Below, piece after piece: positions 1 through 64,000 of a DNA stretch of 64,000 nt. Below the pieces are notes generated by a model. It made no database searches, was not told the DNA's origin, and saw nothing but the letters and a program-made list of their open reading frames with translations. Numbering within the stretch: the stretch's first letter is position 1; the number at the start of each line of letters is the position of its first letter. The translations under genes were made by a program, and so were the position numbers. The DNA is from Paenibacillus humicola (GTDB lineage Bacteria; Bacillota; Bacilli; Paenibacillales; Paenibacillaceae): assembly GCF_028826105.1 (NCBI RefSeq), contig NZ_JAQGPL010000001.1, forward strand, positions 1,142,501 through 1,206,500. The letters run 5' to 3'.

Positions 1-822
1 CGAGTTGATGAACCGCTCGGCGAGCAGCTTCCGGTCGTAGCCGCCGCTCTCGAGATCGTCCAGCCGGCTCAGCTTGATGCCGGTTATAAATTCCATGACC
101 AGCACTTTGCGCGAGGAATGGCGCCAGTATACCTTCGGAATGAACAGATGAGGATCGCCTTCGAACTGCCGGGCGATGCGTTCCGCATTTTTGCCCTCGA
201 TCGTATAATCCAGCTCGGCCAGCAGCGCCTTGGCGAATTCCGCGATCATGCTCTGCGCCTGGTACCGGCTTGCCCAATCGAAGCGCCGTTCGGCGATCGA
301 CGCCAAATTTTCTAGAATTTCCAAATCGGTCCGAATCGTCTCGGCAATGGACGGACGCTGGATTTTAACGGCGACCCGCTCGCCGGAGTCCAGGATGGCG
401 AAATGGACCTGCCCGATCGACGCGGCGGCGAGCGGCGTTTCTTCGAACGCGGCGAACAGGGTATCCATCGGAGCTTTTAATTCGGATTCGATAATTTGCC
501 GCACCTCGTCGAAAGGGAACGGGTCGACCTGGTCCTGAAGCTTCTCCAGCTCCTTGATGATGTCCTCCGGGATGAGATCGGGACGCGTGCTGGCGATTTG
601 CCCCAGCTTGACGAATGCGGGGCCTAAATCCTGAGTGACGCTGCGGATCCGTTCCCCGACCGTTTTCCGCTCGAATCTCCCGGATTCCGGGAACAGCCGC
701 CTCGGCACGGACAGCATGTGGAACACGTCCATTTCTTCCACGATGTAGCCGAATCCGTGCCGGATGAGCGATAAGGCGATCTCGCGGTAACGATTCATGT
801 GGCGAATCCGTTTCCCGAACAT
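1..822 (-). CDS. ABC1/UbiB/AarF-family atypical kinase (3' end outside window)
   Basis: Read on the minus strand, the open frame runs off the left edge, so the C-terminal half is missing. The N-terminal part carries the family's KxGQ motif (KLGQ near residues 72-75), the Ala-rich nucleotide loop (LAAASIGQVH, about 131-140) that replaces the Gly-rich loop of protein kinases, and the ATP-binding lysine in AVKIQRP (about K153). Members are atypical kinases or ATPases tied to quinone or lipid homeostasis; the exact substrate in Firmicutes is not settled. I chose the ATG at 822 because GAAGGG lies 9 bases upstream; an in-frame ATG at 831 has no properly spaced site. It follows the phasin-like gene with a gap of about 13 bases, so the two are probably co-transcribed. 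Confidence 0.9.
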   Translation of the reverse strand, partial: MFGKRIRHMNRYREIALSLIRHGFGYIVEEMDVFHMLSVPRRLFPESGRFERKTVGERIRSVTQDLGPAFVKLGQIASTRPDLIPEDIIKELEKLQDQVDPFPFDEVRQIIESELKAPMDTLFAAFEETPLAAASIGQVHFAILDSGERVAVKIQRPSIAETIRTDLEILENLASIAERRFDWASRYQAQSMIAEFAKALLAELDYTIEGKNAERIARQFEGDPHLFIPKVYWRHSSRKVLVMEFITGIKLSRLDDLESGGYDRKLLAERFINS

Positions 823-835
823 GGCGATCATCCCT

Positions 836-1147
836 TCACTCGGTTTCTTCAGGTTTGGATTGCTGCTGCTCCAGCTCGGCGATTCGCGATTCCAGCCGCG
901 CGACCTCGTCCTTTGACGCCACGTTCAGCTCGGCCAGCAGCTTTTGCAGCTGCTCGCGCACCATTTTTTTCAGTTCGTTCTGCCCTTCCTGGCCTTTGGC
1001 GATCAGATCGGCGACCAGCTCCTTCGACTCCGCCGGCGCCACCTCGCCCTTCTGCACAAGCTCCTCGACCAGCTTCTCCACTTTCTCCTTGCTGGCGATC
1101 GTCAGGCCGACGCCGAGCGATACCGCCTTTTTGAACAAATCGTTCAT
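836..1147 (-). CDS. Phasin-family-like coiled-coil protein
   Basis: This 103-residue protein has a short hydrophobic N-terminal helix (residues 1-20), then a Lys/Glu-rich amphipathic helical region ending in a leucine-rich coiled coil (about 80-97, SRIAELEQQQ). It resembles the small phasin-like proteins (PHA granule-associated or regulatory) often found beside UbiB-like kinases in Paenibacillaceae. A GGAGGG site precedes the ATG by 8 bases. No polyhydroxyalkanoate synthase gene is in view, so a granule role is only a family-level suggestion. It is the first gene of a two-gene minus-strand unit with the ABC1 kinase. Confidence 0.75.
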   Translation of the reverse strand: MNDLFKKAVSLGVGLTIASKEKVEKLVEELVQKGEVAPAESKELVADLIAKGQEGQNELKKMVREQLQKLLAELNVASKDEVARLESRIAELEQQQSKPEETE

Positions 1148-1431
1148 CTTATTCGCCCTCCGATTCCATATTCTTTCCTCAATATAACACTAAACGACGG
1201 AAATTATTAGTACGGGAGCAAAAAGCCGGCCGACGTCCGGTCGCCCCGCGTGGAGCAGGCGTACGCCGCGTTTCAGGGAAGCGGGCGTCGCAACGACCGC
1301 GGCGCGATACACGGCCTGCGTGTTAAGCCGGGCAGCCAGAAGAAACGGCGGACGCCGTTCTTTGGCGGTGGAGCAGGCCCCTTTCCTTAGATCGATCGAG
1401 AACACAAAAAAGTTATCGTTTCCTGCCGAAA
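1148..1431. other. Intergenic stretch without a supported gene
   Basis: About 280 bases between the phasin gene start and the terminator of the MMPL gene. Short frames are present on both strands, but none has a ribosome site or a recognisable product. It probably holds the promoter of the phasin/ABC1 unit; I could not single out convincing -35/-10 hexamers. Confidence 0.5.
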
Positions 1432-1465
1432 GAAAAATACCGGCCCCGCCATCAAGCGGAGCCGG
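1432..1465 (-). terminator. Rho-independent terminator of the MMPL gene
   Basis: On the minus strand a 10-bp GC stem (1440-1449 with 1456-1465, one G-U pair) and a 6-base loop are followed by TATTTTTCTTT. It lies about 100 bases past the stop of the MMPL transporter gene. Confidence 0.75.
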
Positions 1466-1563
1466 CATCGGCTGCGGAACGGTTCCCGGTGCCGGCGTAA
1501 AGCCGACCGGAGACTGTTTATACGAATCGTTTCGGAGCGGACACCTGCATGCCGGATTCCGCC

Positions 1564-4497
1564 TTAAGCCGTCGGCGTCGTCGGCTGATCGCCGCGCACG
1601 GCCGGGACGGCGCCGAGCGGGTTATCTTCCCGTTCGGGGCCGCTTTTGCGGAAAGGCCACCAGTTCGCTTCGCCGACCAGGTTCGCCAAGGCCGGCACGA
1701 CCAGACCCATAAAGACGGTCGAGTACAGCGCGAGCCCGATGACGATACCGGCGCCGATCTGCAGCAGCGTGTTGACGCCGGACATCATCAGCGCCGCGAA
1801 GGTGCCGCCCATAATGACGGCCGCGGAGACGATGACGCCGCCGGTCGTCGACATCGCCCGTCTCATCGCGTAAGCGATGCCGCCCGGGCGGTATTCCTCC
1901 TTGAAGCGGGCCATCAGGAAGATGCTGTAGTCGACCCCGAGCGCGACGATGATCAGGAAGATGAAGAAGGATGCGTTCCAGGACAGCCCGGGCTTGCCGA
2001 GCAGCCGGACGAAAATGAACTCGATGATGCCCATCGTAACCAGATAGTTGAAGCCGAGCGAGAGAAGCACGTACAGCGGCGCCAGGAACGAACGCAGGAG
2101 CAGCATCAGCACGATGAAAATGCCGATCAGCACGAACGTGCCGGTGCGGGTGAAATCGCTGTAGGAGATGTCCTTCAGCTCTTCGATTTGCGGCGTCGTG
2201 CCGGTCAGCTTCACGGCCGGGTGATTGATCGCCGTTCCGGCGAGGCTGCGCTCCAGCGTGCTGCGGATATCGTCTACCGTGACGAGCGCATTCGCGGAAT
2301 ACGGATTGACCGACAAAATGACGTCGATCTTTGCCGTTTTGCCGTCCTTCGACATGTAGGCGTCCAGCGCCTGCTGCAGCTCCTTGCTGCTAAGCGCTTC
2401 CTGCGGCAAATACCAGCCCGGAATTTGGGCTTCCCCGTGCTGCGCGATGCCCTGCTGGGCGTCCTTCACCTTCGCGAGCCCTTCGGAGATGCCGCCAAGG
2501 CCTTTGACGCCGTCGTTCAATCCTTCGCTCAGTGCGCTTATGCCGCCGCCCAGCTTCGCCGTACCGTCCGCCGCCTGCCGCTGGCCGTCGGCCAGCCGGC
2601 CGAGTCCGGAAGCGATTTGCGAGACGGCCGGGCTCATTTGGCCGAAGCTCTGCGAAGCCGCTGCGGCGCTTTGGCCGAGCTTGTTCAGCGCGCCGCTCAG
2701 CCCCTGCTGCTCGCCGAGCAGCATCCGGACGCTCGGGTCGTCCTTCAGCTCGGGATGAGCCTTCAGCAGCGCCTGCAGGCTGTCGCCCATGGAAGCGGCG
2801 GCTCCCGCGCTTTGCTTCAGGCCGCCTGCGAGCTGCTCCGTACCTTTCGACGCCTGCTGCAGGCCGTCCTGGATGCGCTGCAGCCCCCGCTGCGCCTGCA
2901 CCGTCTGCGACGACATCGTGCGCAGGCCGCTCTCCAGCCGGCCGATATCGCCCTGTCCTGCGGCGATTTGCCCGCCGGCCGAGCCGAGACCGCCGGCGAC
3001 CTTGTCGACGCCGTCCTTCAGCTGCTGCAGCGCATCCGACGTCTTCGTCAACTGGTCCGGCACCGTCAGCTCGGTCAGCTGCTCGCCGAGCGGCCGGACG
3101 GCGCTGCGCACCTCTTTGACGCCACCGAGCTTCGCCACGGCGGAGCTGGCCGATTCAAGCGCGGCCAGCGCTTCCGGCGTGCGCATCGAGCCGCTCGAGG
3201 TGAGGGCGACCGAGACTGGGAACACTTCGCCTGAGCCGAATGTCCGCTCGACCTGGCGGAAGCCCTGCACCGAGCCGTGGGACGGATCGATTTCGGCGAG
3301 ATCGTCAAAGGAGCGCTTGCCATGGAACAGCAGCGTCACCGGCGCTAGCACGATCACGACGACGAGCAGCACCGCGATCGGCCGCCGCGCGGCAAAGCCG
3401 GCCATGCCGCCCCAAAACTTCGATTCGCCGTGCCCTTGGCCCGTCTTCACCTTCGTAGGCCAGAACGTCGCCCGGCCGAAAATAAGCAGCAGCGCCGGCG
3501 TCAGCGTGAGACCGGCGAGCAGCGTCACCGCCACGCCGACCGAAACGCCGACGGCTGACTGGTACAAGCCGAATTTCGCGAAGCCGATCAGGAAGAACGC
3601 GACGAATACGGTGCTGGCCGAGAAGGCGACCGTCCGTCCGACCGTCCGCATCGTCCGTACGAGCGCGTCCACCTTGTCGCCGCCGCGGGCCAACTCTTCG
3701 CGGAAGCGCTGGATGAGCAGGATGCAGTAATCCGTTCCGGCGCCGAACAGGACGGCGATCAGGAACGACTCCGTGAACGAGGAGACGGGCATCCCGAAAT
3801 GGGTCGCCAGCGCCACGAGGCCGCGCGAAATGACGAGCGAGATGCCGATCGTCACGAGCGGCACGAACGGAGCGACTGGCGAACGGAACACGATCAGCAA
3901 AATGGCGAGCACGAGCACGACCGTGAGCAGCTCCGTTTTCTTCAGCCCGTCCTCCGAGCTCGATTGAAAATCCTTGTTGATCGGCGCGCTGCCCGTCAGC
4001 TCGACATGGCTGCCCGCAGGCGAGCCCTTCACTTCGTCCGCCAGCTTGTCGACCGCCTCCTGCGTGATCGTATCCATGTCGGGATGGTCGAAGCCGACGA
4101 GGATCAGCTCGGTCGTGCCGTCCGCGCTGCGGAATTTCGACGCCAGCTCGGGCGAATCGTAGGCCGACTGGACGGACTGGAAGCCGTCGTGTCCTTTCAG
4201 CTCCGCGAGCTGTGCGGCTTTCTGCTGCAGCCACTGCCGGTCCTGGCCGGTCAGGCCGCCTTTGCGGGAATAGACGACGATGGCGCTCGATTTGGTCGTC
4301 GCTTCCGGATTGATCCGTTCCAGAAGCTGCTTGGCCACGACGGATTCGGAATCGGACGGAATGAATTTCTGTTCCGTGTTCCGGACGATACCCTGCAAAT
4401 CGGGCAGCAGGGCGGCCGACAGGGCCGCAAAGACGACCCACAGAATGAGAACGATCCATTTCATGCGGGCGAGACCGCGTATAAACCGTTCCGGCAT
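1564..4497 (-). CDS. MMPL/RND-family transporter (YdfJ-like)
   Basis: The product is about 977 residues with the two-fold RND layout: a TM helix near residues 15-35, a large external domain, a block of five to six TM helices (about 185-360), a second external domain and a second TM block (about 740-940). The second external domain (about 480-680) is rich in Gln/Ala/Gly heptads, as in Gram-positive MMPL proteins. Such proteins export lipids or hydrophobic compounds using the proton gradient. The ATG at 4497 was chosen over 4539 because GGGGAGGAA lies 7 bases upstream. It is divergent from a TetR regulator (4789), which probably represses it; a candidate promoter and operator lie at 4590-4642. 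The substrate cannot be told. Confidence 0.92.
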   Translation of the reverse strand: MPERFIRGLARMKWIVLILWVVFAALSAALLPDLQGIVRNTEQKFIPSDSESVVAKQLLERINPEATTKSSAIVVYSRKGGLTGQDRQWLQQKAAQLAELKGHDGFQSVQSAYDSPELASKFRSADGTTELILVGFDHPDMDTITQEAVDKLADEVKGSPAGSHVELTGSAPINKDFQSSSEDGLKKTELLTVVLVLAILLIVFRSPVAPFVPLVTIGISLVISRGLVALATHFGMPVSSFTESFLIAVLFGAGTDYCILLIQRFREELARGGDKVDALVRTMRTVGRTVAFSASTVFVAFFLIGFAKFGLYQSAVGVSVGVAVTLLAGLTLTPALLLIFGRATFWPTKVKTGQGHGESKFWGGMAGFAARRPIAVLLVVVIVLAPVTLLFHGKRSFDDLAEIDPSHGSVQGFRQVERTFGSGEVFPVSVALTSSGSMRTPEALAALESASSAVAKLGGVKEVRSAVRPLGEQLTELTVPDQLTKTSDALQQLKDGVDKVAGGLGSAGGQIAAGQGDIGRLESGLRTMSSQTVQAQRGLQRIQDGLQQASKGTEQLAGGLKQSAGAAASMGDSLQALLKAHPELKDDPSVRMLLGEQQGLSGALNKLGQSAAAASQSFGQMSPAVSQIASGLGRLADGQRQAADGTAKLGGGISALSEGLNDGVKGLGGISEGLAKVKDAQQGIAQHGEAQIPGWYLPQEALSSKELQQALDAYMSKDGKTAKIDVILSVNPYSANALVTVDDIRSTLERSLAGTAINHPAVKLTGTTPQIEELKDISYSDFTRTGTFVLIGIFIVLMLLLRSFLAPLYVLLSLGFNYLVTMGIIEFIFVRLLGKPGLSWNASFFIFLIIVALGVDYSIFLMARFKEEYRPGGIAYAMRRAMSTTGGVIVSAAVIMGGTFAALMMSGVNTLLQIGAGIVIGLALYSTVFMGLVVPALANLVGEANWWPFRKSGPEREDNPLGAVPAVRGDQPTTPTA

Positions 4498-4589
4498 ATT
4501 GAGTTCCTCCCCTGACATCGCGGACGGCGGAATTGTCACGCGCCGCTTTTTTTCTATTCTTATTTATAGCCGAAAGATCCGCCGAAATC

Positions 4590-4642
4590 AATAATTTTGT
4601 ACTAGTGGTCATAATTATTTTGTGATAATTTATTGAACACAA
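4590..4642 (-). promoter_or_regulatory. MMPL promoter with candidate TetR operator
   Basis: Minus strand: a -35-like TTGTGT (4642-4637), 17-base spacer and -10-like AATAAT (4619-4614). Overlapping the -10 is a 30-bp imperfect inverted repeat at 4590-4619 with outer arms AATAATT/AATTATT and further symmetric TG/CA and C/G positions around ACTAGT. Its place between the divergent MMPL and tetR genes fits a repressor site. The operator assignment is inference. Confidence 0.45.
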
Positions 4643-4714
4643 TGGGATATATCGGGAATTTAATGGAGAGGAGGGGGATTTAGGACAGAAAAATTGGACT
4701 TGCGGTCACCTACG

Positions 4715-4744
4715 TTTACGGGCGCAAACCGGCTATGTTACAAT
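4715..4744 (+). promoter_or_regulatory. Candidate sigma-A promoter of the tetR gene
   Basis: TTTACG (4715-4720), an 18-base spacer and TACAAT (4739-4744), ending 44 bases before the ATG of the TetR gene. Both hexamers are near consensus, but the spacer is one base longer than optimal. Confidence 0.45.
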
Positions 4745-4788
4745 GTCGGTACGGGTGTTGACTTGCAAAAGGGAAGGATGGAAGGCGG

Positions 4789-5373
4789 ATGAAGCGCGAG
4801 CAGAAGAAGGCAGAGACTCGGCTGCGCATCAAGGAGGCTGCGCTCTCGCTGTTCGCCGAGCTCGGCTACGAGAATGCGTCGATCGAGCAGATCGCGAAGC
4901 AGGCAGGCGTTGCGAAGGGAACTTTTTTCAACTATTTCTCTTCCAAGGAAGAGCTGATTTGCGATCTGCAGGGGCTGTTCGTCATCGATCAGATCTCGAA
5001 GCTGACGGACAATCCGGGACTGCTCATTCCGAGAATGCGGCTGCTTCTGTTTCAGCTCGTGCACGATTTTCCGCTCGGCAAGCCGCTGGCGCGCGCGTTG
5101 TTTCAGGCTATTCTCGGCAGCCCGAAGGCGCTGGACGCCCACAACCGGATGATCGGCGGGCTGATGGAGGCGATCGTGCCGGTCGTCGCGCTCGGCCAGC
5201 AAAACGGAGAGCTGCGCAGGGATATGCCGGCGGAGATGATTGCCCGGCTTGCGCTGCAGACGTATTACGGCGCGTTGTTCGTCTGGTCGATGGGGGGCCG
5301 GGAGGAGGAGCTGTCCGAACAGATTGCGATTACGTTCGATTTGTTTTTCAAAGGTATCGCGGCTTCGTCCTGA
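4789..5373 (+). CDS. TetR/AcrR-family transcriptional regulator
   Basis: The 194-residue protein has a typical TetR N-terminal DNA-binding domain (residues 1-50): an ALSLFAELGYENAS helix, then IEQIAKQAGVAKGTFFNYFSSKEEL, which is the classic helix-turn-helix and following helix. The C-terminal ligand and dimer domain is all-helical and variable. It is transcribed away from the MMPL transporter gene, so it most likely represses that transporter and itself in response to a substrate. A GGAAGGCGG purine stretch directly precedes the ATG. A strong terminator follows at 5389. Confidence 0.93.
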   Translation: MKREQKKAETRLRIKEAALSLFAELGYENASIEQIAKQAGVAKGTFFNYFSSKEELICDLQGLFVIDQISKLTDNPGLLIPRMRLLLFQLVHDFPLGKPLARALFQAILGSPKALDAHNRMIGGLMEAIVPVVALGQQNGELRRDMPAEMIARLALQTYYGALFVWSMGGREEELSEQIAITFDLFFKGIAASS

Positions 5374-5388
5374 CGACAGGCGGGCGGC

Positions 5389-5446
5389 AAAAAGCGGCTT
5401 TCGGCCCGATGCGCTTTGCGCGCACTCGGCCGGGAGCCGCTTTTTT
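5389..5446 (+). terminator. Terminator after tetR (usable on both strands)
   Basis: AAAAAGCGGCT pairs with AGCCGCTTTTTT, extended by CGGCC/GGCCG, ending in TTTTTT. It also faces the minus-strand gene at 5590-5898, whose transcript would read into the complementary T-run. Confidence 0.85.
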
Positions 5447-5589
5447 CAACCATTAAGTGAATTCGTTCAAGCTTGCCTGTCCGTGGGGCTTTCATTTCCA
5501 AGAGAATCCACTTTCTTCGCCGTCCAAAGGCGGCGACATCCGTGTGGCAAGCATTTCTGCCAGGGGCGGCGGGAGCCGCAATCCTGCTG

Positions 5590-5898
5590 TCAAGCTTCGA
5601 AGCCGGCGAGCGTGCCGTCTCCCCGAATTGCCGCGGCGGCATGCGCCACGTTGGGATGGACGTAGCCGATGCCGCTGAAACGACGGCCGCCAGCGGTAAT
5701 GCCGGACAGCTCGACGCGAATGTCCTCGCTTTCATTAAATCGGTGGAGCAGTGCCGACTGCGTCATGCCGTCCACGTCGATATACCAAAGCCGGTAGCCG
5801 GCTTCGGTCACGACGAACAGCTTCGCCGCGGCGAAGACCAACCGGGTCGCCGCGCCGCAATAGACGATTTCGAGCTCCGCGATGGCATAGCTGTCCAA
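5590..5898 (-). CDS. Hypothetical 102-residue protein
   Basis: I do not recognise this family. The frame starts with TTG (5898), 10 bases after a perfect AAAGGAGG, which is the main reason for believing the gene. The product is small and apparently soluble; beta-type segments are likely (IVYCGAATRLVFAAAKLFVVTEAGYRLWYIDVDG is too long to quote as a motif but reads as alternating strands around residues 11-45). It has no cysteine cluster and no membrane helix of full length. A sigma-A-like promoter lies upstream at 5962-5990, and the gene stands alone, convergent with tetR. Confidence 0.6.
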   Translation of the reverse strand: MDSYAIAELEIVYCGAATRLVFAAAKLFVVTEAGYRLWYIDVDGMTQSALLHRFNESEDIRVELSGITAGGRRFSGIGYVHPNVAHAAAAIRGDGTLAGFEA

Positions 5899-6220
5899 AG
5901 CGACTCATTCCTCCTTTCGTCCCGTTGCACGGGACCTTATACGTTCCTTTAACACGTTCACTATCTATAAGGGACAGCTTCGATTGTAAAGGCGCTTTTC
6001 CGTTTTCGCAACCGAATGTAGAGGCTTCCGTTAAGAGGTACCGGCCCTCAGCGTTCGGCCGGCGGGACGCCTCCCACCAGCGGAGCGAAGAAGTCGCTCG
6101 GACAGCGGACGGCGTAAACGGAAAGGGGGAGATCATATGGTCATGACCCGAAATAACGGGCGTGCGCGGTGAGAGGGGACGAAAAAGCGAAACCGATCAA
6201 CGGCCCGCTTGCGGCGGTCA
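5899..6220. other. Intergenic stretch between hypothetical gene and ABC operon end
   Basis: About 320 bases. It holds the promoter of the 5590-5898 gene (see 5962) and the 3' end region of the minus-strand sigma/ABC operon. I see no further gene. A weak CGG/CCG stem followed by a T-rich run near 6180 might end the operon, but it is not convincing. Confidence 0.4.
5962..5990 (-). promoter_or_regulatory. Candidate sigma-A promoter of the 5590-5898 gene
   Basis: Minus strand TTTACA (5990-5985), 17-base spacer and TAGATA (5967-5962). The start would be about 57 bases before the TTG codon. Confidence 0.5.
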
Positions 6221-7102
6221 TTAATCGGTACTGGTGGCGGCCGTTAGGCGCTGCAGCCGGCAGCGGATAAAATAAGCGTCCTCCAGCGACGTTTCGCGTG
6301 GGACGAACTGCGGCCCCGGGCAGACGGCGCTCATCAGCCGCACGCGGAAGGTACGGTTTACCTGGGATACGATGTGCAGCACCGACAAGCGATCGAGCGC
6401 GGCATATTCGGCCGCGCCGACCGTCCCTTCCCAGATCGACAGCGGCAGCCCTTCGGACCATTCCGGGAGGGTGCCGTAAAACCGGACCCGGCCGCCGTCC
6501 AGCCACAGCACCCGGTCGGCCCACGTTTCCCACTCGTTCAGCTCGTGGGCCGACACGATCACGGTTCTGCCGGACGAACGGGCGGCGACGAACCGGATGA
6601 AGCGCAGCCGCTCCAGCGCATCGAGCGCATTCAGCGGCTCATCCAGAAACAGAAACGCCGGCGAGCCGATCCACGCCTGCGAGAGCGCGATCCGCTGCCG
6701 GACGCCCTGCGGCAGCGTTTTGATTTTCCGCCCCGCATAGCCGGACAGTCCGAATGCGTCCGCAAGCTCCTCCAGCTCGCCCGCAGCGGCGCCGCCCTTC
6801 AGCTCGGCCAAATAGCGCAGCAGCCTCGGCGGCTTCATCTCCTCGTACAGCTCCAGCCCTGTCGGCACGAAGCCGATCTGCGAGCGGATGACCGGCAAAT
6901 CCCGTTCCGCGGTCAAGCCGTTATAACGGATTTCGCCTTCGCCGGGAAACTGCGCGGTCGCCAGCAGCCGCAGCAGCGACGATTTCCCCGCGCCGTTTCG
7001 GCCGACCAGAAGCGTGATGCCGGTTTTGAACGTCAGACGGGGAATATCGATCCGGAAATCGGAGCTGCTGTGCCGCCATATGACCTGATGAAGCTCCAGC
7101 AT
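6221..7102 (-). CDS. ABC transporter ATP-binding protein (last gene of sigma-factor operon)
   Basis: The 293-residue protein carries a Walker A GRNGAGKSS (about residues 34-42), a Walker B FLFLDEP and the switch His in VSAHEL. The signature loop is unusual: LPQGVRQRI instead of LSGGQxxR, with only the second Gly and the Arg kept. It energises an export-type ABC transporter; the preceding 275-residue membrane protein (7135-7962) is the likely permease partner. AAAGGAG lies 12 bases before the ATG, and the gap to the upstream gene is 32 bases. It is the fifth gene of the minus-strand unit that begins at 11630. Confidence 0.88.
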   Translation of the reverse strand: MLELHQVIWRHSSSDFRIDIPRLTFKTGITLLVGRNGAGKSSLLRLLATAQFPGEGEIRYNGLTAERDLPVIRSQIGFVPTGLELYEEMKPPRLLRYLAELKGGAAAGELEELADAFGLSGYAGRKIKTLPQGVRQRIALSQAWIGSPAFLFLDEPLNALDALERLRFIRFVAARSSGRTVIVSAHELNEWETWADRVLWLDGGRVRFYGTLPEWSEGLPLSIWEGTVGAAEYAALDRLSVLHIVSQVNRTFRVRLMSAVCPGPQFVPRETSLEDAYFIRCRLQRLTAATSTD

Positions 7103-7134
7103 CGCTTTCGTTCACTCCTTTGCGCCGCCGCGCT

Positions 7135-7962
7135 CTACGGCAGCAGCTTGCGGCCGAAGCTGCGGCGGCAGGCGAGCGCGAGCAGCAGCAGTCCTGCGGC
7201 AGCCGCGGCCGTTTGGATTTCCATCCGGGCGGCGCCGGCCGCGAGATCGCGCAGCATGCCGACACGCTGCGCCAGCCCGTTCCAGCCGACCCAGAAAACA
7301 AGCGCGCAGGCGAAAGCGGCCTTGAAGCCTTTCCACAGGAGCACGTAGGCGGTGACGCCGCTGACCAGCAGCAGCAGCGACATCCACTGCAGCACGAACG
7401 GCAGCAGAGGGAACGATTCGACTTTTGCGTACATATAGACCGAGCCGGCGATGCCCAGCAGCACGTCGAGCCCGATGACGATCATCGTGCGCACGATCAG
7501 GAGCAGCGCGGGCGGGTAGGGCGTAATGCTTTCGATCATCCGCATTTCCCGGTTCCACGACCGGAAGCTGTATGCCAGCGAAGCGAGCAGCAGGGCCGGC
7601 AGGACAAGCGCGAAATTGTTGCCGATTTCGGCGAACGACGTTTCGTCCCGGCTCCCGTCCGGCTGCGTCAGGAGCAGCAGCATGCCGAAGACGATCAGGC
7701 TTGCGACCCAATACACGCGCGAATACGAGGATAACTGGGACCGGACGAGCCGAAGCACCGACGGCCGTTTGACGGCCGAGGCACGGGCGTGAAAGAAGCG
7801 CTCCCGGTCGGTCGACTCCTGCAGCTCGTCGAACGCCGGCTGCAGCGCCTGCAGCAGGCGGATGGTGTCGCCGGACGAGACGGGCTTCGCCATCAGCTGC
7901 TCGAGCGGCCGGCGGAGCTCGTTTTCCAGCCGCTTAAGTTCGTTGTCTTTTTGCACGGTCAT
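7135..7962 (-). CDS. Multi-pass membrane protein, probable ABC permease partner or anti-sigma factor
   Basis: The 275-residue product has a charged cytosolic N-terminal part (about residues 1-80, Lys/Arg/Glu-rich helices), then about six TM helices (about 85-103, 118-135, 150-175, 180-205, 208-230, 245-262). The gene overlaps the end of the ECF sigma factor gene by 29 bases, with GAAGGAGG 7-8 bases before its ATG, so translation is coupled. Position directly after an ECF sigma gene suggests an anti-sigma role for the cytosolic segment; position before an ABC ATPase suggests a permease. The two could be combined. No zinc-binding anti-sigma motif (HxxxCxxC) is visible. Confidence 0.7.
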   Translation of the reverse strand: MTVQKDNELKRLENELRRPLEQLMAKPVSSGDTIRLLQALQPAFDELQESTDRERFFHARASAVKRPSVLRLVRSQLSSYSRVYWVASLIVFGMLLLLTQPDGSRDETSFAEIGNNFALVLPALLLASLAYSFRSWNREMRMIESITPYPPALLLIVRTMIVIGLDVLLGIAGSVYMYAKVESFPLLPFVLQWMSLLLLVSGVTAYVLLWKGFKAAFACALVFWVGWNGLAQRVGMLRDLAAGAARMEIQTAAAAAGLLLLALACRRSFGRKLLP

Positions 7963-8542
7963 GCCGTCCGCCTCCTTCGACGTTTTCTTGATTCTTCGGC
8001 TCCTGCAGCAGCCTCGCTTTCAGCTTGCGCAGGCCGCTGTACAGATGGGTTTTGACCGAACCGAGCGGCAGGCGAACGATATCCGCGATATCCTGCAGCT
8101 TCAAATCCTGATAAAACCGGAGCATGATGATATCCCGCTGCACATCGGGCAGCGACTCGAGCGACTGCTGCACCTCCTTGCGCGTCTCCTGGCGCTCGGC
8201 CAGCTCCACGACGGATGTCCCCGGGTCCCGCTGCTCGGGCGGCTCCGCGAAAGGAAACCGGTCGGTCCGGAACTGCGCGCTTTTCCAATAGTCCCGGCAC
8301 AGGTTCAGCGCGACCCGGTACAGCCAGGCCTGCACGTTGTCCGGCTGTCTTTTCTCATTGAGCTGCCGGATCAGCTTCAGGAACGTCTCCTGAACGTAAT
8401 CCTCCGCCCGCTCCGGATCCCGCAGCTGCCGCTGCAAAAAACCGGACAGCGGCGCATGATACCGGTGCACCAGCGCTTCGAAGGACGCCTGGTCGCCCCG
8501 GGCCATGCCGGTAAGCAAATCTTCGTCGGTTACGCCGTTCAC
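7934..8542 (-). CDS. ECF-type RNA polymerase sigma factor
   Basis: The 202-residue protein shows sigma region 2 (YHAPLSGFLQRQLRDPERAEDYVQETFLKL, about residues 24-58) and region 4 with the HTH (LPDVQRDIIMLRFY...LKLQDIADIVRLPLGSVKTHL, about 130-170). The start is GTG at 8542, overlapping the TGA of the upstream gene as GTGA, with GGAGGAAGAAGG just before it, so it is translationally coupled. It probably directs transcription of its own operon; a weak sigma-M/Y-like promoter is noted at 11657-11683. The setting (sigma factor, membrane protein and ABC genes together) recalls the B. subtilis sigY-yxl operon in plan, not necessarily in orthology. Confidence 0.92.
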   Translation of the reverse strand: MNGVTDEDLLTGMARGDQASFEALVHRYHAPLSGFLQRQLRDPERAEDYVQETFLKLIRQLNEKRQPDNVQAWLYRVALNLCRDYWKSAQFRTDRFPFAEPPEQRDPGTSVVELAERQETRKEVQQSLESLPDVQRDIIMLRFYQDLKLQDIADIVRLPLGSVKTHLYSGLRKLKARLLQEPKNQENVEGGGRHDRAKRQRT

Positions 8543-10749
8543 CTGCCTTCTTCCTCCTTCCAGGCCGTCAGCCAGTCGTGCCATGTAATTTTCGGAAACG
8601 TAAAGCGGGTTTCTTCCGTCTCCGCCGCGCCGGACCGCGCGCTTGCCGCCGTCCGCTCGATGGTAAGCCCCCGGTCGTAAAACCGTTTCAGCACCCGCTT
8701 GATCAAGGCATCGTCGCCGCGAGCTTCGCTGACCGCGATCATCTGCCGCATGGCTTCCCGGTAAGGGAAATCTTCGACCGGCACCTGCGCGGGATCGCTC
8801 CACTTCCTCGGCAATCCGCTCAGCACGATCATCGCCCGCACCGACTGCACGATTGAATAGCCGTTCTCCGGATCGCGGAAATCCTCCCAGTGATTGACGG
8901 ATTCGTCGATACCGACGGTATCCCCGAACAGAAGCTCGCTCATGACAAGCGGCATCTGGCTTTCGAGCGGCGGGGAGTAGGCGGCCGCCTGAAAAAATAC
9001 CGCATTGCCCACCGCGCCGTCCAAATACCCGAGCTGCGGCGACGCCGGCAGGTAAAAGATTTGGCGGACCGGGGCGGGCGCCGCAGTCTTGCCGAGCCAT
9101 GATTCCGCGGATACGCGCATGTGATGGAGCGCGGCCAGAGCTTTGCGGCTTTCCGCCGCGTTATCCGCCGTCGTCACGACCGAAATCGGTTCGCCCGGGA
9201 CCGTCACCCGCACAAGGTCGCCGCCCAGTACGTACGGGGCTTCGGCCCCCCGCTGCGCGAAATGGCGCGTGTCCGGCCGGTCGTCCGGCGCGGTGTCGAT
9301 CGTCGCCAGCAGCGGCCCTTCGAAGCCGCGCAGCGTGATGTCGAAGTCGGCGCGAATGCCCTCGGCCGCGTTCGTATCGACGATATAGTTGCCGTACTTC
9401 GTATACCCGAGGCCGGAGCCTCCCGGCAGCGGATACCAGCCTGCATAAGCGGGCAGAAATACGCTTTTCCCCTTCACGAATGCACGGTATTCCGGGGAGC
9501 CGTAATTCCGGATCCATTCGTCGATTCTGCCATCGTAGCGGATATTTACCGTGTGAACGGTATTTCCCGCTGCGAGCAGCGAGGCATCGAACGAAACCGC
9601 TGCGCCCGACCGCCGCCAATCGGCGGCGCGGCCGTCGACATCCAGCGAACGGACGCGCAGCAGCGGATCGAGCAGGAAGGAGACGCGTCCGTCGGTAAAG
9701 GGCTGCACCTGGGCTTGCTGTACATCGGCCGGGATGAGCCGGCCTTCTGCCGTCGGCAGCCGGATCGACGCCTTGAAGGCGACGGTATCGCCCGGGAGGC
9801 GCGTCGCGTCCAGCTTCAGAGCATCGATGCGGAACCGGTACGGCGACTGCGGGCGCGAGTCGCCCTGCGCGGTAGCGGCCAGCTGCCGAAACTGGGCGAA
9901 CCTGTCCGCCCACAGCTTGCCGTACGGGTAGAACACGGCCGCCGCAAGCAGCAGCGCCAGGCTCATCGCGGCCGCCGGCAGCTTCGGACGGCGGACCGGC
10001 CGGGTCCGGCCGAGCAGCGCGGCTGCCGCCGTCAGCATAAACAGGCCGAATGCCGCGGCGAAAGCGAAGATGAGCGCATATTCGCGGATCAGCGGGTCGG
10101 GCTGCCAGATTGCGCCGATGCCGCCTTCCGGCATCATAAGCAGCTGATCGAGACTGAAAGCCTGCGCCGGGAACCAGCCGTAGCCCTTGATCATAAAAAT
10201 CGGCACGAACAGCGTTCCGAACACCCACCCGCAGAACGCAATCGGAAGCGAGAAGCGCAGCGGCATCAACGCGCCGAGCACGAGCCCGAGGGCGACGGAA
10301 ACGGCGAGCGAGCTTTCGTATACGAGCGAATAATAAACGAGAAACGAACGGATGGACGCCCAGGGCATCCGGTAATGCAGCGCCGCGGCCGCATACACCG
10401 CCTGAATGGACAGCGTGAACGTGCTGACGTACAGGAAGCCGGCCGCCCATTTGGCTGCGACGATCGTCCGGTTCGGAACGGGAAGCCCAAGGGTCCATTC
10501 GTACGCGGCGTTCAGCGTGTCGCGCCTAATCAAGAGCACCCCGAGCAGAATCGGGACGAGCGTGATGAAGATCATGATCTGGCCGTGGGCGGCCGCCGCG
10601 TAGCGGTTCAAATTGTCGCTCAGCGAGCCGCGGAAGACCAGACATTGAAACAGCATCCACGCGCCGGCCGCGGGCGGAAACAGCAGCGTCCAGCGAAGCT
10701 TCGCCAGCAGCCGCAGCTCGAGAACGGTTTGCAGCGCCAGCGTTCTCAT
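8539..10749 (-). CDS. ABC-2-type permease fused to a degenerate M1-peptidase-like domain
   Basis: The product is about 736 residues. Residues 1-290 form a six- to eight-helix ABC-2-like membrane domain, starting with a helix near 20-40 and ending near 275-292. After a further helix (about 300-320), residues 325-736 are predicted outside. This part reads like an M1 aminopeptidase fold (N-terminal beta domain, then alpha domain), but the zinc site is absent: where HExxH-QWWG would fall, the sequence is VMSELLFGDTVG, and the downstream NEGFA equivalent reads DPENGYS. Some ABC permeases carry active M1 domains; here catalysis seems lost. The ATG at 10749 overlaps the TGA of the preceding ATPase gene (ATGA). 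The M1 relation is my reading and is less sure than the permease part. Confidence 0.8.
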   Translation of the reverse strand: MRTLALQTVLELRLLAKLRWTLLFPPAAGAWMLFQCLVFRGSLSDNLNRYAAAAHGQIMIFITLVPILLGVLLIRRDTLNAAYEWTLGLPVPNRTIVAAKWAAGFLYVSTFTLSIQAVYAAAALHYRMPWASIRSFLVYYSLVYESSLAVSVALGLVLGALMPLRFSLPIAFCGWVFGTLFVPIFMIKGYGWFPAQAFSLDQLLMMPEGGIGAIWQPDPLIREYALIFAFAAAFGLFMLTAAAALLGRTRPVRRPKLPAAAMSLALLLAAAVFYPYGKLWADRFAQFRQLAATAQGDSRPQSPYRFRIDALKLDATRLPGDTVAFKASIRLPTAEGRLIPADVQQAQVQPFTDGRVSFLLDPLLRVRSLDVDGRAADWRRSGAAVSFDASLLAAGNTVHTVNIRYDGRIDEWIRNYGSPEYRAFVKGKSVFLPAYAGWYPLPGGSGLGYTKYGNYIVDTNAAEGIRADFDITLRGFEGPLLATIDTAPDDRPDTRHFAQRGAEAPYVLGGDLVRVTVPGEPISVVTTADNAAESRKALAALHHMRVSAESWLGKTAAPAPVRQIFYLPASPQLGYLDGAVGNAVFFQAAAYSPPLESQMPLVMSELLFGDTVGIDESVNHWEDFRDPENGYSIVQSVRAMIVLSGLPRKWSDPAQVPVEDFPYREAMRQMIAVSEARGDDALIKRVLKRFYDRGLTIERTAASARSGAAETEETRFTFPKITWHDWLTAWKEEEGR

Positions 10750-11630
10750 TTTGCCGCCCGTTTCCGGCTCCCGTCCGCGAAGCCGCCGATCAGCGCCATG
10801 TACCCGTCCTCCATGGCGGGGACAGCCGGCTCGGCGTACGGCGCCGGCGGCCGTTCGGACAGCGCCCTGCACAGGACGCCGTCGGCCGTTTTCCGTGCGG
10901 AGAGCAGCCCTTCAAGCGCGAGGCTGCGGCCCTCCCGTTCGGACGCCTCCCACTGCCACAGCTTTCCTTCGGCGAAACGGGCCAGTCCCGCCGCTGTCCC
11001 CGAATACCGCAGCGCGCCGCCGTCCAGCACGATCACGTCCCGGCAGCTCGCCTCCACATCGGTCAGCGTGTGGGTGGACAGCAGCACGACGCTGGCGTGC
11101 GCGGTTTCCGCGAGCACGTTGCGCAGCCGGACGCGCTCCTCGGGATCGAGGCCGGTCGTCGGCTCGTCCACGATGATCGCCTCCGGCTGGCCGATCAGCG
11201 CCTGTGCGATGCCGAGCCGCTTGATCATGCCTCTGGAGTAGGTCCGGACCGGCCGGTCCGCCTGCTCCTCCAGATGAACCGCATGCAGCAGCCGGCGTAC
11301 CTCGTGCTCCTGCTCGCGGCCGGTGCCGGCACGCTTCAGCCGGGCGACATGGCGGAGCCATTCTCCGGCTGTCAGCGGCTGGTACAGCTGGAACGACTGC
11401 GGCACATAGCCGATTCGCAGCCGCGCGCGGCCGGACCGCACCGGAATGCCGCTGATATAGGCGTCCCCGGCCGTCGGGGCGAGCAGGCCGGCGAGCAGCC
11501 GCATCAGCGTCGATTTGCCGGCGCCGTTCGGTCCGAGCAGCCCGTGCATGCCGCGGTCGAGCTGCAGGGTAAGGGGCTGCAGCGCCCAGACGTTTCGATA
11601 GGTTTTGCCAAGCCGTTCGGCGGTGAGCAT
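10746..11630 (-). CDS. ABC transporter ATP-binding protein (first gene of sigma-factor operon)
   Basis: The 294-residue protein has Walker A GPNGAGKST (about residues 38-46), signature TYSRGMIKRLGIAQAL (SRGM in place of SGGQ, common in drug- and lipid-export ABC-2 ATPases), Walker B AIIVDEP and the switch His in STHTL. It should energise the permease encoded next. The ATG at 11630 is preceded by AGGAGGAG at about 11 bases. It ends in an ATGA overlap with the permease gene, and it opens the five-gene minus-strand operon (11630 to 6221). Confidence 0.92.
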   Translation of the reverse strand: MLTAERLGKTYRNVWALQPLTLQLDRGMHGLLGPNGAGKSTLMRLLAGLLAPTAGDAYISGIPVRSGRARLRIGYVPQSFQLYQPLTAGEWLRHVARLKRAGTGREQEHEVRRLLHAVHLEEQADRPVRTYSRGMIKRLGIAQALIGQPEAIIVDEPTTGLDPEERVRLRNVLAETAHASVVLLSTHTLTDVEASCRDVIVLDGGALRYSGTAAGLARFAEGKLWQWEASEREGRSLALEGLLSARKTADGVLCRALSERPPAPYAEPAVPAMEDGYMALIGGFADGSRKRAAK

Positions 11631-11656
11631 GCGTCGAATTCTCCTCCTGTTGCTTT

Positions 11657-11683
11657 GACGAGACGGAGCCGATAATAGTTTTA
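11657..11683 (-). promoter_or_regulatory. Possible ECF-sigma promoter of the 11630-6221 operon
   Basis: Minus strand TAAAAC (11683-11678), 17 bases, then CGTC (11660-11657). This resembles the sigma-M/sigma-Y type (TGAAAC-N16-CGTC) with one mismatch and one extra spacer base. It lies 27 bases before the first ATG. Autoregulation by the operon's own sigma factor is inferred. Confidence 0.3.
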
Positions 11684-11805
11684 ACGGACCCTTTTGCCGG
11701 ATCGCGGACCCGCTTCCCAATAGGCAGAAAGTGGCTGGACAAGTTGAACCTCATGATACAAACTAGAGCTATTCGCCGAAAAATCGGATTATTATCTTTA
11801 TCATT

Positions 11806-11877
11806 ATAGCAAATCGATTGCGATGCAGGGTTAACGGCGGAATAGCAAATCGGATGCGAAGCAGGGCTAACGGCGGA
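11806..11877 (+). repeat. 36-bp tandem direct repeat, two copies
   Basis: Two adjacent 36-base copies (11806-11841 and 11842-11877) share ATAGCAAATCG, TGCGA, GCAGGG and TAACGGCGGA, and differ at only a few positions. They lie in the 415-base gap between the ABC operon and the GGDEF-EAL gene. A partial third copy (AAATCGGAT) precedes them near 11780. I see no known riboswitch here; in particular no c-di-GMP aptamer motif. Confidence 0.7.
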
Positions 11878-12045
11878 CATGGCGCCGCGAAGCGGACCGG
11901 GCTTCTTGCGGCTTGCCGGCCCCCTCACAGAGGCCCTAACGCCCGGGAACGTCCGATCGGAAGCGGGAAGCGCCCCGGGATACGCGCGAGATCAGGCATT
12001 AGGCATTACAGCACATCATGGGCTTCCATTTCGAAGGGGGATAAC

Positions 12046-14169
12046 ATGTCAATCAACCGGGCGGAAAAAAAGACCGTACTTGCGGTCATGAGCGCCTTCT
12101 TAAGCTTTATGCTGGTGCGTCTGCTTCATCGGGTATTGTACCACACCGTTCCGGAACGCGCGTATTTGTTCATCCATACGGCGATCGAGCTGCTGAGCTT
12201 CGCGGTCAGCTTTGCCATTCTGGTGCTCGGCTGGCTGTTTTTCGTCAAATCGCTGTCCCGTCATCGGCTTTATACCGCCGCCTTGTTCAGCGCCGTCGGC
12301 CTGCTCGATCTCTTCCATGCTTTGACAACGAAAGGCATGCCGTTCGAGCGTACGGTCGGCGGCATGCCGCTGGCGGCGCTGCTTGCCGCCTCCGCGCAGC
12401 TGATCGCGGCCGTCGGCCTGTTCGTTATTTTCCGCATTGGCGACCATCCGGTATCTGCCGGCCGCCGGCTGCCCGCGGTCAGCATTGCGATCGGCATCGG
12501 CGCGCTCACCGTTTCGTTCTTCCTGTCGCTGATCGAATGGCCGGCATTCGCGGGAACGGAGGGCGGCTCGCTAGCGGACTACGGCGGGTTGGTCACGACG
12601 GTCATTGCCGCCGCCGCTTATTTGCTCACGATCGGCATCCTGCTGTACCGCAACCGGAAGGAGCGGCCCGAGGCGCTGCTGACGATCGTACAGTCGCTCG
12701 TCTTTTTTTTGACCGCCACGCTGCAGCTGCATTTCTCGTCACACGCCGCCGACACCGACCTGCTGCTTGCCCATTGCTACCGGCTGGCCGGCTTTTATTT
12801 CTTGATGAAAGGCATTTATTTCGTCACGATCGAAGAGCCTTTCCGGCAGCAGAAACGGTCCGAATCGAAAATCAGCTACCTGGCTTATCACGACGAATTG
12901 ACCGGCCTGCCAAATAGGCGGCTGCTCCATGAGCGGCTGAAGGCAGAGCTGCAGCGGGCGCGGCACCACCGCCGGAAGGTCGCGGTCATGCTGCTCGATC
13001 TCGACCGGTTCAAGACGTTCAACGACGCGCTCGGCCATCCGTTCGGGGACGACATGCTGCGCGCGGTTTCGCAGCGGTTGAAGCACGCGGCGGAAATGCC
13101 AGGCCGTGTGTTCCGCATGGGCGGCGACGAGTTCGTCCTCCTCCTGCCGGATTTGACGGAGCGGGAAACGGCGGAGCGGAAGGCGCAGGCGCTCATGAGC
13201 CTGTTCGACGCCCCGTTCGTGTTCGGCGAGGCGGAATATCATCTGACGGTCAGCGTCGGTCTTTCCTTCTTTCCGCAGGACGGCGAAAGCGCCGACGAGC
13301 TGCTTCGCAACGCCGACATCGCCATGTACCGCGCCAAAGAGAACCGCAACGAATATTCGACCTACGCATCCGAGATGAATGCGGAAGCTCACGAACGGCT
13401 GCGGCTCGAAAGCGATCTGCACCGGGCGCTCGAGCAGGAGCAGTTCACGCTCGCCTACCAGCCGCTTGTCAATTTGGCCACGGGCCGCGTCGTCGGCGTC
13501 GAAGCGCTTGTTCGCTGGCATCACCCTCAGCGCGGCCTGCTTCCTCCGGGCGACTTCATTCCGCTCACGGAGGAGAACGGGCTCATCCTGCCGCTCGGCG
13601 AATGGGTGCTCAAGGCGGCGTGCCTGCAAAACAAAGCGTGGCGGGAAGCGGGGCTGCCGCCGATGATCATGGCGGTCAATCTGTCGATGCGCCAGTTCAG
13701 GCAGCATCGGCTTGCGGAGCGCATCCGCGCGATTCTCGAGCAGACCGGCATGCCGCCCGAATATTTGGAGCTGGAAATTACGGAGAGCATGACGAGCGAC
13801 GTGGAATTCGCCGCCGAAACGCTGGCCGGCCTGAAGGCGCTCGGCGTCAAAATCAGCATCGACGACTTCGGTACCGGCTACAGCTCGCTCCTTTATCTGA
13901 AGCGGTTCCCGATCGACAAGCTGAAAATCGACCGCTCTTTCCTCCGCGAGCTGACCGAGGACAGCAGCGACGCCGCAATCGTGACGACCATTACCTCGAT
14001 CGCGAAGCACCTGAAGCTGAAGGTGACGGCCGAAGGCGTCGAAAACGACGAGCAAATCCGGTTTTTGCGCGAACGCCACTGCGAGGAAGCGCAGGGATAC
14101 TATTATACGAAGCCGATCCCGGCGGGCTTGTTCGAAAACTGGTACCGGCACCGCGGCCAAACGGCTTGA
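12046..14169 (+). CDS. Membrane GGDEF-EAL protein (c-di-GMP turnover)
   Basis: The 707-residue protein has a MASE-like membrane sensor of about seven to eight helices (residues 10-265), a GGDEF domain (about 275-440; GGDEF at 359-363) and an EAL domain (about 455-700). The EAL catalytic set is intact: EAL (486-488), the Asn in AVNLSMRQF, ELEITES, DDFGTG (606-611), the Lys in LKIDRSF and the Glu in TAEGVE. The GGDEF active site is also intact, but the RxxD inhibitory site is missing (RVFR precedes the motif), so product feedback is unlikely. It could both make and break c-di-GMP; net activity is unknown. The ATG at 12046 follows AAGGGGG; earlier in-frame starts would cross the tandem repeat. 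Confidence 0.93.
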   Translation: MSINRAEKKTVLAVMSAFLSFMLVRLLHRVLYHTVPERAYLFIHTAIELLSFAVSFAILVLGWLFFVKSLSRHRLYTAALFSAVGLLDLFHALTTKGMPFERTVGGMPLAALLAASAQLIAAVGLFVIFRIGDHPVSAGRRLPAVSIAIGIGALTVSFFLSLIEWPAFAGTEGGSLADYGGLVTTVIAAAAYLLTIGILLYRNRKERPEALLTIVQSLVFFLTATLQLHFSSHAADTDLLLAHCYRLAGFYFLMKGIYFVTIEEPFRQQKRSESKISYLAYHDELTGLPNRRLLHERLKAELQRARHHRRKVAVMLLDLDRFKTFNDALGHPFGDDMLRAVSQRLKHAAEMPGRVFRMGGDEFVLLLPDLTERETAERKAQALMSLFDAPFVFGEAEYHLTVSVGLSFFPQDGESADELLRNADIAMYRAKENRNEYSTYASEMNAEAHERLRLESDLHRALEQEQFTLAYQPLVNLATGRVVGVEALVRWHHPQRGLLPPGDFIPLTEENGLILPLGEWVLKAACLQNKAWREAGLPPMIMAVNLSMRQFRQHRLAERIRAILEQTGMPPEYLELEITESMTSDVEFAAETLAGLKALGVKISIDDFGTGYSSLLYLKRFPIDKLKIDRSFLRELTEDSSDAAIVTTITSIAKHLKLKVTAEGVENDEQIRFLRERHCEEAQGYYYTKPIPAGLFENWYRHRGQTA

Positions 14170-14191
14170 CGCGGAGGAAAGGAGCAGCTGT

Positions 14192-14605
14192 TTGCACATG
14201 CTTGACAGGATAAGCGTCTTTATTTACGGCTCGCTGATACCGGGCTTCGCCAATCATCGGGTTGTCGCCCCCTATCTGCTGGGAGCTCCCCGAGACGGGA
14301 GGGTGATCGGCCGGCTTGTCGACTTCGGCCCATATCCGGCGCTGCTGCGCGATAGGGAAGCGTACCGGCGCGGCTCTCTCATACGGGGGCTGTGGATTGC
14401 CGTCAGCCCGGAAGGACTGCGAAGCATGGACAAGCTGGAGGATTTCCGCGGAATCGGGGAAAACAACGATTATGAACGCGTATGGGCGACCGATACGGAT
14501 GTGCCGGAGCGCCGCGGCTGGGTCTATGTCTGGGATTCGCCCCGCGGCTGCCCGGAAATCCCGGAAGATTATTGGCCCGATTATATGATCCGGAGAATGG
14601 CATGA
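14192..14605 (+). CDS. Gamma-glutamylcyclotransferase-fold protein (YtfP/GGCT family)
   Basis: The 137-residue protein has the family glycine loop FIYGSLIPG near its N-terminus, and a later MDKLEDF segment that matches the LDxxE region holding the catalytic acid. The fold cyclises gamma-glutamyl amines or peptides, but the substrate of bacterial members is often unknown. I used the TTG start at 14192, 7 bases after AAAGGAG; an ATG two codons later is spaced too far. It lies 22 bases after the GGDEF-EAL gene, so it may be co-transcribed. A strong terminator follows. Confidence 0.85.
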   Translation: MHMLDRISVFIYGSLIPGFANHRVVAPYLLGAPRDGRVIGRLVDFGPYPALLRDREAYRRGSLIRGLWIAVSPEGLRSMDKLEDFRGIGENNDYERVWATDTDVPERRGWVYVWDSPRGCPEIPEDYWPDYMIRRMA

Positions 14606-14612
14606 CAGCTGC

Positions 14613-14664
14613 TAAAGAAGGCTTTTAAACCCCCGGCTTAACGGAGCGTTTAAAAGCCTTTCTT
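14613..14664. terminator. Bidirectional terminator
   Basis: AAAGAAGGCTTTTAAAC pairs almost perfectly with GTTTAAAAGCCTTTCTT. It sits between the convergent GGCT gene (plus) and the membrane protein gene (minus, ending at 14677) and can serve both. Confidence 0.85.
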
Positions 14665-14676
14665 GTTCAAAGCCGT

Positions 14677-15504
14677 TTATTGGGCGCAGCGCACCTGGCA
14701 GATGAGGCCGCTTGAATCACCCGCGCCGCCGGGAAGCGGCACCTTCTCGATTCGGAGGCCGGCTTTGCCGATTTGGATGACGGCCTTTCCGCTGCTCATG
14801 CCGAGCTCCAATTCGTACCGGTTGTTCGGTTCGGTGACGGACCGGGCCGATACGACCGTATAGAACATGCCGTACAAGAGCAGGGCGCACGCCGTGGAGT
14901 ACACGCCGAGACGCCGGACCCGGTGCAGTACGGACGATCCGTCGTCCCGGTGAATCCGTCTGCGCCTGACCGATTGCCGCCACAGCAGGGCGGAGGATAC
15001 GGCCAGAAACAGCGCCGCGATATCGGCCAGCTGCTTCCCGCCGCTCTCCGGCAGCGGCAAAGCCTCCTTGAAGGTGAACAGGAGCGAGCCGGCCGCCAGC
15101 GTCTGGACGGGCACGACGAGCGCCGGCTGCGCCGCCATGCGGCGTTTCGTCCGGTTGGAAGGCTCGCCCGGATCGTTCTCCGGGATCCGGCTGACCCGAA
15201 GCAGCCGCGGCACCGACAGGAAAGCGATGACGGTGCAGGGCAGCACGGTCAGCAGCACGATGAGCGCCGAGCTTTCCCAGTTCGAGAACCGGCTGATGGA
15301 GTCGTTATAGAAGGTGAACGCGATTTTGAATGCCGACAGCGCGCCGAGCACCGCGATCAGAGCGAGATTGACTTTTGCTGCGGTCCGCAAGGCGCCGACC
15401 GTTTTCCGATAGGCCAGACCGCCGGTTGAATGGCCGGCCAGCAGCGACACGAGCACGAAGGCGACCGTTACCGCGGCGTTCAGGCCAAGCATCGCTTGAG
15501 ACAT
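14677..15504 (-). CDS. Hypothetical six-helix membrane protein
   Basis: I do not recognise the family. The roughly 275-residue product has six TM helices (about 5-25, 45-68, 77-102, 128-150, 158-178, 196-218), an Arg-rich cytosolic loop (RRRRIH) and a C-terminal tail of about 50 residues ending in LICQVRCAQ with two cysteines. I chose ATG 15504, 8-9 bases after GGGGGA, over upstream ATGs at 15543 and 15513 that lack spacing. It is a single gene convergent with the GGCT gene and next to the nrd terminator. Confidence 0.65.
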   Translation of the reverse strand: MSQAMLGLNAAVTVAFVLVSLLAGHSTGGLAYRKTVGALRTAAKVNLALIAVLGALSAFKIAFTFYNDSISRFSNWESSALIVLLTVLPCTVIAFLSVPRLLRVSRIPENDPGEPSNRTKRRMAAQPALVVPVQTLAAGSLLFTFKEALPLPESGGKQLADIAALFLAVSSALLWRQSVRRRRIHRDDGSSVLHRVRRLGVYSTACALLLYGMFYTVVSARSVTEPNNRYELELGMSSGKAVIQIGKAGLRIEKVPLPGGAGDSSGLICQVRCAQ

Positions 15505-15641
15505 GGCTTCCATCCCCCGTTTTCGCTTATCTGGTACTATCATACCTCTTTTTGAAGGAGGATGAAATCAGCCGGAGGCGGGGATTGCCGCCCGACTTAA
15601 GTCCGGCTGCCGCTCGGCCCGCCGTACGATGCGCAAATTGC

Positions 15642-15683
15642 AAAAAAATCCCGGGCGGGCCGGTTCGTTCCGGCGCCCGGGAT
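15642..15683 (-). terminator. Terminator of the nrdA-nrdB operon
   Basis: Minus strand: ATCCCGGGC and GCCCGGGAT arms with a GCCGG/CCGGC inner extension, followed by seven T. It lies 14 bases after the nrdB stop codon. Confidence 0.9.
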
Positions 15684-15696
15684 ATTTGAAACGATT

Positions 15697-16734
15697 CTAC
15701 AGATCGCCCCAGTTCAGGTTGGACGATTTGCTGTAGTTCGTCACCTTTTGTTCGAAGAAATCGGTTTTCATGCCGTTCATGTTGCTGAAGCTTTCAACCC
15801 ATCTCATCGGATGCTCGCTGATTTCCGGGTAGAGAATGTCGAGTCCGAGCTTGCTCAGCCGTTCGTTGGACAGGAATTTGATGTATTGGTCGATGATCTC
15901 GTTGGTGATGCCGGCGATCTGATTGTTCGTAATATACTGACCCCACTCGATTTCGTTCTCGACCGCCGTGCGCATCATCTGCCGCAGCTCCTCGACGAAT
16001 ACCGGCGTGAACAGCTCCGGGTTCTCCTTGCGGATTTCGCGGAAAATGCCCTGGAACAGCGCCAAATGCGTAAGCTCGTCGCGCTGAATGTATTTGATCT
16101 CGGAGACGGTGCCGAGCATTTTGCCCTGGCGCCCGAGCGCGTAGAAGAAGCTGAAGCCGCTGTAGAAATAGATGCCCTCGAGAATATAGTTGGCCATGAT
16201 CGTCTTCACCAAATTTTGCGACGACGGATTGGCGATGAAGTTCTCATACAAGTCGGTGATGAAGCGGTTGCGCTTCAGCAGGTTTTTGTCCTCGCGCCAC
16301 AGGTTGTAAATCTGGTCGCGCACCTCGGCCGAGCAGACGCTGTCGAGAATGTACGAATACGACTGGCTGTGCACCGCTTCCTGGAAGGTGTGCACCGTCA
16401 GGCACAGGTTGACCTCCGGCGCGGTGATGTATTCGTTCACGTTCGGCAGATTGGCCGTCTGCAGCGAATCGAGGAAGATGAGGAAGCTGATGATTTTATC
16501 GTAGCTGTTGCGCTCGGAAAGGGTGAGATTGCGGTAATCCTTCGCATCCTGCGCCAGCGGAATTTCCTCCGGAATCCAGAAATTGTTCATCATCGTCCGG
16601 TACATTCGGGTCGCCCAGTCGTATTTCACGTTGTTCAGCTCGATCAGGTTCGTCGTGTTGCCGCCGATCATGCGGCGCTTGCCCCAGTCGCGGTCCCCGT
16701 CCTCGTTGAACAGCTTTTTCTTTTGCAGTTCCAT
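15697..16734 (-). CDS. nrdB: Ribonucleoside-diphosphate reductase, beta subunit (class I, tyrosyl-radical type)
   Basis: The 345-residue protein provides the dimetal-tyrosyl radical that starts NDP reduction in the alpha subunit. The metal ligands can be placed: D89 (FLDS), E119 and H122 (QEAVH), E186 (YILEG), E220 and H223 (RDELTH). The radical tyrosine is Y126 in SQSYSY, so it is not a Tyr-less class Ic type. No nrdI or nrdH accessory gene is nearby, which argues for Ia-like rather than Ib. It follows nrdA by 57 bases on the minus strand and is followed by a strong terminator. Confidence 0.95.
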   Translation of the reverse strand: MELQKKKLFNEDGDRDWGKRRMIGGNTTNLIELNNVKYDWATRMYRTMMNNFWIPEEIPLAQDAKDYRNLTLSERNSYDKIISFLIFLDSLQTANLPNVNEYITAPEVNLCLTVHTFQEAVHSQSYSYILDSVCSAEVRDQIYNLWREDKNLLKRNRFITDLYENFIANPSSQNLVKTIMANYILEGIYFYSGFSFFYALGRQGKMLGTVSEIKYIQRDELTHLALFQGIFREIRKENPELFTPVFVEELRQMMRTAVENEIEWGQYITNNQIAGITNEIIDQYIKFLSNERLSKLGLDILYPEISEHPMRWVESFSNMNGMKTDFFEQKVTNYSKSSNLNWGDL

Positions 16735-16791
16735 GCTTGTCTGGCCCTCCTAATCAATGGTTGCCGAATCGGGCAGAAAAACTGCAGCGCG

Positions 16792-19017
16792 TTACGCGCT
16801 GCAGCTTACGCAATCTTCGACCTCGAGGCTTTTGTTGCGGCAGTAGTACACGGTTTTGAGCCCATTCTCCCAGGCGGCGACGTACAGGTCGAGGAACGCC
16901 TTCGCCGTATACTCCGGCGTGATGTAGAGGTTGAACGACTGGGCCTGGTCAATATGGCGCTGGCGCCGGCCGGCGGCCTTGATGCTCCAGTGCTGGTCGA
17001 TATGGTGGGCTTCCTTATACAGCCAGAACGTTTCCTCGCTCAAATTCGGCGCCGTCTGCGGGATAACCGCATTTTTCTTCTCTTCGACGAAAAATTTGTT
17101 GAAAATCGGGTCGATGCCGGCCGTCGAGCCGGAGATCAGCGAGGTCGAAGCCGTCGGCGCGATCGCGAACATCCAGGCGTTGCGCACGCCGTGCTCGGCC
17201 ACGTCCGCCTTCAGCTGCTGCCACATCGGGCTGTCGTAGCCGCGCCGGGCAAAATATTCGCCCGTCTGCCATTCGCTGCCCTCGAACGCCTGGTACGTTC
17301 CTTTCTCGCGGGCGATATTCATCGACGCCTTGACCGCGCAGTAGTTGATCCATTCGTACAGCTCGTCCGCTTTCTCGAGATGCTCGTCCGACTCCCAGGC
17401 AATCCCGTTCAAGGCGAGCCACTGATGATAGCCGCTCGTGCCGAGGCCGACGGCGCGGTATTTGCGGTTCGTGATTTCCGCCTGCGGAATCGGATAATGG
17501 TTCAAGTCGATGACGTTGTCCATCATCCGCATCTGGCAGGAGACGACCTCCTCGATTTCCTCCTTCGTCCGGGTCCGGCCGAGGTTGAGGGAGGACAGGT
17601 TGCAGACGACGTAGTCGCCGCTTTTGATCTGCGTCGTAATAATGCCGTCCTCGTGCGTCGTCGAGACGTATTCGGTCGGGCTCATATTCTGGCAAATCTC
17701 CGTGCACAGGTTGGAGCAGTAGATGATGCCTTTATGCTTGTTCGGGTTCGCGCGGTTGACCGTGTCGCGGAAGAAGACGAACGGCGTCCCCGTCTCGAAC
17801 GAGCTGGTCAGGATGCGCTTCATGATTTCGATCGCCGGAATTTCGTCGTGGGACAGGCTCGGATGGGCGACGCACTCCTCGTAGCGGCGCTCCCACTCCT
17901 CGCCCCAGGAATCCTCCAGCGACCAGCCCATGTAGGTGCGCACCTCATGCGGATCGAACAGGTACCATGATTCGCGTTCCTGCACCTTCTTCATGAACAG
18001 GTCCGGAATGCAGACGCCGGGGAAAATATCGTGCGCCTTCATCCGGTCGTCGCCGTTGTTCGTCTTCAGGTTCAGGAAGTCGAGAACGTCTTTATGCCAC
18101 ACATCGAGGTAGACCGCGACGGCGCCGGAACGGACGCCGAGCTGGTCGACCGCGACCGCGGTGTTGTTGTAGTTCTTGATCCACGGCACGACGCCGCCGG
18201 CGACGCCCTTGTATCCGCGGATGTTGGAGCCGCGGCTGCGCACCTTGCCGACGTAGATGCCCATGCCGCCGCCGAATTTCGAAACCTGCGCGAAGCTGGA
18301 GTCGACATTATAGATACCCCACAGGTTGTCCGGCACCGTGTCGATAAAGCAGCTCGACAGCTGGTGGAACGGCTTGCGCGCGTTTGCGAGCGTCGGCGTC
18401 GCGACCGTCATCTGCAGGCGGCTCAGCACGTCGTAAAATTTGCGCGCCCAGGCCAGCTTGTCCTTTTCCTTCATCGCCAGATGCATCGCCACGCCCATGA
18501 ACAGCTCCTGCGGCAGCTCCAGCACTTCGCCGTTGAAGCCTTTGATCAGGTAGCGGTCGGCCAGCGTTTTGAGTCCGATATAATTGAATAAATAATCGCG
18601 TTCGGGCTGGATGTAGTTGCCGAGCTCGCGGATTTCGTCCCGGGAGTAATGCTCGAGTATGTATTTGCCGTAAAAGCCCTTCTCGGTCAAGTAGGTGATG
18701 AGCGAATAAAAGTCCCCGTAGCCGAAATACCCGTATTTGCGGTTAATGGCCGACTCCTTGTACAGGTCGTATACGAGCAGCTTGGCGGCGACGTACTGCC
18801 AGTTCGGTTCCTCGATGCTCGTCTTCTCGACGGCGACCTGAATGAGCGTGCGCTGAATTTCTTTCGTCGTAATGTTGTTGCGGAAATAAGGCAGCAGAGC
18901 GGTCTCGAGCTCGAGCGGGTCGCAGTCGGCATAGCCGGCGCACGAGAAATCGATAACCTTCTTCAGCTTCGAAAAGATGAGTTCCTCTTTCTGGCCGTTG
19001 CGCTTGATAATATCCAC
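16792..19017 (-). CDS. nrdA: Ribonucleoside-diphosphate reductase, alpha subunit
   Basis: The 741-residue catalytic subunit reduces NDPs to dNDPs. It opens with an ATP-cone (IIKRNGQKEELIFSKLKKVI), which usually sets overall activity by dATP/ATP. The active-site loop SNLCTEI (Asn, Cys, Glu) is present, as are the glycine-rich FGGGMGIYV and the redox-active C-terminal Cys pair (DCVSCSA). The start is GTG 19017 with AAGGAG about 12 bases upstream. It is the first gene of the nrdA-nrdB operon, and two NrdR boxes lie 50-95 bases upstream. Confidence 0.95.
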   Translation of the reverse strand: MDIIKRNGQKEELIFSKLKKVIDFSCAGYADCDPLELETALLPYFRNNITTKEIQRTLIQVAVEKTSIEEPNWQYVAAKLLVYDLYKESAINRKYGYFGYGDFYSLITYLTEKGFYGKYILEHYSRDEIRELGNYIQPERDYLFNYIGLKTLADRYLIKGFNGEVLELPQELFMGVAMHLAMKEKDKLAWARKFYDVLSRLQMTVATPTLANARKPFHQLSSCFIDTVPDNLWGIYNVDSSFAQVSKFGGGMGIYVGKVRSRGSNIRGYKGVAGGVVPWIKNYNNTAVAVDQLGVRSGAVAVYLDVWHKDVLDFLNLKTNNGDDRMKAHDIFPGVCIPDLFMKKVQERESWYLFDPHEVRTYMGWSLEDSWGEEWERRYEECVAHPSLSHDEIPAIEIMKRILTSSFETGTPFVFFRDTVNRANPNKHKGIIYCSNLCTEICQNMSPTEYVSTTHEDGIITTQIKSGDYVVCNLSSLNLGRTRTKEEIEEVVSCQMRMMDNVIDLNHYPIPQAEITNRKYRAVGLGTSGYHQWLALNGIAWESDEHLEKADELYEWINYCAVKASMNIAREKGTYQAFEGSEWQTGEYFARRGYDSPMWQQLKADVAEHGVRNAWMFAIAPTASTSLISGSTAGIDPIFNKFFVEEKKNAVIPQTAPNLSEETFWLYKEAHHIDQHWSIKAAGRRQRHIDQAQSFNLYITPEYTAKAFLDLYVAAWENGLKTVYYCRNKSLEVEDCVSCSA

Positions 19018-19065
19018 GAGAGCGTGTCACTCCTTGTCGAATAACGTCGTTCAAAACAGGCAAAC

Positions 19066-19112
19066 ACACAATATATAGATTAGCAAAATCTAAATTACAC
19101 CAATATATAGTG
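19066..19112 (-). promoter_or_regulatory. Pair of NrdR boxes upstream of nrdA
   Basis: Two sites share the core AATATATAG: ACAC-core-ATT (19066-19081) and CACC-core-TGG (19098-19113). Both fit the NrdR consensus ACACWATATATWGTGT. The cores start at 19070 and 19102, 32 bases or three helical turns apart, which is the usual spacing. Repression of the nrd operon by NrdR with dATP/ATP is established for such paired boxes. Confidence 0.85.
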
Positions 19113-19311
19113 GGAGTCAAGGCATGCCGTTCGACACCGGAGAGCCTGAAAAACGGATGAAAACTTGCGGAAACTGGGAGTTAAAAAACCGCCCTTTTTG
19201 TCAAGACGTCAAAAAAAATATTTATTCCGCTCATAAAACGTTCATATTCTCGGGTTGGAGTTCCGCTCGGCGGTTTAGTAAACTGAAATCGTCTAACGTT
19301 CGTATGCTTAT

Positions 19312-21009
19312 ATGCAGAACGAATCGAACGGAGAGGATGTGCTCTTTTCCCCCATGCCTAAGTCTATGAAACAAGCCGTCATTTCCGCCATGCGCCGCCG
19401 CGCCGCCTGGGCGCTGCTGGTGCTGGCCGCGCTGCTCGTCGTGTTTCCGTCCGCCGTGTCCGCGCATGCGGAGCTCGAGCAGGCGGTTCCGCTGCCGAAC
19501 AGCCAGCTGAAAGCCGGTCCGCAGGAGGTCAGCTTGAGTTTTAGCGAAGGGATCGACCCGGAAGCGCTCGGCCTTGAGGTGCTCGACTCCAAATCCCGGT
19601 CCGTCACGTCGGCCAAGCCGGCGATCAGCAAGGACCATAAAACATTGACGCTCGCCCTGCCGAAGCTCGGCGACGGCGTGTATACCGTATCGTTCCAGAT
19701 CATTTCGGCGGATTCGCACCCGGTTAGCGGCTCCTACGTTTTCGTCGTCGGGACGCCTCCTCCGGGCTTCGACGCATCGGATTTCAATCCGCACGCGCAG
19801 CTCGGCCACGAAGGCCACGAAGCGGAAACCCAGGTATCGTCCAAACAGTTTATCCTGTACGCGGTGCGCATCGCTTACTATGCCGCCCTGCTGCTTGCCG
19901 CGGGGCTTGCGATCTGGTCGCTGTTTATGCGCAAGAAAAGCGAAACGCTCGCCGAAACGTTCAAAAAATGGGAAAAGCTGTCGATGCGCGCGCTCATTGT
20001 GGCGGTGCTGCTGTTCGTTTTTATCCACGCCAACGATCTCTTGAGCGGCTACCCGTCCAGCCAGTATAAGCAGCTGTTTCTGGAAACGGCCGTCGGCCGG
20101 GAGTGGATCGCCCTGATCGCGCTCGCCGCCGCCGGCTTTGCGACGCTGCGGCTGCATGCCGCCTCGAAGGCGGTGTGGGCGGCCGCCGTGCTCGGCCTGG
20201 AGAGCTGGGTCGGCCACGCGTCCGTCTTCAACCCGAAATGGGGCACGGTGCTGATGGACTTCGTCCATTTGACGGCCGCCGCCCTGTGGACCGGGGGACT
20301 GGCGCTGCTGCTCGCCCTTTGGGCCGCCGACCGGAAGGAGGCGGGTAGGTTTGCGGCGCGCTTCTCGCGGGTGGCGCTGCTGTCGATCGCGGCGCTTGTG
20401 CTGACGGGCGCCGGCATGACGCTGCTGTTCCTACCGTCGCTGCGCTATTTGTTCTACACCGCCTGGGGTACGCTGCTGCTGATCAAGACCGGCCTTGTCG
20501 TGCTGGTCATCGCAACGGGCGCGTTCCTGCACCTGCGGGTGCGGCGGGGGGACCTGCCGGCCTTCGCGCTGCTGCGCGCCGATGCCGGGCTGATGGCGCT
20601 CATTATCGCCGTCGCCGCGATTTTCACCTATACCAGCCCGCTGCCGGCGAACGAACCGGTCTACTATCACCAGATGGGGACCGACATGCATATGACGCTG
20701 AGCATTTCTCCGAACAAGCCGGGCAACAATGAATTTATCGTCAAAATCTGGCTGCCGGACAAACTGGGAACGCCGAAGTCGGCGTCGCTCCGCCTGATTT
20801 CCAAGGACAGGGCGGAGGTAGGGCCGATCGACGTGCCGGTCAAGCCGTTCAAGGATACGGAAATCACGACCTTCGAAGGTTACGTCAGAACGGCCTACAA
20901 GGCGGAGGGCCCGTATATCCCGTTTGCCGGGAAGTGGGAAGCGGAGGTCAGCGTCATGGATAAGGACGACAACGTGCATGTGGAGCGGTACGATTTCCGC
21001 AACTATTAA
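19312..21009 (+). CDS. ycnJ: CopC-CopD fusion protein, probable copper uptake (YcnJ-like)
   Basis: The roughly 565-residue protein has a signal helix (about 28-50, ending VSAHAEL), a CopC beta-domain (about 51-145) in which the His after cleavage is a copper ligand, a His-rich linker (HAQLGHEGHEAE), a CopD membrane domain of eight helices (about 180-440), and an extra C-terminal outside domain (about 455-565). B. subtilis YcnJ has the same plan and imports copper. The start is unsure: ATG 19312 has no ribosome site, while an in-frame GTG at 19339 has GGAG 5 bases upstream. It is followed by a two-component pair and YcnI. Confidence 0.9.
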   Translation: MQNESNGEDVLFSPMPKSMKQAVISAMRRRAAWALLVLAALLVVFPSAVSAHAELEQAVPLPNSQLKAGPQEVSLSFSEGIDPEALGLEVLDSKSRSVTSAKPAISKDHKTLTLALPKLGDGVYTVSFQIISADSHPVSGSYVFVVGTPPPGFDASDFNPHAQLGHEGHEAETQVSSKQFILYAVRIAYYAALLLAAGLAIWSLFMRKKSETLAETFKKWEKLSMRALIVAVLLFVFIHANDLLSGYPSSQYKQLFLETAVGREWIALIALAAAGFATLRLHAASKAVWAAAVLGLESWVGHASVFNPKWGTVLMDFVHLTAAALWTGGLALLLALWAADRKEAGRFAARFSRVALLSIAALVLTGAGMTLLFLPSLRYLFYTAWGTLLLIKTGLVVLVIATGAFLHLRVRRGDLPAFALLRADAGLMALIIAVAAIFTYTSPLPANEPVYYHQMGTDMHMTLSISPNKPGNNEFIVKIWLPDKLGTPKSASLRLISKDRAEVGPIDVPVKPFKDTEITTFEGYVRTAYKAEGPYIPFAGKWEAEVSVMDKDDNVHVERYDFRNY

Positions 21010-21053
21010 CCGGCGCGTTCCGCGCGGCCGGGTGAAAGGCGGCGAAGCGGAGC

Positions 21054-21902
21054 ATGCCGTATAAAAGAATCAAGCGGCTCATTCTGTGGATCCCCCCGCT
21101 GGCGATCGCGCTGTGGGAATACATGCGGCACGCTTTTCTGCTGCCGTACATCTCGATGGGGCTCGGCAATTTGCTTACGCCGGTGCTGGCGCTGCTACTG
21201 ACGCTGACCGTCATGCGGCGCCTGTTTCGAATGCTGGAGGCGACGAGCGAGTCGCTGCAGCGGGAACGGTCGGCCAAGGCGGCGCTGCTCGAGCGCGAGC
21301 GGCTGGCCCGCGAGCTTCACGACGGCATTTCGCAGTCGCTTTTTCTGCTGGCGGTCAAGCTTGACAAGCTGGAGCACGCCGAGGACGGGGAGCAGGTGCG
21401 CGAGACGGCGGAGCAAATCCGCAAAACGGCGAAGCATATGTACGACGACGTCCGGCAGTCGATCGCGAGTCTTCGCGGCGAGCCTACGGGCGAGGAAATG
21501 CAGTGGATGGACGCCGTGCGGCAGATGGCCGAACAGCTTGGCCAGGGCGGTCTGCGGACCGAGCTGGATTGGCGGCTTCCGGATACGCAGCTGACCGACA
21601 AGGAGAAGGTCGAGCTGCTGGCCATCGTCCGCGAAGCGATGATGAACGTGGAGAAGCATGCCCGCGCCTCGCGGCTCGCCGTGCACGCCGCCGCGGAGCC
21701 CGTGGACGGCGGAGGTTTCCGCGTCACGGTGGAGGACGACGGCGTCGGCGCCGACGAGCGCGAGCTGAACGCGAGAGGCCGGTACGGCGTCCGCATGATG
21801 CGGGACCGGGCGGCGGCGATGGGCTGGCGCTTTGAGATCCGGCCGGCGGGCCAGGAGGCTGCCGGGACCGTCGTCGAGGTCGCCAAGACGGACGGGCGTT
21901 AA
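21054..21902 (+). CDS. NarL-type sensor histidine kinase in the copper locus
   Basis: The 282-residue kinase has two TM helices (about 8-28 and 36-56) with almost no outside loop, so it senses within or at the membrane. A HisKA_3 dimer domain follows with the phosphorylated His at about residue 89 (RELHDGISQS). The N-box of the HATPase_c domain is REAMMNVEKHA, and the G-box DDGVGAD. It should phosphorylate the LuxR-type regulator encoded 23 bases downstream. Placed between the YcnJ-like and YcnI-like genes, it may control copper homeostasis, unlike B. subtilis where YcnK does this. The ribosome site is weak (GGAG 3 bases before the ATG). Confidence 0.9.
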   Translation: MPYKRIKRLILWIPPLAIALWEYMRHAFLLPYISMGLGNLLTPVLALLLTLTVMRRLFRMLEATSESLQRERSAKAALLERERLARELHDGISQSLFLLAVKLDKLEHAEDGEQVRETAEQIRKTAKHMYDDVRQSIASLRGEPTGEEMQWMDAVRQMAEQLGQGGLRTELDWRLPDTQLTDKEKVELLAIVREAMMNVEKHARASRLAVHAAAEPVDGGGFRVTVEDDGVGADERELNARGRYGVRMMRDRAAAMGWRFEIRPAGQEAAGTVVEVAKTDGR

Positions 21903-21925
21903 CAAGCGGGAACGGAGGTGGAGCG

Positions 21926-22696
21926 GTGGAGGAACGGAGCGGGCGCGTCCGCGTCATGATCGCGGACGACCATCCCCATGGCCGGGAGGGGATACGCGAC
22001 ATTTTGGAGAGGGACGCGTCCTTCGAGATCGTCGGCGAAGCGGAGGACGGCGAGCAGGCGGTACGGCTGGCCGCCGCGCTGGCGCCCGATTTGATCCTGA
22101 TGGACATCCGAATGCCGAACGTGAACGGGATGGCGGCGACCGCCCGCATTAAAGCGGCCGATCCGCAGGTGAAAATCGTCATGGTGACGGTGTCCGACGA
22201 CATCGCCGATCTGTTCGAGGCGATCAAGCACGGCGCGCAGGGCTATCTGCCGAAAAACGTGTCGCCTTCCGCCTGGCTCGAATATTTGCGCGCGGTAGCC
22301 GTCGATGAGACGCCGATGCCGAAGGAGCTCGCCTTCCGGCTGCTGCAGGAATTTACCGCCGGCCGCACCGAGACGAAGCGGCGGAGCGACGAAGCCGGGG
22401 CGCCGCTGCGGCGGGGAAGCGGCCCGGCTGCGGGAGCGCAGCGTCCGGGCGGAATCGACGCGTCCGCCAAAGCGCAGGAAATCGACGCGTCCGGCCGGAC
22501 GCCGTTAACCCCGCGCGAACGTGAAATATTGGAACGGGTCGCGCAGGGCGAATCGAACCGGCAAATTGCCGAAACGCTCGGCATCTCCGAGCATACGGTG
22601 AAAAACCATCTCAAGAGCATTTTGCAAAAGCTGCATCTGGACAACCGCGTCCAGCTCACCCGTTATGCGTTCGAGCGCGGCTGGATGGACCGGTAA
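21926..22696 (+). CDS. LuxR/NarL-family response regulator in the copper locus
   Basis: The 256-residue regulator has a receiver domain (about 8-125) with phospho-acceptor D60 in LILMDIRMPN, acidic pair DD (IADDH) and Lys in LPKN, and a C-terminal LuxR HTH (about 192-250, LTPREREILERVAQGESNRQIAETLG). The linker between them (about 150-190) is unusually long and low in complexity (Arg/Gly/Ala-rich). The start is GTG 21926 after CGGAGGTGG. It is the partner of the kinase just upstream. The targets are unknown; the ycn genes on both sides are the obvious candidates. Confidence 0.92.
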   Translation: MEERSGRVRVMIADDHPHGREGIRDILERDASFEIVGEAEDGEQAVRLAAALAPDLILMDIRMPNVNGMAATARIKAADPQVKIVMVTVSDDIADLFEAIKHGAQGYLPKNVSPSAWLEYLRAVAVDETPMPKELAFRLLQEFTAGRTETKRRSDEAGAPLRRGSGPAAGAQRPGGIDASAKAQEIDASGRTPLTPREREILERVAQGESNRQIAETLGISEHTVKNHLKSILQKLHLDNRVQLTRYAFERGWMDR

Positions 22697-22811
22697 CCGG
22701 GCGTCACCGAACCGACACAGGACGGTAGCTCTTTCGAGTCATGTTTGCGCGTTTCCGCTCTTCTATAATAAAACCGATCGAACAGATAACCGGATGGAGG
22801 GGCAAGAGAAC

Positions 22812-23429
22812 ATGATTCTTTTTAAAAAATGGACCGTGCCGGCCGCCGCGCTGCTGTCGCTGGTCCTGTTCGCGGGGATTGCCAGCGCGCACGTGTCGGT
22901 TCAGCCGGCGCAGACGACGCAGGGCGCGTACGAAGTCTTCTCGGTGCGCGTGCCGAGCGAGGAAGAGAACGTGACGACCAAAAGCGTGAAGGTAACGGTG
23001 CCGTCCGGGGTCAGCGTCACCCGCGTGGAGCCGCATGACGGCTGGAAGGTTCAGCTGGATCAAAATGAGGACGGCTCGTTCAAGACGATTACGTGGACCG
23101 CGGAAGGCGCAGGCCTGGCGCAGACGGAGTTTACCGATTTCCGGATGCAGGGCCGGGTGGCGGACAACGCGACGCAGCTCGTCTGGAAAGCGTACCAGAC
23201 GTACAGCGACGGCAAGGTCGTCGAATGGACCGGCGCGCCGGATGCCGATCATCCCGCGTCGGTGACGACGGTCGAAGCGGCCGTGGGCGGCGATCCTGCG
23301 CAAGCGGCGGGAGAAGCGGCCGGCGGGAGCGACGCGAAGGAGAATGCTGCGCTCGTCCTGGCGATTGCCGGCGTCGTGCTGGGCGCCGCCGCGCTCGTCC
23401 TGGCCGCCGTCAAACGGCGCCGGGCGTGA
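22812..23429 (+). CDS. ycnI: YcnI-like copper-associated membrane-anchored protein (DUF1775)
   Basis: The 205-residue product has a signal peptide (about 1-26, GIASAH) after which the mature N-terminal His can bind copper, as in YcnI. A beta-rich DUF1775 domain follows (about 27-155), then an Ala/Gly linker and a C-terminal TM helix (about 177-200) with a KRRRA stop. It is thought to act as a copper chaperone outside the membrane. ATG 22812 was chosen because the signal peptide starts there; ATGGAGGGG lies about 11 bases upstream. There are 115 bases between it and the response regulator gene. Confidence 0.88.
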   Translation: MILFKKWTVPAAALLSLVLFAGIASAHVSVQPAQTTQGAYEVFSVRVPSEEENVTTKSVKVTVPSGVSVTRVEPHDGWKVQLDQNEDGSFKTITWTAEGAGLAQTEFTDFRMQGRVADNATQLVWKAYQTYSDGKVVEWTGAPDADHPASVTTVEAAVGGDPAQAAGEAAGGSDAKENAALVLAIAGVVLGAAALVLAAVKRRRA

Positions 23430-23587
23430 GCGGACCGGCGGACCTCCGCGCCGATACGGGTTTGCGGCAATGACGCCTAGACGCGGCGCGGGAACGCAAA
23501 GGGCGGGAACACGCCGGTCCGCCCGGTCTGGCTGCCCCGGAATTTGGGGTCGCGGAGAGGACGGTGCATGGGCCTAAGCCGCGGCAG

Positions 23588-23616
23588 TTGCATAAGCGCC
23601 TGTCATTGTTTATAAT
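23588..23616 (+). promoter_or_regulatory. Sigma-A promoter of the pheS T-box transcript
   Basis: TTGCAT (23588-23593), a 17-base spacer and a perfect TATAAT (23611-23616). Transcription would start near 23623 and include the whole T-box leader. Confidence 0.8.
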
Positions 23617-23639
23617 AGTGAATTAGCTTATGTTTGATA

Positions 23640-23968
23640 GCTTGACATGCGATGACGGAGAAAAGTAGGCAGCGGTTCGCGCACAGGGAGAAGACGCCGG
23701 AGATTGAGAGCGTCTTTGCGGATACGGCCGCAGCTGAAGTTCGCTCCCGAGCAGACTCTTGAACGGCGTTCTTCGTCCGGTTCGGACGGCGCCGCAGTAG
23801 GGAAGTCCGGGTTCGGCCCGTTACAGCCGGCAGAAGGGATTTTCGCAGCCTCGCATGGGCCGTCCGGATGAGACGGAGATTCGATCGGCGCGCAAGTCCG
23901 AATTAGGGTGGTACCACGGTTCTTTCGTCCCTTTTGGGGAGAAGGAGCCTTTTTTTATTTTTTATGGC
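23640..23968 (+). promoter_or_regulatory. T-box riboswitch controlling pheS-pheT
   Basis: The leader contains the hallmark T-box AGGGTGGTACCACGG (23905-23919), which pairs with the uncharged tRNA 3' end in the antiterminator. A competing terminator follows (about 23917-23967): GGTTCTTTCGTCCC pairs with GGGGAGAAGGAGCC (with G-U pairs), then a run of T. The 5' part has Stem-I features (GATGACGGAGAAAAGTA near 23651-23668). A UUC triplet near 23740, within GAAGTTCGCTCCC, is the likely phenylalanine specifier, next to a CTCCC that can pair with GGGAG near 23688. The specifier placement is inferred. Confidence 0.88.
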
Positions 23969-23984
23969 GGAAAGGATGGGAACG

Positions 23985-25022
23985 ATGAAGGAACGATTGG
24001 AAGCATTGCGGACGGAAGCGCTGCAGGAGCTGGAGCGCGTCGACAGCCCGCAGCGCTTGAGCGACCTGCGGGTCAAGTATTTGGGCAAAAAGGGCGCGCT
24101 GACCGAGATTTTGCGCGGCATGGGAGCCTTAAGCGCCGAGGAGCGGCCGGTAATCGGCCAAGTCGCCAACGACGTCCGGGCGGCGATCGAGCAGGTGATC
24201 GAAGCGAAGCAGGCGGCGTTCCAGCAGGCCGAGACGGAAAACCGGCTGCGCGCCGAGACGATCGACGTGACGCTCCCGGGAAAGCGGCCGCCTTCGGGTG
24301 CGGTGCATCCGCTGAACAAGGTGGCGCAGGAGATCGAAGACATTTTCATCGGCCTCGGCTATACGATCGCGGAAGGCCCCGAGGTGGAGACGGACTTCTA
24401 CAACTTTGAGGCGCTCAATCTGCCGAAGGATCATCCGGCGCGCGACATGCAGGATTCGTTTTATATTACGGACGAAATCCTGATGCGCACCCATACGTCG
24501 CCGGTGCAGATCCGGACGATGAGGGCGATGGACGGCAAGACGCCGGTCAAAGTTATTTGCCCGGGCAAAGTATACCGACGCGACGACGACGACGCGACGC
24601 ATTCCTTCCAGTTCAACCAGATCGAAGGGCTGGTCGTCGGACCGAACATCCGCATGAGCGATCTGAAGGGAACGCTGCTCCAGTTCGTGCAGCTGATGTT
24701 CGGCAGGCAGGCGCAAATCCGGCTGCGGCCGAGCTTCTTCCCGTTCACCGAGCCGAGCGCCGAGGTTGACGTCACCTGCGTGCAGTGCGGCGGTCACGGC
24801 TGCCGGATGTGCAAGCATACCGGCTGGCTGGAAATACTCGGCTGCGGCATGGTCCATCCGCGGGTGCTGGAATACGGCGGCTACGATCCGGAGAAAGTGA
24901 GCGGCTTCGCCTTCGGCATGGGCGTGGAGCGAATCGCGCTGCTGAAGTACGGCATCGATGATATTCGCCATTTTTACACGAACGATCTGCGTTTTCTGGG
25001 CCAGTTTGTCCGAATGTCCTGA
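23985..25022 (+). CDS. pheS: Phenylalanyl-tRNA synthetase, alpha subunit
   Basis: The 345-residue catalytic subunit charges tRNA-Phe as an alpha2-beta2 enzyme. It has an N-terminal coiled coil (about 1-90) and a class II core, with motif 2 ([22 protein letters not shown]) and motif 3 ([18 protein letters not shown]). A CxxC...CxxC-like segment ([12 protein letters not shown]) lies between them. The length matches the B. subtilis enzyme. ATG 23985 lies 9 bases after GAAAGG; the earlier ATG at 23964 falls within the terminator T-run. It is controlled by the T-box upstream. Confidence 0.97.
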
Positions 25023-25112
25023 CGCGCGGAAAACTTATGCTTGCGAAGCGAATTTTCGGCTTGCAGTGGCTCAAGGAGCGAACGCAGAAAATTTAAAGCG
25101 TATAGAAGCGGG

Positions 25113-25355
25113 CTTTCTGCTTTGCAGAAAACTTAAAGTAAAAGCTTGCGAGGCGAGTTTTCTGCTCCGCAGAAAACTTTTAGCCTATGCTTGCGATGCA
25201 AGTTTTCTGCTCCGCAGAAAACTTTAGCTTATGCTTACGAAGTTAGTTTCTTCTCTGCAGAAAACTTTAGCTTATGCTTACGAAGTTAGTTTTCTGCTCC
25301 GCAGAAAACTTTTAGCCTATGCTTGCGATGCAAGTTTTCTGCTCCGCAGAAAACT
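25113..25355 (+). repeat. Tandem array of about 45-bp hairpin repeats between pheS and pheT
   Basis: Five good copies of a palindromic hairpin, AGTTTTCTGC-TCC-GCAGAAAACT, start at 25156, 25201, 25245 (diverged), 25288 and 25333, with a degenerate copy at 25113 and traces further up to about 25023. The 22-base spacers are also repeated (TTTAGCCTATGCTTGCGATG and variants). The period is 43-45 bases. The last hairpin ends 6 bases before the AGGAGG of pheT. Each stem is 10 bp with a 3-base loop. It is not coding by any evidence. Confidence 0.9.
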
Positions 25356-25373
25356 TTTAGGAGGGTGCAAACG

Positions 25374-27815
25374 ATGAAGGTTTCCTATAAATGGCTTAAC
25401 GAATATATCGATTTGGACGGCTATGACGGGCAGCGGCTTGCGGAGCTGATGACGGCCGGCGGTATCGAAATCGACGTCGTCGAGAATCGGAACAAGGGCG
25501 TATCCGGCGTCGTGACCGGCCATGTGCTGACGCGCGAGAAGCATCCGGACGCCGACAAGCTGAGCGTCTGCACGGTGGATGTCGGCGGCGGCCAGCCGCT
25601 GCAGATCGTCTGCGGGGCGAAAAACGTCGCGGCGGGCCAGCTCGTACCGGTCGCCACCGTCGGCGCTAAGCTGCCGGGCGACTTCGCGATCAAGAAGGCA
25701 AAGCTGCGCGGCGTCGAATCGCAGGGCATGATCTGCTCGGCCAAAGAACTCGGCCTGAACGACAAGCTGCTGCCGAAGGAGCAGCAGGAGGGTATCCTCG
25801 TGCTGCCGGAAGGAACGCCGGTCGGCAAGCCGATCCAGGATGTGCTGGCACTGGACGACGAGGTGCTCGAGCTCGATTTGACGCCGAACCGCTCGGATTG
25901 CCTCAGCATGCTTGGGGCCGCTTACGAGGTCGGCGCCCTGACCGGACGTCCCGTCAAGCTGCCGGAGACGCGCATTAACGGTGCCGCCGAGCATGCGGAG
26001 GGCCGCCTGTCCATCGAGATCGAGGCGCCGGAGCTGTGTTCCCACTATGCGGCGCGCTATATCAAGGGCGTGAAAATCGGCCCGTCGCCGCAATGGATAC
26101 AGAACCGGCTTATCGCCGCCGGCGTGCGGCCGATCAGCAACGTCGTCGATATTACGAACTTCGTCATGCTCGAATACGGCCAGCCGCTGCATGCGTTCGA
26201 CGCCGGCAAAGTAAGCGGCGGCCGCATTGTCGTCCGGCTCGCCCGCGAAGGGGAAACGATGCTGACGCTGGACGGCCAGGAGCGCAAGCTCGAGCCGAAC
26301 ATGCTCGTCATTACCGACGGCCAGCAGCCGATCGCGCTCGCCGGCGTGATGGGAGGGGCCAATTCGGAGGTGACGGCGGATACGGTGGATATTTTGCTCG
26401 AATCGGCCCGCTTCGAAGGCGGCACCGTCCGCAAAACGTCGCGCCGGCTCGGCCTTCGCTCGGAATCGAGCCTGCGCTTCGAGAAGGGCGTCGATCCGGC
26501 GCGCGTCATACCGGCGCTGGACCGCGCGGCCGCGCTGATGGCGCAATACGCGGACGGCCACGTGCTGGACGGCATCGTTCAAGCGGGCGCGCCGCTTCCG
26601 CATCAGACGGCCGTGCAGGTCTCGCTGCAAAAAATCAACCGCTATCTCGGGACCGATTTGTCAAAGCTGGAGACGGAAACGATTTTCGGCCGGCTCCAGT
26701 TCTCGTTCGAACTTTCGCCGGACGGGGTGTTTACGGTGCAGGTGCCGTCCCGCCGCGGCGATATTACGCGCGACGTCGATTTGATCGAGGAGGTCGCGCG
26801 GCTTCATGGCTACGATGAAATTCCGACGACGCCGATCGAAGGGGAAACGACGCCCGGCGCGCTGACGAAGCCGCAGGCCGTTCGCCGCGAGCTGCGCCGG
26901 CAGCTGACGTCGGCAGGATTGAACGAAGTGGTATCCTATTCGTTCACGCATCCGGGCCGGACCGTGCTGTTCCCGGCGCTGTCCGGCGGCTCGCAGCCGG
27001 TGCGGCTGGCGATGCCGATGAGCGAGGACCGCAGCGTGCTGCGCACGAGCCTGCTGCCGCAGCTGCTCGAAACGGCGGCGTATAACCGCAACCGCAAAAA
27101 CGACGACGCGGCGATTTTCGAAATCGGCAGCGTCTTCCATACCGACGAGGAGAAGCTGACCCGGCTGCCGCACGAGAAGCACCGGCTGGCCGTCCTGCTG
27201 ACGGGGAACCGGATCTCCGCGGCGTGGAACCGGAAAGCGGAGGCCGCCGATTTTTACGTTGTAAAAGGCATGTTCGAATCGCTCGCCGAGAAGCTGGGCG
27301 TCGAGCGGCTCATCTCTTATGAGGCGGCACAGCCGGCGGATATGCATCCCGGGCGGACGGCTGCGGTCGTGCTGGAAACCGAGCGAGGCCGGGAGACGAT
27401 CGGGTATTTGGGTCAGCTGCATCCGGACGTGCAGCTGGCGCACGATCTCGGGGACGTGTTCGTGCTGGAGGTTGAGCTCGAGCCGCTGTACGACGCCGCC
27501 GATTTCAGCATCGCGTACCGGCCGCTGCCGCGTTATCCGGCCATCCAGCGGGATATTGCCGTCGTCGTCGACCGGCAGGCGGAAGCGGGCAAGCTGCTGG
27601 AAGCGGCAGGAAGCGCGGCAGGCGGCCTGCTGGAGTCGGTCCGGGTGTTCGACGTGTTCACGGGCGAGCGGCTGGGCACGGACAAGAAAAGCGTGGCGCT
27701 GTCGCTCGTCTACCGGCATCCGGAGCGGACGCTGACCGACGAGGAGGCGGCGGAGCTGCACGGCCGCGTGGTGCAAAAATTAGAACAATCTTTTGGAGCG
27801 GAATTGCGCAAATAG
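25374..27815 (+). CDS. pheT: Phenylalanyl-tRNA synthetase, beta subunit
   Basis: The 813-residue subunit has an N-terminal tRNA-binding (EMAP/OB) domain (about 40-155), B3/B4 editing domain (about 210-385; it clears mischarged Tyr-tRNA-Phe), B5 domain (about 405-475), a catalytic-like core that lacks catalysis, and a C-terminal anticodon-binding FDX-ACB domain (about 718-813, RYPAIQRDIAVVVD). The length is normal. ATG 25374 lies 9 bases after AGGAGGG. It is separated from pheS by about 350 bases of hairpin repeats, which is unusual, as these genes normally lie within a few bases. Confidence 0.97.
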   Translation: MKVSYKWLNEYIDLDGYDGQRLAELMTAGGIEIDVVENRNKGVSGVVTGHVLTREKHPDADKLSVCTVDVGGGQPLQIVCGAKNVAAGQLVPVATVGAKLPGDFAIKKAKLRGVESQGMICSAKELGLNDKLLPKEQQEGILVLPEGTPVGKPIQDVLALDDEVLELDLTPNRSDCLSMLGAAYEVGALTGRPVKLPETRINGAAEHAEGRLSIEIEAPELCSHYAARYIKGVKIGPSPQWIQNRLIAAGVRPISNVVDITNFVMLEYGQPLHAFDAGKVSGGRIVVRLAREGETMLTLDGQERKLEPNMLVITDGQQPIALAGVMGGANSEVTADTVDILLESARFEGGTVRKTSRRLGLRSESSLRFEKGVDPARVIPALDRAAALMAQYADGHVLDGIVQAGAPLPHQTAVQVSLQKINRYLGTDLSKLETETIFGRLQFSFELSPDGVFTVQVPSRRGDITRDVDLIEEVARLHGYDEIPTTPIEGETTPGALTKPQAVRRELRRQLTSAGLNEVVSYSFTHPGRTVLFPALSGGSQPVRLAMPMSEDRSVLRTSLLPQLLETAAYNRNRKNDDAAIFEIGSVFHTDEEKLTRLPHEKHRLAVLLTGNRISAAWNRKAEAADFYVVKGMFESLAEKLGVERLISYEAAQPADMHPGRTAAVVLETERGRETIGYLGQLHPDVQLAHDLGDVFVLEVELEPLYDAADFSIAYRPLPRYPAIQRDIAVVVDRQAEAGKLLEAAGSAAGGLLESVRVFDVFTGERLGTDKKSVALSLVYRHPERTLTDEEAAELHGRVVQKLEQSFGAELRK

Positions 27816-27831
27816 GCAGGAGATGTCCCGC

Positions 27832-27885
27832 GCCGCATCGAATTAGTTCCTAGCGAACCGATCGATGCGGCTGTTTTGCGTTTTT
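27832..27885 (+). terminator. Terminator of pheS-pheT
   Basis: GCCGCATCGA (27832-27841) pairs perfectly with TCGATGCGGC (27862-27871), followed by TGTTTTGCGTTTTT. Confidence 0.85.
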
Positions 27886-28086
27886 CGGGTCCGTATTTGG
27901 ATTGCCGCGTACGCATGGTTACGGCATCGTGTTGATTCGAATCCTATAAATGAACGATATAGACGATGTACTGTACAGCTGCACGTTCTGCCGCAATAAA
28001 CGGCATCAGCCGGCTGCAGAAGCCGCAAACAAAAAGGCGGCTTGAATCGTTTGGTTTTGTATAACGCTAAGGAGGAAGTGCTTTAC

Positions 28087-30531
28087 ATGGATGGTGCCGG
28101 TCGGACACGGGTGACGGTCGATATATATGGCAATCAGTTTACAATGACGGGGAGCTCGAATCCCGAATATATTCGGCGGATCGCCGCTTTGGTGGACGAG
28201 AACATGCATAAGCTCGCCAAAGGGTATCCCCAACTCGACGTGCCGCGAATTTCCATGCTGGCGGCCGTCCATATGGCGGAGGACGTTTTCCGGCTGACCG
28301 CCGAAAACGAGCGGATGCACGAGACGGAACGGCGCCTCCGCGAAGCGTCGGCGAAGCTGGAGCAGGCGCAGCGGCAGGTTGAGGAGCTGAACGAGACGTA
28401 TTTGTCGCTGGAAGCCGCCTTGCAGGAGGAACTGAAGCAGTCGCGCGAAACGGCGCGCGCGGAGCTGGCGCAGGCGCGTGCGGAAGCTGCGGACGAGCTT
28501 CGTGCGGCGAAGACAGAGGCGCAGGAGAAGCTGGAGACGGCTCAGCTGGAGGCCGAAGCGAAGCTGGAGGCGGCGCAGGCCGAGCTTCAAGAAGCGCTGC
28601 GGCAGGCTGCGGAGGAGCTCGAGCGTACGCGGGCCGAGGCGCTCGAAGAGCTGGAGCTCGAGCGCGAAATCGCGCGCGAGGAGCTGGAGCGCGTCAGCAT
28701 GGAGCTGACGGGCCGCTACGAGCAGGAGCGGGAGCGGCGCGAGGCGGAAGCGGCCGACGCGGCCGGCCGTCTTGACGAAGAACGGGAGCGGCATGCGGCG
28801 GAGGAAGCCAAAGCGCAGGCGGAGCTCGCCGAAACGCGCGATTCGCTGACGGCGGAGCTGGAGCGCGTGCGCGCCGAGGCGGAAAGCGGGCTGCGGCAGG
28901 CGCACGCGGAGGCGGAAGCGCAGCTGAAGCAGGCGGCTGCGGCCGCCGAAGCGGAGAAGGTGCAGCTGCGCGAGCGCTCGGAGGCCCGGCACGCGCAGGT
29001 CCGCGCGGAGGCGGAGGCAAAGCTCGCCGGTGCGCGGCAGGAAGCGGAGGCGGCGATGTCGCAGCTGCGCGAGAAGGCGGAGGCCGAGCTGGCGCAGGCG
29101 AAAGCTGACGCGGAGGCGGCGCTCTCCGCCCTGCGCGCCGAGGCGGACAGCCGGCTGGCGGAGGTGCAGGAAGAAGCGCAGCTGGAGCTGGAGCTGGAGC
29201 GCGACGCGGCGCGCGAGGAGCTGGAGCGGACCCGCGCCGAGCTGCAGCAGCAGCTTGCCGAGGCGCGCGAGCAGGCGCAGACGGAGCTCGAGCGCGTGCG
29301 GCAGGCGGCGCGCGAGCGGATGGAGCGCGTCCGGTCGGAAGCCGCGCAGGCTGCGGCCCAGGCGGGGGCGGAGGCCGCAAGGCAGCTCGCCGAGGTGCGC
29401 GAAGCGGCGCAGACGGAGCTGGAGCGCGTCCGCTCGGAGGCGGCCAACGCGCTGGAGCAGGCGGCGTCGGAAGCCGCCGAGGCGCTCGAACGCGAGCGCG
29501 AACGCCATGCGGCGACGCTCGGCGCGGAGCGGGAGACGGCGCAGGCGATGCTGGGCCAGGCGCTGCGCGAGGCCGAAGAGGAAGCGGCCGCGCTGAAGGC
29601 CGAATTCGCCGCCGAGCGGGCGGCGCTTGAGGCTGCGGCGCGCAGCGAAACGAAGCGGCTGAGCGAGGAACGCGAGCGGGAGCGCGATGCGTGGGAGCAG
29701 GAGCGGACGCAGCTGGCGCTCCGGCTGGAGGAGACGCGGCGGGAGCTCGCGGCCGTGCAGGAAGCCGCCGCGGCGGCGCAGGACGACGCCGAGCTGCTGG
29801 CGATGGAGGCGGCCGAGCAGGAGGAAGCGCTTCGCTCGTCGCTGGCCCGGCTCGAGGAGGAGCTGCGGGAGCGCAGCCGGCAGGCCGACGAGCTGCAGAA
29901 CACGCTGCACGAGCTGAGGCAGCGGGATACTCGACGCAGCGGGCAGCTGCAGCAGCAGGAGGAGCAGCTCGGCAAGCTGCGGAACCAGCTTGCCGAGGCC
30001 CAGAAAGCGGCCGACCAGTCCGGCCGGCAGCTGCATCAAGCGCTGGAGCAGCTCAGCGGGCTGAAGGCGGAAGCGGAGCAGCGGGTGGCGCGCGAGCGCG
30101 AGCTTCGCGGCAGGCTGGAGGCGGCGGAAGCGCGGGCGGCCGAAGCGGCCGGGGAAGCGGAGCGTTTGGCCGAGGAAATGGACCGGAAAATCGCGGAGGC
30201 CGCTGCGGAAATGGCCGCCCGGGAGGCGCACGCATCGGCCGAAATCGAGCTTGCCCACCGGCAGGCCGCCGCCTATGCCGAAGCCGAAGCCGGCATGCGC
30301 GAGCAGCTGCTGCAGAGCGAAGGCGAAGCGGCTGAAGCGCAGGCGAAGGCGCAGCAGCTGCTCGACCGGCTGGGCGCCGCGGAAGCTGCGCTGAATAAGG
30401 CGCAGCTGACGACCGTCGAGCTGACCCGGGCGCACGAGGAGCTGCGGACGGAGCATGCGAAGCTGCAATCCGAGTACGCGAAGCTGCAGACCGAATATAA
30501 CGAGTGGATCGAGCTGATCGACAAAATCTAA
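28087..30531 (+). CDS. zapA: Cell-division protein ZapA domain fused to a very long coiled coil
   Basis: Residues 1-95 form a ZapA domain (TRVTVDIYGNQFTMTG..., VDENMHKLAKGYPQLDVPRISMLAAVHMAEDVFRL). ZapA binds and cross-links FtsZ and is normally about 85-110 residues. Here the helix runs on for about 700 more residues, rich in Ala, Glu, Arg and Gln, with repeated ERVRAEAE/ELERVRSEA-like units up to the end. The Ala/Glu content suggests long coiled coils of roughly 100 nm. ATG 28087 lies 11 bases after AAGGAGG. The frame is uninterrupted, codon bias matches the neighbours, and a clean terminator follows, so it is not an artefact of fused frames. The tail's role is unknown. Confidence 0.88.
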   Translation: MDGAGRTRVTVDIYGNQFTMTGSSNPEYIRRIAALVDENMHKLAKGYPQLDVPRISMLAAVHMAEDVFRLTAENERMHETERRLREASAKLEQAQRQVEELNETYLSLEAALQEELKQSRETARAELAQARAEAADELRAAKTEAQEKLETAQLEAEAKLEAAQAELQEALRQAAEELERTRAEALEELELEREIAREELERVSMELTGRYEQERERREAEAADAAGRLDEERERHAAEEAKAQAELAETRDSLTAELERVRAEAESGLRQAHAEAEAQLKQAAAAAEAEKVQLRERSEARHAQVRAEAEAKLAGARQEAEAAMSQLREKAEAELAQAKADAEAALSALRAEADSRLAEVQEEAQLELELERDAAREELERTRAELQQQLAEAREQAQTELERVRQAARERMERVRSEAAQAAAQAGAEAARQLAEVREAAQTELERVRSEAANALEQAASEAAEALERERERHAATLGAERETAQAMLGQALREAEEEAAALKAEFAAERAALEAAARSETKRLSEERERERDAWEQERTQLALRLEETRRELAAVQEAAAAAQDDAELLAMEAAEQEEALRSSLARLEEELRERSRQADELQNTLHELRQRDTRRSGQLQQQEEQLGKLRNQLAEAQKAADQSGRQLHQALEQLSGLKAEAEQRVARERELRGRLEAAEARAAEAAGEAERLAEEMDRKIAEAAAEMAAREAHASAEIELAHRQAAAYAEAEAGMREQLLQSEGEAAEAQAKAQQLLDRLGAAEAALNKAQLTTVELTRAHEELRTEHAKLQSEYAKLQTEYNEWIELIDKI

Positions 30532-30583
30532 ACGAAAAAATATGTTGAACAGAACTTATCCCTCTGCTTAAATGAATAAAACG

Positions 30584-30618
30584 AAAAAACGGCCTCGTTG
30601 CGGACAGAGGCCGTTTTA
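30584..30618 (+). terminator. Terminator of the zapA-like gene
   Basis: AAAACGGCCTC pairs perfectly with GAGGCCGTTTT around a 10-base loop. It starts about 50 bases after the stop codon. Confidence 0.9.
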
Positions 30619-30717
30619 TCGTGTGCTTGTTGTTTGAAATTCACCGTACATGGCGGGCTTCTTCCGGGCCGCGCCCGGAGCAAGCGCCGGTTAGTCGCGT
30701 GCGTTTCAATCCAATCC

Positions 30718-30746
30718 TTGCCAATACTACGAAATCGTAGTATTAT
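30718..30746 (+). promoter_or_regulatory. marR promoter with operator site 1 in the spacer
   Basis: TTGCCA (30718-30723), 17-base spacer and TATTAT (30741-30746). The palindrome TACTACGAAATCGTAGTA (30725-30742) fills the spacer and touches both hexamers; the full inverted repeat is AATACTACGA-AA-TCGTAGTATT (30723-30744). A bound MarR dimer would block RNA polymerase. Two related sites lie downstream at 31306 and 32972. Confidence 0.8.
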
Positions 30747-30788
30747 GAACAAAAGGAAATTTTTTAAAATCAGTAAGGGGAGTAGACG

Positions 30789-31274
30789 ATGTTTGATCGG
30801 ATGAGAGAGCTCTTCTTGCAAAACGGTCTTCGGCCTTTGAGCTTTTTGTCGGAGACGGCCGAGCTTGACCGGAAAGTGAACCGTTCCGAGCTTACGGCGC
30901 TGCTGGTTCTGCATTTTCGAGGACAGCTGACGATGTCCGCGCTTGCCTCGCATCTCGGTGTTCCGCTAAGCACGGCGACCAGCCTGGTTAAGAGGCTTGT
31001 GCGCAAGGAGCTTGTCGACCGCAGGCAATCGGCAAAGGATCAGCGCGTGATGCTTGTCGAGCTTACCGGAGAAGGCCTGGAGCTCGCCATGCAGGTCAAG
31101 GCGGTTATGGACGGAATGCTCGCCCGTATTCAGAGCGCGCTGAGCCAAGAGGAGCTGGAGCAGCTCCTGTCCCTGGCCGTAAAGGCTCTGAGGGCGGTGC
31201 AGAGCAAGGGGAGTGATGAGACGAAGGGAACGTCAACGAATGCTTCATTACGCAGAATTGAGATTGACGATTAG
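30789..31274 (+). CDS. MarR-family transcriptional regulator
   Basis: The 161-residue protein has the winged HTH of MarR: LTMSALASHLGVPLSTATSLVKRLVRKELVDRR (about 48-80) and wing residues DQRVMLVELTGEG. Helices at both ends form the dimer interface. It probably represses its own promoter and two further promoters through the shared 18-bp palindrome seen at 30725, 31306 and 32972. AAGGGGAG lies 7 bases before the ATG. It heads a unit with an ArsA-like ATPase and two small membrane proteins. The ligand is unknown. Confidence 0.92.
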   Translation: MFDRMRELFLQNGLRPLSFLSETAELDRKVNRSELTALLVLHFRGQLTMSALASHLGVPLSTATSLVKRLVRKELVDRRQSAKDQRVMLVELTGEGLELAMQVKAVMDGMLARIQSALSQEELEQLLSLAVKALRAVQSKGSDETKGTSTNASLRRIEIDD

Positions 31275-31295
31275 CGGCAGGCGTGAAGGCTCGAT

Positions 31296-31324
31296 TTTAC
31301 CCACTTAGTACGAAATCGTAATAA
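31296..31324 (+). promoter_or_regulatory. Internal promoter with operator site 2 before the ArsA-like gene
   Basis: TTTACC (31296-31301), 17 bases, TAATAA (31319-31324). The palindrome TAGTACGAAATCGTAATA (31306-31323) lies in the same place as in site 1 and matches it at 16 of 18 positions. Confidence 0.65.
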
Positions 31325-31341
31325 TTTCAGGAGGGCCACAG

Positions 31342-32517
31342 ATGAGAATTATCATCTATACGGGCAAAGGCGGGGTCGGGAAAACAAGCATTGCGGCGGC
31401 AACCGCAGTCCGGCTCGCTGCGGAGGGGCATCGCACCTTGGTCATGAGCACGGATTCGGCGCACAGCTTGTCCGATTCCTTCCAGCTGACTCTCGGGGGC
31501 GAACCGGTCAAGATCGCCGAGCGATTATGGGGCCAGGAGGTAGACAGTCTGCGGGAGACCGAGAAGCATTGGGGGGCGGTGCAGAGCTGGCTGTCCGGCT
31601 TGATGAGCTGGGCAAAGCTGAACGATATCACGACCGAGGAGACGCTTGTTTTTCCCGGCATGGAGGAACTGTTCAACCTGATGCAGATAAAGCGCCATGC
31701 TGCAAGCGGGACCTATGACGTCATCATAGTCGACTGTGCACCCACGGGGCAAACGCTCAGGCTGCTCAGCTATCCGAATCTGCTTAAGTGGTGGATGGAG
31801 AAAATTTTTCCGCATGAACGCCGTCTGATCAAATGGGCGAGGCCGATCGCCAAGGCGGTCACCGGCGGCCTGGAGCTGCCGAACGATCAAGTCATGGACA
31901 GCATCGAGGCATTCGTGCGCGAGCTGGAGGATCTGCAGGCCATCATTGCGGATCATGCGGTTGCGACCATGCGTCTGGTCATCAATCCGGAGAAAATGGT
32001 GATCGCTGAAGCGAGGCGGGCGTTCACGTATCTGAATTTGTTCGGCTTCAACACAGATGCGGTTATCGTCAACCGGGTGCTTCCCGAAGGGGCCGGTAGC
32101 GGTTACTGGTCGACGTGGCGGGAGATTCATGCCAAGTATGAAGAGGAGATCCGCGGCTGCTTCAGCCCGCTGCCGATACTCAGCGTTCCGATGATGGAGC
32201 GGGAGGTGCACGGGCTGCCTATGCTGAAAAGAATCGGGCAGGCCGCTTTCTCCGATTGCGACGCCTCCGCGGTGCTGTACCGGGGAAGAATACAGGAGGT
32301 TCGCAAGGAGGGGGACGATTATTTTCTGGATCTCGAATTGCCCTTTGTCCGGAAGGATCAGCTCCAGCTGAGCGAAAAAGGCGACGAGCTGACGATCCAG
32401 GCGGGCCCTTATAAAAACAAGGTGCTTCTGCCGCGCTCCCTGCAGGGGCGGCCCATCGTAGGGGCGCGTTTTTCGGAACAAAAGCTAACCATCCGTTTTG
32501 GAGGGAGAAGCGTATGA
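31342..32517 (+). CDS. ArsA/GET3-family ATPase with C-terminal Hsp20-like domain
   Basis: The 391-residue ATPase has the deviant Walker A GKGGVGKTS (about 8-16) with signature Lys, switch I (DSAHSLSDSF) and switch II (DCAPTGQTLRLL). The last 75 residues (about 315-391) read as an ArsA-type Hsp20/alpha-crystallin-like beta-domain. It lacks the second ATPase half and the Cys metal site of ArsA, and no arsB or arsenate gene is adjacent, so arsenite export is unlikely. Family members handle membrane-protein targeting or unknown tasks. AGGAGG precedes the ATG. Its 3' end overlaps the next gene (ATGATG), so the two are coupled. It is probably derepressed with marR. Confidence 0.88.
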   Translation: MRIIIYTGKGGVGKTSIAAATAVRLAAEGHRTLVMSTDSAHSLSDSFQLTLGGEPVKIAERLWGQEVDSLRETEKHWGAVQSWLSGLMSWAKLNDITTEETLVFPGMEELFNLMQIKRHAASGTYDVIIVDCAPTGQTLRLLSYPNLLKWWMEKIFPHERRLIKWARPIAKAVTGGLELPNDQVMDSIEAFVRELEDLQAIIADHAVATMRLVINPEKMVIAEARRAFTYLNLFGFNTDAVIVNRVLPEGAGSGYWSTWREIHAKYEEEIRGCFSPLPILSVPMMEREVHGLPMLKRIGQAAFSDCDASAVLYRGRIQEVRKEGDDYFLDLELPFVRKDQLQLSEKGDELTIQAGPYKNKVLLPRSLQGRPIVGARFSEQKLTIRFGGRSV

Positions 32518-32969
32518 TGGACGAACATTTGAAAGAAATCGCAGGAATACTAATCGCGGCTGTTCTCGTTCTGGACGGCCTGCTGCATGTATACTGGGCA
32601 ACGGGCTGCATTTGGCCCGCATCGGATCGGCTCGCCCTAAGTCAGGCGGTCCTCAACAGCAACAAAACGCGGCTGTTCAAACCGGCGACGCTGGTTCCTC
32701 TTGCCTGTATGCTCTTTCTCGGCGCTCTGGCCGTCCTGGTCAGGCTTCATCTTATCGAAATGCCCGGGGCGTACCTCCCTTCCTGGCTCCTCGAGCTGGC
32801 TGTCCTGGCGATTACGGCCGGATTCCTGATGCTCGGGCTGGCGGGCATCATCAGGGCTCTCGGTCTGGTAAAATCCAAGAGCAGGCTGTACTACAGGCTC
32901 AATCTTATCGTCTACATGCCCGCTTGCCTGCTGCTCTTCGCAGCCGCGATAGCCGCTTTTTATTCATAA
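32514..32969 (+). CDS. DUF3995-type small membrane protein
   Basis: The 151-residue protein has four TM helices (about 8-27, 56-77, 87-112, 127-148). The first is followed by LHVYWATGCIWPASD, which resembles the His-containing motif of the DUF3995 family. The function is unknown. The start overlaps the last codons of the ArsA-like ATPase gene, so the two proteins may act together, for example the ATPase at the membrane. It ends 2 bases before operator site 3. Confidence 0.75.
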   Translation: MMDEHLKEIAGILIAAVLVLDGLLHVYWATGCIWPASDRLALSQAVLNSNKTRLFKPATLVPLACMLFLGALAVLVRLHLIEMPGAYLPSWLLELAVLAITAGFLMLGLAGIIRALGLVKSKSRLYYRLNLIVYMPACLLLFAAAIAAFYS

Positions 32970-32971
32970 TT

Positions 32972-32989
32972 TACTACGATTTCGTAGAA
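32972..32989 (+). promoter_or_regulatory. Operator site 3 (MarR-type palindrome)
   Basis: TACTACGATTTCGTAGAA is the inverted form of the same 18-bp palindrome (16 of 18 identical to site 1 when reverse-complemented). It lies between the DUF3995 stop and the next start. The promoter hexamers here are weak. Confidence 0.7.
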
Positions 32990-33023
32990 AAAGGATGCAA
33001 ACCGACACGGGAGGATGAATGGC

Positions 33024-33494
33024 ATGTTCCAATGGGGAAAAGTCGTCAAAAACGGGATCGCGGCCACGGCCGTAATGGAGATTTTCTACCGGGTGTCCAA
33101 TCTGGTTGTTCATCATGGGATTGATGTGCCTTACGCAAACGGAAAGTCGGTCGCGCTCACCTCTCCATTCCTGATTTATTTGGTCGGCTATGTGATCGAT
33201 CTGATCGGGGGAATTGCATTTTCCGCGCTGTATGCGCGCTTCGTCCGCCCCAAAGGCTATAAATCGGGCATGATATTTGCCGTACTGTTCGTCTGGTTAA
33301 TCATTGACGGCTTCCTATTTGAGCCGATGGGGCCTGCGGGCATCTTAATGCTCGACTCGGGTTTCAAGGCCGTCGCGGTCAATTTGTTCGCGCATGCGGT
33401 GTACGGGGCTGTGCTCGGCATAATGTTCCGGCGGGACAGCCTCAAGGCCGGCGGTTCGCTTCCTGTTCGTGGAGCCCGGATATCGAGCTTATAA
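33024..33494 (+). CDS. Hypothetical four-helix membrane protein of the MarR unit
   Basis: I do not recognise the family. The 156-residue protein has four hydrophobic segments (about 10-25, 48-70, 82-104, 118-138), with a short Arg-rich tail. ATG 33024 lies 9 bases after GGGAGG; an ATG at 33015 abuts the ribosome site. The gene is preceded by MarR operator site 3, so it belongs to the same regulon even if it has its own promoter. A strong terminator follows. Confidence 0.7.
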   Translation: MFQWGKVVKNGIAATAVMEIFYRVSNLVVHHGIDVPYANGKSVALTSPFLIYLVGYVIDLIGGIAFSALYARFVRPKGYKSGMIFAVLFVWLIIDGFLFEPMGPAGILMLDSGFKAVAVNLFAHAVYGAVLGIMFRRDSLKAGGSLPVRGARISSL

Positions 33495-33565
33495 AGGGAA
33501 ACGCGAGCAGCGAGAGCGGCCGCCGCGGGATCCCGACAAGTCCAAGACTCACCGGGATGGATTGA

Positions 33566-33614
33566 GAAAACGCCGGGGAAGAAGCCGCAGCTTCCTCCCC
33601 GGCGTTTTGTTTTG
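33566..33614. terminator. Bidirectional terminator
   Basis: AAAACGCCGGGGA pairs with TCCCCGGCGTTTT and is followed by GTTTT. It separates the plus-strand MarR unit from the minus-strand SDR gene (33640) and can serve both. Confidence 0.88.
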
Positions 33615-33639
33615 ATTCCGCTTTATTGCTCCGGCCGAC

Positions 33640-34317
33640 CTAGTGCGAAACGAGCGTGCCGCTCGGCCCGCCGGGCGGCACCGCCGCCAGCTTCAGCAGA
33701 TCCGGGGCAACCAGCCGCGGATCCTTGCCCGTCGCATGCATTTCCGAGCGGATCGTGCCGGGATTAAACAGATTGGCGATAATGCCGCTGCCGCTTTCTT
33801 CGTCGGCGACGGTGCGAGTGAGCGATTCGAGTCCGGCTTTGCTGGCGCTGTATGCCGCATAGCCGCCAGCGCCGTTCCCGGCAAGGCCGGACGTAATGTT
33901 GACGATGCGGCCGTAACGCGCCTTCCGCATGGCCGGGATCACTGCCTTCGTCAGCAAAAACGGGCCCGTCAGATTGACGGCCAGCTGTAACGTCCATTCC
34001 GCTTCCGTCATTTCCGCCACTCGTCCCGGCTCGAACACGGCGGCGTTATTCACCAGAATATCGATCCTTCCGGTTGCCGCCATAACCGTTTCCACCGCGA
34101 GCCCGACCTGCCTCTCGTCGGACACGTCGGCCGGAACGACGAGCGCGCTCCCCATTCCGTGCTGCGCGATCATCGCCGCCGTTTCTTCCAGCTTCGTTCT
34201 GCGCCTTCCGACCAGGGCGACAACCGCCCCTTCTCCGGCGAAAACGACCGCCGCCGCCCGTCCGAGCCCCGTTCCCGCGCCGCTGATGATCGCCGTTCTG
34301 CCGCTCAGCATACCCAT
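33640..34317 (-). CDS. Short-chain dehydrogenase/reductase (SDR)
   Basis: The 225-residue enzyme has the NAD(P)-binding SGAGTGLG (about 12-19), NNAA (about 92-95), catalytic Ser in NITSG and YSASK (Tyr/Lys). An Arg pair after strand 2 (GRRRTK) suggests NADP preference. Substrate specificity cannot be told. ATG 34317 lies about 9 bases after GGAAGGGG; an upstream ATG at 34359 is not supported. It is a single gene between two terminators. Confidence 0.9.
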   Translation of the reverse strand: MGMLSGRTAIISGAGTGLGRAAAVVFAGEGAVVALVGRRRTKLEETAAMIAQHGMGSALVVPADVSDERQVGLAVETVMAATGRIDILVNNAAVFEPGRVAEMTEAEWTLQLAVNLTGPFLLTKAVIPAMRKARYGRIVNITSGLAGNGAGGYAAYSASKAGLESLTRTVADEESGSGIIANLFNPGTIRSEMHATGKDPRLVAPDLLKLAAVPPGGPSGTLVSH

Positions 34318-34468
34318 CCGAACCGCCCCTTCCGATTGAGTCTGAGTCCATCGTAACAAACCGACGGCCGGCGGAGAAGGGGCTGCGCCATCACGTTTTC
34401 TTATTTAAACCATCACCCGCGGTTATGTGAAGCTGACCATCATTCCTAGGAGCACGGTTGTCAGCCGG

Positions 34469-34852
34469 TTATTCGACGACCAGCTTCGCTTTCATATCCG
34501 CATGACCGGTGCCGCAAATCACGTTGCAATGGATCTCGTACGTGCCGGCATCGTTTACCGTAATGACCTGTGAGCCGCCGCTTTCGAGCTTGACGTTCAA
34601 CTCGTCGATCGCCACGCCGTGAACGCCGCTTTCGGACGTCAGCGTCAGCTTGGTGGCCACGCCTTTCTTGACGTGATATACCGGCTGGTCGTACGTCCAG
34701 TTTGACGCCTTGATATCGACCTCGTCGGCGGCGGCGACTCCCGTGTTCTGCACGCCGCTCGCGGGCGACGTCCCGGATTTGTCCGCTCCGCAGGCGGCCA
34801 GCGCAAAGGCGGCGACAGCCAGTGCTGCAATAATGGTCATGTTCTTTTTCAT
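34469..34852 (-). CDS. CuA-type cupredoxin lipoprotein (COX2-like soluble domain)
   Basis: The 127-residue protein has a lipobox ending ALAAC (Cys21), so it is anchored outside the membrane. A cupredoxin domain follows with ligands like the CuA centre of cytochrome oxidase subunit II: H78 (GVHG), C109, C113, H117 and M120 (CNVICGTGHADM). The usual Glu between the cysteines is Val. There are no TM hairpin and no cytochrome oxidase genes nearby, so it is a stand-alone CuA-like protein, perhaps an electron carrier or copper-delivery protein. The ATG follows AGGGAG. Confidence 0.85.
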   Translation of the reverse strand: MKKNMTIIAALAVAAFALAACGADKSGTSPASGVQNTGVAAADEVDIKASNWTYDQPVYHVKKGVATKLTLTSESGVHGVAIDELNVKLESGGSQVITVNDAGTYEIHCNVICGTGHADMKAKLVVE

Positions 34853-35003
34853 TTCTATACGACTCCCTTCAATATGGCCGGCATCGTTTGGTTATAACCA
34901 TTCCTTCCATATACCAGTATACCTTTCACCCGGTAAAATGGCAGTGTCGGACCGATGAAGGGTTGTTGAACATTTGTTGAACGGCGGACCGCTTCCCTGA
35001 AGC

Positions 35004-35043
35004 GCGAAAACCGGGCGTCGGATGATCCGAGCCCGGTTTTCGC
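35004..35043. terminator. Hairpin terminator after the YvlD-like gene
   Basis: GCGAAAACCGGGC pairs perfectly with GCCCGGTTTTCGC around a 14-base loop. It lies just past the stop of the minus-strand gene at 35058. Confidence 0.75.
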
Positions 35044-35057
35044 CTGCTCCGCATGGC

Positions 35058-35417
35058 TTAGCGGTGTTTTTCCCGGCCGGCTTCGTAAGGCGTGCTGACG
35101 GGGATGAACAAATCGATAATCCCGATAACGAGAGCGGCCAAAATGGCGCCGAGCCAGGTGACCTCGACATTGCCGACGATAAATTGGGCGATCCAGATCA
35201 CGGCCGCGCTGGCGAGAAAGCCGACGATGCCGCGTCCGAACGGCGTCACCCGTTTGCCGAAGATGCCTTCGATGATCCAGCCGAGCGCGGCGATGACGAG
35301 AGCAAGGAACAGCGCGCTCCAAAATCCTCCGACGCTGAACTGGGGCACGATATACCCGACGATCATCAGCACGATCGCCGATATGATGAACCGTACCACA
35401 TGTCCCAAAAATTGCAT
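35058..35417 (-). CDS. YvlD/phage-holin-IV-like small membrane protein
   Basis: The 119-residue protein has four TM helices (about 5-27, 30-48, 58-80, 88-108) in the pattern of the YvlD family, in which charged residues sit at the loops and a conserved ALxxxLxxxxI GW segment follows TM2. In B. subtilis the yvl genes belong to envelope stress regulons (sigma-W, LiaRS), so an envelope role is possible; this gene stands alone. ATG 35417 lies 8 bases after GAGGAGG. Confidence 0.8.
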   Translation of the reverse strand: MQFLGHVVRFIISAIVLMIVGYIVPQFSVGGFWSALFLALVIAALGWIIEGIFGKRVTPFGRGIVGFLASAAVIWIAQFIVGNVEVTWLGAILAALVIGIIDLFIPVSTPYEAGREKHR

Positions 35418-35658
35418 TTCAAAAACCTCCTCGGAGTTTTCCTGAAACGGCATCCGCGGGAGCGGAAAACGCGCTTCTGCAGCAGATGCCGGCAGCCCGG
35501 TGCGAATAGGCCGGACACCGTCCGCCGATCTCCTGCCGAAGCTGTTTTAAGGGATGCATCATTTATTGTTGCCCGGCCCGCTCAGGTCATGCATGCCAGC
35601 TTACGTCATGGCATACACTGTCAGCTTCGATTATAATAAGGAACGAGAGGGGTTGTGC

Positions 35659-38025
35659 TTGCGCGTGGACGCCAAGATTTTACACACATTGGAATATGCG
35701 AAAATTGCATATCTATTAATGCAGCACGCCGCCACTTCGCTTGGCAAGGAGGCTGCGGAAGCGATCCGGCCGCACGTCGGCCTGGACGAGGTGAAACGCG
35801 GCCTTCAGGCGACGGACGAGGCGTACAAAGCCGACCGGCTGAAGGGGAACGCCCCGTTCCGCGGCGTGGCGGACATCAAACCGCAGCTGCACCGCTCCCG
35901 CATCGGCGGCATGCTGAATCCCGCGGAGCTGCTGCAAATTGCCGAGACGTCGCGCGGCTCCCGCCGGGTGAAGCGGCATATTTTGCAGCTGCATGAGGAC
36001 GACCCGGTGCCTTTGCTCGCTTCGATCGCCGGGCAGCTGACGGAGCCGAAGCCGCTTGAGGATGCGATTTTTGCCTGCATCGACGAGCAGGCGGCCGTGA
36101 TGGACGGCGCGAGCCCCGAACTGGCGGCGGTGCGCCGCGAAATTCGCGGCGGCGAAGGGCGCATCCGCGAACGGCTCGAGCAGATGATCCGGTCTTCCTC
36201 TGTGCAAAAAATGCTGCAGGACGCCATTGTAACGATCCGGGGCGACCGTTATGTCATCCCGGTTAAACAGGAATATCGCTCCCATTTCGGCGGCATCGTC
36301 CACGACCAATCGGGCTCCGGGGCGACGCTGTTCATCGAGCCGGAAGCGATCGTAGCCATGAACAATAAGCTGCGCGAGCTGCGGGCGGCCGAAACGAGGG
36401 AAATCGAGAAAATTTTGCAGAAGCTGACGGCGCTGACAGCCGAATACGCAGACGATTTGCTGACCGATCTGGAGCTGCTCACCGAGCTGGATTTCGCTTT
36501 CGCGAAAGGGCGCCTGGCCCACCAAATGCGGGCATCGCTGCCAAGGATGAACGATCGCGGCTTCATTAAGCTGCGCCGCGGCCGCCATCCGCTTATCGCG
36601 GACGACAAGGTCGTGCCGCTCGACGTGGAGCTCGGCAACCAGAATACGGCCATTATCGTAACGGGTCCGAACACCGGCGGCAAAACCGTGACGCTCAAGA
36701 CGATCGGGCTGCTCAGCCTGATGGCGATGTCCGGCCTGTTCGTGCCGGCGGACGACGGGAGCCAGCTGTGCGTTTTCGACGCGATATACGCGGATATCGG
36801 AGACGAGCAGAGCATCGAGCAAAATTTGAGCACGTTCTCGAGCCATTTGACGAATATTATCCGGATTTTGAATACAATGACAGCCAAAAGCCTTGTGCTG
36901 CTTGACGAATTGGGCGCCGGCACCGATCCGGCGGAAGGCTCGGCGCTCGCGATTGCCATTCTGGAGCATATTCACCGTCTCGGCTGCCGCATCGTGGCCA
37001 CGACCCATTACAGCGAGCTGAAAGCGTACGCTTATAACCGCAAAGGCGTCGTGAACGCCAGCATGGAATTTGACGTCCAGACGCTGAGCCCGACGTACCG
37101 GCTGCTTGTGGGCGTGCCCGGGCGAAGCAACGCGTTCGCCATCGCGGAGCGGCTGGGGCTCAGCCGCACGATCATCGATCATGCCCGCGGCGAAGTGAGC
37201 GAAGAGGATATGCGCGTCGAGAATATGATCGCCTCGCTCGAGGAGGACCGGATCGGCGCCGAAGCGGAGCGTCAGACGGCCGAGGCGCTGCGCCGGGAGC
37301 TGGAAGCGCAGCGGGCCCGCTTCGAAGCGGAGCGGCGGAAGTTCGACGAGCAGAAGGAACGCATGCTGGAGAAGGCGCGGGAAGATGCGCGCGAGGCCGT
37401 CGCCAAGGCAAGGCGGGAGGCGGAGCAAGTGATCGCCGATTTGCGCCGGCTGGCGATGGAGGAGGGCGCTTCGGTCAAGGAGCATAAGCTGATCGAAGCG
37501 CGGCGGCGGCTGGACGAGGCTGCCCCGGAGCGGAAGGCGTCGGGAGCGAAAAAACCGGCGGCGAAACCGCAGCGCATCGAAGCCGGCGACGAGGTGATGG
37601 TGCACAGCCTGGGACAGCGCGGACATGTCGTGGAGCTGAGCGGCGGCGGCGCCGTCGTGCAGATGGGCATCCTGAAGATGAAGGTGGAGCTCGGCGACCT
37701 GGAGCTCGTGAAGCGTCCGGAGGCGGCGAAGCAGCAGCAGCCGAAGCAGGCGGCGAGCCTGAAGCGCACGCGGGACGAAAACGTGCGGATGGAGCTCGAT
37801 TTGCGCGGAGCGAACGTCGAAGAAGCGATCGTCGAGGTGGACCGGTTTCTGGACGAATCGTTCCTGTCGGGCCTCGGGCAGGTTTACATTATCCACGGTA
37901 AAGGCACGGGCGTACTGCGGACGGGAATCAGCGAATTTCTGCGCCGCCACAAGCATGTGAAAAGCTACCGGCTCGGCAATTACGGCGAAGGCGGAACCGG
38001 GGTCACCGTTGCGGAGCTGAAGTAG
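35659..38025 (+). CDS. mutS2: MutS2 endonuclease/ribosome-rescue ATPase
   Basis: The roughly 788-residue protein has a MutS core (about 1-310), ATPase domain with Walker A TGPNTGGKTV (about 333-342) and Walker B LVLLDELGAGTDP, a long coiled coil (about 520-640), a KOW-like segment (about 645-690) and a C-terminal Smr nuclease domain (about 712-788, LDLRGANVEEA, HGKGTGVLR). MutS2 limits homologous recombination and, in B. subtilis, splits collided ribosomes. TTG 35659 was chosen, 6 bases after AGAGGGG; GTG 35665 is possible. The length agrees with B. subtilis (785). Confidence 0.94.
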   Translation: MRVDAKILHTLEYAKIAYLLMQHAATSLGKEAAEAIRPHVGLDEVKRGLQATDEAYKADRLKGNAPFRGVADIKPQLHRSRIGGMLNPAELLQIAETSRGSRRVKRHILQLHEDDPVPLLASIAGQLTEPKPLEDAIFACIDEQAAVMDGASPELAAVRREIRGGEGRIRERLEQMIRSSSVQKMLQDAIVTIRGDRYVIPVKQEYRSHFGGIVHDQSGSGATLFIEPEAIVAMNNKLRELRAAETREIEKILQKLTALTAEYADDLLTDLELLTELDFAFAKGRLAHQMRASLPRMNDRGFIKLRRGRHPLIADDKVVPLDVELGNQNTAIIVTGPNTGGKTVTLKTIGLLSLMAMSGLFVPADDGSQLCVFDAIYADIGDEQSIEQNLSTFSSHLTNIIRILNTMTAKSLVLLDELGAGTDPAEGSALAIAILEHIHRLGCRIVATTHYSELKAYAYNRKGVVNASMEFDVQTLSPTYRLLVGVPGRSNAFAIAERLGLSRTIIDHARGEVSEEDMRVENMIASLEEDRIGAEAERQTAEALRRELEAQRARFEAERRKFDEQKERMLEKAREDAREAVAKARREAEQVIADLRRLAMEEGASVKEHKLIEARRRLDEAAPERKASGAKKPAAKPQRIEAGDEVMVHSLGQRGHVVELSGGGAVVQMGILKMKVELGDLELVKRPEAAKQQQPKQAASLKRTRDENVRMELDLRGANVEEAIVEVDRFLDESFLSGLGQVYIIHGKGTGVLRTGISEFLRRHKHVKSYRLGNYGEGGTGVTVAELK

Positions 38026-38051
38026 CTTTTTAACCGGGGAGGGGAACGGGA

Positions 38052-38471
38052 ATGGACACCGAAGTCGATAAAATGCTCGGCAATCCGTATTTGGCGTCGC
38101 TCTCGTACGTTTCGGTGACGGTGCTGGCGCTGCTCGTATTTCTTTTTATTTTCGAGCTGGTCACCCGGTATCAATGCTGGCAGGAAATTCGCAAAGGCAA
38201 TCTGGCGGTGGCGATGGCGACCGGCGGCAAAATATTCGGCATCTGCAACCTGTTCCGCTTCTCCATTGAAGCGAACGATACGATTTATCACAGCATCGTC
38301 TGGTCGGCCTTCGGTTATGCGGTGCTGCTCGCCGCCTATTTCCTGTTCGAGTTTCTGACGCCGGTGTTCCGGATCGACGAGGAAATTCAGCGCGGCAACC
38401 GGGCGGTCGGTTTGATCGCGATGATCATCTCCGTCTCGCTGTCTTACGTCATCGGCGCGACGATTTCCTGA
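38052..38471 (+). CDS. DUF350-family membrane protein
   Basis: The 139-residue protein has four TM helices (about 17-40, 52-68, 80-103, 117-137) with the family pattern ATGGKIFGICNLF and ...RGNRAVGL. The function is unknown; DUF350 proteins often sit near envelope or polyamine-related genes. A GGGGAGGGG site precedes the ATG. It begins 26 bases after mutS2 and is followed by a tiny membrane peptide and a zinc-ribbon gene, all on the same strand, so one operon is likely. Confidence 0.85.
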   Translation: MDTEVDKMLGNPYLASLSYVSVTVLALLVFLFIFELVTRYQCWQEIRKGNLAVAMATGGKIFGICNLFRFSIEANDTIYHSIVWSAFGYAVLLAAYFLFEFLTPVFRIDEEIQRGNRAVGLIAMIISVSLSYVIGATIS

Positions 38472-38512
38472 CCGCCGGAAACCTAGTGGAACGAGAGAGG
38501 TTTTAAGCGAAC

Positions 38513-38590
38513 ATGAAATATTTGTGGGGAACGCTGTTTGCGCTTGCGGCGCTGTTTATCGTGCTCGGCGTCTTTTATCTGCTTCATTAA
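38513..38590 (+). CDS. 25-residue single-helix membrane peptide
   Basis: The frame MKYLWGTLFALAALFIVLGV... ends YLLH-stop and is almost wholly one TM helix. A GAGAGG site lies 12 bases upstream. It fits between the DUF350 gene and the zinc-ribbon gene, with 41- and 20-base gaps. Too short for most gene finders; belief rests on context, ribosome site and a clean hydrophobic pattern. Confidence 0.5.
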   Translation: MKYLWGTLFALAALFIVLGVFYLLH

Positions 38591-38610
38591 CGGGAAAGAA
38601 GGGAACATCG

Positions 38611-39147
38611 ATGGAAGAGCATGTCATTTGCCCTTGGTGCCAGACGGAAATCGTCTGGGACGAGGAAATCGGGCCCGAAAAAAATTGTCCGCACTGCGAA
38701 AATGAACTGTCCGGCTACCGGACCGTCCAACTCGGCATCGACGGCATCGATCTGGACGAGGACGAAGAGGAGGAAGAAGAGAGGACGGACGCGGAGGAAA
38801 CGGACGAACACGGCGAAGGCGACTTTGCCGACCTGCGTTCGTTCCACCGCAGCCAGTTCGTTTTCGAGGAGGTAGCGAGCCGCATCATCGAAGAGCAGGA
38901 CGAAGCGCCCGAATGCCCGGTCTGCCGCGAATTTATGCTTGAGGCGGGGCTGCAAACGGTCGAGGAAAGCCGGTTTGCGCCGCGGACGACGGCCGCGCTC
39001 GGCGAGCCGGTCGTAACGGCACCGTTCCGGGTCGTCTGGTACGTCTGCCCGGCCTGCTTTCATACGGAAAGCAAGCTCGCCTATCCGGAGCGGGAACGGC
39101 TTGTCCGGCTTCTTTCCAAGGCCACCGAAGAGCTCGATCTCGATTGA
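38611..39147 (+). CDS. Acidic protein with two zinc-ribbon knuckle pairs
   Basis: The 178-residue protein has CPWC...CPHC (about 7-29) and a second pair CPVC...CPAC (about 100-150), separated by a very acidic segment (DEDEEEEEERTDAEETDEHGEGD, about 50-70 region). Both ribbons look able to bind zinc. The function is unknown. ATG 38611 lies 6-7 bases after AAGAAGGG. It lies downstream of DUF350 and upstream of the MFS gene, same strand. Confidence 0.75.
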   Translation: MEEHVICPWCQTEIVWDEEIGPEKNCPHCENELSGYRTVQLGIDGIDLDEDEEEEEERTDAEETDEHGEGDFADLRSFHRSQFVFEEVASRIIEEQDEAPECPVCREFMLEAGLQTVEESRFAPRTTAALGEPVVTAPFRVVWYVCPACFHTESKLAYPERERLVRLLSKATEELDLD

Positions 39148-39267
39148 CGCCGGCTTCCGTGCCGAAGTAAATATTGGTAATTTTGCCGCTCCGGCATGCC
39201 GCCGCCGCTTTGGGGGAACCTTACGTCAAGGATAAAGCCAACGCACGGCAGGCAGGAGGGAATCGCC

Positions 39268-40584
39268 TTGGAGCAAGGCAAGCATTCGGTACAATCGCAC
39301 TGGTATCATTCGATGCAGCGGCGCAAGCTGCGGACGGAAACGCTTGGCGGCGAACGCAATTTAAGCGATACGACGCTCGGCGGACAAGCGGTGCTGCTGC
39401 TCGTCGTACAGGCGCTCATGGGCGTGGCGGGCGCGCTGTCGGGCACGTTCGTGCCGGTATATATATGGAAGGTCAGCCATTCGTTCGCTTTGATCGGCTG
39501 GTTTAATTTGAGTCAATATGCGGTCAGCGGGCTGACGTTCTGGTTTGCCGGCAAATGGGTGAAGGAGCACAACAAAATGAACAGCCTCCGGCTCGGCGTC
39601 GCGCTGTCGGGGGTTTTCTATTTCACCGTGCTGCTGCTCGGCCGGGCGGCCGCGATTTACGCCGTGCCGCTCGGCATGCTGAACGGGCTGGCGCTCGGCT
39701 TTTTCTGGCTGGCCTACAATGTCGTTTATTTCGAAATAACGGAGCCGGGCAACCGCGACCGGTTCAACGGCGTGGCCGGCTTTCTCGGATCGGGCGCCGG
39801 TATCGTCGCTCCCTGGGTATCGGGACTGCTCATTACGACGTTCAAAGGGCAGCGGGGCTATACGATCATTTTTACGATATCGGTTATCATTTTCGCCATT
39901 GCGGCCGTTCTAAGCTTCTGGCTGAAGAAAAGAAAGACCGGGGGACATTACGACTGGAGCTACGGCATCCGGCAAATCCGGAAGCCGGGAAATCCATGGC
40001 GAAGGGTCAGTCCGGCGATCGCGGCGCAGGGCGTCCGGGAAGGCGTCTTCATGTTTTTAATCGGCCTGCTCGTCTACATCGCGACAGGCAACGAGCAGAA
40101 GCTCGGCAACTTCTCGCTTATTACGTCGCTCGTCTCGCTCGTCAGCTTCTGGATTATCGGCAAGCTGCTGACGATGAAGCGGCGCAAAACGGCGATGCTG
40201 GTCGGCGCGCTGGCGATTACGGCCGTTATTATCCCGCTGTTCTGGCCGATCCGCTTTATGACGCTGCTCTTGTTCGGCCTCGGCGTCGCCCTGTTCATGC
40301 CGTTCTACATCATCCCGATGACGTCGGCCGTTTTTGATCTGATCGGCAAAGACGAGGAAAGCGCCAGCAGGCGCGAGGAGTTTGTCGTTCTTCGCGAAGC
40401 GGCGCTGACGGTCGGCAGGCTGATCGGCATCGGCGCGTTTCTGCTCGTGCTGCCGCTGGCAGATTCGTCCCCGCAGGCCATTCCCTGGCTGATGCTGGTC
40501 GTTGGCGCTTCGCCGATCGCAGCCTGGTGGCTGATCCATCCCTTTGTCGGCATTCTGGCCGGGGGGCCGGAGCGGGCGAAATGA
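39268..40584 (+). CDS. MFS-superfamily permease
   Basis: The 438-residue protein has about 12 TM helices in two blocks split by a charged loop near residues 210-245. It lacks the classic sugar-porter motif but has the general MFS shape (VAGFLGSGAGIVAPWVSG in helix 5). The substrate is unknown. TTG 39268 was chosen, 7-8 bases after AGGAGGG; the 40 residues before the first helix are polar. It converges with the CotH-like gene, whose stop lies 7 bases away. Confidence 0.82.
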   Translation: MEQGKHSVQSHWYHSMQRRKLRTETLGGERNLSDTTLGGQAVLLLVVQALMGVAGALSGTFVPVYIWKVSHSFALIGWFNLSQYAVSGLTFWFAGKWVKEHNKMNSLRLGVALSGVFYFTVLLLGRAAAIYAVPLGMLNGLALGFFWLAYNVVYFEITEPGNRDRFNGVAGFLGSGAGIVAPWVSGLLITTFKGQRGYTIIFTISVIIFAIAAVLSFWLKKRKTGGHYDWSYGIRQIRKPGNPWRRVSPAIAAQGVREGVFMFLIGLLVYIATGNEQKLGNFSLITSLVSLVSFWIIGKLLTMKRRKTAMLVGALAITAVIIPLFWPIRFMTLLLFGLGVALFMPFYIIPMTSAVFDLIGKDEESASRREEFVVLREAALTVGRLIGIGAFLLVLPLADSSPQAIPWLMLVVGASPIAAWWLIHPFVGILAGGPERAK

Positions 40585-40591
40585 GGCGGGC

Positions 40592-41680
40592 TTATTTCGC
40601 CGCGTCCGCTTTTGCCCAGCGCCGAAGCTCCCTTCGAACGATCTCCCGCCGCTCGGCGATATATTGTTTAATTTGATCCGGTTCCTCCTGAAAGGCGGAG
40701 AACGGCCACTTCCGGGTAAAGTCGTCGCGAATTGCGGGGGCCAGCGCCGCGTAAATGGTATCGATTTCCGGGGCGATTTGCTCGACCGAGAACGGACCGG
40801 CCAGCAGCTTCCGCAGCAGCCTGCGGTAGGCGACCCGGTTGCTCCGGTAGGCGAGCACCTTCCGCGTCAGCTTGTTATGCCCCTGAATCGGGACGAGATC
40901 GCTGCCGCACAATTTCCCGTAGCAGTTTCTTCCCCATGTGCCTTCATAATCCCATGGAATCATGCGAAGCCGTTTGGATGGCAAATGTTCATACAGCGCG
41001 TAATTCTGGTCGAAGCCGTCGTAATTGCCGGTCAAGACGGCGCCGGCCAGCCACTGCAAATATTGGGAAACGTCCAGCTTTTTTCGCAAATATAACCGAA
41101 GCGACCGGTTCGCCGGACGGTTGATCCGGCGGATGAAGCGTACGAGCCGGGTTTCCGCGGACGATTCGCCCATCATCAGCCGGTAGCCGGAAAACAACGA
41201 TTCCTTGCGCAGCTTCGTGTCCCGGTCGATCAGGCCGAACGTTGCATTGTCGTTGACGGCATAAATCAATGAATGGGCCTGAATCCCGCGTTTTTTGAAA
41301 AAGGTCGCATCGACCGATTCCAGTTCCAAATAAACGCCGTGCTGCTGGCCGTTCCATTCCAGCCAGAAGTGCTGCGCGGTTGGGGACGGAACGCCGATCA
41401 TCTCGAAAAAACGGAACGACAGGGCGTTGCGGATCATCGAGGGGTCGTCGGATTCGGCGTTCCAGTGCAGCGTCAGCTTGCCTTCCACCAGCACCTCGTA
41501 CGATTTTTTCGGGTAATTGCGCGTATGGCCGCCGCGGTACCGGATCTGCGCGTCGAACGTCCGGCCGTCCATTTCGAGCTTTACCGGAACGAACTGCCGG
41601 CTCCAGACATTCGACTGCAGCTGCCGCAAATCGTCCGGGTCGATCGTGATTTTGCGGACCGGCGCACTCAGGTCGGACAT
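40592..41680 (-). CDS. cotH: CotH-family spore-coat protein kinase
   Basis: The 362-residue protein has CotH kinase hallmarks: a phosphate loop region with RYRGGHTRNYPKKSYEV, the catalytic segment GNYDGFDQNYALYEH (about 212-226) and the metal Asp in MIPWDYEGTWG. CotH phosphorylates serines in the Lys/Arg-rich repeats of CotB and CotG in B. subtilis. Here a serine-lysine repeat protein (41835) and a CotB-like protein (42598) lie directly next to it, so the kinase and its likely substrates are together. GGAGGTAAGGGG precedes the ATG. Confidence 0.88.
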   Translation of the reverse strand: MSDLSAPVRKITIDPDDLRQLQSNVWSRQFVPVKLEMDGRTFDAQIRYRGGHTRNYPKKSYEVLVEGKLTLHWNAESDDPSMIRNALSFRFFEMIGVPSPTAQHFWLEWNGQQHGVYLELESVDATFFKKRGIQAHSLIYAVNDNATFGLIDRDTKLRKESLFSGYRLMMGESSAETRLVRFIRRINRPANRSLRLYLRKKLDVSQYLQWLAGAVLTGNYDGFDQNYALYEHLPSKRLRMIPWDYEGTWGRNCYGKLCGSDLVPIQGHNKLTRKVLAYRSNRVAYRRLLRKLLAGPFSVEQIAPEIDTIYAALAPAIRDDFTRKWPFSAFQEEPDQIKQYIAERREIVRRELRRWAKADAAK

Positions 41681-41707
41681 GGTGACATCCCCTTACCTCC
41701 ATAATAA

Positions 41708-41734
41708 AAAGCCTATCGCATCGCGATAGGCTTT
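41708..41734 (-). terminator. Hairpin terminator of the CotG-like gene
   Basis: AAAGCCTATCGC pairs perfectly with GCGATAGGCTTT around a 3-base loop. On the minus strand it lies 100 bases past the stop of the repeat protein gene (41835) and is followed by TTTATTAT. Confidence 0.8.
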
Positions 41735-41834
41735 CGTTTATTTACACTATGCCTTTCCGGAGGGAAATGTCACAGCAGGGACGGCTTTATCTCTCTATTC
41801 ATCGGTCAGGAGCAGGCGGCTGGCGGAATCCGTC

Positions 41835-42302
41835 TTATTTGCCGCCTTTGCTGCCGCCCGACTTGCGGCCGCCGGACTTGTGATCGCCGCGGGACCCTTT
41901 CGAGCCGCCGGACTTGTGATCGCCGCGGGACCCTTTCGAGCCGCCGGACTTGTGATCGCCGCGGGACCCTTTCGAGCCGCCGGACTTGTGATCGCCGCGG
42001 GACCCTTTCGAGCCGCCGGACTTGTGATCGCCGCGGGACCCTTTCGAACCGCCGGACTTGTGGTCGCCGCGGGATCCTTTCGAGCCGCCGGACTTGTGGT
42101 CGCCGCGGGACCCTTTCGAGCCGCCGGACTTGTGGTCGCCGCGGGATCCTTTCGAGCCGTCCGACTTGTGATCGCCGCGGGACCCTTTCGAGCCGTCCGA
42201 CTTGTGATCGCCGCGGGACCCTTTCGAGCCGCCGGATTTGCGGTCTTTTTTGTCGTCTTTATGGTCGCCGCCCAGCGCAAACCCTTTTTTCGTTTTCGCC
42301 AT
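41835..42302 (-). CDS. CotG-like serine/lysine repeat protein (10 x 12 residues)
   Basis: The 155-residue protein starts MAKTKKGFALGGD and then has ten copies of SKGSRGDHKSGG (two variants with DG), ending RKSGGSKGGK. It is strongly basic with regular serines, like the phosphorylated regions of CotG and CotB. It lies beside a CotH kinase gene, so I infer a spore-coat substrate of it. GAGGGAGGA precedes the ATG by about 9 bases. The other frame over the same DNA also stays open because of the 36-bp periodicity, but it lacks a ribosome site. Confidence 0.82.
   Translation of the reverse strand: MAKTKKGFALGGDHKDDKKDRKSGGSKGSRGDHKSDGSKGSRGDHKSDGSKGSRGDHKSGGSKGSRGDHKSGGSKGSRGDHKSGGSKGSRGDHKSGGSKGSRGDHKSGGSKGSRGDHKSGGSKGSRGDHKSGGSKGSRGDHKSGGRKSGGSKGGK
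41868..42227 (-). repeat. 36-bp tandem repeat, ten copies, inside the CotG-like gene
   Basis: Ten head-to-tail copies, near-identical (variation at a few third positions and at GGC/GAC codons), without spacers. Each encodes 12 residues. Length change by slippage or recombination is expected. Confidence 0.93.
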
Positions 42303-42406
42303 TCTCGTTATTCCTCCCTCGTGTTTTGATAATACAAGCTATGTCGTAAATCTATTAATTGCGCCGGGCGCTCGCTTAATCTCTTAAAAATAGATATCAA
42401 TCTAGT

Positions 42407-42434
42407 ACCGCGTGGCTATGGGATACATATAAAT
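42407..42434 (+). promoter_or_regulatory. Weak sigma-K-like promoter before the CotB-like gene
   Basis: ACC (42407-42409), 16 bases and CATATAAAT (42426-42434) compare with sigma-K consensus AC-N16-CATAnnnTA, the last two bases being swapped. The start codon is about 160 bases downstream. A 9-bp hairpin, ATTGTCCCC/GGGGACAAT, lies in between (about 42445-42476). Confidence 0.3.
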
Positions 42435-42597
42435 ATATTACAAATTGTCCCCCATGATAGATTTCACGGGGACAATCAATGGAGGGATGATGCCGCAGCA
42501 TATAAGAAGGAAACGCTATTAGCAGGCAGCGGAAGCGCAAGCGGCGCTTCGAATGGAGTCGAGTCGTCATTCTATTACGTTCTGGAGGGATTTGTTC

Positions 42598-43413
42598 ATG
42601 ACCATCGGGGAAAAACGAGTCAAAGCTGCATGGGGCGGCGGCGGACATCCGTACGGTTACTTCGGCGGAGCCGAAACCGCGCCGGAAATGACTTCGCCGG
42701 GAATGGCGTCGCCGGGGCACAAGTCGCACGACGCGAAAAAGCCGACGCGGGGCACCCGCGGAACCCAAGGCAGCCGCGGCGGAAAAAAAGACTATTTGGA
42801 CGCGCTTGTCGGCACGCTGGTGAAAATAAACCGCGGCGGTCCGGATTCCGTGCAAGGGCGGCTGGTTGCCGTGCACAAAGGATATACCGTCTTGTCGACG
42901 TCGAACGGAACGGTTTACATCAATTCCTATCATGTCAAAAGCATTACGCAGGTAGAAAAGAAGAAAAGCCGCGGCCGCAAACAATCGCATCATTATATTA
43001 TGGCCGACAGCTTCGAAGGCGTTCTGCACAAGCTGGTCAAACAGTTTGCTCAAATCAACTGGGGCGGGCCCGAACGTATGGACGGCTTCATCGCCGAGGT
43101 CGGCGGCGATTCGCTGCTACTGATCGTCAATAACGAATTCGTTCGCATTCCGCTTCAGCACATCAGAACGATCAAGCATTCCGGCAAATACGCCAGTAAC
43201 GGCAGCCAAGGAAGCCGAGGATCGAAAGGCTCGAAGGGCGACAACTCCGGCGGCGGTTCGAAAAGCGGCGGATCGAAAAGCGACGGATCGAAAAGCGGCG
43301 GATCGCACGGCAGCTCCGGCAACAAAGGAAAGAGCAGCAAAGCGAGTGCGCGCGGCGAGACGTCCAAAAAAACGAAGCGTTCGGCATTCTCCCGCCGTCT
43401 TGGCAAAAAGTAA
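42598..43413 (+). CDS. CotB-like spore-coat protein with Ser/Lys/Gly-rich tail
   Basis: The 271-residue protein has a Gly-rich N-terminus (GGGGHPYGYFGG), two similar beta-type segments (about 62-120 and 135-195, each with a LVGTLVKINRGGP or ...LVKQFAQINWGGP start), and a basic tail (about 200-271) full of GSKS, GSRG and KSSK units. B. subtilis CotB has the same order: repeated N-terminal domain, then a serine-rich tail phosphorylated by CotH. GGAGGG lies 8 bases before ATG 42598. It is divergent from the repeat protein and CotH genes. Confidence 0.82.
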   Translation: MTIGEKRVKAAWGGGGHPYGYFGGAETAPEMTSPGMASPGHKSHDAKKPTRGTRGTQGSRGGKKDYLDALVGTLVKINRGGPDSVQGRLVAVHKGYTVLSTSNGTVYINSYHVKSITQVEKKKSRGRKQSHHYIMADSFEGVLHKLVKQFAQINWGGPERMDGFIAEVGGDSLLLIVNNEFVRIPLQHIRTIKHSGKYASNGSQGSRGSKGSKGDNSGGGSKSGGSKSDGSKSGGSHGSSGNKGKSSKASARGETSKKTKRSAFSRRLGKK

Positions 43414-43489
43414 TGACGGAGCGGCAGGAGCCGGCCCAAGGTTGCCGGCACCGCCGTCCGTCTTCCGCCGCTAAGGGGGAGTCCATCGC

Positions 43490-43696
43490 ATGCTGATCAC
43501 TTTGGCCGTCCTGCTGCTCGGCATCCCGTTATTTCTGCTGCTTGCACCGGAAAAGAAACGCAAATCCGCCCTTGCGGACGTCTGGAACGATACCGCCGAG
43601 ACAAAAGCGGCCGCGCTCGCATCCGCAGCGCCGCCCGAACCCGGAACCCAGGCGTTCGAGCTGCCGATGCGGAGCGGGGCGAAACGGAATGGATGA
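43490..43696 (+). CDS. Small membrane-anchored protein, 68 residues
   Basis: One N-terminal TM helix (about 2-20, LITLAVLLLGIPLFLLLAP) followed by KKRKS and a polar Ala-rich tail. The family is not recognised. AAGGGGGAG precedes the ATG by 9 bases. Its last 8 bases overlap the start of the ArsB-like gene (ATGGATGA), so the two are translated together. Confidence 0.65.
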   Translation: MLITLAVLLLGIPLFLLLAPEKKRKSALADVWNDTAETKAAALASAAPPEPGTQAFELPMRSGAKRNG

Positions 43697-44993
43697 TACA
43701 ATCACGCTCGCAGCCGCCGCGTTTGCCGTTGCGGCTGCGGCTGTCCTGCTCCTGCGGCGGCCGGGAGGAAGGGCTCCTTTGTGGCCCGCCTTTCCGCTCG
43801 CCGCTTTCTTTTTAGCCGCGGCTCCGCTCGGCGGAACCGGCGCAAACCTGCAGCAGCTGGCAGGGCCGGCCGTTATCGTCTTGTCGGCCTTTCTGATGGC
43901 GGCCGCGCTCGAGAGTCTCGGGATGTTCCGTTATGCCGCCGGGAATATCGTCGAGTTCAGCCGCGGGTCCGGGCTGCGCCTGTATTGGCTAATCGCCTTG
44001 TTCTGCTTTTTGACGACGCTGTTTTTCAGTACCTACGTCAGCGTGCTGGCAGCAATGCCGGTCATTCTGCAGATCGGCCGAATGCTCGAGCTGAGCGACC
44101 GTCAGCTGCAGCCGTATTTGATCAGCGGCGCGCTCATCGGCGCAGCGGCCGGCGCCCCGGCAGGCGCTGCCGGCATCACGAATCTGATCGTGCTCGAAAT
44201 GACAGGCCGGCAGTTGAACGATTATTCGGAGCTGACGATGATTCCCGCCGCCGCGGCGGTATTTGCGGTCGCCGGTCTGCTTTACGTCTTGTACCGGGGG
44301 TGGCTGCCGCGCCGGATTGCGGCGCAGGCTCCGCTTACGCCGGACGATGATACCCTTGCCGTTAATTGGCGCTTGTTCCGGCTGTGCCTGTTCGTTGTCG
44401 TCACCGCGCGGGCCGGATTCTATATCAGCTCCGGCTACGGGGTGCCGGCATGGTGGTTTGCGCTGGCGGGCGCGCTTGCGCTGATCGTTCCCGCCATGAC
44501 GAAAGCAAGCTCCGGCTTGCGTTTCTATACGGCCGGAATCCCCTGGCATATTCCTTTGTTTGCGTTCGGTGCTACCTTGATTGCGGATGAATTGCAGCGG
44601 ACCGGCGTCCTTCGTTTGCTCGCCCGCGGGCTTGCGCAGGCGGCCGCCTTGGGCGATTTCTCCGCCGCGCTGGCCGCAGGCGGATTGCTGGCGGCGATGT
44701 CGGCCATCGCAAACGAGCTTCCGGTACTCCTGATCGGAGCGTCGGCGCCGGCGGGCGCAGGGGCGGATCCGGCCTCGCAGCTGCTGTTTGCGGCCCGCAT
44801 GATGGGCGGCAACATCGGCGGTCTGATGACCCCGCTCGGCTCGCTCGCCATTCTGATTTGGTTTGCCGCGCTGCGCCGTTATAAGATCAAGCTTTCGTGG
44901 GCGGCGTATATGAAGGCGGCGGCGGTATCCGTTCCGGCAGGCTTGCTGGCCGGCCTGATCATGTTGTATGCCTGGACGCAAATTATCGGATGA
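43689..44993 (+). CDS. ArsB/NhaD-type ion-transporter-superfamily permease
   Basis: The 434-residue protein has about 11-12 TM helices and two inverted halves with small-residue signature stretches (ALIGAAAGAPAGAAGITNLIV and MMGGNIGGLMTPLGS), typical of ArsB/NhaD/SLC13 carriers. The ion is unknown; no arsR or arsC lies nearby. ATG 43689 starts inside the preceding small gene. It lies between two CotB-like genes, which hints at a spore-related role, but this is only context. Confidence 0.8.
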   Translation: MDDTITLAAAAFAVAAAAVLLLRRPGGRAPLWPAFPLAAFFLAAAPLGGTGANLQQLAGPAVIVLSAFLMAAALESLGMFRYAAGNIVEFSRGSGLRLYWLIALFCFLTTLFFSTYVSVLAAMPVILQIGRMLELSDRQLQPYLISGALIGAAAGAPAGAAGITNLIVLEMTGRQLNDYSELTMIPAAAAVFAVAGLLYVLYRGWLPRRIAAQAPLTPDDDTLAVNWRLFRLCLFVVVTARAGFYISSGYGVPAWWFALAGALALIVPAMTKASSGLRFYTAGIPWHIPLFAFGATLIADELQRTGVLRLLARGLAQAAALGDFSAALAAGGLLAAMSAIANELPVLLIGASAPAGAGADPASQLLFAARMMGGNIGGLMTPLGSLAILIWFAALRRYKIKLSWAAYMKAAAVSVPAGLLAGLIMLYAWTQIIG

Positions 44994-45009
44994 AAGGAGG
45001 CAGGGGCGT

Positions 45010-45675
45010 ATGAGAAACCGTCATCCATTGCTGGACCGCTATGTGGAACTGGATATTTCAGGAAAGTCACTCCCGATTAAAGGAAAGCTCATCGATATCG
45101 GGCAGGATATTCTCGTCCTGCACAACGGCAGCCAATTTCTGTATGTGCCGCTCATTCATTTGCAGCAGCTTCGCCTGTCGACCGGCGACATCCAGGAGTT
45201 CGACGTGCCGGAGACGCCTTTCGAAAGCCCAAACGATCAGATTTCATACCGGAAAATTTTGATGAACGCCAAAGGCATGTTTTCGGAGCTCTATATTACC
45301 GGGAACCAGTCCATCCACGGCTATTTAACGAGTGTCATGAACGATTTTTTCGTCTTTTATTCGCCCGTCTATCATTCCGTCGTCGTTTCGCTGCAGCATT
45401 TGAAATATTTGATTCCTTACAATCCGAACGTGACACCGTATACGCTGACCCCCGAGCAGTTTCCGCTGAAGCCTTCCCCGATTACGCTTGCGCGCACGTT
45501 TGACCAGCAGCTGCGGAAGCTGATCGGCGAATTCGTCATCCTCGACCTGGGCGAGAATCCGAACAAAATCGGCGTGCTCAAAAGTATCGACCAAAGCCTG
45601 ATCGAGCTTTCGACGGCCGGCGGCAATTCGGTTTACCTCCATTTCGACCACGTTAAAACGGTGCATCTTCCGTAA
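45010..45675 (+). CDS. CotB-like protein without repeat tail
   Basis: The 221-residue protein has two or three copies of a short beta-type unit (about 8-60, 85-140, 165-220) of the CotB N-terminal/YuzF kind: VELDISGKSLPIKGKLIDIG, IGEFVILDLGENPNKIGVLKSID. It lacks the basic serine tail, so it is unlikely to be a CotH substrate. AAAGGAGG lies 11 bases before ATG 45010, 16 bases after the permease stop, so the two are co-transcribed. A terminator follows. Confidence 0.75.
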   Translation: MRNRHPLLDRYVELDISGKSLPIKGKLIDIGQDILVLHNGSQFLYVPLIHLQQLRLSTGDIQEFDVPETPFESPNDQISYRKILMNAKGMFSELYITGNQSIHGYLTSVMNDFFVFYSPVYHSVVVSLQHLKYLIPYNPNVTPYTLTPEQFPLKPSPITLARTFDQQLRKLIGEFVILDLGENPNKIGVLKSIDQSLIELSTAGGNSVYLHFDHVKTVHLP

Positions 45676-45688
45676 GGCGTCAAAGGCC

Positions 45689-45725
45689 GCTTCCCCCGTG
45701 TTATCGGCGGAGGCGGCTTTTTTCG
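45689..45725 (+). terminator. Terminator after the CotB-like gene
   Basis: GCCGCTTCC pairs with GGAGGCGGC (one G-U), followed by TTTTTT. Confidence 0.85.
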
Positions 45726-45882
45726 CTGCACCGCACGTTTGTCCGGGAAATGTCCATTCGGATTAGCCAAATCCTAACTTTATAAATAGGTGGAGTTGTG
45801 GTAACGTTTACGGTAGCTGGCTGTGAGGGAAACAATTGGCACGGATATCGGCATTTATCGACATAAAGTACGGTGAACAGGT

Positions 45883-47064
45883 ATGCTTGACAAAGTAAGC
45901 GATCAGGAGTTATGGGTGATTTATTTCAAAAGCATCGAAGGAGGGATCGATCTTCAGTTTATCCGGATGATTGAAGCGGAATTAAAGCGGCGTAATTTGT
46001 TTGAACGGGACAAGCGGGAGTGGAAGCTATTGAAAAGTTTTGGGAATTCGGAGCTGGATTTTGCCCAATTGATCAAATACTCGTTGGATACCATTTTCGT
46101 CCTTCATCAATTTAAAGTCGTCTATGTGAACAAGGCCGCCTTTGACCTGCTCGGACTCCAATATCCCGACCAGATTATCGGCGAGAGCTTCACCCGCTTT
46201 TTGCATCCGGATTATCACGGCGTGTTTCGCGAATCGGTGGAATTGGCTTACGGCGGAGAGGTAACCGATTGCCTTGAGCAAAAGATGTTCAAGGCGGACG
46301 GCGAGCTGATCGACGTCGAAGTGATGGCCGCGCCGTATGTGCTGGATGACAACCGCCTGGCGCAAATCCGGGTACGCGACATTACGAACCGAAAAAATGC
46401 GGAAGGCCGGCTGGCGAACCTGGAGAAGCTGTCCTCCATCGGCCAAATGGCGGCAGGCATCGCCCATGAAGTCCGAAACCCGCTGACCACCGTGAAAGGG
46501 TTTTTCCAGCTGCTGCAGAAAGAACTGAATCATGCGTATTTTCCGATCATCGTCGAGGAGCTCGACAACGCGATCAAGACGCTGAACAATTTGCTGCAGG
46601 TGGCCAAGCCCGATTTCGACAACGAGAACAACGTAACGATCAATTTGTGCTCGGAGCTTGATTCGCTTATTTTTTTGTTCCAGGAGAAGCTGTACAACGT
46701 CACCGTCACGAAGCTGTTCCAGCATACGGACAAGGAAATCGTCGGCAAGAAAAATCTGATTTTAAAAGCGTTTTTTAATTTGATCAAAAATGCGGTGGAA
46801 GCCATCGAAGGAAAAGGCGAGCTCGTCGTCGAGCATTATTTCCGGAACGGCACCATCCATGTGAAAATACAGGACTCGGGCGTCGGCATTCCGAAGGATC
46901 AGATCCGCATGCTCGGCACTCCGTTCTTCTCCACGAAGACGGAGGGCACCGGCATGGGACTGACCCAGGTGTTTACGACGATTCACGAGCACGGCGGGCA
47001 CGTCAACGTCGAAAGCGAGCTGGGCAAAGGAACGACCTTCTATATCGAGCTCCCCGCCAAATAA
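45883..47064 (+). CDS. Sporulation-type histidine kinase with N-terminal Sda-like domain
   Basis: The 393-residue kinase is soluble. Residues 1-42 (VSDQELWVIYFKSIEGGIDLQFIRMIEAELKRRN) match the helical hairpin of Sda (B. subtilis: LSDELL...[24 protein letters not shown]), the checkpoint protein that binds and inhibits KinA. A PAS domain follows (about 60-170), then HisKA with H195 (AGIAHEVRNPLTT) and HATPase_c (N-box FNLIKNAVEAIE, GTGMGL). The kinase core resembles KinA/KinE, which feed the Spo0F-Spo0A phosphorelay. The built-in Sda-like hairpin could be an autoinhibitory or dimer element. The ribosome site (ACAGGT) is weak, so the level may be low. Confidence 0.88.
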   Translation: MLDKVSDQELWVIYFKSIEGGIDLQFIRMIEAELKRRNLFERDKREWKLLKSFGNSELDFAQLIKYSLDTIFVLHQFKVVYVNKAAFDLLGLQYPDQIIGESFTRFLHPDYHGVFRESVELAYGGEVTDCLEQKMFKADGELIDVEVMAAPYVLDDNRLAQIRVRDITNRKNAEGRLANLEKLSSIGQMAAGIAHEVRNPLTTVKGFFQLLQKELNHAYFPIIVEELDNAIKTLNNLLQVAKPDFDNENNVTINLCSELDSLIFLFQEKLYNVTVTKLFQHTDKEIVGKKNLILKAFFNLIKNAVEAIEGKGELVVEHYFRNGTIHVKIQDSGVGIPKDQIRMLGTPFFSTKTEGTGMGLTQVFTTIHEHGGHVNVESELGKGTTFYIELPAK

Positions 47065-47103
47065 ACCCGTCCCTTCAAGGGGGCTTTTGCCCGAGCAATA
47101 CAT

Positions 47104-47150
47104 GACCGTTCACAGAGCGGCGCCTGTCGCCGCAGTTGAACGGTTTTTTG
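47104..47150 (+). terminator. Terminator of the Sda-kinase gene
   Basis: Outer stem ACCGTTCA/TGAACGGT and inner stem GCGGCG/CGCCGC, then TTTTTTG. Confidence 0.85.
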
Positions 47151-47315
47151 TTTGGTGCTCGATGCCGGACGCCTGGCGGCGCCTGCTGCGATTCGCTTGG
47201 CAGGAAGCCTGGATTCGTTGTAATATAGTCATTATAGCTGAAGCCGGGCGTATGCCCGGCCTCTCGGCCGCCGGGAGCGTCCGGCTGAAAGACGATACCA
47301 AGGAGGGCTTTGACG

Positions 47316-47807
47316 ATGACTGAACTGAAGACAAAAATTTTGGAACTGCTCAAAGAGGACGCGCGTTACAGCGCGGAAACGATCGCGACGATGCTGGACG
47401 CGGCGGCGGCGGACGTAAAGCAGGCGATCGCGGAAATGGAGCAGGATCACGTCATCGTCAAATACGCGACCGTCACCAACTGGAGCAAGCTGGACGAGGA
47501 GAAGGTGACGGCGCTGATCGAGGTGCAGATTACGCCGGAACGCGGCCGCGGATTCGAAGGCATCGCGGAACGGATTTATTTATACCCGGAAGTAAAATCG
47601 GTTTATCTCATGTCAGGAGCCTACGACCTGCTGGTCGAGGTGCAGGGTCCGACGCTGAAAGACGTCGCTTCGTTCGTCTCCAACAAGCTGTCCCCGATCG
47701 ACGCGGTGCTTTCGACCAAAACGTTCTTTATTCTGAAGAAATACAAGCAGGACGGCATTATTTTCGAAGAGCACGAAGACGACCATCGTCTTCCTGTCTC
47801 GCCGTGA
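47316..47807 (+). CDS. Lrp/AsnC-family transcriptional regulator
   Basis: The 163-residue protein has an N-terminal HTH (KTKILELLKEDARYSAETIATMLDAAAADVKQAIAEMEQ, about 3-45) and a C-terminal RAM/AsnC ligand domain (about 68-145). AAGGAGG lies 9 bases before ATG 47316. It ends 13 bases before an aminotransferase gene on the same strand, and this pair is common in Bacillales, where the regulator likely senses amino acids and acts on its partner. Confidence 0.9.
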   Translation: MTELKTKILELLKEDARYSAETIATMLDAAAADVKQAIAEMEQDHVIVKYATVTNWSKLDEEKVTALIEVQITPERGRGFEGIAERIYLYPEVKSVYLMSGAYDLLVEVQGPTLKDVASFVSNKLSPIDAVLSTKTFFILKKYKQDGIIFEEHEDDHRLPVSP

Positions 47808-47820
47808 GGGGTGAAGGGCG

Positions 47821-49050
47821 ATGATTAAGGACGAAGAGAAACGTATAACGGAAGCTCCGGCCCGGAAACCGCGGCGGGATTCGATGGCCGATTTCCTCTC
47901 GCCGGTGGCGCGCTCCATTGCCCCTTCGGGAATCCGGCGGTTTTTCGATTTGGCCAGCGGCCGCAAGGACATCATTACGCTCGGCGTCGGCGAGCCGGAT
48001 TTCGTCACCCCGTGGCATGTCCGCGAAGCATGCGTTTATTCGCTGGAGACGGGGAAAACGCAGTATACGTCGAACGCCGGAGTACCGGAGCTGCGGGAGG
48101 AAATCGCACATTATTTAGATACACAGTTCGAAGTCAGCTATGATCCGGCCAAGGAGGTCATCGTGACGGTCGGCGGCAGCGAGGCGATCGATCTTGCGCT
48201 GCGCGCGCTTATTTCGCCCGGCGATGAAATCCTCGTGCCCGAGCCGTGTTATATTACGTATTCGCCGATTACGCAGCTGAGCGGCGGCGTTCCGGTCGGC
48301 GTGGAAACGTTCGCCAAGGACGAGTTCAAGCTGCAGGCCGATTCGCTGAAGGCGGCGCTGACGCCGCGCTCGAAGGTGCTGGTGCTTTGTTATCCGAGCA
48401 ACCCGACGGGCGGCATCATGACCTACGAGGATTGGCTGCCGATCGCGAAGGTGGTCGAGGAGAACGATCTCATCGTCATTTCCGATGAAATTTACGCGGA
48501 GCTGACGTACGGCTCGCGGCATGTCAGCTTCGCCTCGATGCCGGGCATGAAGGACCGCACCATTCTCGTCAGCGGGTTCTCGAAGGCGTTCGCGATGACG
48601 GGCTGGCGGATGGGGTATGCGTGCGGACATCCGGATATTATTTCGGCCATGCTGAAAATCCATCAGTATACCGTCTTGTGCGCTCCGATTATGGGACAGG
48701 TGGCGGCGCTCGAGGCGCTTCGCAACGGGCTGGAGGAGAAGGACCGGATGATCGAGTCCTACAATCAGCGGCGCAGGCTGGTCGTGCGCGGTTTCCGCGA
48801 TATCGGGCTGGAATGCCATGAGCCGCGGGGGGCGTTCTATGCCTTCCCGTCGATCAAGTCGACGGGCCTCAGCTCCGAGCAGTTCGCTACCCGGCTGCTG
48901 CAGGAGCACAGCGTTGCGGCGGTTCCCGGCGACGTGTTCGGCCTCGGAGGGGAAGGCCACCTGCGCTGTTCGTATGCAACCTCCGTCAGCCAGCTGAACG
49001 AGGCGATTGAACGGATCGGCCAATTTGTTCGGAAACTTAAAGGAGATTGA
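47821..49050 (+). CDS. Class I/II pyridoxal-phosphate aminotransferase
   Basis: The 409-residue fold-type I enzyme has the PLP lysine in SGFSKAFAMTGWRMGY (about residue 245), the Asn/Asp/Tyr cofactor contacts (NPTGG, DEIYAELTYG) and the carboxylate-binding Arg in LRCSYA. It probably transaminates an amino acid such as Ala, Asp or an aromatic one with a keto acid. GAGGGGTGAAGGG precedes the ATG. It is in an operon with the Lrp-type regulator. Confidence 0.92.
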   Translation: MIKDEEKRITEAPARKPRRDSMADFLSPVARSIAPSGIRRFFDLASGRKDIITLGVGEPDFVTPWHVREACVYSLETGKTQYTSNAGVPELREEIAHYLDTQFEVSYDPAKEVIVTVGGSEAIDLALRALISPGDEILVPEPCYITYSPITQLSGGVPVGVETFAKDEFKLQADSLKAALTPRSKVLVLCYPSNPTGGIMTYEDWLPIAKVVEENDLIVISDEIYAELTYGSRHVSFASMPGMKDRTILVSGFSKAFAMTGWRMGYACGHPDIISAMLKIHQYTVLCAPIMGQVAALEALRNGLEEKDRMIESYNQRRRLVVRGFRDIGLECHEPRGAFYAFPSIKSTGLSSEQFATRLLQEHSVAAVPGDVFGLGGEGHLRCSYATSVSQLNEAIERIGQFVRKLKGD

Positions 49051-49158
49051 AAAAAATATATTCAGAACTGTTATTGTTTGCTATAATTTAAGAAATCTTT
49101 ATATTATGTTCGTACAGCACGGGTCACTTTCGAGGCATGACGACAAGGAGGGATAGCG

Positions 49159-49404
49159 GTGGCTGATGCGGATGTAGAGCTTGCGCTGCAAGAGGAACCG
49201 GATGCCGTATCAGCTAAACAGCTATCTTTGTCCATGCGTGTATTGGAAGATGAAATCTACGCGCTGCGGATTAAGATGGAACAGTCATACCTCGAAGAAG
49301 CGTCCTTCAATTCGGATCTCGTCATCGATTTGAGCCGAAAACTGGATGTGAAAATTAATGAATATATGCGTTTTCTGCGTTGGCGCTCCAAGATGACGCA
49401 GTAG
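49159..49404 (+). CDS. Spo0E-family aspartyl-phosphate phosphatase
   Basis: The 81-residue protein has the two-helix Spo0E hairpin: LEDEIYALRIKMEQSYLEEASFNSDLVIDLSRKLDVKINEYM, where LSRKLD matches the SQELD signature that attacks Spo0A-P. The Gln-Glu pair is changed to Arg-Lys, so activity should be checked. The start is GTG 49159 with AAGGAGGGA just upstream. A TATAAT (49082-49087) lies about 75 bases before it. It stands between kinase genes that likely charge the same phosphorelay, so it would oppose them. Confidence 0.85.
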   Translation: MADADVELALQEEPDAVSAKQLSLSMRVLEDEIYALRIKMEQSYLEEASFNSDLVIDLSRKLDVKINEYMRFLRWRSKMTQ

Positions 49405-49423
49405 CCGCTTCAGACCGTGTGTT

Positions 49424-49485
49424 GCCCTTATTCCGGGACTTTTCGGCCGTTACCCCGGCCGGACCGGAAGAGGGCTTTTCGTTTT
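49424..49485 (+). terminator. Probable terminator of the Spo0E-like gene
   Basis: GCCCT...TCCGG pairs imperfectly with CCGGAAGAGGGC, with an inner GGCCG/CGGCC stem, followed by TTTTCGTTTTG. Confidence 0.6.
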
Positions 49486-49673
49486 GTCCCCGGAAAGAAC
49501 CGGCATGACATTTTTCAAGGCAAACCTTTGCTTCACCCGTTAAGGAGGATGGCGTCGTTTTTTTCGCTGGCCCAAATTAGGAAATTGTTTCCGGTTTCAT
49601 GTTTAAGCGCCGGGTGTAATGGTTTAAAAGCTCTGTGTGGACTTAATTTGTTGTTGGAAGATGGTGGTACTCC

Positions 49674-51200
49674 ATGAGTGAAGAGACCTCGGATCGCAAT
49701 CTGGTTACGCCAAAGCGAGAGGTCCGGTTGATTGGACTTCCCAATCCGCATGAGTTGGAGGAGAACGGAAAAACGGCCGAGCTTTACCGGATTTTGATCA
49801 GTGAGCACTTGGCCCCGGCCATCGTGCTGAACGAACGGCTTGACATTTGCCATTTGACAGGAGGCGCGCAGGAGCTGCTGGCGCCGGCCGACGGCCAGTT
49901 CGGCCGGAACATCCGCCAGGTGCTCGAGCCGCAGCTGGCGGATGCGATTTCGGCCGTCGTTCAGGAGCTGAGATCCGGCCAGCCTCGCGTCGTGCGGACG
50001 CTTGACGGGATGGACCGTCTGCCGGACGGGCTGAGATCGATGCAGCTCGTCGTCAAGCCGTTGTCATCCGTCAACCGGCAGTATGCGGCCTGCACGCTCG
50101 TTCAGTTCGAACCGGCGGAACTCGCGAATCCCGGCGCGGGCGAGGAGCTTCAGGCGGCGGCCGAAATGCTGCAATTGACGTATGCGATGGAGCGGAGCCC
50201 CAGCATGGTCCAGATTTGCAACGCCGAAGGCGAAGTGATTTTCGCCAACCGAAAATATTACGAGACGACCGGCTGCAGCTCCGATGAAATCGCGGGGAAG
50301 AAGCTGTCCGAGCTATACGACTGGAAAGCGGCCGACTTGTCGTTCGACGACATATGGAGCCGCTTGAAGGCCGGCGAAACGTGGGAATGCGAAGTACCCG
50401 GCTTTTTGAAGAACGGCGGGGTGTATTGGGAAAAGGCGAAGCTGCAGCCGATTAGACGGAAGGGCGGCATCCGCAGCTTCATGAAGCTGTCCGAGAACAT
50501 TACGGAGCGCAAGCAGACGGAGGAGATGCTCCGCAAATCGGAGATGCTCTCGGCCATCGGTCAGCTGGCGGCCGGCATCGCGCATGAGATCCGCAATCCG
50601 CTGACGTCGCTGAAAGGCTTCACGAAGCTGATGAAGGAAAATAACAAGCGCGATTATATCGCGATTATGCTGGCCGAGCTCGAACGGATCGAACAAATCG
50701 TGAGCGAGCTGCTCATTCTGGCCAAGCCGCAGCCGTCGGAATTTGCGCGAACGTGTCTGGACGATGTCCTGCGCGACGTCGTCATGCTGCTTGAAGCCCA
50801 GGCGATCATGAACGATATCCAGATCGAGCTTGATTTGGCCGGCGGCCCCTGGCATGTCAGCGGCATAAAAAACGCGCTTAAGCAGGTATTTATCAACCTG
50901 CTCCAGAACGCAATCGAAGCGATGAAGAACGGCGGCGGGATCCGCATCCGGACGGAGCTCGGGGACGACGGGCTCGTCTGGACGACCGTGCGCGACAGCG
51001 GAGACGGCATCCCGCCGGAGAAGCTGGACAATCTCGGCCAGCCGTTTTATTCGACGAAGGCGAAGGGGACGGGACTGGGGCTTACGATCAGCGGCAAAAT
51101 CGTCGACCACCACCACGGCCGGCTCGAATTCGAAAGCGAGCTGGGACGAGGAACGACGGCCCGGGTCGGGCTGCCCGCTCTGGACGTTTCCCGGGAATAA
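49674..51200 (+). CDS. Sporulation-type PAS histidine kinase
   Basis: The 508-residue soluble kinase has a PAS-like domain (about 40-150), a second PAS (about 168-280, ICNAEGEVIFANRKYYETTG), HisKA with H304 (AGIAHEIRNPLTS) and HATPase_c (N-box INLLQNAIEAM, GTGLGL). This is the KinA/KinE layout; no TM segment is present. With the Sda-type kinase and the Spo0E-like phosphatase nearby, it probably feeds Spo0F. The ribosome site is weak (GGAAGA about 12 bases upstream of the ATG). No response regulator is encoded next to it, as is usual for sporulation kinases. Confidence 0.9.
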   Translation: MSEETSDRNLVTPKREVRLIGLPNPHELEENGKTAELYRILISEHLAPAIVLNERLDICHLTGGAQELLAPADGQFGRNIRQVLEPQLADAISAVVQELRSGQPRVVRTLDGMDRLPDGLRSMQLVVKPLSSVNRQYAACTLVQFEPAELANPGAGEELQAAAEMLQLTYAMERSPSMVQICNAEGEVIFANRKYYETTGCSSDEIAGKKLSELYDWKAADLSFDDIWSRLKAGETWECEVPGFLKNGGVYWEKAKLQPIRRKGGIRSFMKLSENITERKQTEEMLRKSEMLSAIGQLAAGIAHEIRNPLTSLKGFTKLMKENNKRDYIAIMLAELERIEQIVSELLILAKPQPSEFARTCLDDVLRDVVMLLEAQAIMNDIQIELDLAGGPWHVSGIKNALKQVFINLLQNAIEAMKNGGGIRIRTELGDDGLVWTTVRDSGDGIPPEKLDNLGQPFYSTKAKGTGLGLTISGKIVDHHHGRLEFESELGRGTTARVGLPALDVSRE

Positions 51201-51358
51201 AATCGAGACTCGCTCTCGGCAATCGATAGTCCCTTTCGAAAATAGCGAACAGGCTCTATTTTTGTCGGATTTGCGCGCCGGTCCGCATGACCCCGAACTC
51301 ACTTTATGGTAAAATGGATACAGCATTCGAAGTTCTGTTAACGAAGGAGTCGATTCGC

Positions 51359-51883
51359 ATGTCCTTTTTCAATAAAGTGAAGCAGGGCGCCTCGGAAGCG
51401 GCCAAGAAGGCGCAGCAGACGGTCGAAATTACGAAGCTGAAAGCGCAAATGTCCGGCAAAGAGAAGGATATGGACAAATTGTATCACCAGATCGGGGAGG
51501 CCGTGTACCGGGCGAAGCTGGCCGGCAGCATCGCCGATTCCGAGCAGGAGGTCGCGGCCTGCTGCGAGCAGCTGGATTATATCGTCGCGGATCTGCGGAT
51601 GCTCGAAGAGCGGATCAAAAATATCCGCTACGAAAAAAGCTGCACCTGCGGCAAGGTGGTCCCCCTCGACGCGCGTTTCTGTCCCGATTGCGGCGCGCAG
51701 CTTGCTGAGGAACCGAAGCCGGAGACGACGGTCGGCGAAATCCGCGTCATCTGCAGCCACTGCCTGACGGAGAACGAGCTGAACGCCAAGTTCTGCCTGA
51801 CCTGCGGCAATACGCTCTCCTCCGGCCACGATGCGCCCGAGGCGCCGGACATGCCGGACGACGGTTCGAATCGCGCGCTTTAA
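51359..51883 (+). CDS. Coiled-coil protein with two zinc ribbons
   Basis: The 174-residue protein has an N-terminal coiled coil (about 1-85) and then two rubredoxin-type knuckle pairs: CTCGKVV...CPDCG (about 93-113) and CSHCLTENELNAKFCLTCG (about 133-151). It resembles small YvlB/zinc-ribbon proteins of unknown role in Firmicutes. AAGGAG lies 9 bases before ATG 51359. It is a single gene followed by a terminator. Confidence 0.8.
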   Translation: MSFFNKVKQGASEAAKKAQQTVEITKLKAQMSGKEKDMDKLYHQIGEAVYRAKLAGSIADSEQEVAACCEQLDYIVADLRMLEERIKNIRYEKSCTCGKVVPLDARFCPDCGAQLAEEPKPETTVGEIRVICSHCLTENELNAKFCLTCGNTLSSGHDAPEAPDMPDDGSNRAL

Positions 51884-51907
51884 TTCGGAACAAATCGATA
51901 ACAAGCC

Positions 51908-51936
51908 AAGCCTCCGGCTTCCCGCGGAGGCTTTTG
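51908..51936 (+). terminator. Terminator of the zinc-ribbon gene
   Basis: AAGCCTCCG pairs with CGGAGGCTT, followed by TTT. Confidence 0.75.
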
Positions 51937-52102
51937 AGTTTGCCCGCGTTTCATTTTTAACAGGAACGGGAATGCTTGGAATGCGCCGGGGACAAGTTAG
52001 CGCGCGCCAAACAAGTTGCGCCGCGGCATAAAACGGAGCCCCTGCCAACACTGTTTCTCTAGACCCACTCAATGCCCGTCGGGTATGATAGGTTGACGAT
52101 AC

Positions 52103-53053
52103 ATGAGCAACTCGCTAGGCGCGAAGACGGAGGTGCCCGACCTGGAAAGCCAATACCAAGATATCAAACAAGGGGAAAAAGGGGCTTGGGTCAGCATTGC
52201 CGCCTACATTGTGCTGTCCGGTGCGAAGCTTGCGGCTGGCTACGGCTTTGCCTCGCAGGCGCTGATCGCCGACGGCTTCAATAACTTGACCGACATTATC
52301 GCTTCGACCGCCGTGCTGATCGGCCTGCGCATCTCGCAGAAGCCGCCGGACGAGGACCATGCATACGGCCATTTCCGGGCGGAGACGATCGCTGCCCTGA
52401 TCGCATCCTTCATTATGGCGACGGTCGGCATCCAGGTGCTCATCAGCTCCGTTAAATCGCTGTTTGCGGATCACCGCACGGCGCCGGATTGGCTCTCGGC
52501 CTGGGTGGCGCTGGCGGCGGGCGGCTGCATGCTGCTTGTTTATTTGTATAACCGCCGGCTCGCGAAACGGATTCATAACCATGCGCTTATGGCGGCGGCC
52601 AAGGACAATTTGTCCGATGCGCTCGTGAGCGCCGGCGCCGCCGTCGGCATCATCGGGTCGCAGCTCGGCCTGCCCTGGCTCGATCCCGTCGCCGCGCTGG
52701 CGGTCGGCGGCATCATCTGCAAGACGGCGTGGGATATCTTTTACAGCGCGACGCATGCGCTCACGGACGGCTTCAACGAGGAGGAGCTGCATACGCTGCG
52801 CGGCACGATCGAACGGACGAAAGGCGTGCGGTCGATCAAGGACATCAAAGCGCGCGTGCACGGCAGCAATGTGCTGGTCGACGTCGTCGTCCAGGTCGAC
52901 CCGGAGCTGACGCTGCTGGAAAGCCACCGCATCTGCGACGAAATCGAGCGGCGCATGGAGCGCAAGCACAATATTATGAGCGTTCACGTTCACGTCGAAC
53001 CGCTGGATCAGGGCGAAGCCGGCCTGCTGGCAGGCGACGAGCTGCGCTCGTAA
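52103..53053 (+). CDS. Cation diffusion facilitator, probable Mn2+ exporter (MneP-like)
   Basis: The 316-residue protein has six TM helices (about 28-220) and a C-terminal cytosolic ferredoxin-like domain (about 225-305, HVHVEP). The metal site A appears as DGFNNLTD in helix 2 and KDNLSDAL in helix 5, giving the N-D-D-D ligand set seen in Mn2+ exporters such as MntE and MneP, and not the H/D set of zinc exporters. It exports the ion in exchange for protons. The ribosome site is weak (ATAGGTTGACGATAC before the ATG). Confidence 0.88.
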   Translation: MSNSLGAKTEVPDLESQYQDIKQGEKGAWVSIAAYIVLSGAKLAAGYGFASQALIADGFNNLTDIIASTAVLIGLRISQKPPDEDHAYGHFRAETIAALIASFIMATVGIQVLISSVKSLFADHRTAPDWLSAWVALAAGGCMLLVYLYNRRLAKRIHNHALMAAAKDNLSDALVSAGAAVGIIGSQLGLPWLDPVAALAVGGIICKTAWDIFYSATHALTDGFNEEELHTLRGTIERTKGVRSIKDIKARVHGSNVLVDVVVQVDPELTLLESHRICDEIERRMERKHNIMSVHVHVEPLDQGEAGLLAGDELRS

Positions 53054-53088
53054 AACCATTTGTTCATAATTTCCTCGCTTGGCCGTCG

Positions 53089-53126
53089 GCCGGCGTCCCG
53101 GAAGGGGCGCCGGCTTTCTTTTTTTT
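53089..53126 (+). terminator. Terminator of the CDF gene
   Basis: GCCGGCGTCCC pairs with GGGGCGCCGGC, followed by TTTCTTTTTTTT. Confidence 0.9.
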
Positions 53127-53225
53127 GGCGGCTTCTCCTTCCCCTGCATACTGTATTTCCATTCGAGCCATCCTAATTTTGTTCAAGCAATCGAAAAGCA
53201 ACGAATCGAGGAGGCAGATCCACAG

Positions 53226-53822
53226 GTGCGATGGAATAACGCCGGCGAGCTGCCGGACCGCTATGAGAAAGATCTGCTGCAGCTCCTTGTACGGGACCCG
53301 CATACGCTGTTCGTTTACTGGGAAATCGGGAACCGGAAAAGATGGCTGGCCGCGCAGCACTTCGGGTGCGACTGGCATGTACTGCCCAAGGTGCTGCGGA
53401 TATACGACGTGACGGGCGTTTATTTCAACGGCGGCAACAGCAACGGCTATTTCGATATCGAGACGACGCCGGAGGCGAATAGCTGGTACATACTCGGCGT
53501 TCACGCCGCTGCGACGTATACGGTCGATTTCGGCACCTACACCTGGAACCGGCAGTTCGTGCCGCTCCTCAGGTCCAACTTTGCCGCGACGCCGCGCGAC
53601 ACGCCGCCGGCATTCGGGGAACCGGTCATCGCCGCCTGGCCGGCTTCCAGCCCGTATGGGGAACGGATCGCGCCGCATCTGTTCGAAAATATTTCGACCC
53701 TTGCGCAAATTCGGAAAGGGGGCATCAGCCTGGATGATGAACAAAGTGAGGCCGAGGCCGGTCTGCAAAGGGTATTTTACCCTGGCGCTTCACATGCATC
53801 TGCCTTATATCCGCCATCATGA
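53226..53822 (+). CDS. DUF4912-domain protein of the glucan operon
   Basis: The 198-residue protein has the DUF4912 pattern: PDRYEKDLLQLLVRDPHTLFVYWEIG, LRIYDVTG, and the sugar-module-like GVHAAATYTVDFGTY. The domain is beta-rich and recalls carbohydrate-binding folds. The start is GTG 53226, 11 bases after GAGGAGG. Its 3' end overlaps the next gene by 89 bases, so the products are tightly coupled. It is the first gene of the glucan operon (53226-61292). The function is unknown; guiding the GH57-GT4 protein to glucan is possible. Confidence 0.8.
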   Translation: MRWNNAGELPDRYEKDLLQLLVRDPHTLFVYWEIGNRKRWLAAQHFGCDWHVLPKVLRIYDVTGVYFNGGNSNGYFDIETTPEANSWYILGVHAAATYTVDFGTYTWNRQFVPLLRSNFAATPRDTPPAFGEPVIAAWPASSPYGERIAPHLFENISTLAQIRKGGISLDDEQSEAEAGLQRVFYPGASHASALYPPS

Positions 53823-56622
53823 TCGCGACGATTACATGGAGGAGCGGTGGTTTTACGAGGCGATGCTCGAGACGTATTTGCCGCTTCTCGGGATGATGGA
53901 GCGGCTGGCGGCCGAAGGCGTGGATTACCGGATCACGCTGTCGATGACGCCGACGCTGTTGTCGCTGCTCGAGGATCCGCTTATGCAGCGCCGTTTCCTT
54001 TCCCACCTGGACAAGCTGATCCGCCTCGCCGGAAGCGAGACCGAACGTCTGGCAGGCGATGCCGCCCTGGAGCCGCTCGCCCGCATGTACGAGAGGCGGT
54101 TCTGCGAGCTGAGGTCGATGTATCTTGCTTCGGACATGCAGCTCATTCCCCGCTTTAAAGCGCTGCAGGATGCGGGCAAAATCGAAATTATGACGTGCGC
54201 CGCCACCCATGCTTTCCTGCCGCTGATCAAAACGGAGGAGGCGGTAAAAGCGCAGATCGCGACGGGAGCCGCCGATTACGAGCGCCATTTCGGACGCCGC
54301 CCGCGCGGGATATGGCTTCCGGAGTGCGCGTATGCCATCGGCATCGACCGCGTGCTGAAGCAGTACGGCATCGAATATTTCATCTGCGATTCGGCGGCCG
54401 TGGAGCATGCGACGCCCAGAGCCAACCGCGAGCTGTACGCTCCGCTCATCACGCCTTACGGCGTCTCGGCGTTCCCGCGCGACCCGCAGTCGTCGAAGCA
54501 GGTATGGAGCTCGCAGGAGGGTTATCCCGGCGATTTCGACTACCGGGAATATTACCGCGACATCGGCTGGGATTTGGGCTGGGAATCGGAAGCGGCATGG
54601 CGCTATATCCAGCCGTACGTCCTTCCGACGAACGAGCGGGTGAACACGGGCATCAAATATTACCGGATCACGTCCAAAGGCAATCATAAGGAGCCTTATA
54701 ACCCCGATTGGGCCGCGCGGAAAGCGGCCATGCAGGCCGATCATTTCATCGCCAGCCGGACGGCTCAGGCCGAGCGGGCGCATGCGTACCTCGACCGGAT
54801 TCCGCTCATGCTGTCGCCGTACGATGCGGAGCTGTTCGGGCACTGGTGGTACGAAGGGCCGCTCTGGATCGAGGAGCTGTGCCGGAAGCTGTTTTACGAT
54901 CAGCATCAGCTGCAGATGATAACGCCGTCCGAATATTTGGACCGGTACCCGCTGTCGGACACCGGCAGACTGCGCGATTCGAGCTGGGGCCGGAACGCGT
55001 CGGCGGAAGTGTGGCTGCAGGGCGCGAACGACTGGGTTTACCGCCATCTGCACGAGGCCGAGGAGCGGATGATCGGCCTTGCGACCGCGCATGCCGATTT
55101 GGCCGGGGAGCGGGTGCTGCGCGGCCTGACGCGCCGCGCGCTGAACCAGGCGGCGCGCGAGCTGATGCTGGCGCAAAGCAGCGACTGGGCGTTCATTATG
55201 GACGCCGGCACGGTAACGGACTATGCGGCTGCCCGCACGAAAAAGCACCTGCTGGCGTTTCACCGGCTGTGCGACGCCGTCGAGCGGGACGAGCTCGATC
55301 CGGTTTATATTCAGGAATTGGAACAACAGGACAACTGTTTCCCGCTCCTTTCGTTCGCAGATTATATCGCCATCCAGCCGCTTTCGCCCGTCCGGCTGCT
55401 GTCGGCGCACGCCTGGGAACGGGTGCTGGCCGAAACGAAGGGCAAGCGCAATGTGGTCATGCTGGCCTGGGAATATCCGCCGAAGAACGTCGGCGGCCTG
55501 TCCAAGGCGGTATGCGAGCTCGCGAGAGAGCTGGCTTCCCGGGGCGAGGCGGTCCATGTCGTGACGACTTCGCATTTCGGAGCGCCCTACTTCGAAAAGG
55601 CGGACGGCGTGTATGTGCACCGGGTGCCGATACTCGTCTCGGGCGACACCGATTTCATTCACTGGATGTTCGAAATGAACCTGGCGATGACGGATCATCT
55701 CGTGCAGTGGATCGAAGCGGGCGGGCGGGTCGACGTGCTGCATGCGCACGACTGGATGGTTTATTATGCGGCGCGCGAAATCAAACACAGCTACGGCATT
55801 CCGCTGGTGGCCACGATTCACGCGACCGAATGGGGGCGCAACGGCGGGGCGCTTCATACCGAGCTTCATCACCGCATTCACAATATCGAATGGAGCCTGA
55901 CGTACGAAGCGGCGAAGGTGATCGTCTGCAGCCGCACGATGGCGGAGGAGGTCCGCAGGTGCTTCGGGCTGCCTCCCGATAAGATTGTGCTGGTGCCGAA
56001 CGGCATCGCCTTGTCCCCGTATGCGGGGCATGTTCCGGCGAAGCAGGTTGACGGCCGGGTCGTGTTTTTTATCGGCCGGCTCGTTTACGAGAAGGGCGTT
56101 CATGTGCTGCTGCAGGCCGCGCCGCACATTTTCCGCCTTGTGCCGGATGCCGTGATCTATATCGCCGGCTCGGGCCCGATGGAGCATACGCTGCGGCAGC
56201 AGGCGGCCGTGTACGGGGACCGCGTCCGGTTTCTGGGCTTTGTGGACGAAGCCGAGAAAGCGGCCTGGCTGGCGAGAGCCGACGTCGTCGTGATCCCGAG
56301 CCTGTATGAGCCGTTCGGCCTTGTCGCGCTTGAGGCGATGCAGTTCCGCCGTCCGCTCGTGGTGTCCGACACCGGCGGGCTTGCCGACCTGGTGCGGCAC
56401 GGCGAGGACGGCTACAAGGCGCTTCCCGGCCATGTCGATTCGCTCGCCTGGCATGTGACGGAACAGCTGCTCGCGCCGGCTAAAGGTACGGCGATGGCGG
56501 AGGAAGCTTATCGCAAAACGACCGGGGAATTCGGCTGGGAGAAGCTGGCCGCCCGGACGGCCGCGGTGTACGAGACGGAGATCGGCAAAGCGGGCGCGGG
56601 AAAGGAGGAGGCTCGCCTATGA
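53734..56622 (+). CDS. GH57 branching-enzyme-like and GT4 glycosyltransferase fusion
   Basis: The 962-residue protein has a GH57 domain (about 15-380) with candidate nucleophile E197 (WLPECAY) and acid D364 (SPYDAELFGHWWYEG), a helical DUF1957-type bundle (about 430-560), and a GT4 glycogen-synthase-like domain (about 573-950) with EYPPKNVGGLSK, a GT4 core and the EPFGLVALE motif (E859/E867). GH57 branching enzymes create alpha-1,6 branches, and GT4 elongates alpha-1,4-glucan. Both in one chain suggests linked elongation and branching. ATG 53734 lies 11 bases after AAAGGGGG and overlaps DUF4912. The stop overlaps the next start (ATGA). Confidence 0.93.
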   Translation: MMNKVRPRPVCKGYFTLALHMHLPYIRHHDRDDYMEERWFYEAMLETYLPLLGMMERLAAEGVDYRITLSMTPTLLSLLEDPLMQRRFLSHLDKLIRLAGSETERLAGDAALEPLARMYERRFCELRSMYLASDMQLIPRFKALQDAGKIEIMTCAATHAFLPLIKTEEAVKAQIATGAADYERHFGRRPRGIWLPECAYAIGIDRVLKQYGIEYFICDSAAVEHATPRANRELYAPLITPYGVSAFPRDPQSSKQVWSSQEGYPGDFDYREYYRDIGWDLGWESEAAWRYIQPYVLPTNERVNTGIKYYRITSKGNHKEPYNPDWAARKAAMQADHFIASRTAQAERAHAYLDRIPLMLSPYDAELFGHWWYEGPLWIEELCRKLFYDQHQLQMITPSEYLDRYPLSDTGRLRDSSWGRNASAEVWLQGANDWVYRHLHEAEERMIGLATAHADLAGERVLRGLTRRALNQAARELMLAQSSDWAFIMDAGTVTDYAAARTKKHLLAFHRLCDAVERDELDPVYIQELEQQDNCFPLLSFADYIAIQPLSPVRLLSAHAWERVLAETKGKRNVVMLAWEYPPKNVGGLSKAVCELARELASRGEAVHVVTTSHFGAPYFEKADGVYVHRVPILVSGDTDFIHWMFEMNLAMTDHLVQWIEAGGRVDVLHAHDWMVYYAAREIKHSYGIPLVATIHATEWGRNGGALHTELHHRIHNIEWSLTYEAAKVIVCSRTMAEEVRRCFGLPPDKIVLVPNGIALSPYAGHVPAKQVDGRVVFFIGRLVYEKGVHVLLQAAPHIFRLVPDAVIYIAGSGPMEHTLRQQAAVYGDRVRFLGFVDEAEKAAWLARADVVVIPSLYEPFGLVALEAMQFRRPLVVSDTGGLADLVRHGEDGYKALPGHVDSLAWHVTEQLLAPAKGTAMAEEAYRKTTGEFGWEKLAARTAAVYETEIGKAGAGKEEARL

Positions 56623-59021
56623 AGGCGGTCATCATGGCCGGAGGCAAGGGCACGAGGCTTCGGCCGCTTACATGCGATCTTCCGAAGCCGATGGTTCCGC
56701 TTTTAAATAAACCTTGTATGGCATATATTATCGAATTGCTGCGTAAACACGGTATAAAGGAAATCGCCGTGACGACGCAGTACTTGCCGGAGGCGATAGC
56801 CGGATATTTCGGCGACGGCGCGGATTACGGCGTGCGGCTCGTTTACTTCGACGAGACGGAGCCGCTCGGCACGGCGGGCAGCGTCCGGAACGCCGCTTCC
56901 TTCCTCGATGAGCGGTTCATCGTAATCAGCGGCGATGCGCTGACCGATATCGATCTGACCGAGGCCCGGCGGTTTCATGAGGAGCGCGAAGCGGCAGCGA
57001 CGATGGTGCTGTCGCGAGCGAGCATGCCGGTGGAATTCGGCGTCGTGTTAACGGAGCCGGACGGCAAAATCACCCGTTTCCTCGAGAAGCCCGACTGGTC
57101 GGAGGTGTTCAGCGATACGGTCAACACCGGCATTTATATTCTGGAGCCCGAGCTGCTCGAGCTGATTCCCGAAGGCGCCGCCTACGATTTCAGCAAAGAG
57201 CTGTTCCCCCGGCTGCTGACGGCCGGCGCTCCGCTGTACGGCTATGTGACGGACCGGTATTGGTCGGATATCGGCAGCATCGAGCAGTACAAAACGACCC
57301 AGTTTGACATGCTGGACGGGAAGGTGCGGCTCGAGCTGGACGGCCAGCCGATCGCCCCGGGCGTGTTCGCCGCCGCCGGCGCTTCGATCCATCCGGCAAG
57401 CCGGATCGTCGGCCCGGCTTACATCGGCCCGGAGGCGCACGTCGGCGATGGAGCGGTTATCGGACCTTACGCGATCGTCGGCGCTTCCTCGCGCATTGAA
57501 GGCGGGTCCGTCGTCGGCCGCTCCATCCTGTGGCGCGAAGCCCGCATCGGGCGCGGCGCGGAGCTGGACGGCTCGCTGCTCTGCAATCACACCAGCCTGA
57601 TGGCCGGGGCCCGCTGCGAGCCCGAATCCGTCGTCGGCAGCCACTGCGTCATCGGCCGGAAGGCGGCGGTCCGCAGCCATGTCAAGCTGTGGCCGAAGAA
57701 GCGGGTGCAGGATGAAGCGCACGTAACCGGTACGCTCGTCTGGGGCGAGACGGCTCCCGCCCGTCTGTTCGGGGAATGGGGGGCGGAAGGCGCGGCCGGC
57801 GTCGAAATGACGCCCGAGTTCGTCTCCCGGTTCGGCGCCGCGTTCGGCTCCCAGCTGTCCCCCGGAAGCGGTATCCTGGTCGGCGCCTCGCAGCATGAAT
57901 TCGCTTCCCTTCTGAAAGATGCGCTGATCCCCGCCCTCCGGTCCGTCGGCATCGACTGCATCGATTGCGGCGCCGTACCGGCGGAAGCGCTGCGCGCGCA
58001 TGTGCCGGAGGCCGGGCTGGTCGGCGCCCTGCACGTGTTGTATACGCCGCTCGCCGATTCCGGCCTGATCCGCATCGAATGCAGCGACCGCTCCGGCCTG
58101 CCGATCGACAAGGCGGCGGAACGGAAAATCGAACAGGCGCTGCGGCACGACGATTTCCGAAGGCCGCGTCCGGACGCCGCGGGCCGTCTGATTCCGGCGG
58201 ACGGCGGGGCGATACTGGAGGCGTACGCGCGCCGTTTCGGCGAGGCGGTCGGCTGGGACGGTCACGCCCGGCTCGGGCGGCTTGCCATCGCCGCCGACGA
58301 GTGGGTTTATGCCAACGCCGAAGCGCTTCTTCGTCCGGGCGCGGACGAGATCGTGCGGAGCGGGCCGGCGTACGACCTGACGGCGCTCGCCCGGACGGAG
58401 GCGGATCTGCACATCGCGCTTGATAACGGCGGCCGCGAATGGACGGCGCTCGGCGCGGACGGCGCCCCGCTCGGCGGCGAAGAGCTGCTGCTGGCCGCGC
58501 TGCTGGCAGCGTTCCACCGCCGCCCGGGCGTCGTCCTCGGCCTGCCGGTGTATGCGCCGGCCGCCGCGGACAGCATCGCCGAAGGGCTCGGCGGGCGGGT
58601 CGTCCGCGCCAAACGGACGCCACGGGAGCTGCTCGCGGCGGGCGGGGACCCGCTGTTTCACCCGCTCACGAGCGGGATTTACGCCGCTGCCGGCGTGATG
58701 CGGCATATGGCGGCGACGGGTCTTGCGCCGGAGCAGATGCTGGCTCCGATTGCGAAGCCGTACCGGCGGCATGCGGCTGTCGCCTGCCCGTGGGAGATCA
58801 AAGGATCGGCGCTGCGCCAAATGGCGGACGGTCTCGCAGCCGCCGCCGGTCCGGTGGAAATGACCGACGGACTCAAGATTTCCGAGGAACAGGGTACCAT
58901 ATGGATATGGCCCGATGCGGATGCGCCGACGCTGCGCATTATCGCCGAGAGCGTCAGCGCGGAGACGGCAGCCGACCTGCTGGGGCGCTATGTATCCGAC
59001 GTGAAGCGGGTACTGAATTAA
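56619..59021 (+). CDS. Nucleotidyltransferase, left-handed beta-helix and degenerate phosphohexomutase
   Basis: The 800-residue protein has a sugar-1-phosphate nucleotidyltransferase domain (about 1-235; GGKGTRLRP at 8-16), beta-helix repeats (about 250-375), and a phosphohexomutase-like part (about 385-800). The first domain looks active (KP, GDALTDIDL, FLEKP). In the mutase part the catalytic Ser loop TASHNP is replaced by ALHVLYTP (about 470-477), and the metal loop DGDADR by DNGGRE (about 602-607), so phosphotransfer seems lost. It may supply NDP-glucose for the GT4 enzyme encoded just upstream (ATGA overlap). The domain order is common in actinobacteria and cyanobacteria under names like ManC-like. 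Confidence 0.88.
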   Translation: MKAVIMAGGKGTRLRPLTCDLPKPMVPLLNKPCMAYIIELLRKHGIKEIAVTTQYLPEAIAGYFGDGADYGVRLVYFDETEPLGTAGSVRNAASFLDERFIVISGDALTDIDLTEARRFHEEREAAATMVLSRASMPVEFGVVLTEPDGKITRFLEKPDWSEVFSDTVNTGIYILEPELLELIPEGAAYDFSKELFPRLLTAGAPLYGYVTDRYWSDIGSIEQYKTTQFDMLDGKVRLELDGQPIAPGVFAAAGASIHPASRIVGPAYIGPEAHVGDGAVIGPYAIVGASSRIEGGSVVGRSILWREARIGRGAELDGSLLCNHTSLMAGARCEPESVVGSHCVIGRKAAVRSHVKLWPKKRVQDEAHVTGTLVWGETAPARLFGEWGAEGAAGVEMTPEFVSRFGAAFGSQLSPGSGILVGASQHEFASLLKDALIPALRSVGIDCIDCGAVPAEALRAHVPEAGLVGALHVLYTPLADSGLIRIECSDRSGLPIDKAAERKIEQALRHDDFRRPRPDAAGRLIPADGGAILEAYARRFGEAVGWDGHARLGRLAIAADEWVYANAEALLRPGADEIVRSGPAYDLTALARTEADLHIALDNGGREWTALGADGAPLGGEELLLAALLAAFHRRPGVVLGLPVYAPAAADSIAEGLGGRVVRAKRTPRELLAAGGDPLFHPLTSGIYAAAGVMRHMAATGLAPEQMLAPIAKPYRRHAAVACPWEIKGSALRQMADGLAAAAGPVEMTDGLKISEEQGTIWIWPDADAPTLRIIAESVSAETAADLLGRYVSDVKRVLN

Positions 59022-59049
59022 AGCTTCAACAACGAGGAGGCGGTTTACG

Positions 59050-59304
59050 ATGCTGGTACCGGTAGAATCGAAGCAAATTGCGTATTGCTCGTACAACGAG
59101 CGTGAAAGGACGCTGCACCTGTATTACCATACAGGGGAAGTGGTCGCCTGTCCTTCCGTCAAAAAATCCGATTTCGAATCGGCGCTCGAATCGCCGAACC
59201 GTTACGACGCCCTGATGAAAGTGGCGCAGCAAAAAGGCCACGTGGCCCAAAGCGACGCCGAAGCCCCGGTTCAGTTAGGAGATGCCGCATGGCCAGACCA
59301 CTAG
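59050..59304 (+). CDS. KTSC-like small protein
   Basis: The 84-residue protein reads as a KTSC domain: VESKQIAYCSYNERERTLHLYYHTGEVVACPSV (strands) then a helix with ALESPNRYDALMKVAQQKG. KTSC domains are small and probably bind RNA or proteins. GAGGAGG lies 10 bases before the ATG. It overlaps the GH15 gene by 16 bases and lies 28 bases after the nucleotidyltransferase gene, so it is in the glucan operon. Confidence 0.75.
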   Translation: MLVPVESKQIAYCSYNERERTLHLYYHTGEVVACPSVKKSDFESALESPNRYDALMKVAQQKGHVAQSDAEAPVQLGDAAWPDH

Positions 59305-61292
59305 TCGTCGGGAACGGAAAGCTGCTCGTCAATCTTGACGAGCACGCGTTCGTTCGCGATATTTATTATCCGTACGTCGGGGAGTACAACCATGTCAGCG
59401 GGCAGTACTGCCGCCTGGGAATTTGGGTCGATAACCGGTTTCTGTGGCTGGACGATGCGTCCTGGGAAATCGCAAACCGCTACGAGGATTCATCGATGCT
59501 CACACGAACGGAGGCTCGTCACCGGGAAACCGGGATCCGGCTTGTCATTCTGGGGTGCGTGCATCAGCGCGATCCCGTATTTCTGCGCAGCGTCGAGGTG
59601 TTCAACGAACGCGGAGAAGAGCGCGAGGTGCGGCTCTTTTTCCACCAGGATCTCAGCATATCGGAAAATGAGGTCGGCGACACCGCCGCTTTCGTACCGG
59701 AAAACAACAGTATGGTTCATTACAAACGGCAGTATTACTTCATGTTCAACGGCAGTACCGGCGATGGCGACAGCGGCGTACACGAATATTCGACCGGGGT
59801 CAAACGGTTCAATCATGCGAAAGGCACCTGGGTCGACGCCGAGGACGGCAAGCTCTCCTGCAATCCGATCGCGCAGGGCTCGGTCGACAGCGTCGTCGGA
59901 TTCCGGCTGCGCGTGCCGGGCTCGGCGAGCCGCAAAATGCATTACTGGATGACGATCGGCAAAAACATGCTCGACGTGAAGACGCTCGACGCGTACGTCC
60001 GCGAAAACGATCCCGAAAAGCTGATGATGCGGGTTCATATTTATTGGAAGCACTGGGTGAACAAAGTCCAAAAAGATTTTGGCGATTTGACCGAAGAGGC
60101 GATCCGCCTGTACAAGCTGAGCCTGCTGGTCGTGCGAACGCAAACGGACGTCAGGGGGGCCATCACCGCTGCTAACGATTCGGACATCATGCAGTTCAAC
60201 CGGGACCATTACAGCTACGTCTGGCCGCGGGACGGCGCCATGATCGCATCGGCCGTTTCGATGGCGGGCTATTGGGACATGGTCAAAGAATTTTTCCGGT
60301 TTTGCGCGGATGCCCTGTCGCCGGAAGGCTATCTGCACCATAAATACAACCCGGACGGCACGGTCGGCTCGAGCTGGCATCCGTTTATCGCGCACGGCAA
60401 AGCGCAGCTGCCCATTCAGGTCGACGAGACGGGGCTGGTGCTGGCGGCGTTCTGGCAGCTGTACAAAAGCAGCGGCGATCTCGAATTCGCCCAGTCGCTC
60501 TACAAACCGCTGATCCGCAAGGCGGGCCATTTTTTAAGCCGCTTCATCGATGAGGAGCTGAAGCTTCCTTCTCCAAGCTACGATTTGTGGGAGGAACGGT
60601 ACGGCATCTTCACGTATTCCGTTGCGGCCGTTCAGGCCGGGCTGGCGGCGGCCTCGAATTTCTGCTATTTGTTCGGCGACGACGAGCGGGGCGACCGTTT
60701 CAAGAACGTGGCCGAAGAGGTGAAGCAGGCGATTTTGACCCATTTGTGGGACGAGCAGCAAAACCGATTTATCCGCGGGCTGTACAAGCAGGGGGATAAA
60801 TGGGAAAAGGACATGACGCTGGAGAGCAGCGTATACGGCCTGATCGCTTTCGGCGTCCTGCCGGCGGACGATCCGCGGGCGGCCAGTACGATGCGCGCGA
60901 TCGAGCAGGGCTTGTCGGTCAAGACCGATATCGGAGGCATCGCGCGCTATTACAACGACTATTATTTTCAGCGGTCGAAGGATGTCTCGCGTATACCGGG
61001 CAATCCGTGGCCGATTTGCACGCTGTGGGTGGCCGAATGGCAGGTGTTTGCCGCCAAAACGGTGGAAGATCTGAAGAAGCCGCGCGAGGCGATTGAATGG
61101 GTCGTGAAGCATGCGCTGCCGACCGGCATCGTTTCGGAGCAGGTCGACCCGTTCACCGGCAAAACGCTGTCCGTCGCTCCTCTTACCTGGTCGCATGCCG
61201 CCTATATTTCAACCTGCGTCAATTATATGGATAAAATGGCGCAATTGAAGGCGGGATCCACCGTTCCGGATTCAGTATCTTCCAGTAAATAA
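59289..61292 (+). CDS. GH15 glucoamylase/glucodextranase-like hydrolase
   Basis: The 667-residue protein has an N-terminal beta-supersandwich (about 1-260) and an (alpha/alpha)6 barrel (about 275-650). Catalytic acids can be proposed as E435 (DLWEERYG, general acid) and E617 (VSEQVDPFTG, general base). It has no signal peptide, so it works in the cytosol, most likely freeing glucose from the glucan made by the same operon or from trehalose-like products. GGAG lies 7 bases before the ATG. It is the last gene of the operon. Confidence 0.92.
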   Translation: MARPLVVGNGKLLVNLDEHAFVRDIYYPYVGEYNHVSGQYCRLGIWVDNRFLWLDDASWEIANRYEDSSMLTRTEARHRETGIRLVILGCVHQRDPVFLRSVEVFNERGEEREVRLFFHQDLSISENEVGDTAAFVPENNSMVHYKRQYYFMFNGSTGDGDSGVHEYSTGVKRFNHAKGTWVDAEDGKLSCNPIAQGSVDSVVGFRLRVPGSASRKMHYWMTIGKNMLDVKTLDAYVRENDPEKLMMRVHIYWKHWVNKVQKDFGDLTEEAIRLYKLSLLVVRTQTDVRGAITAANDSDIMQFNRDHYSYVWPRDGAMIASAVSMAGYWDMVKEFFRFCADALSPEGYLHHKYNPDGTVGSSWHPFIAHGKAQLPIQVDETGLVLAAFWQLYKSSGDLEFAQSLYKPLIRKAGHFLSRFIDEELKLPSPSYDLWEERYGIFTYSVAAVQAGLAAASNFCYLFGDDERGDRFKNVAEEVKQAILTHLWDEQQNRFIRGLYKQGDKWEKDMTLESSVYGLIAFGVLPADDPRAASTMRAIEQGLSVKTDIGGIARYYNDYYFQRSKDVSRIPGNPWPICTLWVAEWQVFAAKTVEDLKKPREAIEWVVKHALPTGIVSEQVDPFTGKTLSVAPLTWSHAAYISTCVNYMDKMAQLKAGSTVPDSVSSSK

Positions 61293-61451
61293 CTCCATAG
61301 GAAAATTAGTTCATAAAATCGACAATTGGAAACAATTACCGATTACAATCTCTTCCATGCCCGGGGTTAGTCCATATTTCCTGTTTTTGGGACAATAAAA
61401 TTGGAAATATAAAGAGCGATAAATTGCTGATAGCAATCAACATTTCATTTA

Positions 61452-61477
61452 GCATCCTTCCATGGATGCCTTTTTTT
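61452..61477 (+). terminator. Terminator of the glucan operon
   Basis: GCATCC pairs with GGATGC (loop TTCCAT), followed by C and seven T. It lies about 160 bases after the GH15 stop. Confidence 0.75.
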
Positions 61478-61488
61478 ACTATTTTAAA

Positions 61489-61502
61489 TGGAAGCGTTTA
61501 CA
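61489..61502 (+). promoter_or_regulatory. cre-like site (CcpA binding)
   Basis: TGGAAGCGTTTACA fits TGNAANCGNTNNCA at every fixed position. It lies 12 bases after the operon terminator and about 235 bases before the NlpC/P60 gene. Carbon-catabolite control of that gene, or of a transcript starting nearby, is inferred. Confidence 0.6.
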
Positions 61503-61737
61503 AAGGTACAAATTGCCTAAAGTTCGGATTTCAATTGGGACAAGAGGTCGATAGGTACCGTGATGGGGGGCTCGTACAATAGAACATGGATATCGTTCCA
61601 ATCTTTGCATGGAAGGAGCCGGATGCCAACCGCAAGGAGCGAAAATCGACTGCGCTTAACGTAAGCGTCATTTAACATTCAGCCAATGACACCCTCGGAC
61701 CCCATATGACGACAACTTCAGATGGAGGTAGAACAGC
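61503..61737 (+). other. Leader region of the NlpC/P60 gene
   Basis: It contains a 15-base inverted repeat CGCTTA-ACG-TAAGCG (61653-61667) and a candidate -10 TACAAT (61575-61580) without a good -35. I looked for a ydaO-type c-di-AMP aptamer, common before such cell-wall hydrolases, and did not find its conserved segments. Confidence 0.4.
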
Positions 61738-62739
61738 ATGAAAAAAATATCCACCTTGTTTCTGGCGGCGGCCATTGCAGCGCCGCTTACGCTTCCCGTC
61801 GCAGCCGCGGCCTCATCCGGCCCTTCATCCGGCGAAATTCGGGCGACGGTCAGCTTTCGGACCGGTCCTTCAACGTCGTCGGACGTGATCAAATATTTGC
61901 ATAAAGGCGACGATGTAACGATTCTCGATACGGTCAATTCCTATTGGTACAAGGCTAGAGACAGCGGGGGCAGCGTCGGTTACGTTTCGTCCCTGAGCAA
62001 ATATATCGCAGCAAACGCCGGAGGCTCGGCCGGTGCAGGCTCGTCGTTCGCCGCCAACGCGGATATCATCGCTTCCGTCTCGTTCCGGACCGGCCCATCG
62101 ACCGATGCGTCCCGTATCCGCTATTTGCAGCGGGGTGAGCGGGTACAGGTGATCGGCCAGCCGAACGCCTGGTGGTTCCAGGTGCGGGATGCTGGCGGCA
62201 CGACCGGGTATGTAAGCAGCGATACGCAATATATACATACAAACGCCGGCTCTGCGCCTTCCGGCGGGAGCTCGTCCGGCGGCCATCCGGCATCCGGATC
62301 CGCGGCGGTAGAGGCGATCATCGCCGACGGGATGAAGTACTTGGGCACGCCGTATGAATACGGGTCGAACCGCAATACGACCACCACGTTCGACTGCTCG
62401 GATCTGATCGAAACCATTTTTCGCGAAGGGGCGAACGTTATCCTTCCGCCCGATTCCCGCCAGCAGGGCGCGTATGTGAAAAGTAAAGGACCGGTCGTCA
62501 CCGACTGGCACCAGCTGAAGCGCGGCGACCTGATGTTCTTCGGGGATTACAAAGGGACGAGCCCGTCGAATTACGGACCTTCCTATAAAGCGAATGCCCG
62601 AATTTCGCACGTCGCGCTTTATTTGGGCGACGGTAAAGTGCTGCAAACGTATTCCAAAAAGTCAGGCGGCGTCCGCACGGACTCGATCGCCGGCAAGCAT
62701 TGGGAATACCGCTTCCTGTTCGGCGGCAGCGCATTATAA
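61738..62739 (+). CDS. Secreted SH3-NlpC/P60 cell-wall hydrolase
   Basis: The 333-residue protein has a signal peptide (about 1-25, VAAAASS), two bacterial SH3 domains (about 35-92 and 107-163, each with VSFRTGPS) that bind peptidoglycan, a Ser/Gly linker (about 170-187) and an NlpC/P60 domain (about 190-330) with catalytic C220 (FDCSDL) and H291 (ISHVALYLG). It cleaves D-Glu-DAP-type bonds in muropeptides. GGAGG lies about 9 bases before the ATG. A strong terminator follows. Confidence 0.94.
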   Translation: MKKISTLFLAAAIAAPLTLPVAAAASSGPSSGEIRATVSFRTGPSTSSDVIKYLHKGDDVTILDTVNSYWYKARDSGGSVGYVSSLSKYIAANAGGSAGAGSSFAANADIIASVSFRTGPSTDASRIRYLQRGERVQVIGQPNAWWFQVRDAGGTTGYVSSDTQYIHTNAGSAPSGGSSSGGHPASGSAAVEAIIADGMKYLGTPYEYGSNRNTTTTFDCSDLIETIFREGANVILPPDSRQQGAYVKSKGPVVTDWHQLKRGDLMFFGDYKGTSPSNYGPSYKANARISHVALYLGDGKVLQTYSKKSGGVRTDSIAGKHWEYRFLFGGSAL

Positions 62740-62825
62740 CCGAAAAACGGCGGCACATGCGGAGACTGTAAACGCTTTGTCCACTGGCCCCATCGCTTAG
62801 CTCAATTTTCTATACTTGCAGATCA

Positions 62826-62875
62826 AAACAAAGAAGCGGCTCGTTCAGGATATCTGTTCGGCCGCTTCTTTGTTT
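62826..62875 (+). terminator. Terminator of the NlpC/P60 gene
   Basis: AAACAAAGAAGCGGC pairs perfectly with GCCGCTTCTTTGTTT (15 bp), loop 20 bases. Confidence 0.9.
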
Positions 62876-62885
62876 CTCCTATATG

Positions 62886-63292
62886 ATGAGGCCCAGAGGG
62901 CCAAGCAGGCAGCCGCACGAACGACAGCTGCGCCTCGGTCGTCCAGAAATCTGGGGATTAAGGCAGCCAGAGGGCGCAGCCCTCCATATTCCCGGAAAAT
63001 CGCAGCGGAAGAACGCCAACGTAAAGCGTGTCCGCGAAAGCGGACGACAAGCGAGCCAAGCTGGCAGCCGCATCAACGACGGCCGCGTCGCAGGTACGCC
63101 CATATCCGGGTGTCCAGAGGGCCGGAGCCCTCGGGGTCCCCCCGGGGGATTTAGGGGGCGCATTTAACGTATTAAGGCAGTTAGAGGGCGCAGCCCTCAA
63201 AGTCGGGAGTCCAGAGGGCGCAGCCCTCACAGGGGGAGTCCGGAGGGCGCAGCCCTCGGATCCTCCGGGGGTCCCAGGGGGCGCAAGCCCCC
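62886..63292 (+). repeat. Cluster of GAGGGC-GCA-GCCCTC hairpins and larger duplicated blocks
   Basis: Four exact copies of GAGGGCGCAGCCCTC (62970, 63184, 63214, 63243), a variant GAGGGCCGGAGCCCTC (63117) and a related GGGGGCGCAAGCCCCC (63277-63292). Two larger blocks are also similar: 62895-62984 and 63055-63198 share GCCAAGC-GGCAGCCGCA, AACGAC and ATTAAGGCAG preceding the hairpin. No coding sense. The last copy abuts the malic enzyme stop codon, so it may act in its 3' end. Confidence 0.85.
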
Positions 63293-64000
63293 TACTCCCT
63301 CGGCTGCCTTCGAGCCGCACCGCTCGCAATCGCCGCCTGCACGACCCGGCGGCGAACCTCCTCGACGATGCGCTGATTGAAGACGCTCGGGATAATATAG
63401 AGCGGGCTGAGCTCGCCCTCGCCGATGACGGAGGCGATTGCTTCGGCGGCCGCCAGCTTCATCGGCTCGTTGATTTCGCTGGCCCGGCAGTCGAGCGCGC
63501 CGCGGAAAATGCCGGGGAAGCAGAGCACGTTGTTGATCTGGTTCGGATAATCCGAGCGCCCGGTCGCAAACACGGCGACGAGGTCCTCTGCGATTTCGGG
63601 CCGGATTTCCGGCTCCGGATTGGCCATCGCGAACACGATCGGGTCCCGGTTCATCGACAGGATATGCTCGCGGGTGAGAATGCCGCCGGCGGACAGGCCG
63701 ATGAACACGTCCGCTCCCGCCAGCGCTTCCGCCAAGCCGCCGCTTCGCCGCTCGTCGTTCGTATGCTCGGCATACCACTGCCACATGCCGCTCGGATAAT
63801 GCGTGTCGCGGGTCAGAATCCCCTGCCGTTCGACGCCGATAATGTGCTTCGCGCCGCCGGCCAGCAGCATTTTCGTGCAGGCCGTGCCGGCCGCGCCGAT
63901 GCCGCAGACGACGATTCGGGCCGAATCGATCGTACGCCCGGTCAGCCGCAGCGCATTCAGCAGCCCGGCATACAGCACGACCGCGGTGCCGTGCTGGTCG
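63292..64000 (-). CDS. NAD-dependent malic enzyme (N-terminal part outside window)
   Basis: The visible 236 residues belong to the C-terminal NAD-binding domain of malic enzyme: upstream DQHGTAVVLYAG at the right edge, the cofactor loop VVCGIGAAGTACTKMLLAGG, FIGLSAGGILTREHI, FAMANPEPEIRPE and TGRSDYPNQINNVLCFPGIFRGALD. It decarboxylates malate to pyruvate. The start lies beyond position 64000. The stop codon TAG touches a hairpin repeat (63277-63292). Confidence 0.94.
   Translation of the reverse strand, partial: DQHGTAVVLYAGLLNALRLTGRTIDSARIVVCGIGAAGTACTKMLLAGGAKHIIGVERQGILTRDTHYPSGMWQWYAEHTNDERRSGGLAEALAGADVFIGLSAGGILTREHILSMNRDPIVFAMANPEPEIRPEIAEDLVAVFATGRSDYPNQINNVLCFPGIFRGALDCRASEINEPMKLAAAEAIASVIGEGELSPLYIIPSVFNQRIVEEVRRRVVQAAIASGAARRQPRE

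Follow-up and report, generated by a model that had tools for sequence, protein, structure and literature searches.

An Sda-homologous hairpin fused to the N terminus of a PAS histidine kinase in Paenibacillus, with a candidate second translation start

When DNA replication is disturbed, sporulation kinases are normally held in check by Sda, a very small protein well known as an inhibitor in trans whose amount reports DNA replication. In the window, by which we mean the whole 64,000-nucleotide stretch of Paenibacillus humicola DNA analyzed here, an Sda-homologous segment forms the first domain of a histidine kinase. In Bacillus subtilis, sda is driven by DnaA, as stated in passages of two papers (PMC7430163, PMC11925247). 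The first of these, a review, identifies L21 and F25 as the part of Sda that contacts KinA; for how Sda sits on KinB we draw on part of another review (PMC8534201), and an excerpt from a further paper describes the clearance of free Sda by proteolysis, which releases its kinase (PMC9430884).

The fused copy resembles free Sda (PF08970; PDB entries 1pv0, 3fyr, and 3d36 chain C) in sequence family, in its predicted two-helix hairpin, in F25, and mostly in L21, but differs in being a kinase domain, in having no upstream DnaA boxes, and at positions 8 and 19. Like KinA and KinB, on which Sda acts in trans (3d36), the kinase is of the HisKA-HATPase type with Spo0F-type specificity residues, and its closest solved relative by sequence is the KinB of 3d36, an entry that also contains Sda. 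Unlike them, it carries its putative inhibitor covalently, has a single PAS domain and no transmembrane part, and has a shorter stem loop (by about 5 residues relative to KinB). The whole kinase body is shared with unfused PAS kinases of 344 to 350 aa from Bacillaceae (P0013 and others; at most 57 percent identity), which lack the Sda segment (10 proteins scanned, 8 of them unfused). A further parallel is CheA, described in part of PMC11005335 as one kinase gene with two starts that give long and short forms. As far as that part of the source goes, the likeness lies in one histidine kinase gene with two starts (here predicted) and a short form without the N-terminal part; unlike in CheA, the part missing from the predicted short form would be an inhibitor. 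A literature search covering titles, abstracts, selected passages, and few subscription papers turned up no description of a kinase that contains an Sda domain. The architecture is nevertheless visible in databases, since precomputed Pfam rows give PF08970 together with HisKA in several proteins.

An Sda-homologous hairpin on an intact kinase

The open reading frame (ORF) at 45883 to 47064 of the window encodes a 393-aa Sda-PAS-HisKA-HATPase_c kinase, all four domains of which score above their Pfam cut-offs. Its product starts MLDKVSDQELWVIYFKSIEGGIDLQFIRMIEAELKRRNLF, and its parts are as follows:

45883..47064, + strand: Sda-PAS-HisKA-HATPase_c histidine kinase, 393 aa, stop counted (ORF, Pfam, orthologues)
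45872..45876, + strand: GGTGA, Shine-Dalgarno-like, for the first start, ATG at 45883-45885 (sequence; duplex energy −7.6 kcal/mol)
45889..46008, + strand: Sda domain, residues 3-42 (Pfam, PDB sequences, AlphaFold2, profile comparison)
45901-45942 and 45952-45990, + strand: predicted Sda helices, residues 7-20 and 24-36 (AlphaFold2)
46009..46056, + strand: linker, residues 43-58, with pLDDT below 50 at residues 43-55 (AlphaFold2)
46078..46383, + strand: PAS domain, residues 66-167 (Pfam)
46441..46614, + strand: HisKA domain, residues 187-244, with His195 at 46465-46467 (Pfam)
46753..47058, + strand: HATPase_c domain, residues 291-392 (Pfam)

The fusion of an Sda-homologous hairpin to the kinase N terminus is real and conserved. 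The initial annotation had aligned residues 1 to 42 with an Sda motif, which the ORF fits letter for letter, and had proposed a search with the Sda profile. In that search the window protein exceeded the curated PF08970 cut-off by a small margin (23.9 versus 22.6 bits; E = 3.6e-5), with residues 3 to 42 matching profile positions 2 to 41 of 45 (Pfam). Fused orthologues scored up to 37.6 bits, and two close ones fell just under the cut-off (G014, 21.5 bits; P0002, 21.8 bits). A six-frame search of the genome with the Sda profile returned the fusion locus at 27 bits (E = 2.7e-5). When residues 1 to 60 were compared with PDB sequences by phmmer, the top three matches were Sda entries (3fyr, E = 0.00043; 1pv0, 0.00048; 3d36 chain C, 0.0031; next match, 0.51), and 17 of 37 residues were identical to B. 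subtilis Sda by manual count on the phmmer alignment. Rather than a separate protein of about 46 residues, Sda here makes up the first 42 of 393.

Profile comparison was extended to the fused set, which consists of 14 intact sequences in three subclades. Their N termini aligned with 33 rows of free Sda (31 loci plus two PDB pieces) at an hhalign probability of 98.5 and a score of 61.4; 100 column shuffles reached at most 16.6, and the reversed profile 14.1. The free-Sda profile recovered every fused segment (14/14, 19.4 to 42.2 bits). Sda matches to E = 0.1 were listed for 67 genomes; those in frames of at least 300 aa were four orthologues and one partial match of 15.9 bits. The hhalign shuffles and this scarcity of Sda matches in long frames rule out a chance resemblance to Sda.

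The initial annotation had staked the Sda claim in advance on a two-helix hairpin, and such a hairpin is what AlphaFold2 predicts: helices at residues 7 to 20 and 24 to 36 in the window protein (10-residue blocks with pLDDT 86 to 92) and at 6 to 19 and 23 to 35 in a second family member (blocks with pLDDT 79 to 88). The linker that follows is predicted to be disordered in both models (pLDDT under 50), and the pTM of 0.47 to 0.48 is too low to place the domains relative to one another. A Foldseek search with the model ranked LOV-histidine kinases first, with 3d36 at ranks 23 and 27.

The PAS, HisKA, and HATPase_c domains are accompanied by intact catalytic residues. His195, Asn299, and Asn303 are invariant in 60 aligned kinases, and the G-box residues are at least 90 percent conserved. 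The kinase is an orphan, with a receiver domain in 0 of the 6 neighboring ORFs scanned. Its specificity residues after His195, mapped by hand from the H-box, read TTGFQL, of the TAGFQL type; the same TTGFQL residues are given in Table 1 of PMC6136694 for a kinase whose phosphorylation of Spo0F was demonstrated. On this sequence evidence, Spo0F is the putative target of the kinase. The Spo0B profile SPOB_ab (PF14682) was not found in the genome, and among 14 control genomes it matched B. subtilis alone.

A conserved candidate start in the linker

Within the linker lies a second potential translation start, as follows:

46016..46020, + strand: GGGAG, internal Shine-Dalgarno sequence, 9 nt 5′ of the TTG (duplex energy; GAG codon and spacing in 9/9 loci)
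46030..46032, + strand: in-frame TTG at residue 50, putative second start (cross-locus comparison, shuffles)
46030-47064, + strand: predicted Sda-less product of the TTG start, 344 aa

At 9/9 loci from all three subclades, the linker contains a TTG that is in frame with the kinase and preceded by a strong Shine-Dalgarno sequence; both the GAG codon and its distance from the TTG are identical throughout. Duplex energies at these nine sites range from −7.9 to −10.8 kcal/mol, compared with −7.6 for the first start in the window. A scan of all in-frame ATG, GTG, and TTG codons with a duplex of −7.5 or better detected no further aligned column with a site in three or more loci; the internal site itself occupies two columns, 48 and 49, owing to a one-column offset in the alignment of subclade C. 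When synonymous codons were resampled, the probability of the site was 0.017 to 0.069 per locus, for a site that was noticed before testing and for loci that are related, not independent. All of 8 loci share the site (G084, a near copy, was excluded), whereas in 400 synonymous shuffles no more than 5 did; when each subclade was represented by a single locus, a shared site arose in 9 of 2,000 shuffles, never in the linker. An RNA fold across both starts was unremarkable (z = −0.14), and a promoter scan gave nothing convincing.

The TTG lies where unfused relatives begin, and the 344-aa short product equals them in length. One unfused relative (L101) also has TTG codons behind a strong Shine-Dalgarno sequence at about the same place. 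Given the match in length and the L101 site, the linker probably represents the ribosome-binding site of the ancestral kinase, still in use, and the one gene may also yield an Sda-less kinase from the internal TTG. The same L101 site means that descent could explain the presence of the motif, so that the TTG and its Shine-Dalgarno sequence might be a fossil of the unfused start, or else an accident of codon choice, with the long protein alone being made. We give this reading a sizeable minority chance. Against it stand the persistence of the site across three subclades, despite largely saturated synonymous sites between them, and the low per-locus probability under resampled codons. If the internal start is used, the locus would be a case of gene fusion preserving an old start as a second product.

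A tethered brake and its alternatives

How the fused segment departs from free Sda bears on what it might do. All 14 fused sequences have F at position 25; at position 21, 10 have L, 3 have I (the window protein among them), and 1 has T. Position 19 is hydrophobic in 31/31 free copies, whereas every one of the 14 fused copies has E, G, or S there; at position 8, 23/31 free copies carry L, M, or V, and the 14 fused ones carry E, Q, or D. A charged residue or Gln occupies position 26 in 5/14 fused sequences and position 28 likewise in 5/14. Judged from the alignment, the KinA contact pair is thus kept while part of the Sda surface is altered. The Sda part is the fastest-changing domain of the fused kinase: identical residues between the window and G014 number 25/42 in Sda, 80/113 in PAS, and 61/63 in HisKA, and dN/dS of the Sda part is 0.19 to 0.46 in 5 of 10 pairs, dS not being computable in the other 5.

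Upstream DnaA boxes likewise separate the two classes of gene. An exact DnaA box, TTATNCACA, occurs within 315 bases upstream of 25 of 31 free loci (mostly the best-scoring Sda copy per genome) versus 0 of 9 fused loci, and free loci average 1.74 exact boxes upstream versus 0.03 in each of two downstream controls. Boxes with one mismatch number 0 to 2 per fused locus; as these were the only matches, DnaA boxes at the fused gene were rejected.

We favor a tethered Sda brake combined with two translation products as the best reading of these data, and give the mechanism as a whole about even odds (probability about 0.5); within it, we infer both inhibition in cis by the fused hairpin and use of the internal start. 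A soluble, unfused PAS-HisKA-HATPase orphan kinase would have gained an N-terminal Sda hairpin, most simply once, with the old ribosome-binding site of the kinase probably read through in frame to become the linker. On its flexible tether, the hairpin would most likely be a weak, constant inhibitor of the HisKA stem in its own dimer, lowering autophosphorylation or access to Spo0F until a PAS signal or a competitor displaces it. The fused Sda would no longer track DNA replication via DnaA boxes, and such a brake could not be removed by proteolysis without losing its own kinase. Internal initiation most likely also gives the Sda-less kinase, in which case the ratio of long to short product would set the brake strength of the dimers. 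A fuller version, in which one gene supplies braked and unbraked kinase, the inhibitor was captured by read-through of a ribosome-binding site that was kept as a working start, and translation sets the self-inhibited fraction in mixed dimers independently of DnaA, is offered tentatively, as rather less than an even bet.

Counting in favor of the tethered-brake reading are the Sda homology, the predicted hairpin with its loose linker, KinB as the closest solved relative by sequence, the retention of positions 21 and 25, the dN/dS values of the Sda part, the TTGFQL residues, the conserved internal site, and the lack of exact DnaA boxes at the fused loci. Counted against it are the changes at positions 8 and 19, the fast change of the Sda part, the shorter stem loop, and the missing match to SPOB_ab. 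Two of these points, the rapid change of the segment and the loss of hydrophobic residues 8 and 19 in all fused copies, would also fit a hairpin that no longer inhibits and has become a sensory or dimer-forming N-terminal module adapted to its own PAS kinase. We regard this as unlikely, as F25, Y13, D6, E32, and R36 are the same in 14/14 fused copies. About as unlikely, in our view, is a hairpin that acts in trans, docking on other sporulation kinases or competing with free Sda for them and thereby regulating sister kinases instead of its own. Such a role is suggested by the largely kept contact residues 21 and 25, by a second PAS kinase gene 2.6 kb downstream of the fused gene, and by the coexistence of two free sda-like genes; the changes at positions 8 and 19 argue against it, and the tether would give a high local concentration near the kinase's own stem, which favors action in cis. 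A natural covalent Sda-kinase would show how a replication checkpoint can become a fixed threshold, and structural biologists could use it as a ready-made 1:1 complex to ask whether inhibition is steric or allosteric.

Distribution, origin, and surroundings

The fused kinase is rare. It was detected in 6 of 394 family genomes and in 5 of 296 order genomes, the window's own included, for 10 distinct genomes in three subclades across both samples (scoring covered the best 4 or 6 candidates in each genome). The carriers identified by name are P. xerothermodurans, Paenibacillus sp. H1-7, P. doosanensis, Paenibacillus sp. P25, and Cohnella sp. JJ-181. A kinase-body tree built without the Sda columns placed all 14 fused rows in one clade (SH-aLRT 100) together with two short records and the unfused, long-branched P0015; the other unfused relatives, mostly 340 to 370 aa, fall outside. 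A single gain of the fusion is the simplest reading, unproven because the tree as drawn needs 2 label changes. By their annotation, three records (P0005, P0007, and P0008) lack the Sda segment.

Free Sda was found in at least 378 of 394 family genomes and at least 163 of 398 class genomes (among the matches listed), and this wide spread indicates that Sda was added to the kinase. The initial annotation had also asked whether a separate sda gene exists, and two free sda-like genes are present in this genome; the fusion is thus an addition to the checkpoint and not a substitute for it. Of the earlier reading, an Sda-homologous hairpin carried in cis on an orphan kinase with intact catalytic motifs stands. 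Its alternative, that Sda arose from a kinase domain, has nothing in its favor besides the resemblance itself and was rejected as scarcely credible, given the wide spread of free Sda and a fusion confined to one small clade among unfused kinases. A simple motif screen of 5 unfused loci, one of them with about 300 bases upstream, revealed no free sda beside the kinase as a prefusion stage. A search with residues 1 to 46 of P0004 returned P0004 itself as the sole match among 2 candidates; because it reached so few, unrelated Sda fusions may exist unseen.

Several minor observations concern the sda genes themselves. The free sda of this genome (L001, 1474-1617, − strand) is preceded, within 300 bases, by two exact DnaA boxes and two more with one mismatch. 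The second sda-like gene (L002, 1483-1848, − strand; a frame of about 120 aa) has one exact box upstream and is flanked by ORFs resembling HPr and ClpP (named by eye). Free sda is multiplied in parts of the family, and one genome (G332) has six Sda matches, every one in a short frame. All 16 sampled genomes of genus g7 (G027, G400-G414) are without an Sda match, the sole 16 of 394 (among the matches listed). The fused gene is frameshifted in the Sda part in P25 and in the PAS part in G080, both at single-base runs (L059 near 4985; L076 near 1453-1525), through sequencing error or decay.

Sporulation-control genes cluster in this part of the window, in that the fused gene is followed by a Spo0E-like gene and then by the second PAS-HisKA kinase gene (49674-51200, + strand):

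49159..49404, + strand: neighboring Spo0E-like protein, 81 aa, outside the fusion (PF09388, 42 bits)

An AsnC-type regulator and an aminotransferase (the latter named by eye) lie upstream of both genes. None of the window's neighboring genes was found around the other fused loci (1.5- to 5-kb flanks), and in G014 about 53 kb separate the kinase from AsnC. Of 14 same-genus relatives, 10 have an ORF like that at 44968 no more than 1.5 kb upstream of AsnC, with no kinase there; in the 4 of those 10 that were inspected, another Gln-rich ORF sits between the two. Elsewhere in the window, an ORF at 41835-42302 (− strand) is built from repeats that contain SGGSKGSRGDHK-like segments; the ORF beside it, at 42553-43413, has similar Gly/Ser/Lys-rich tails.
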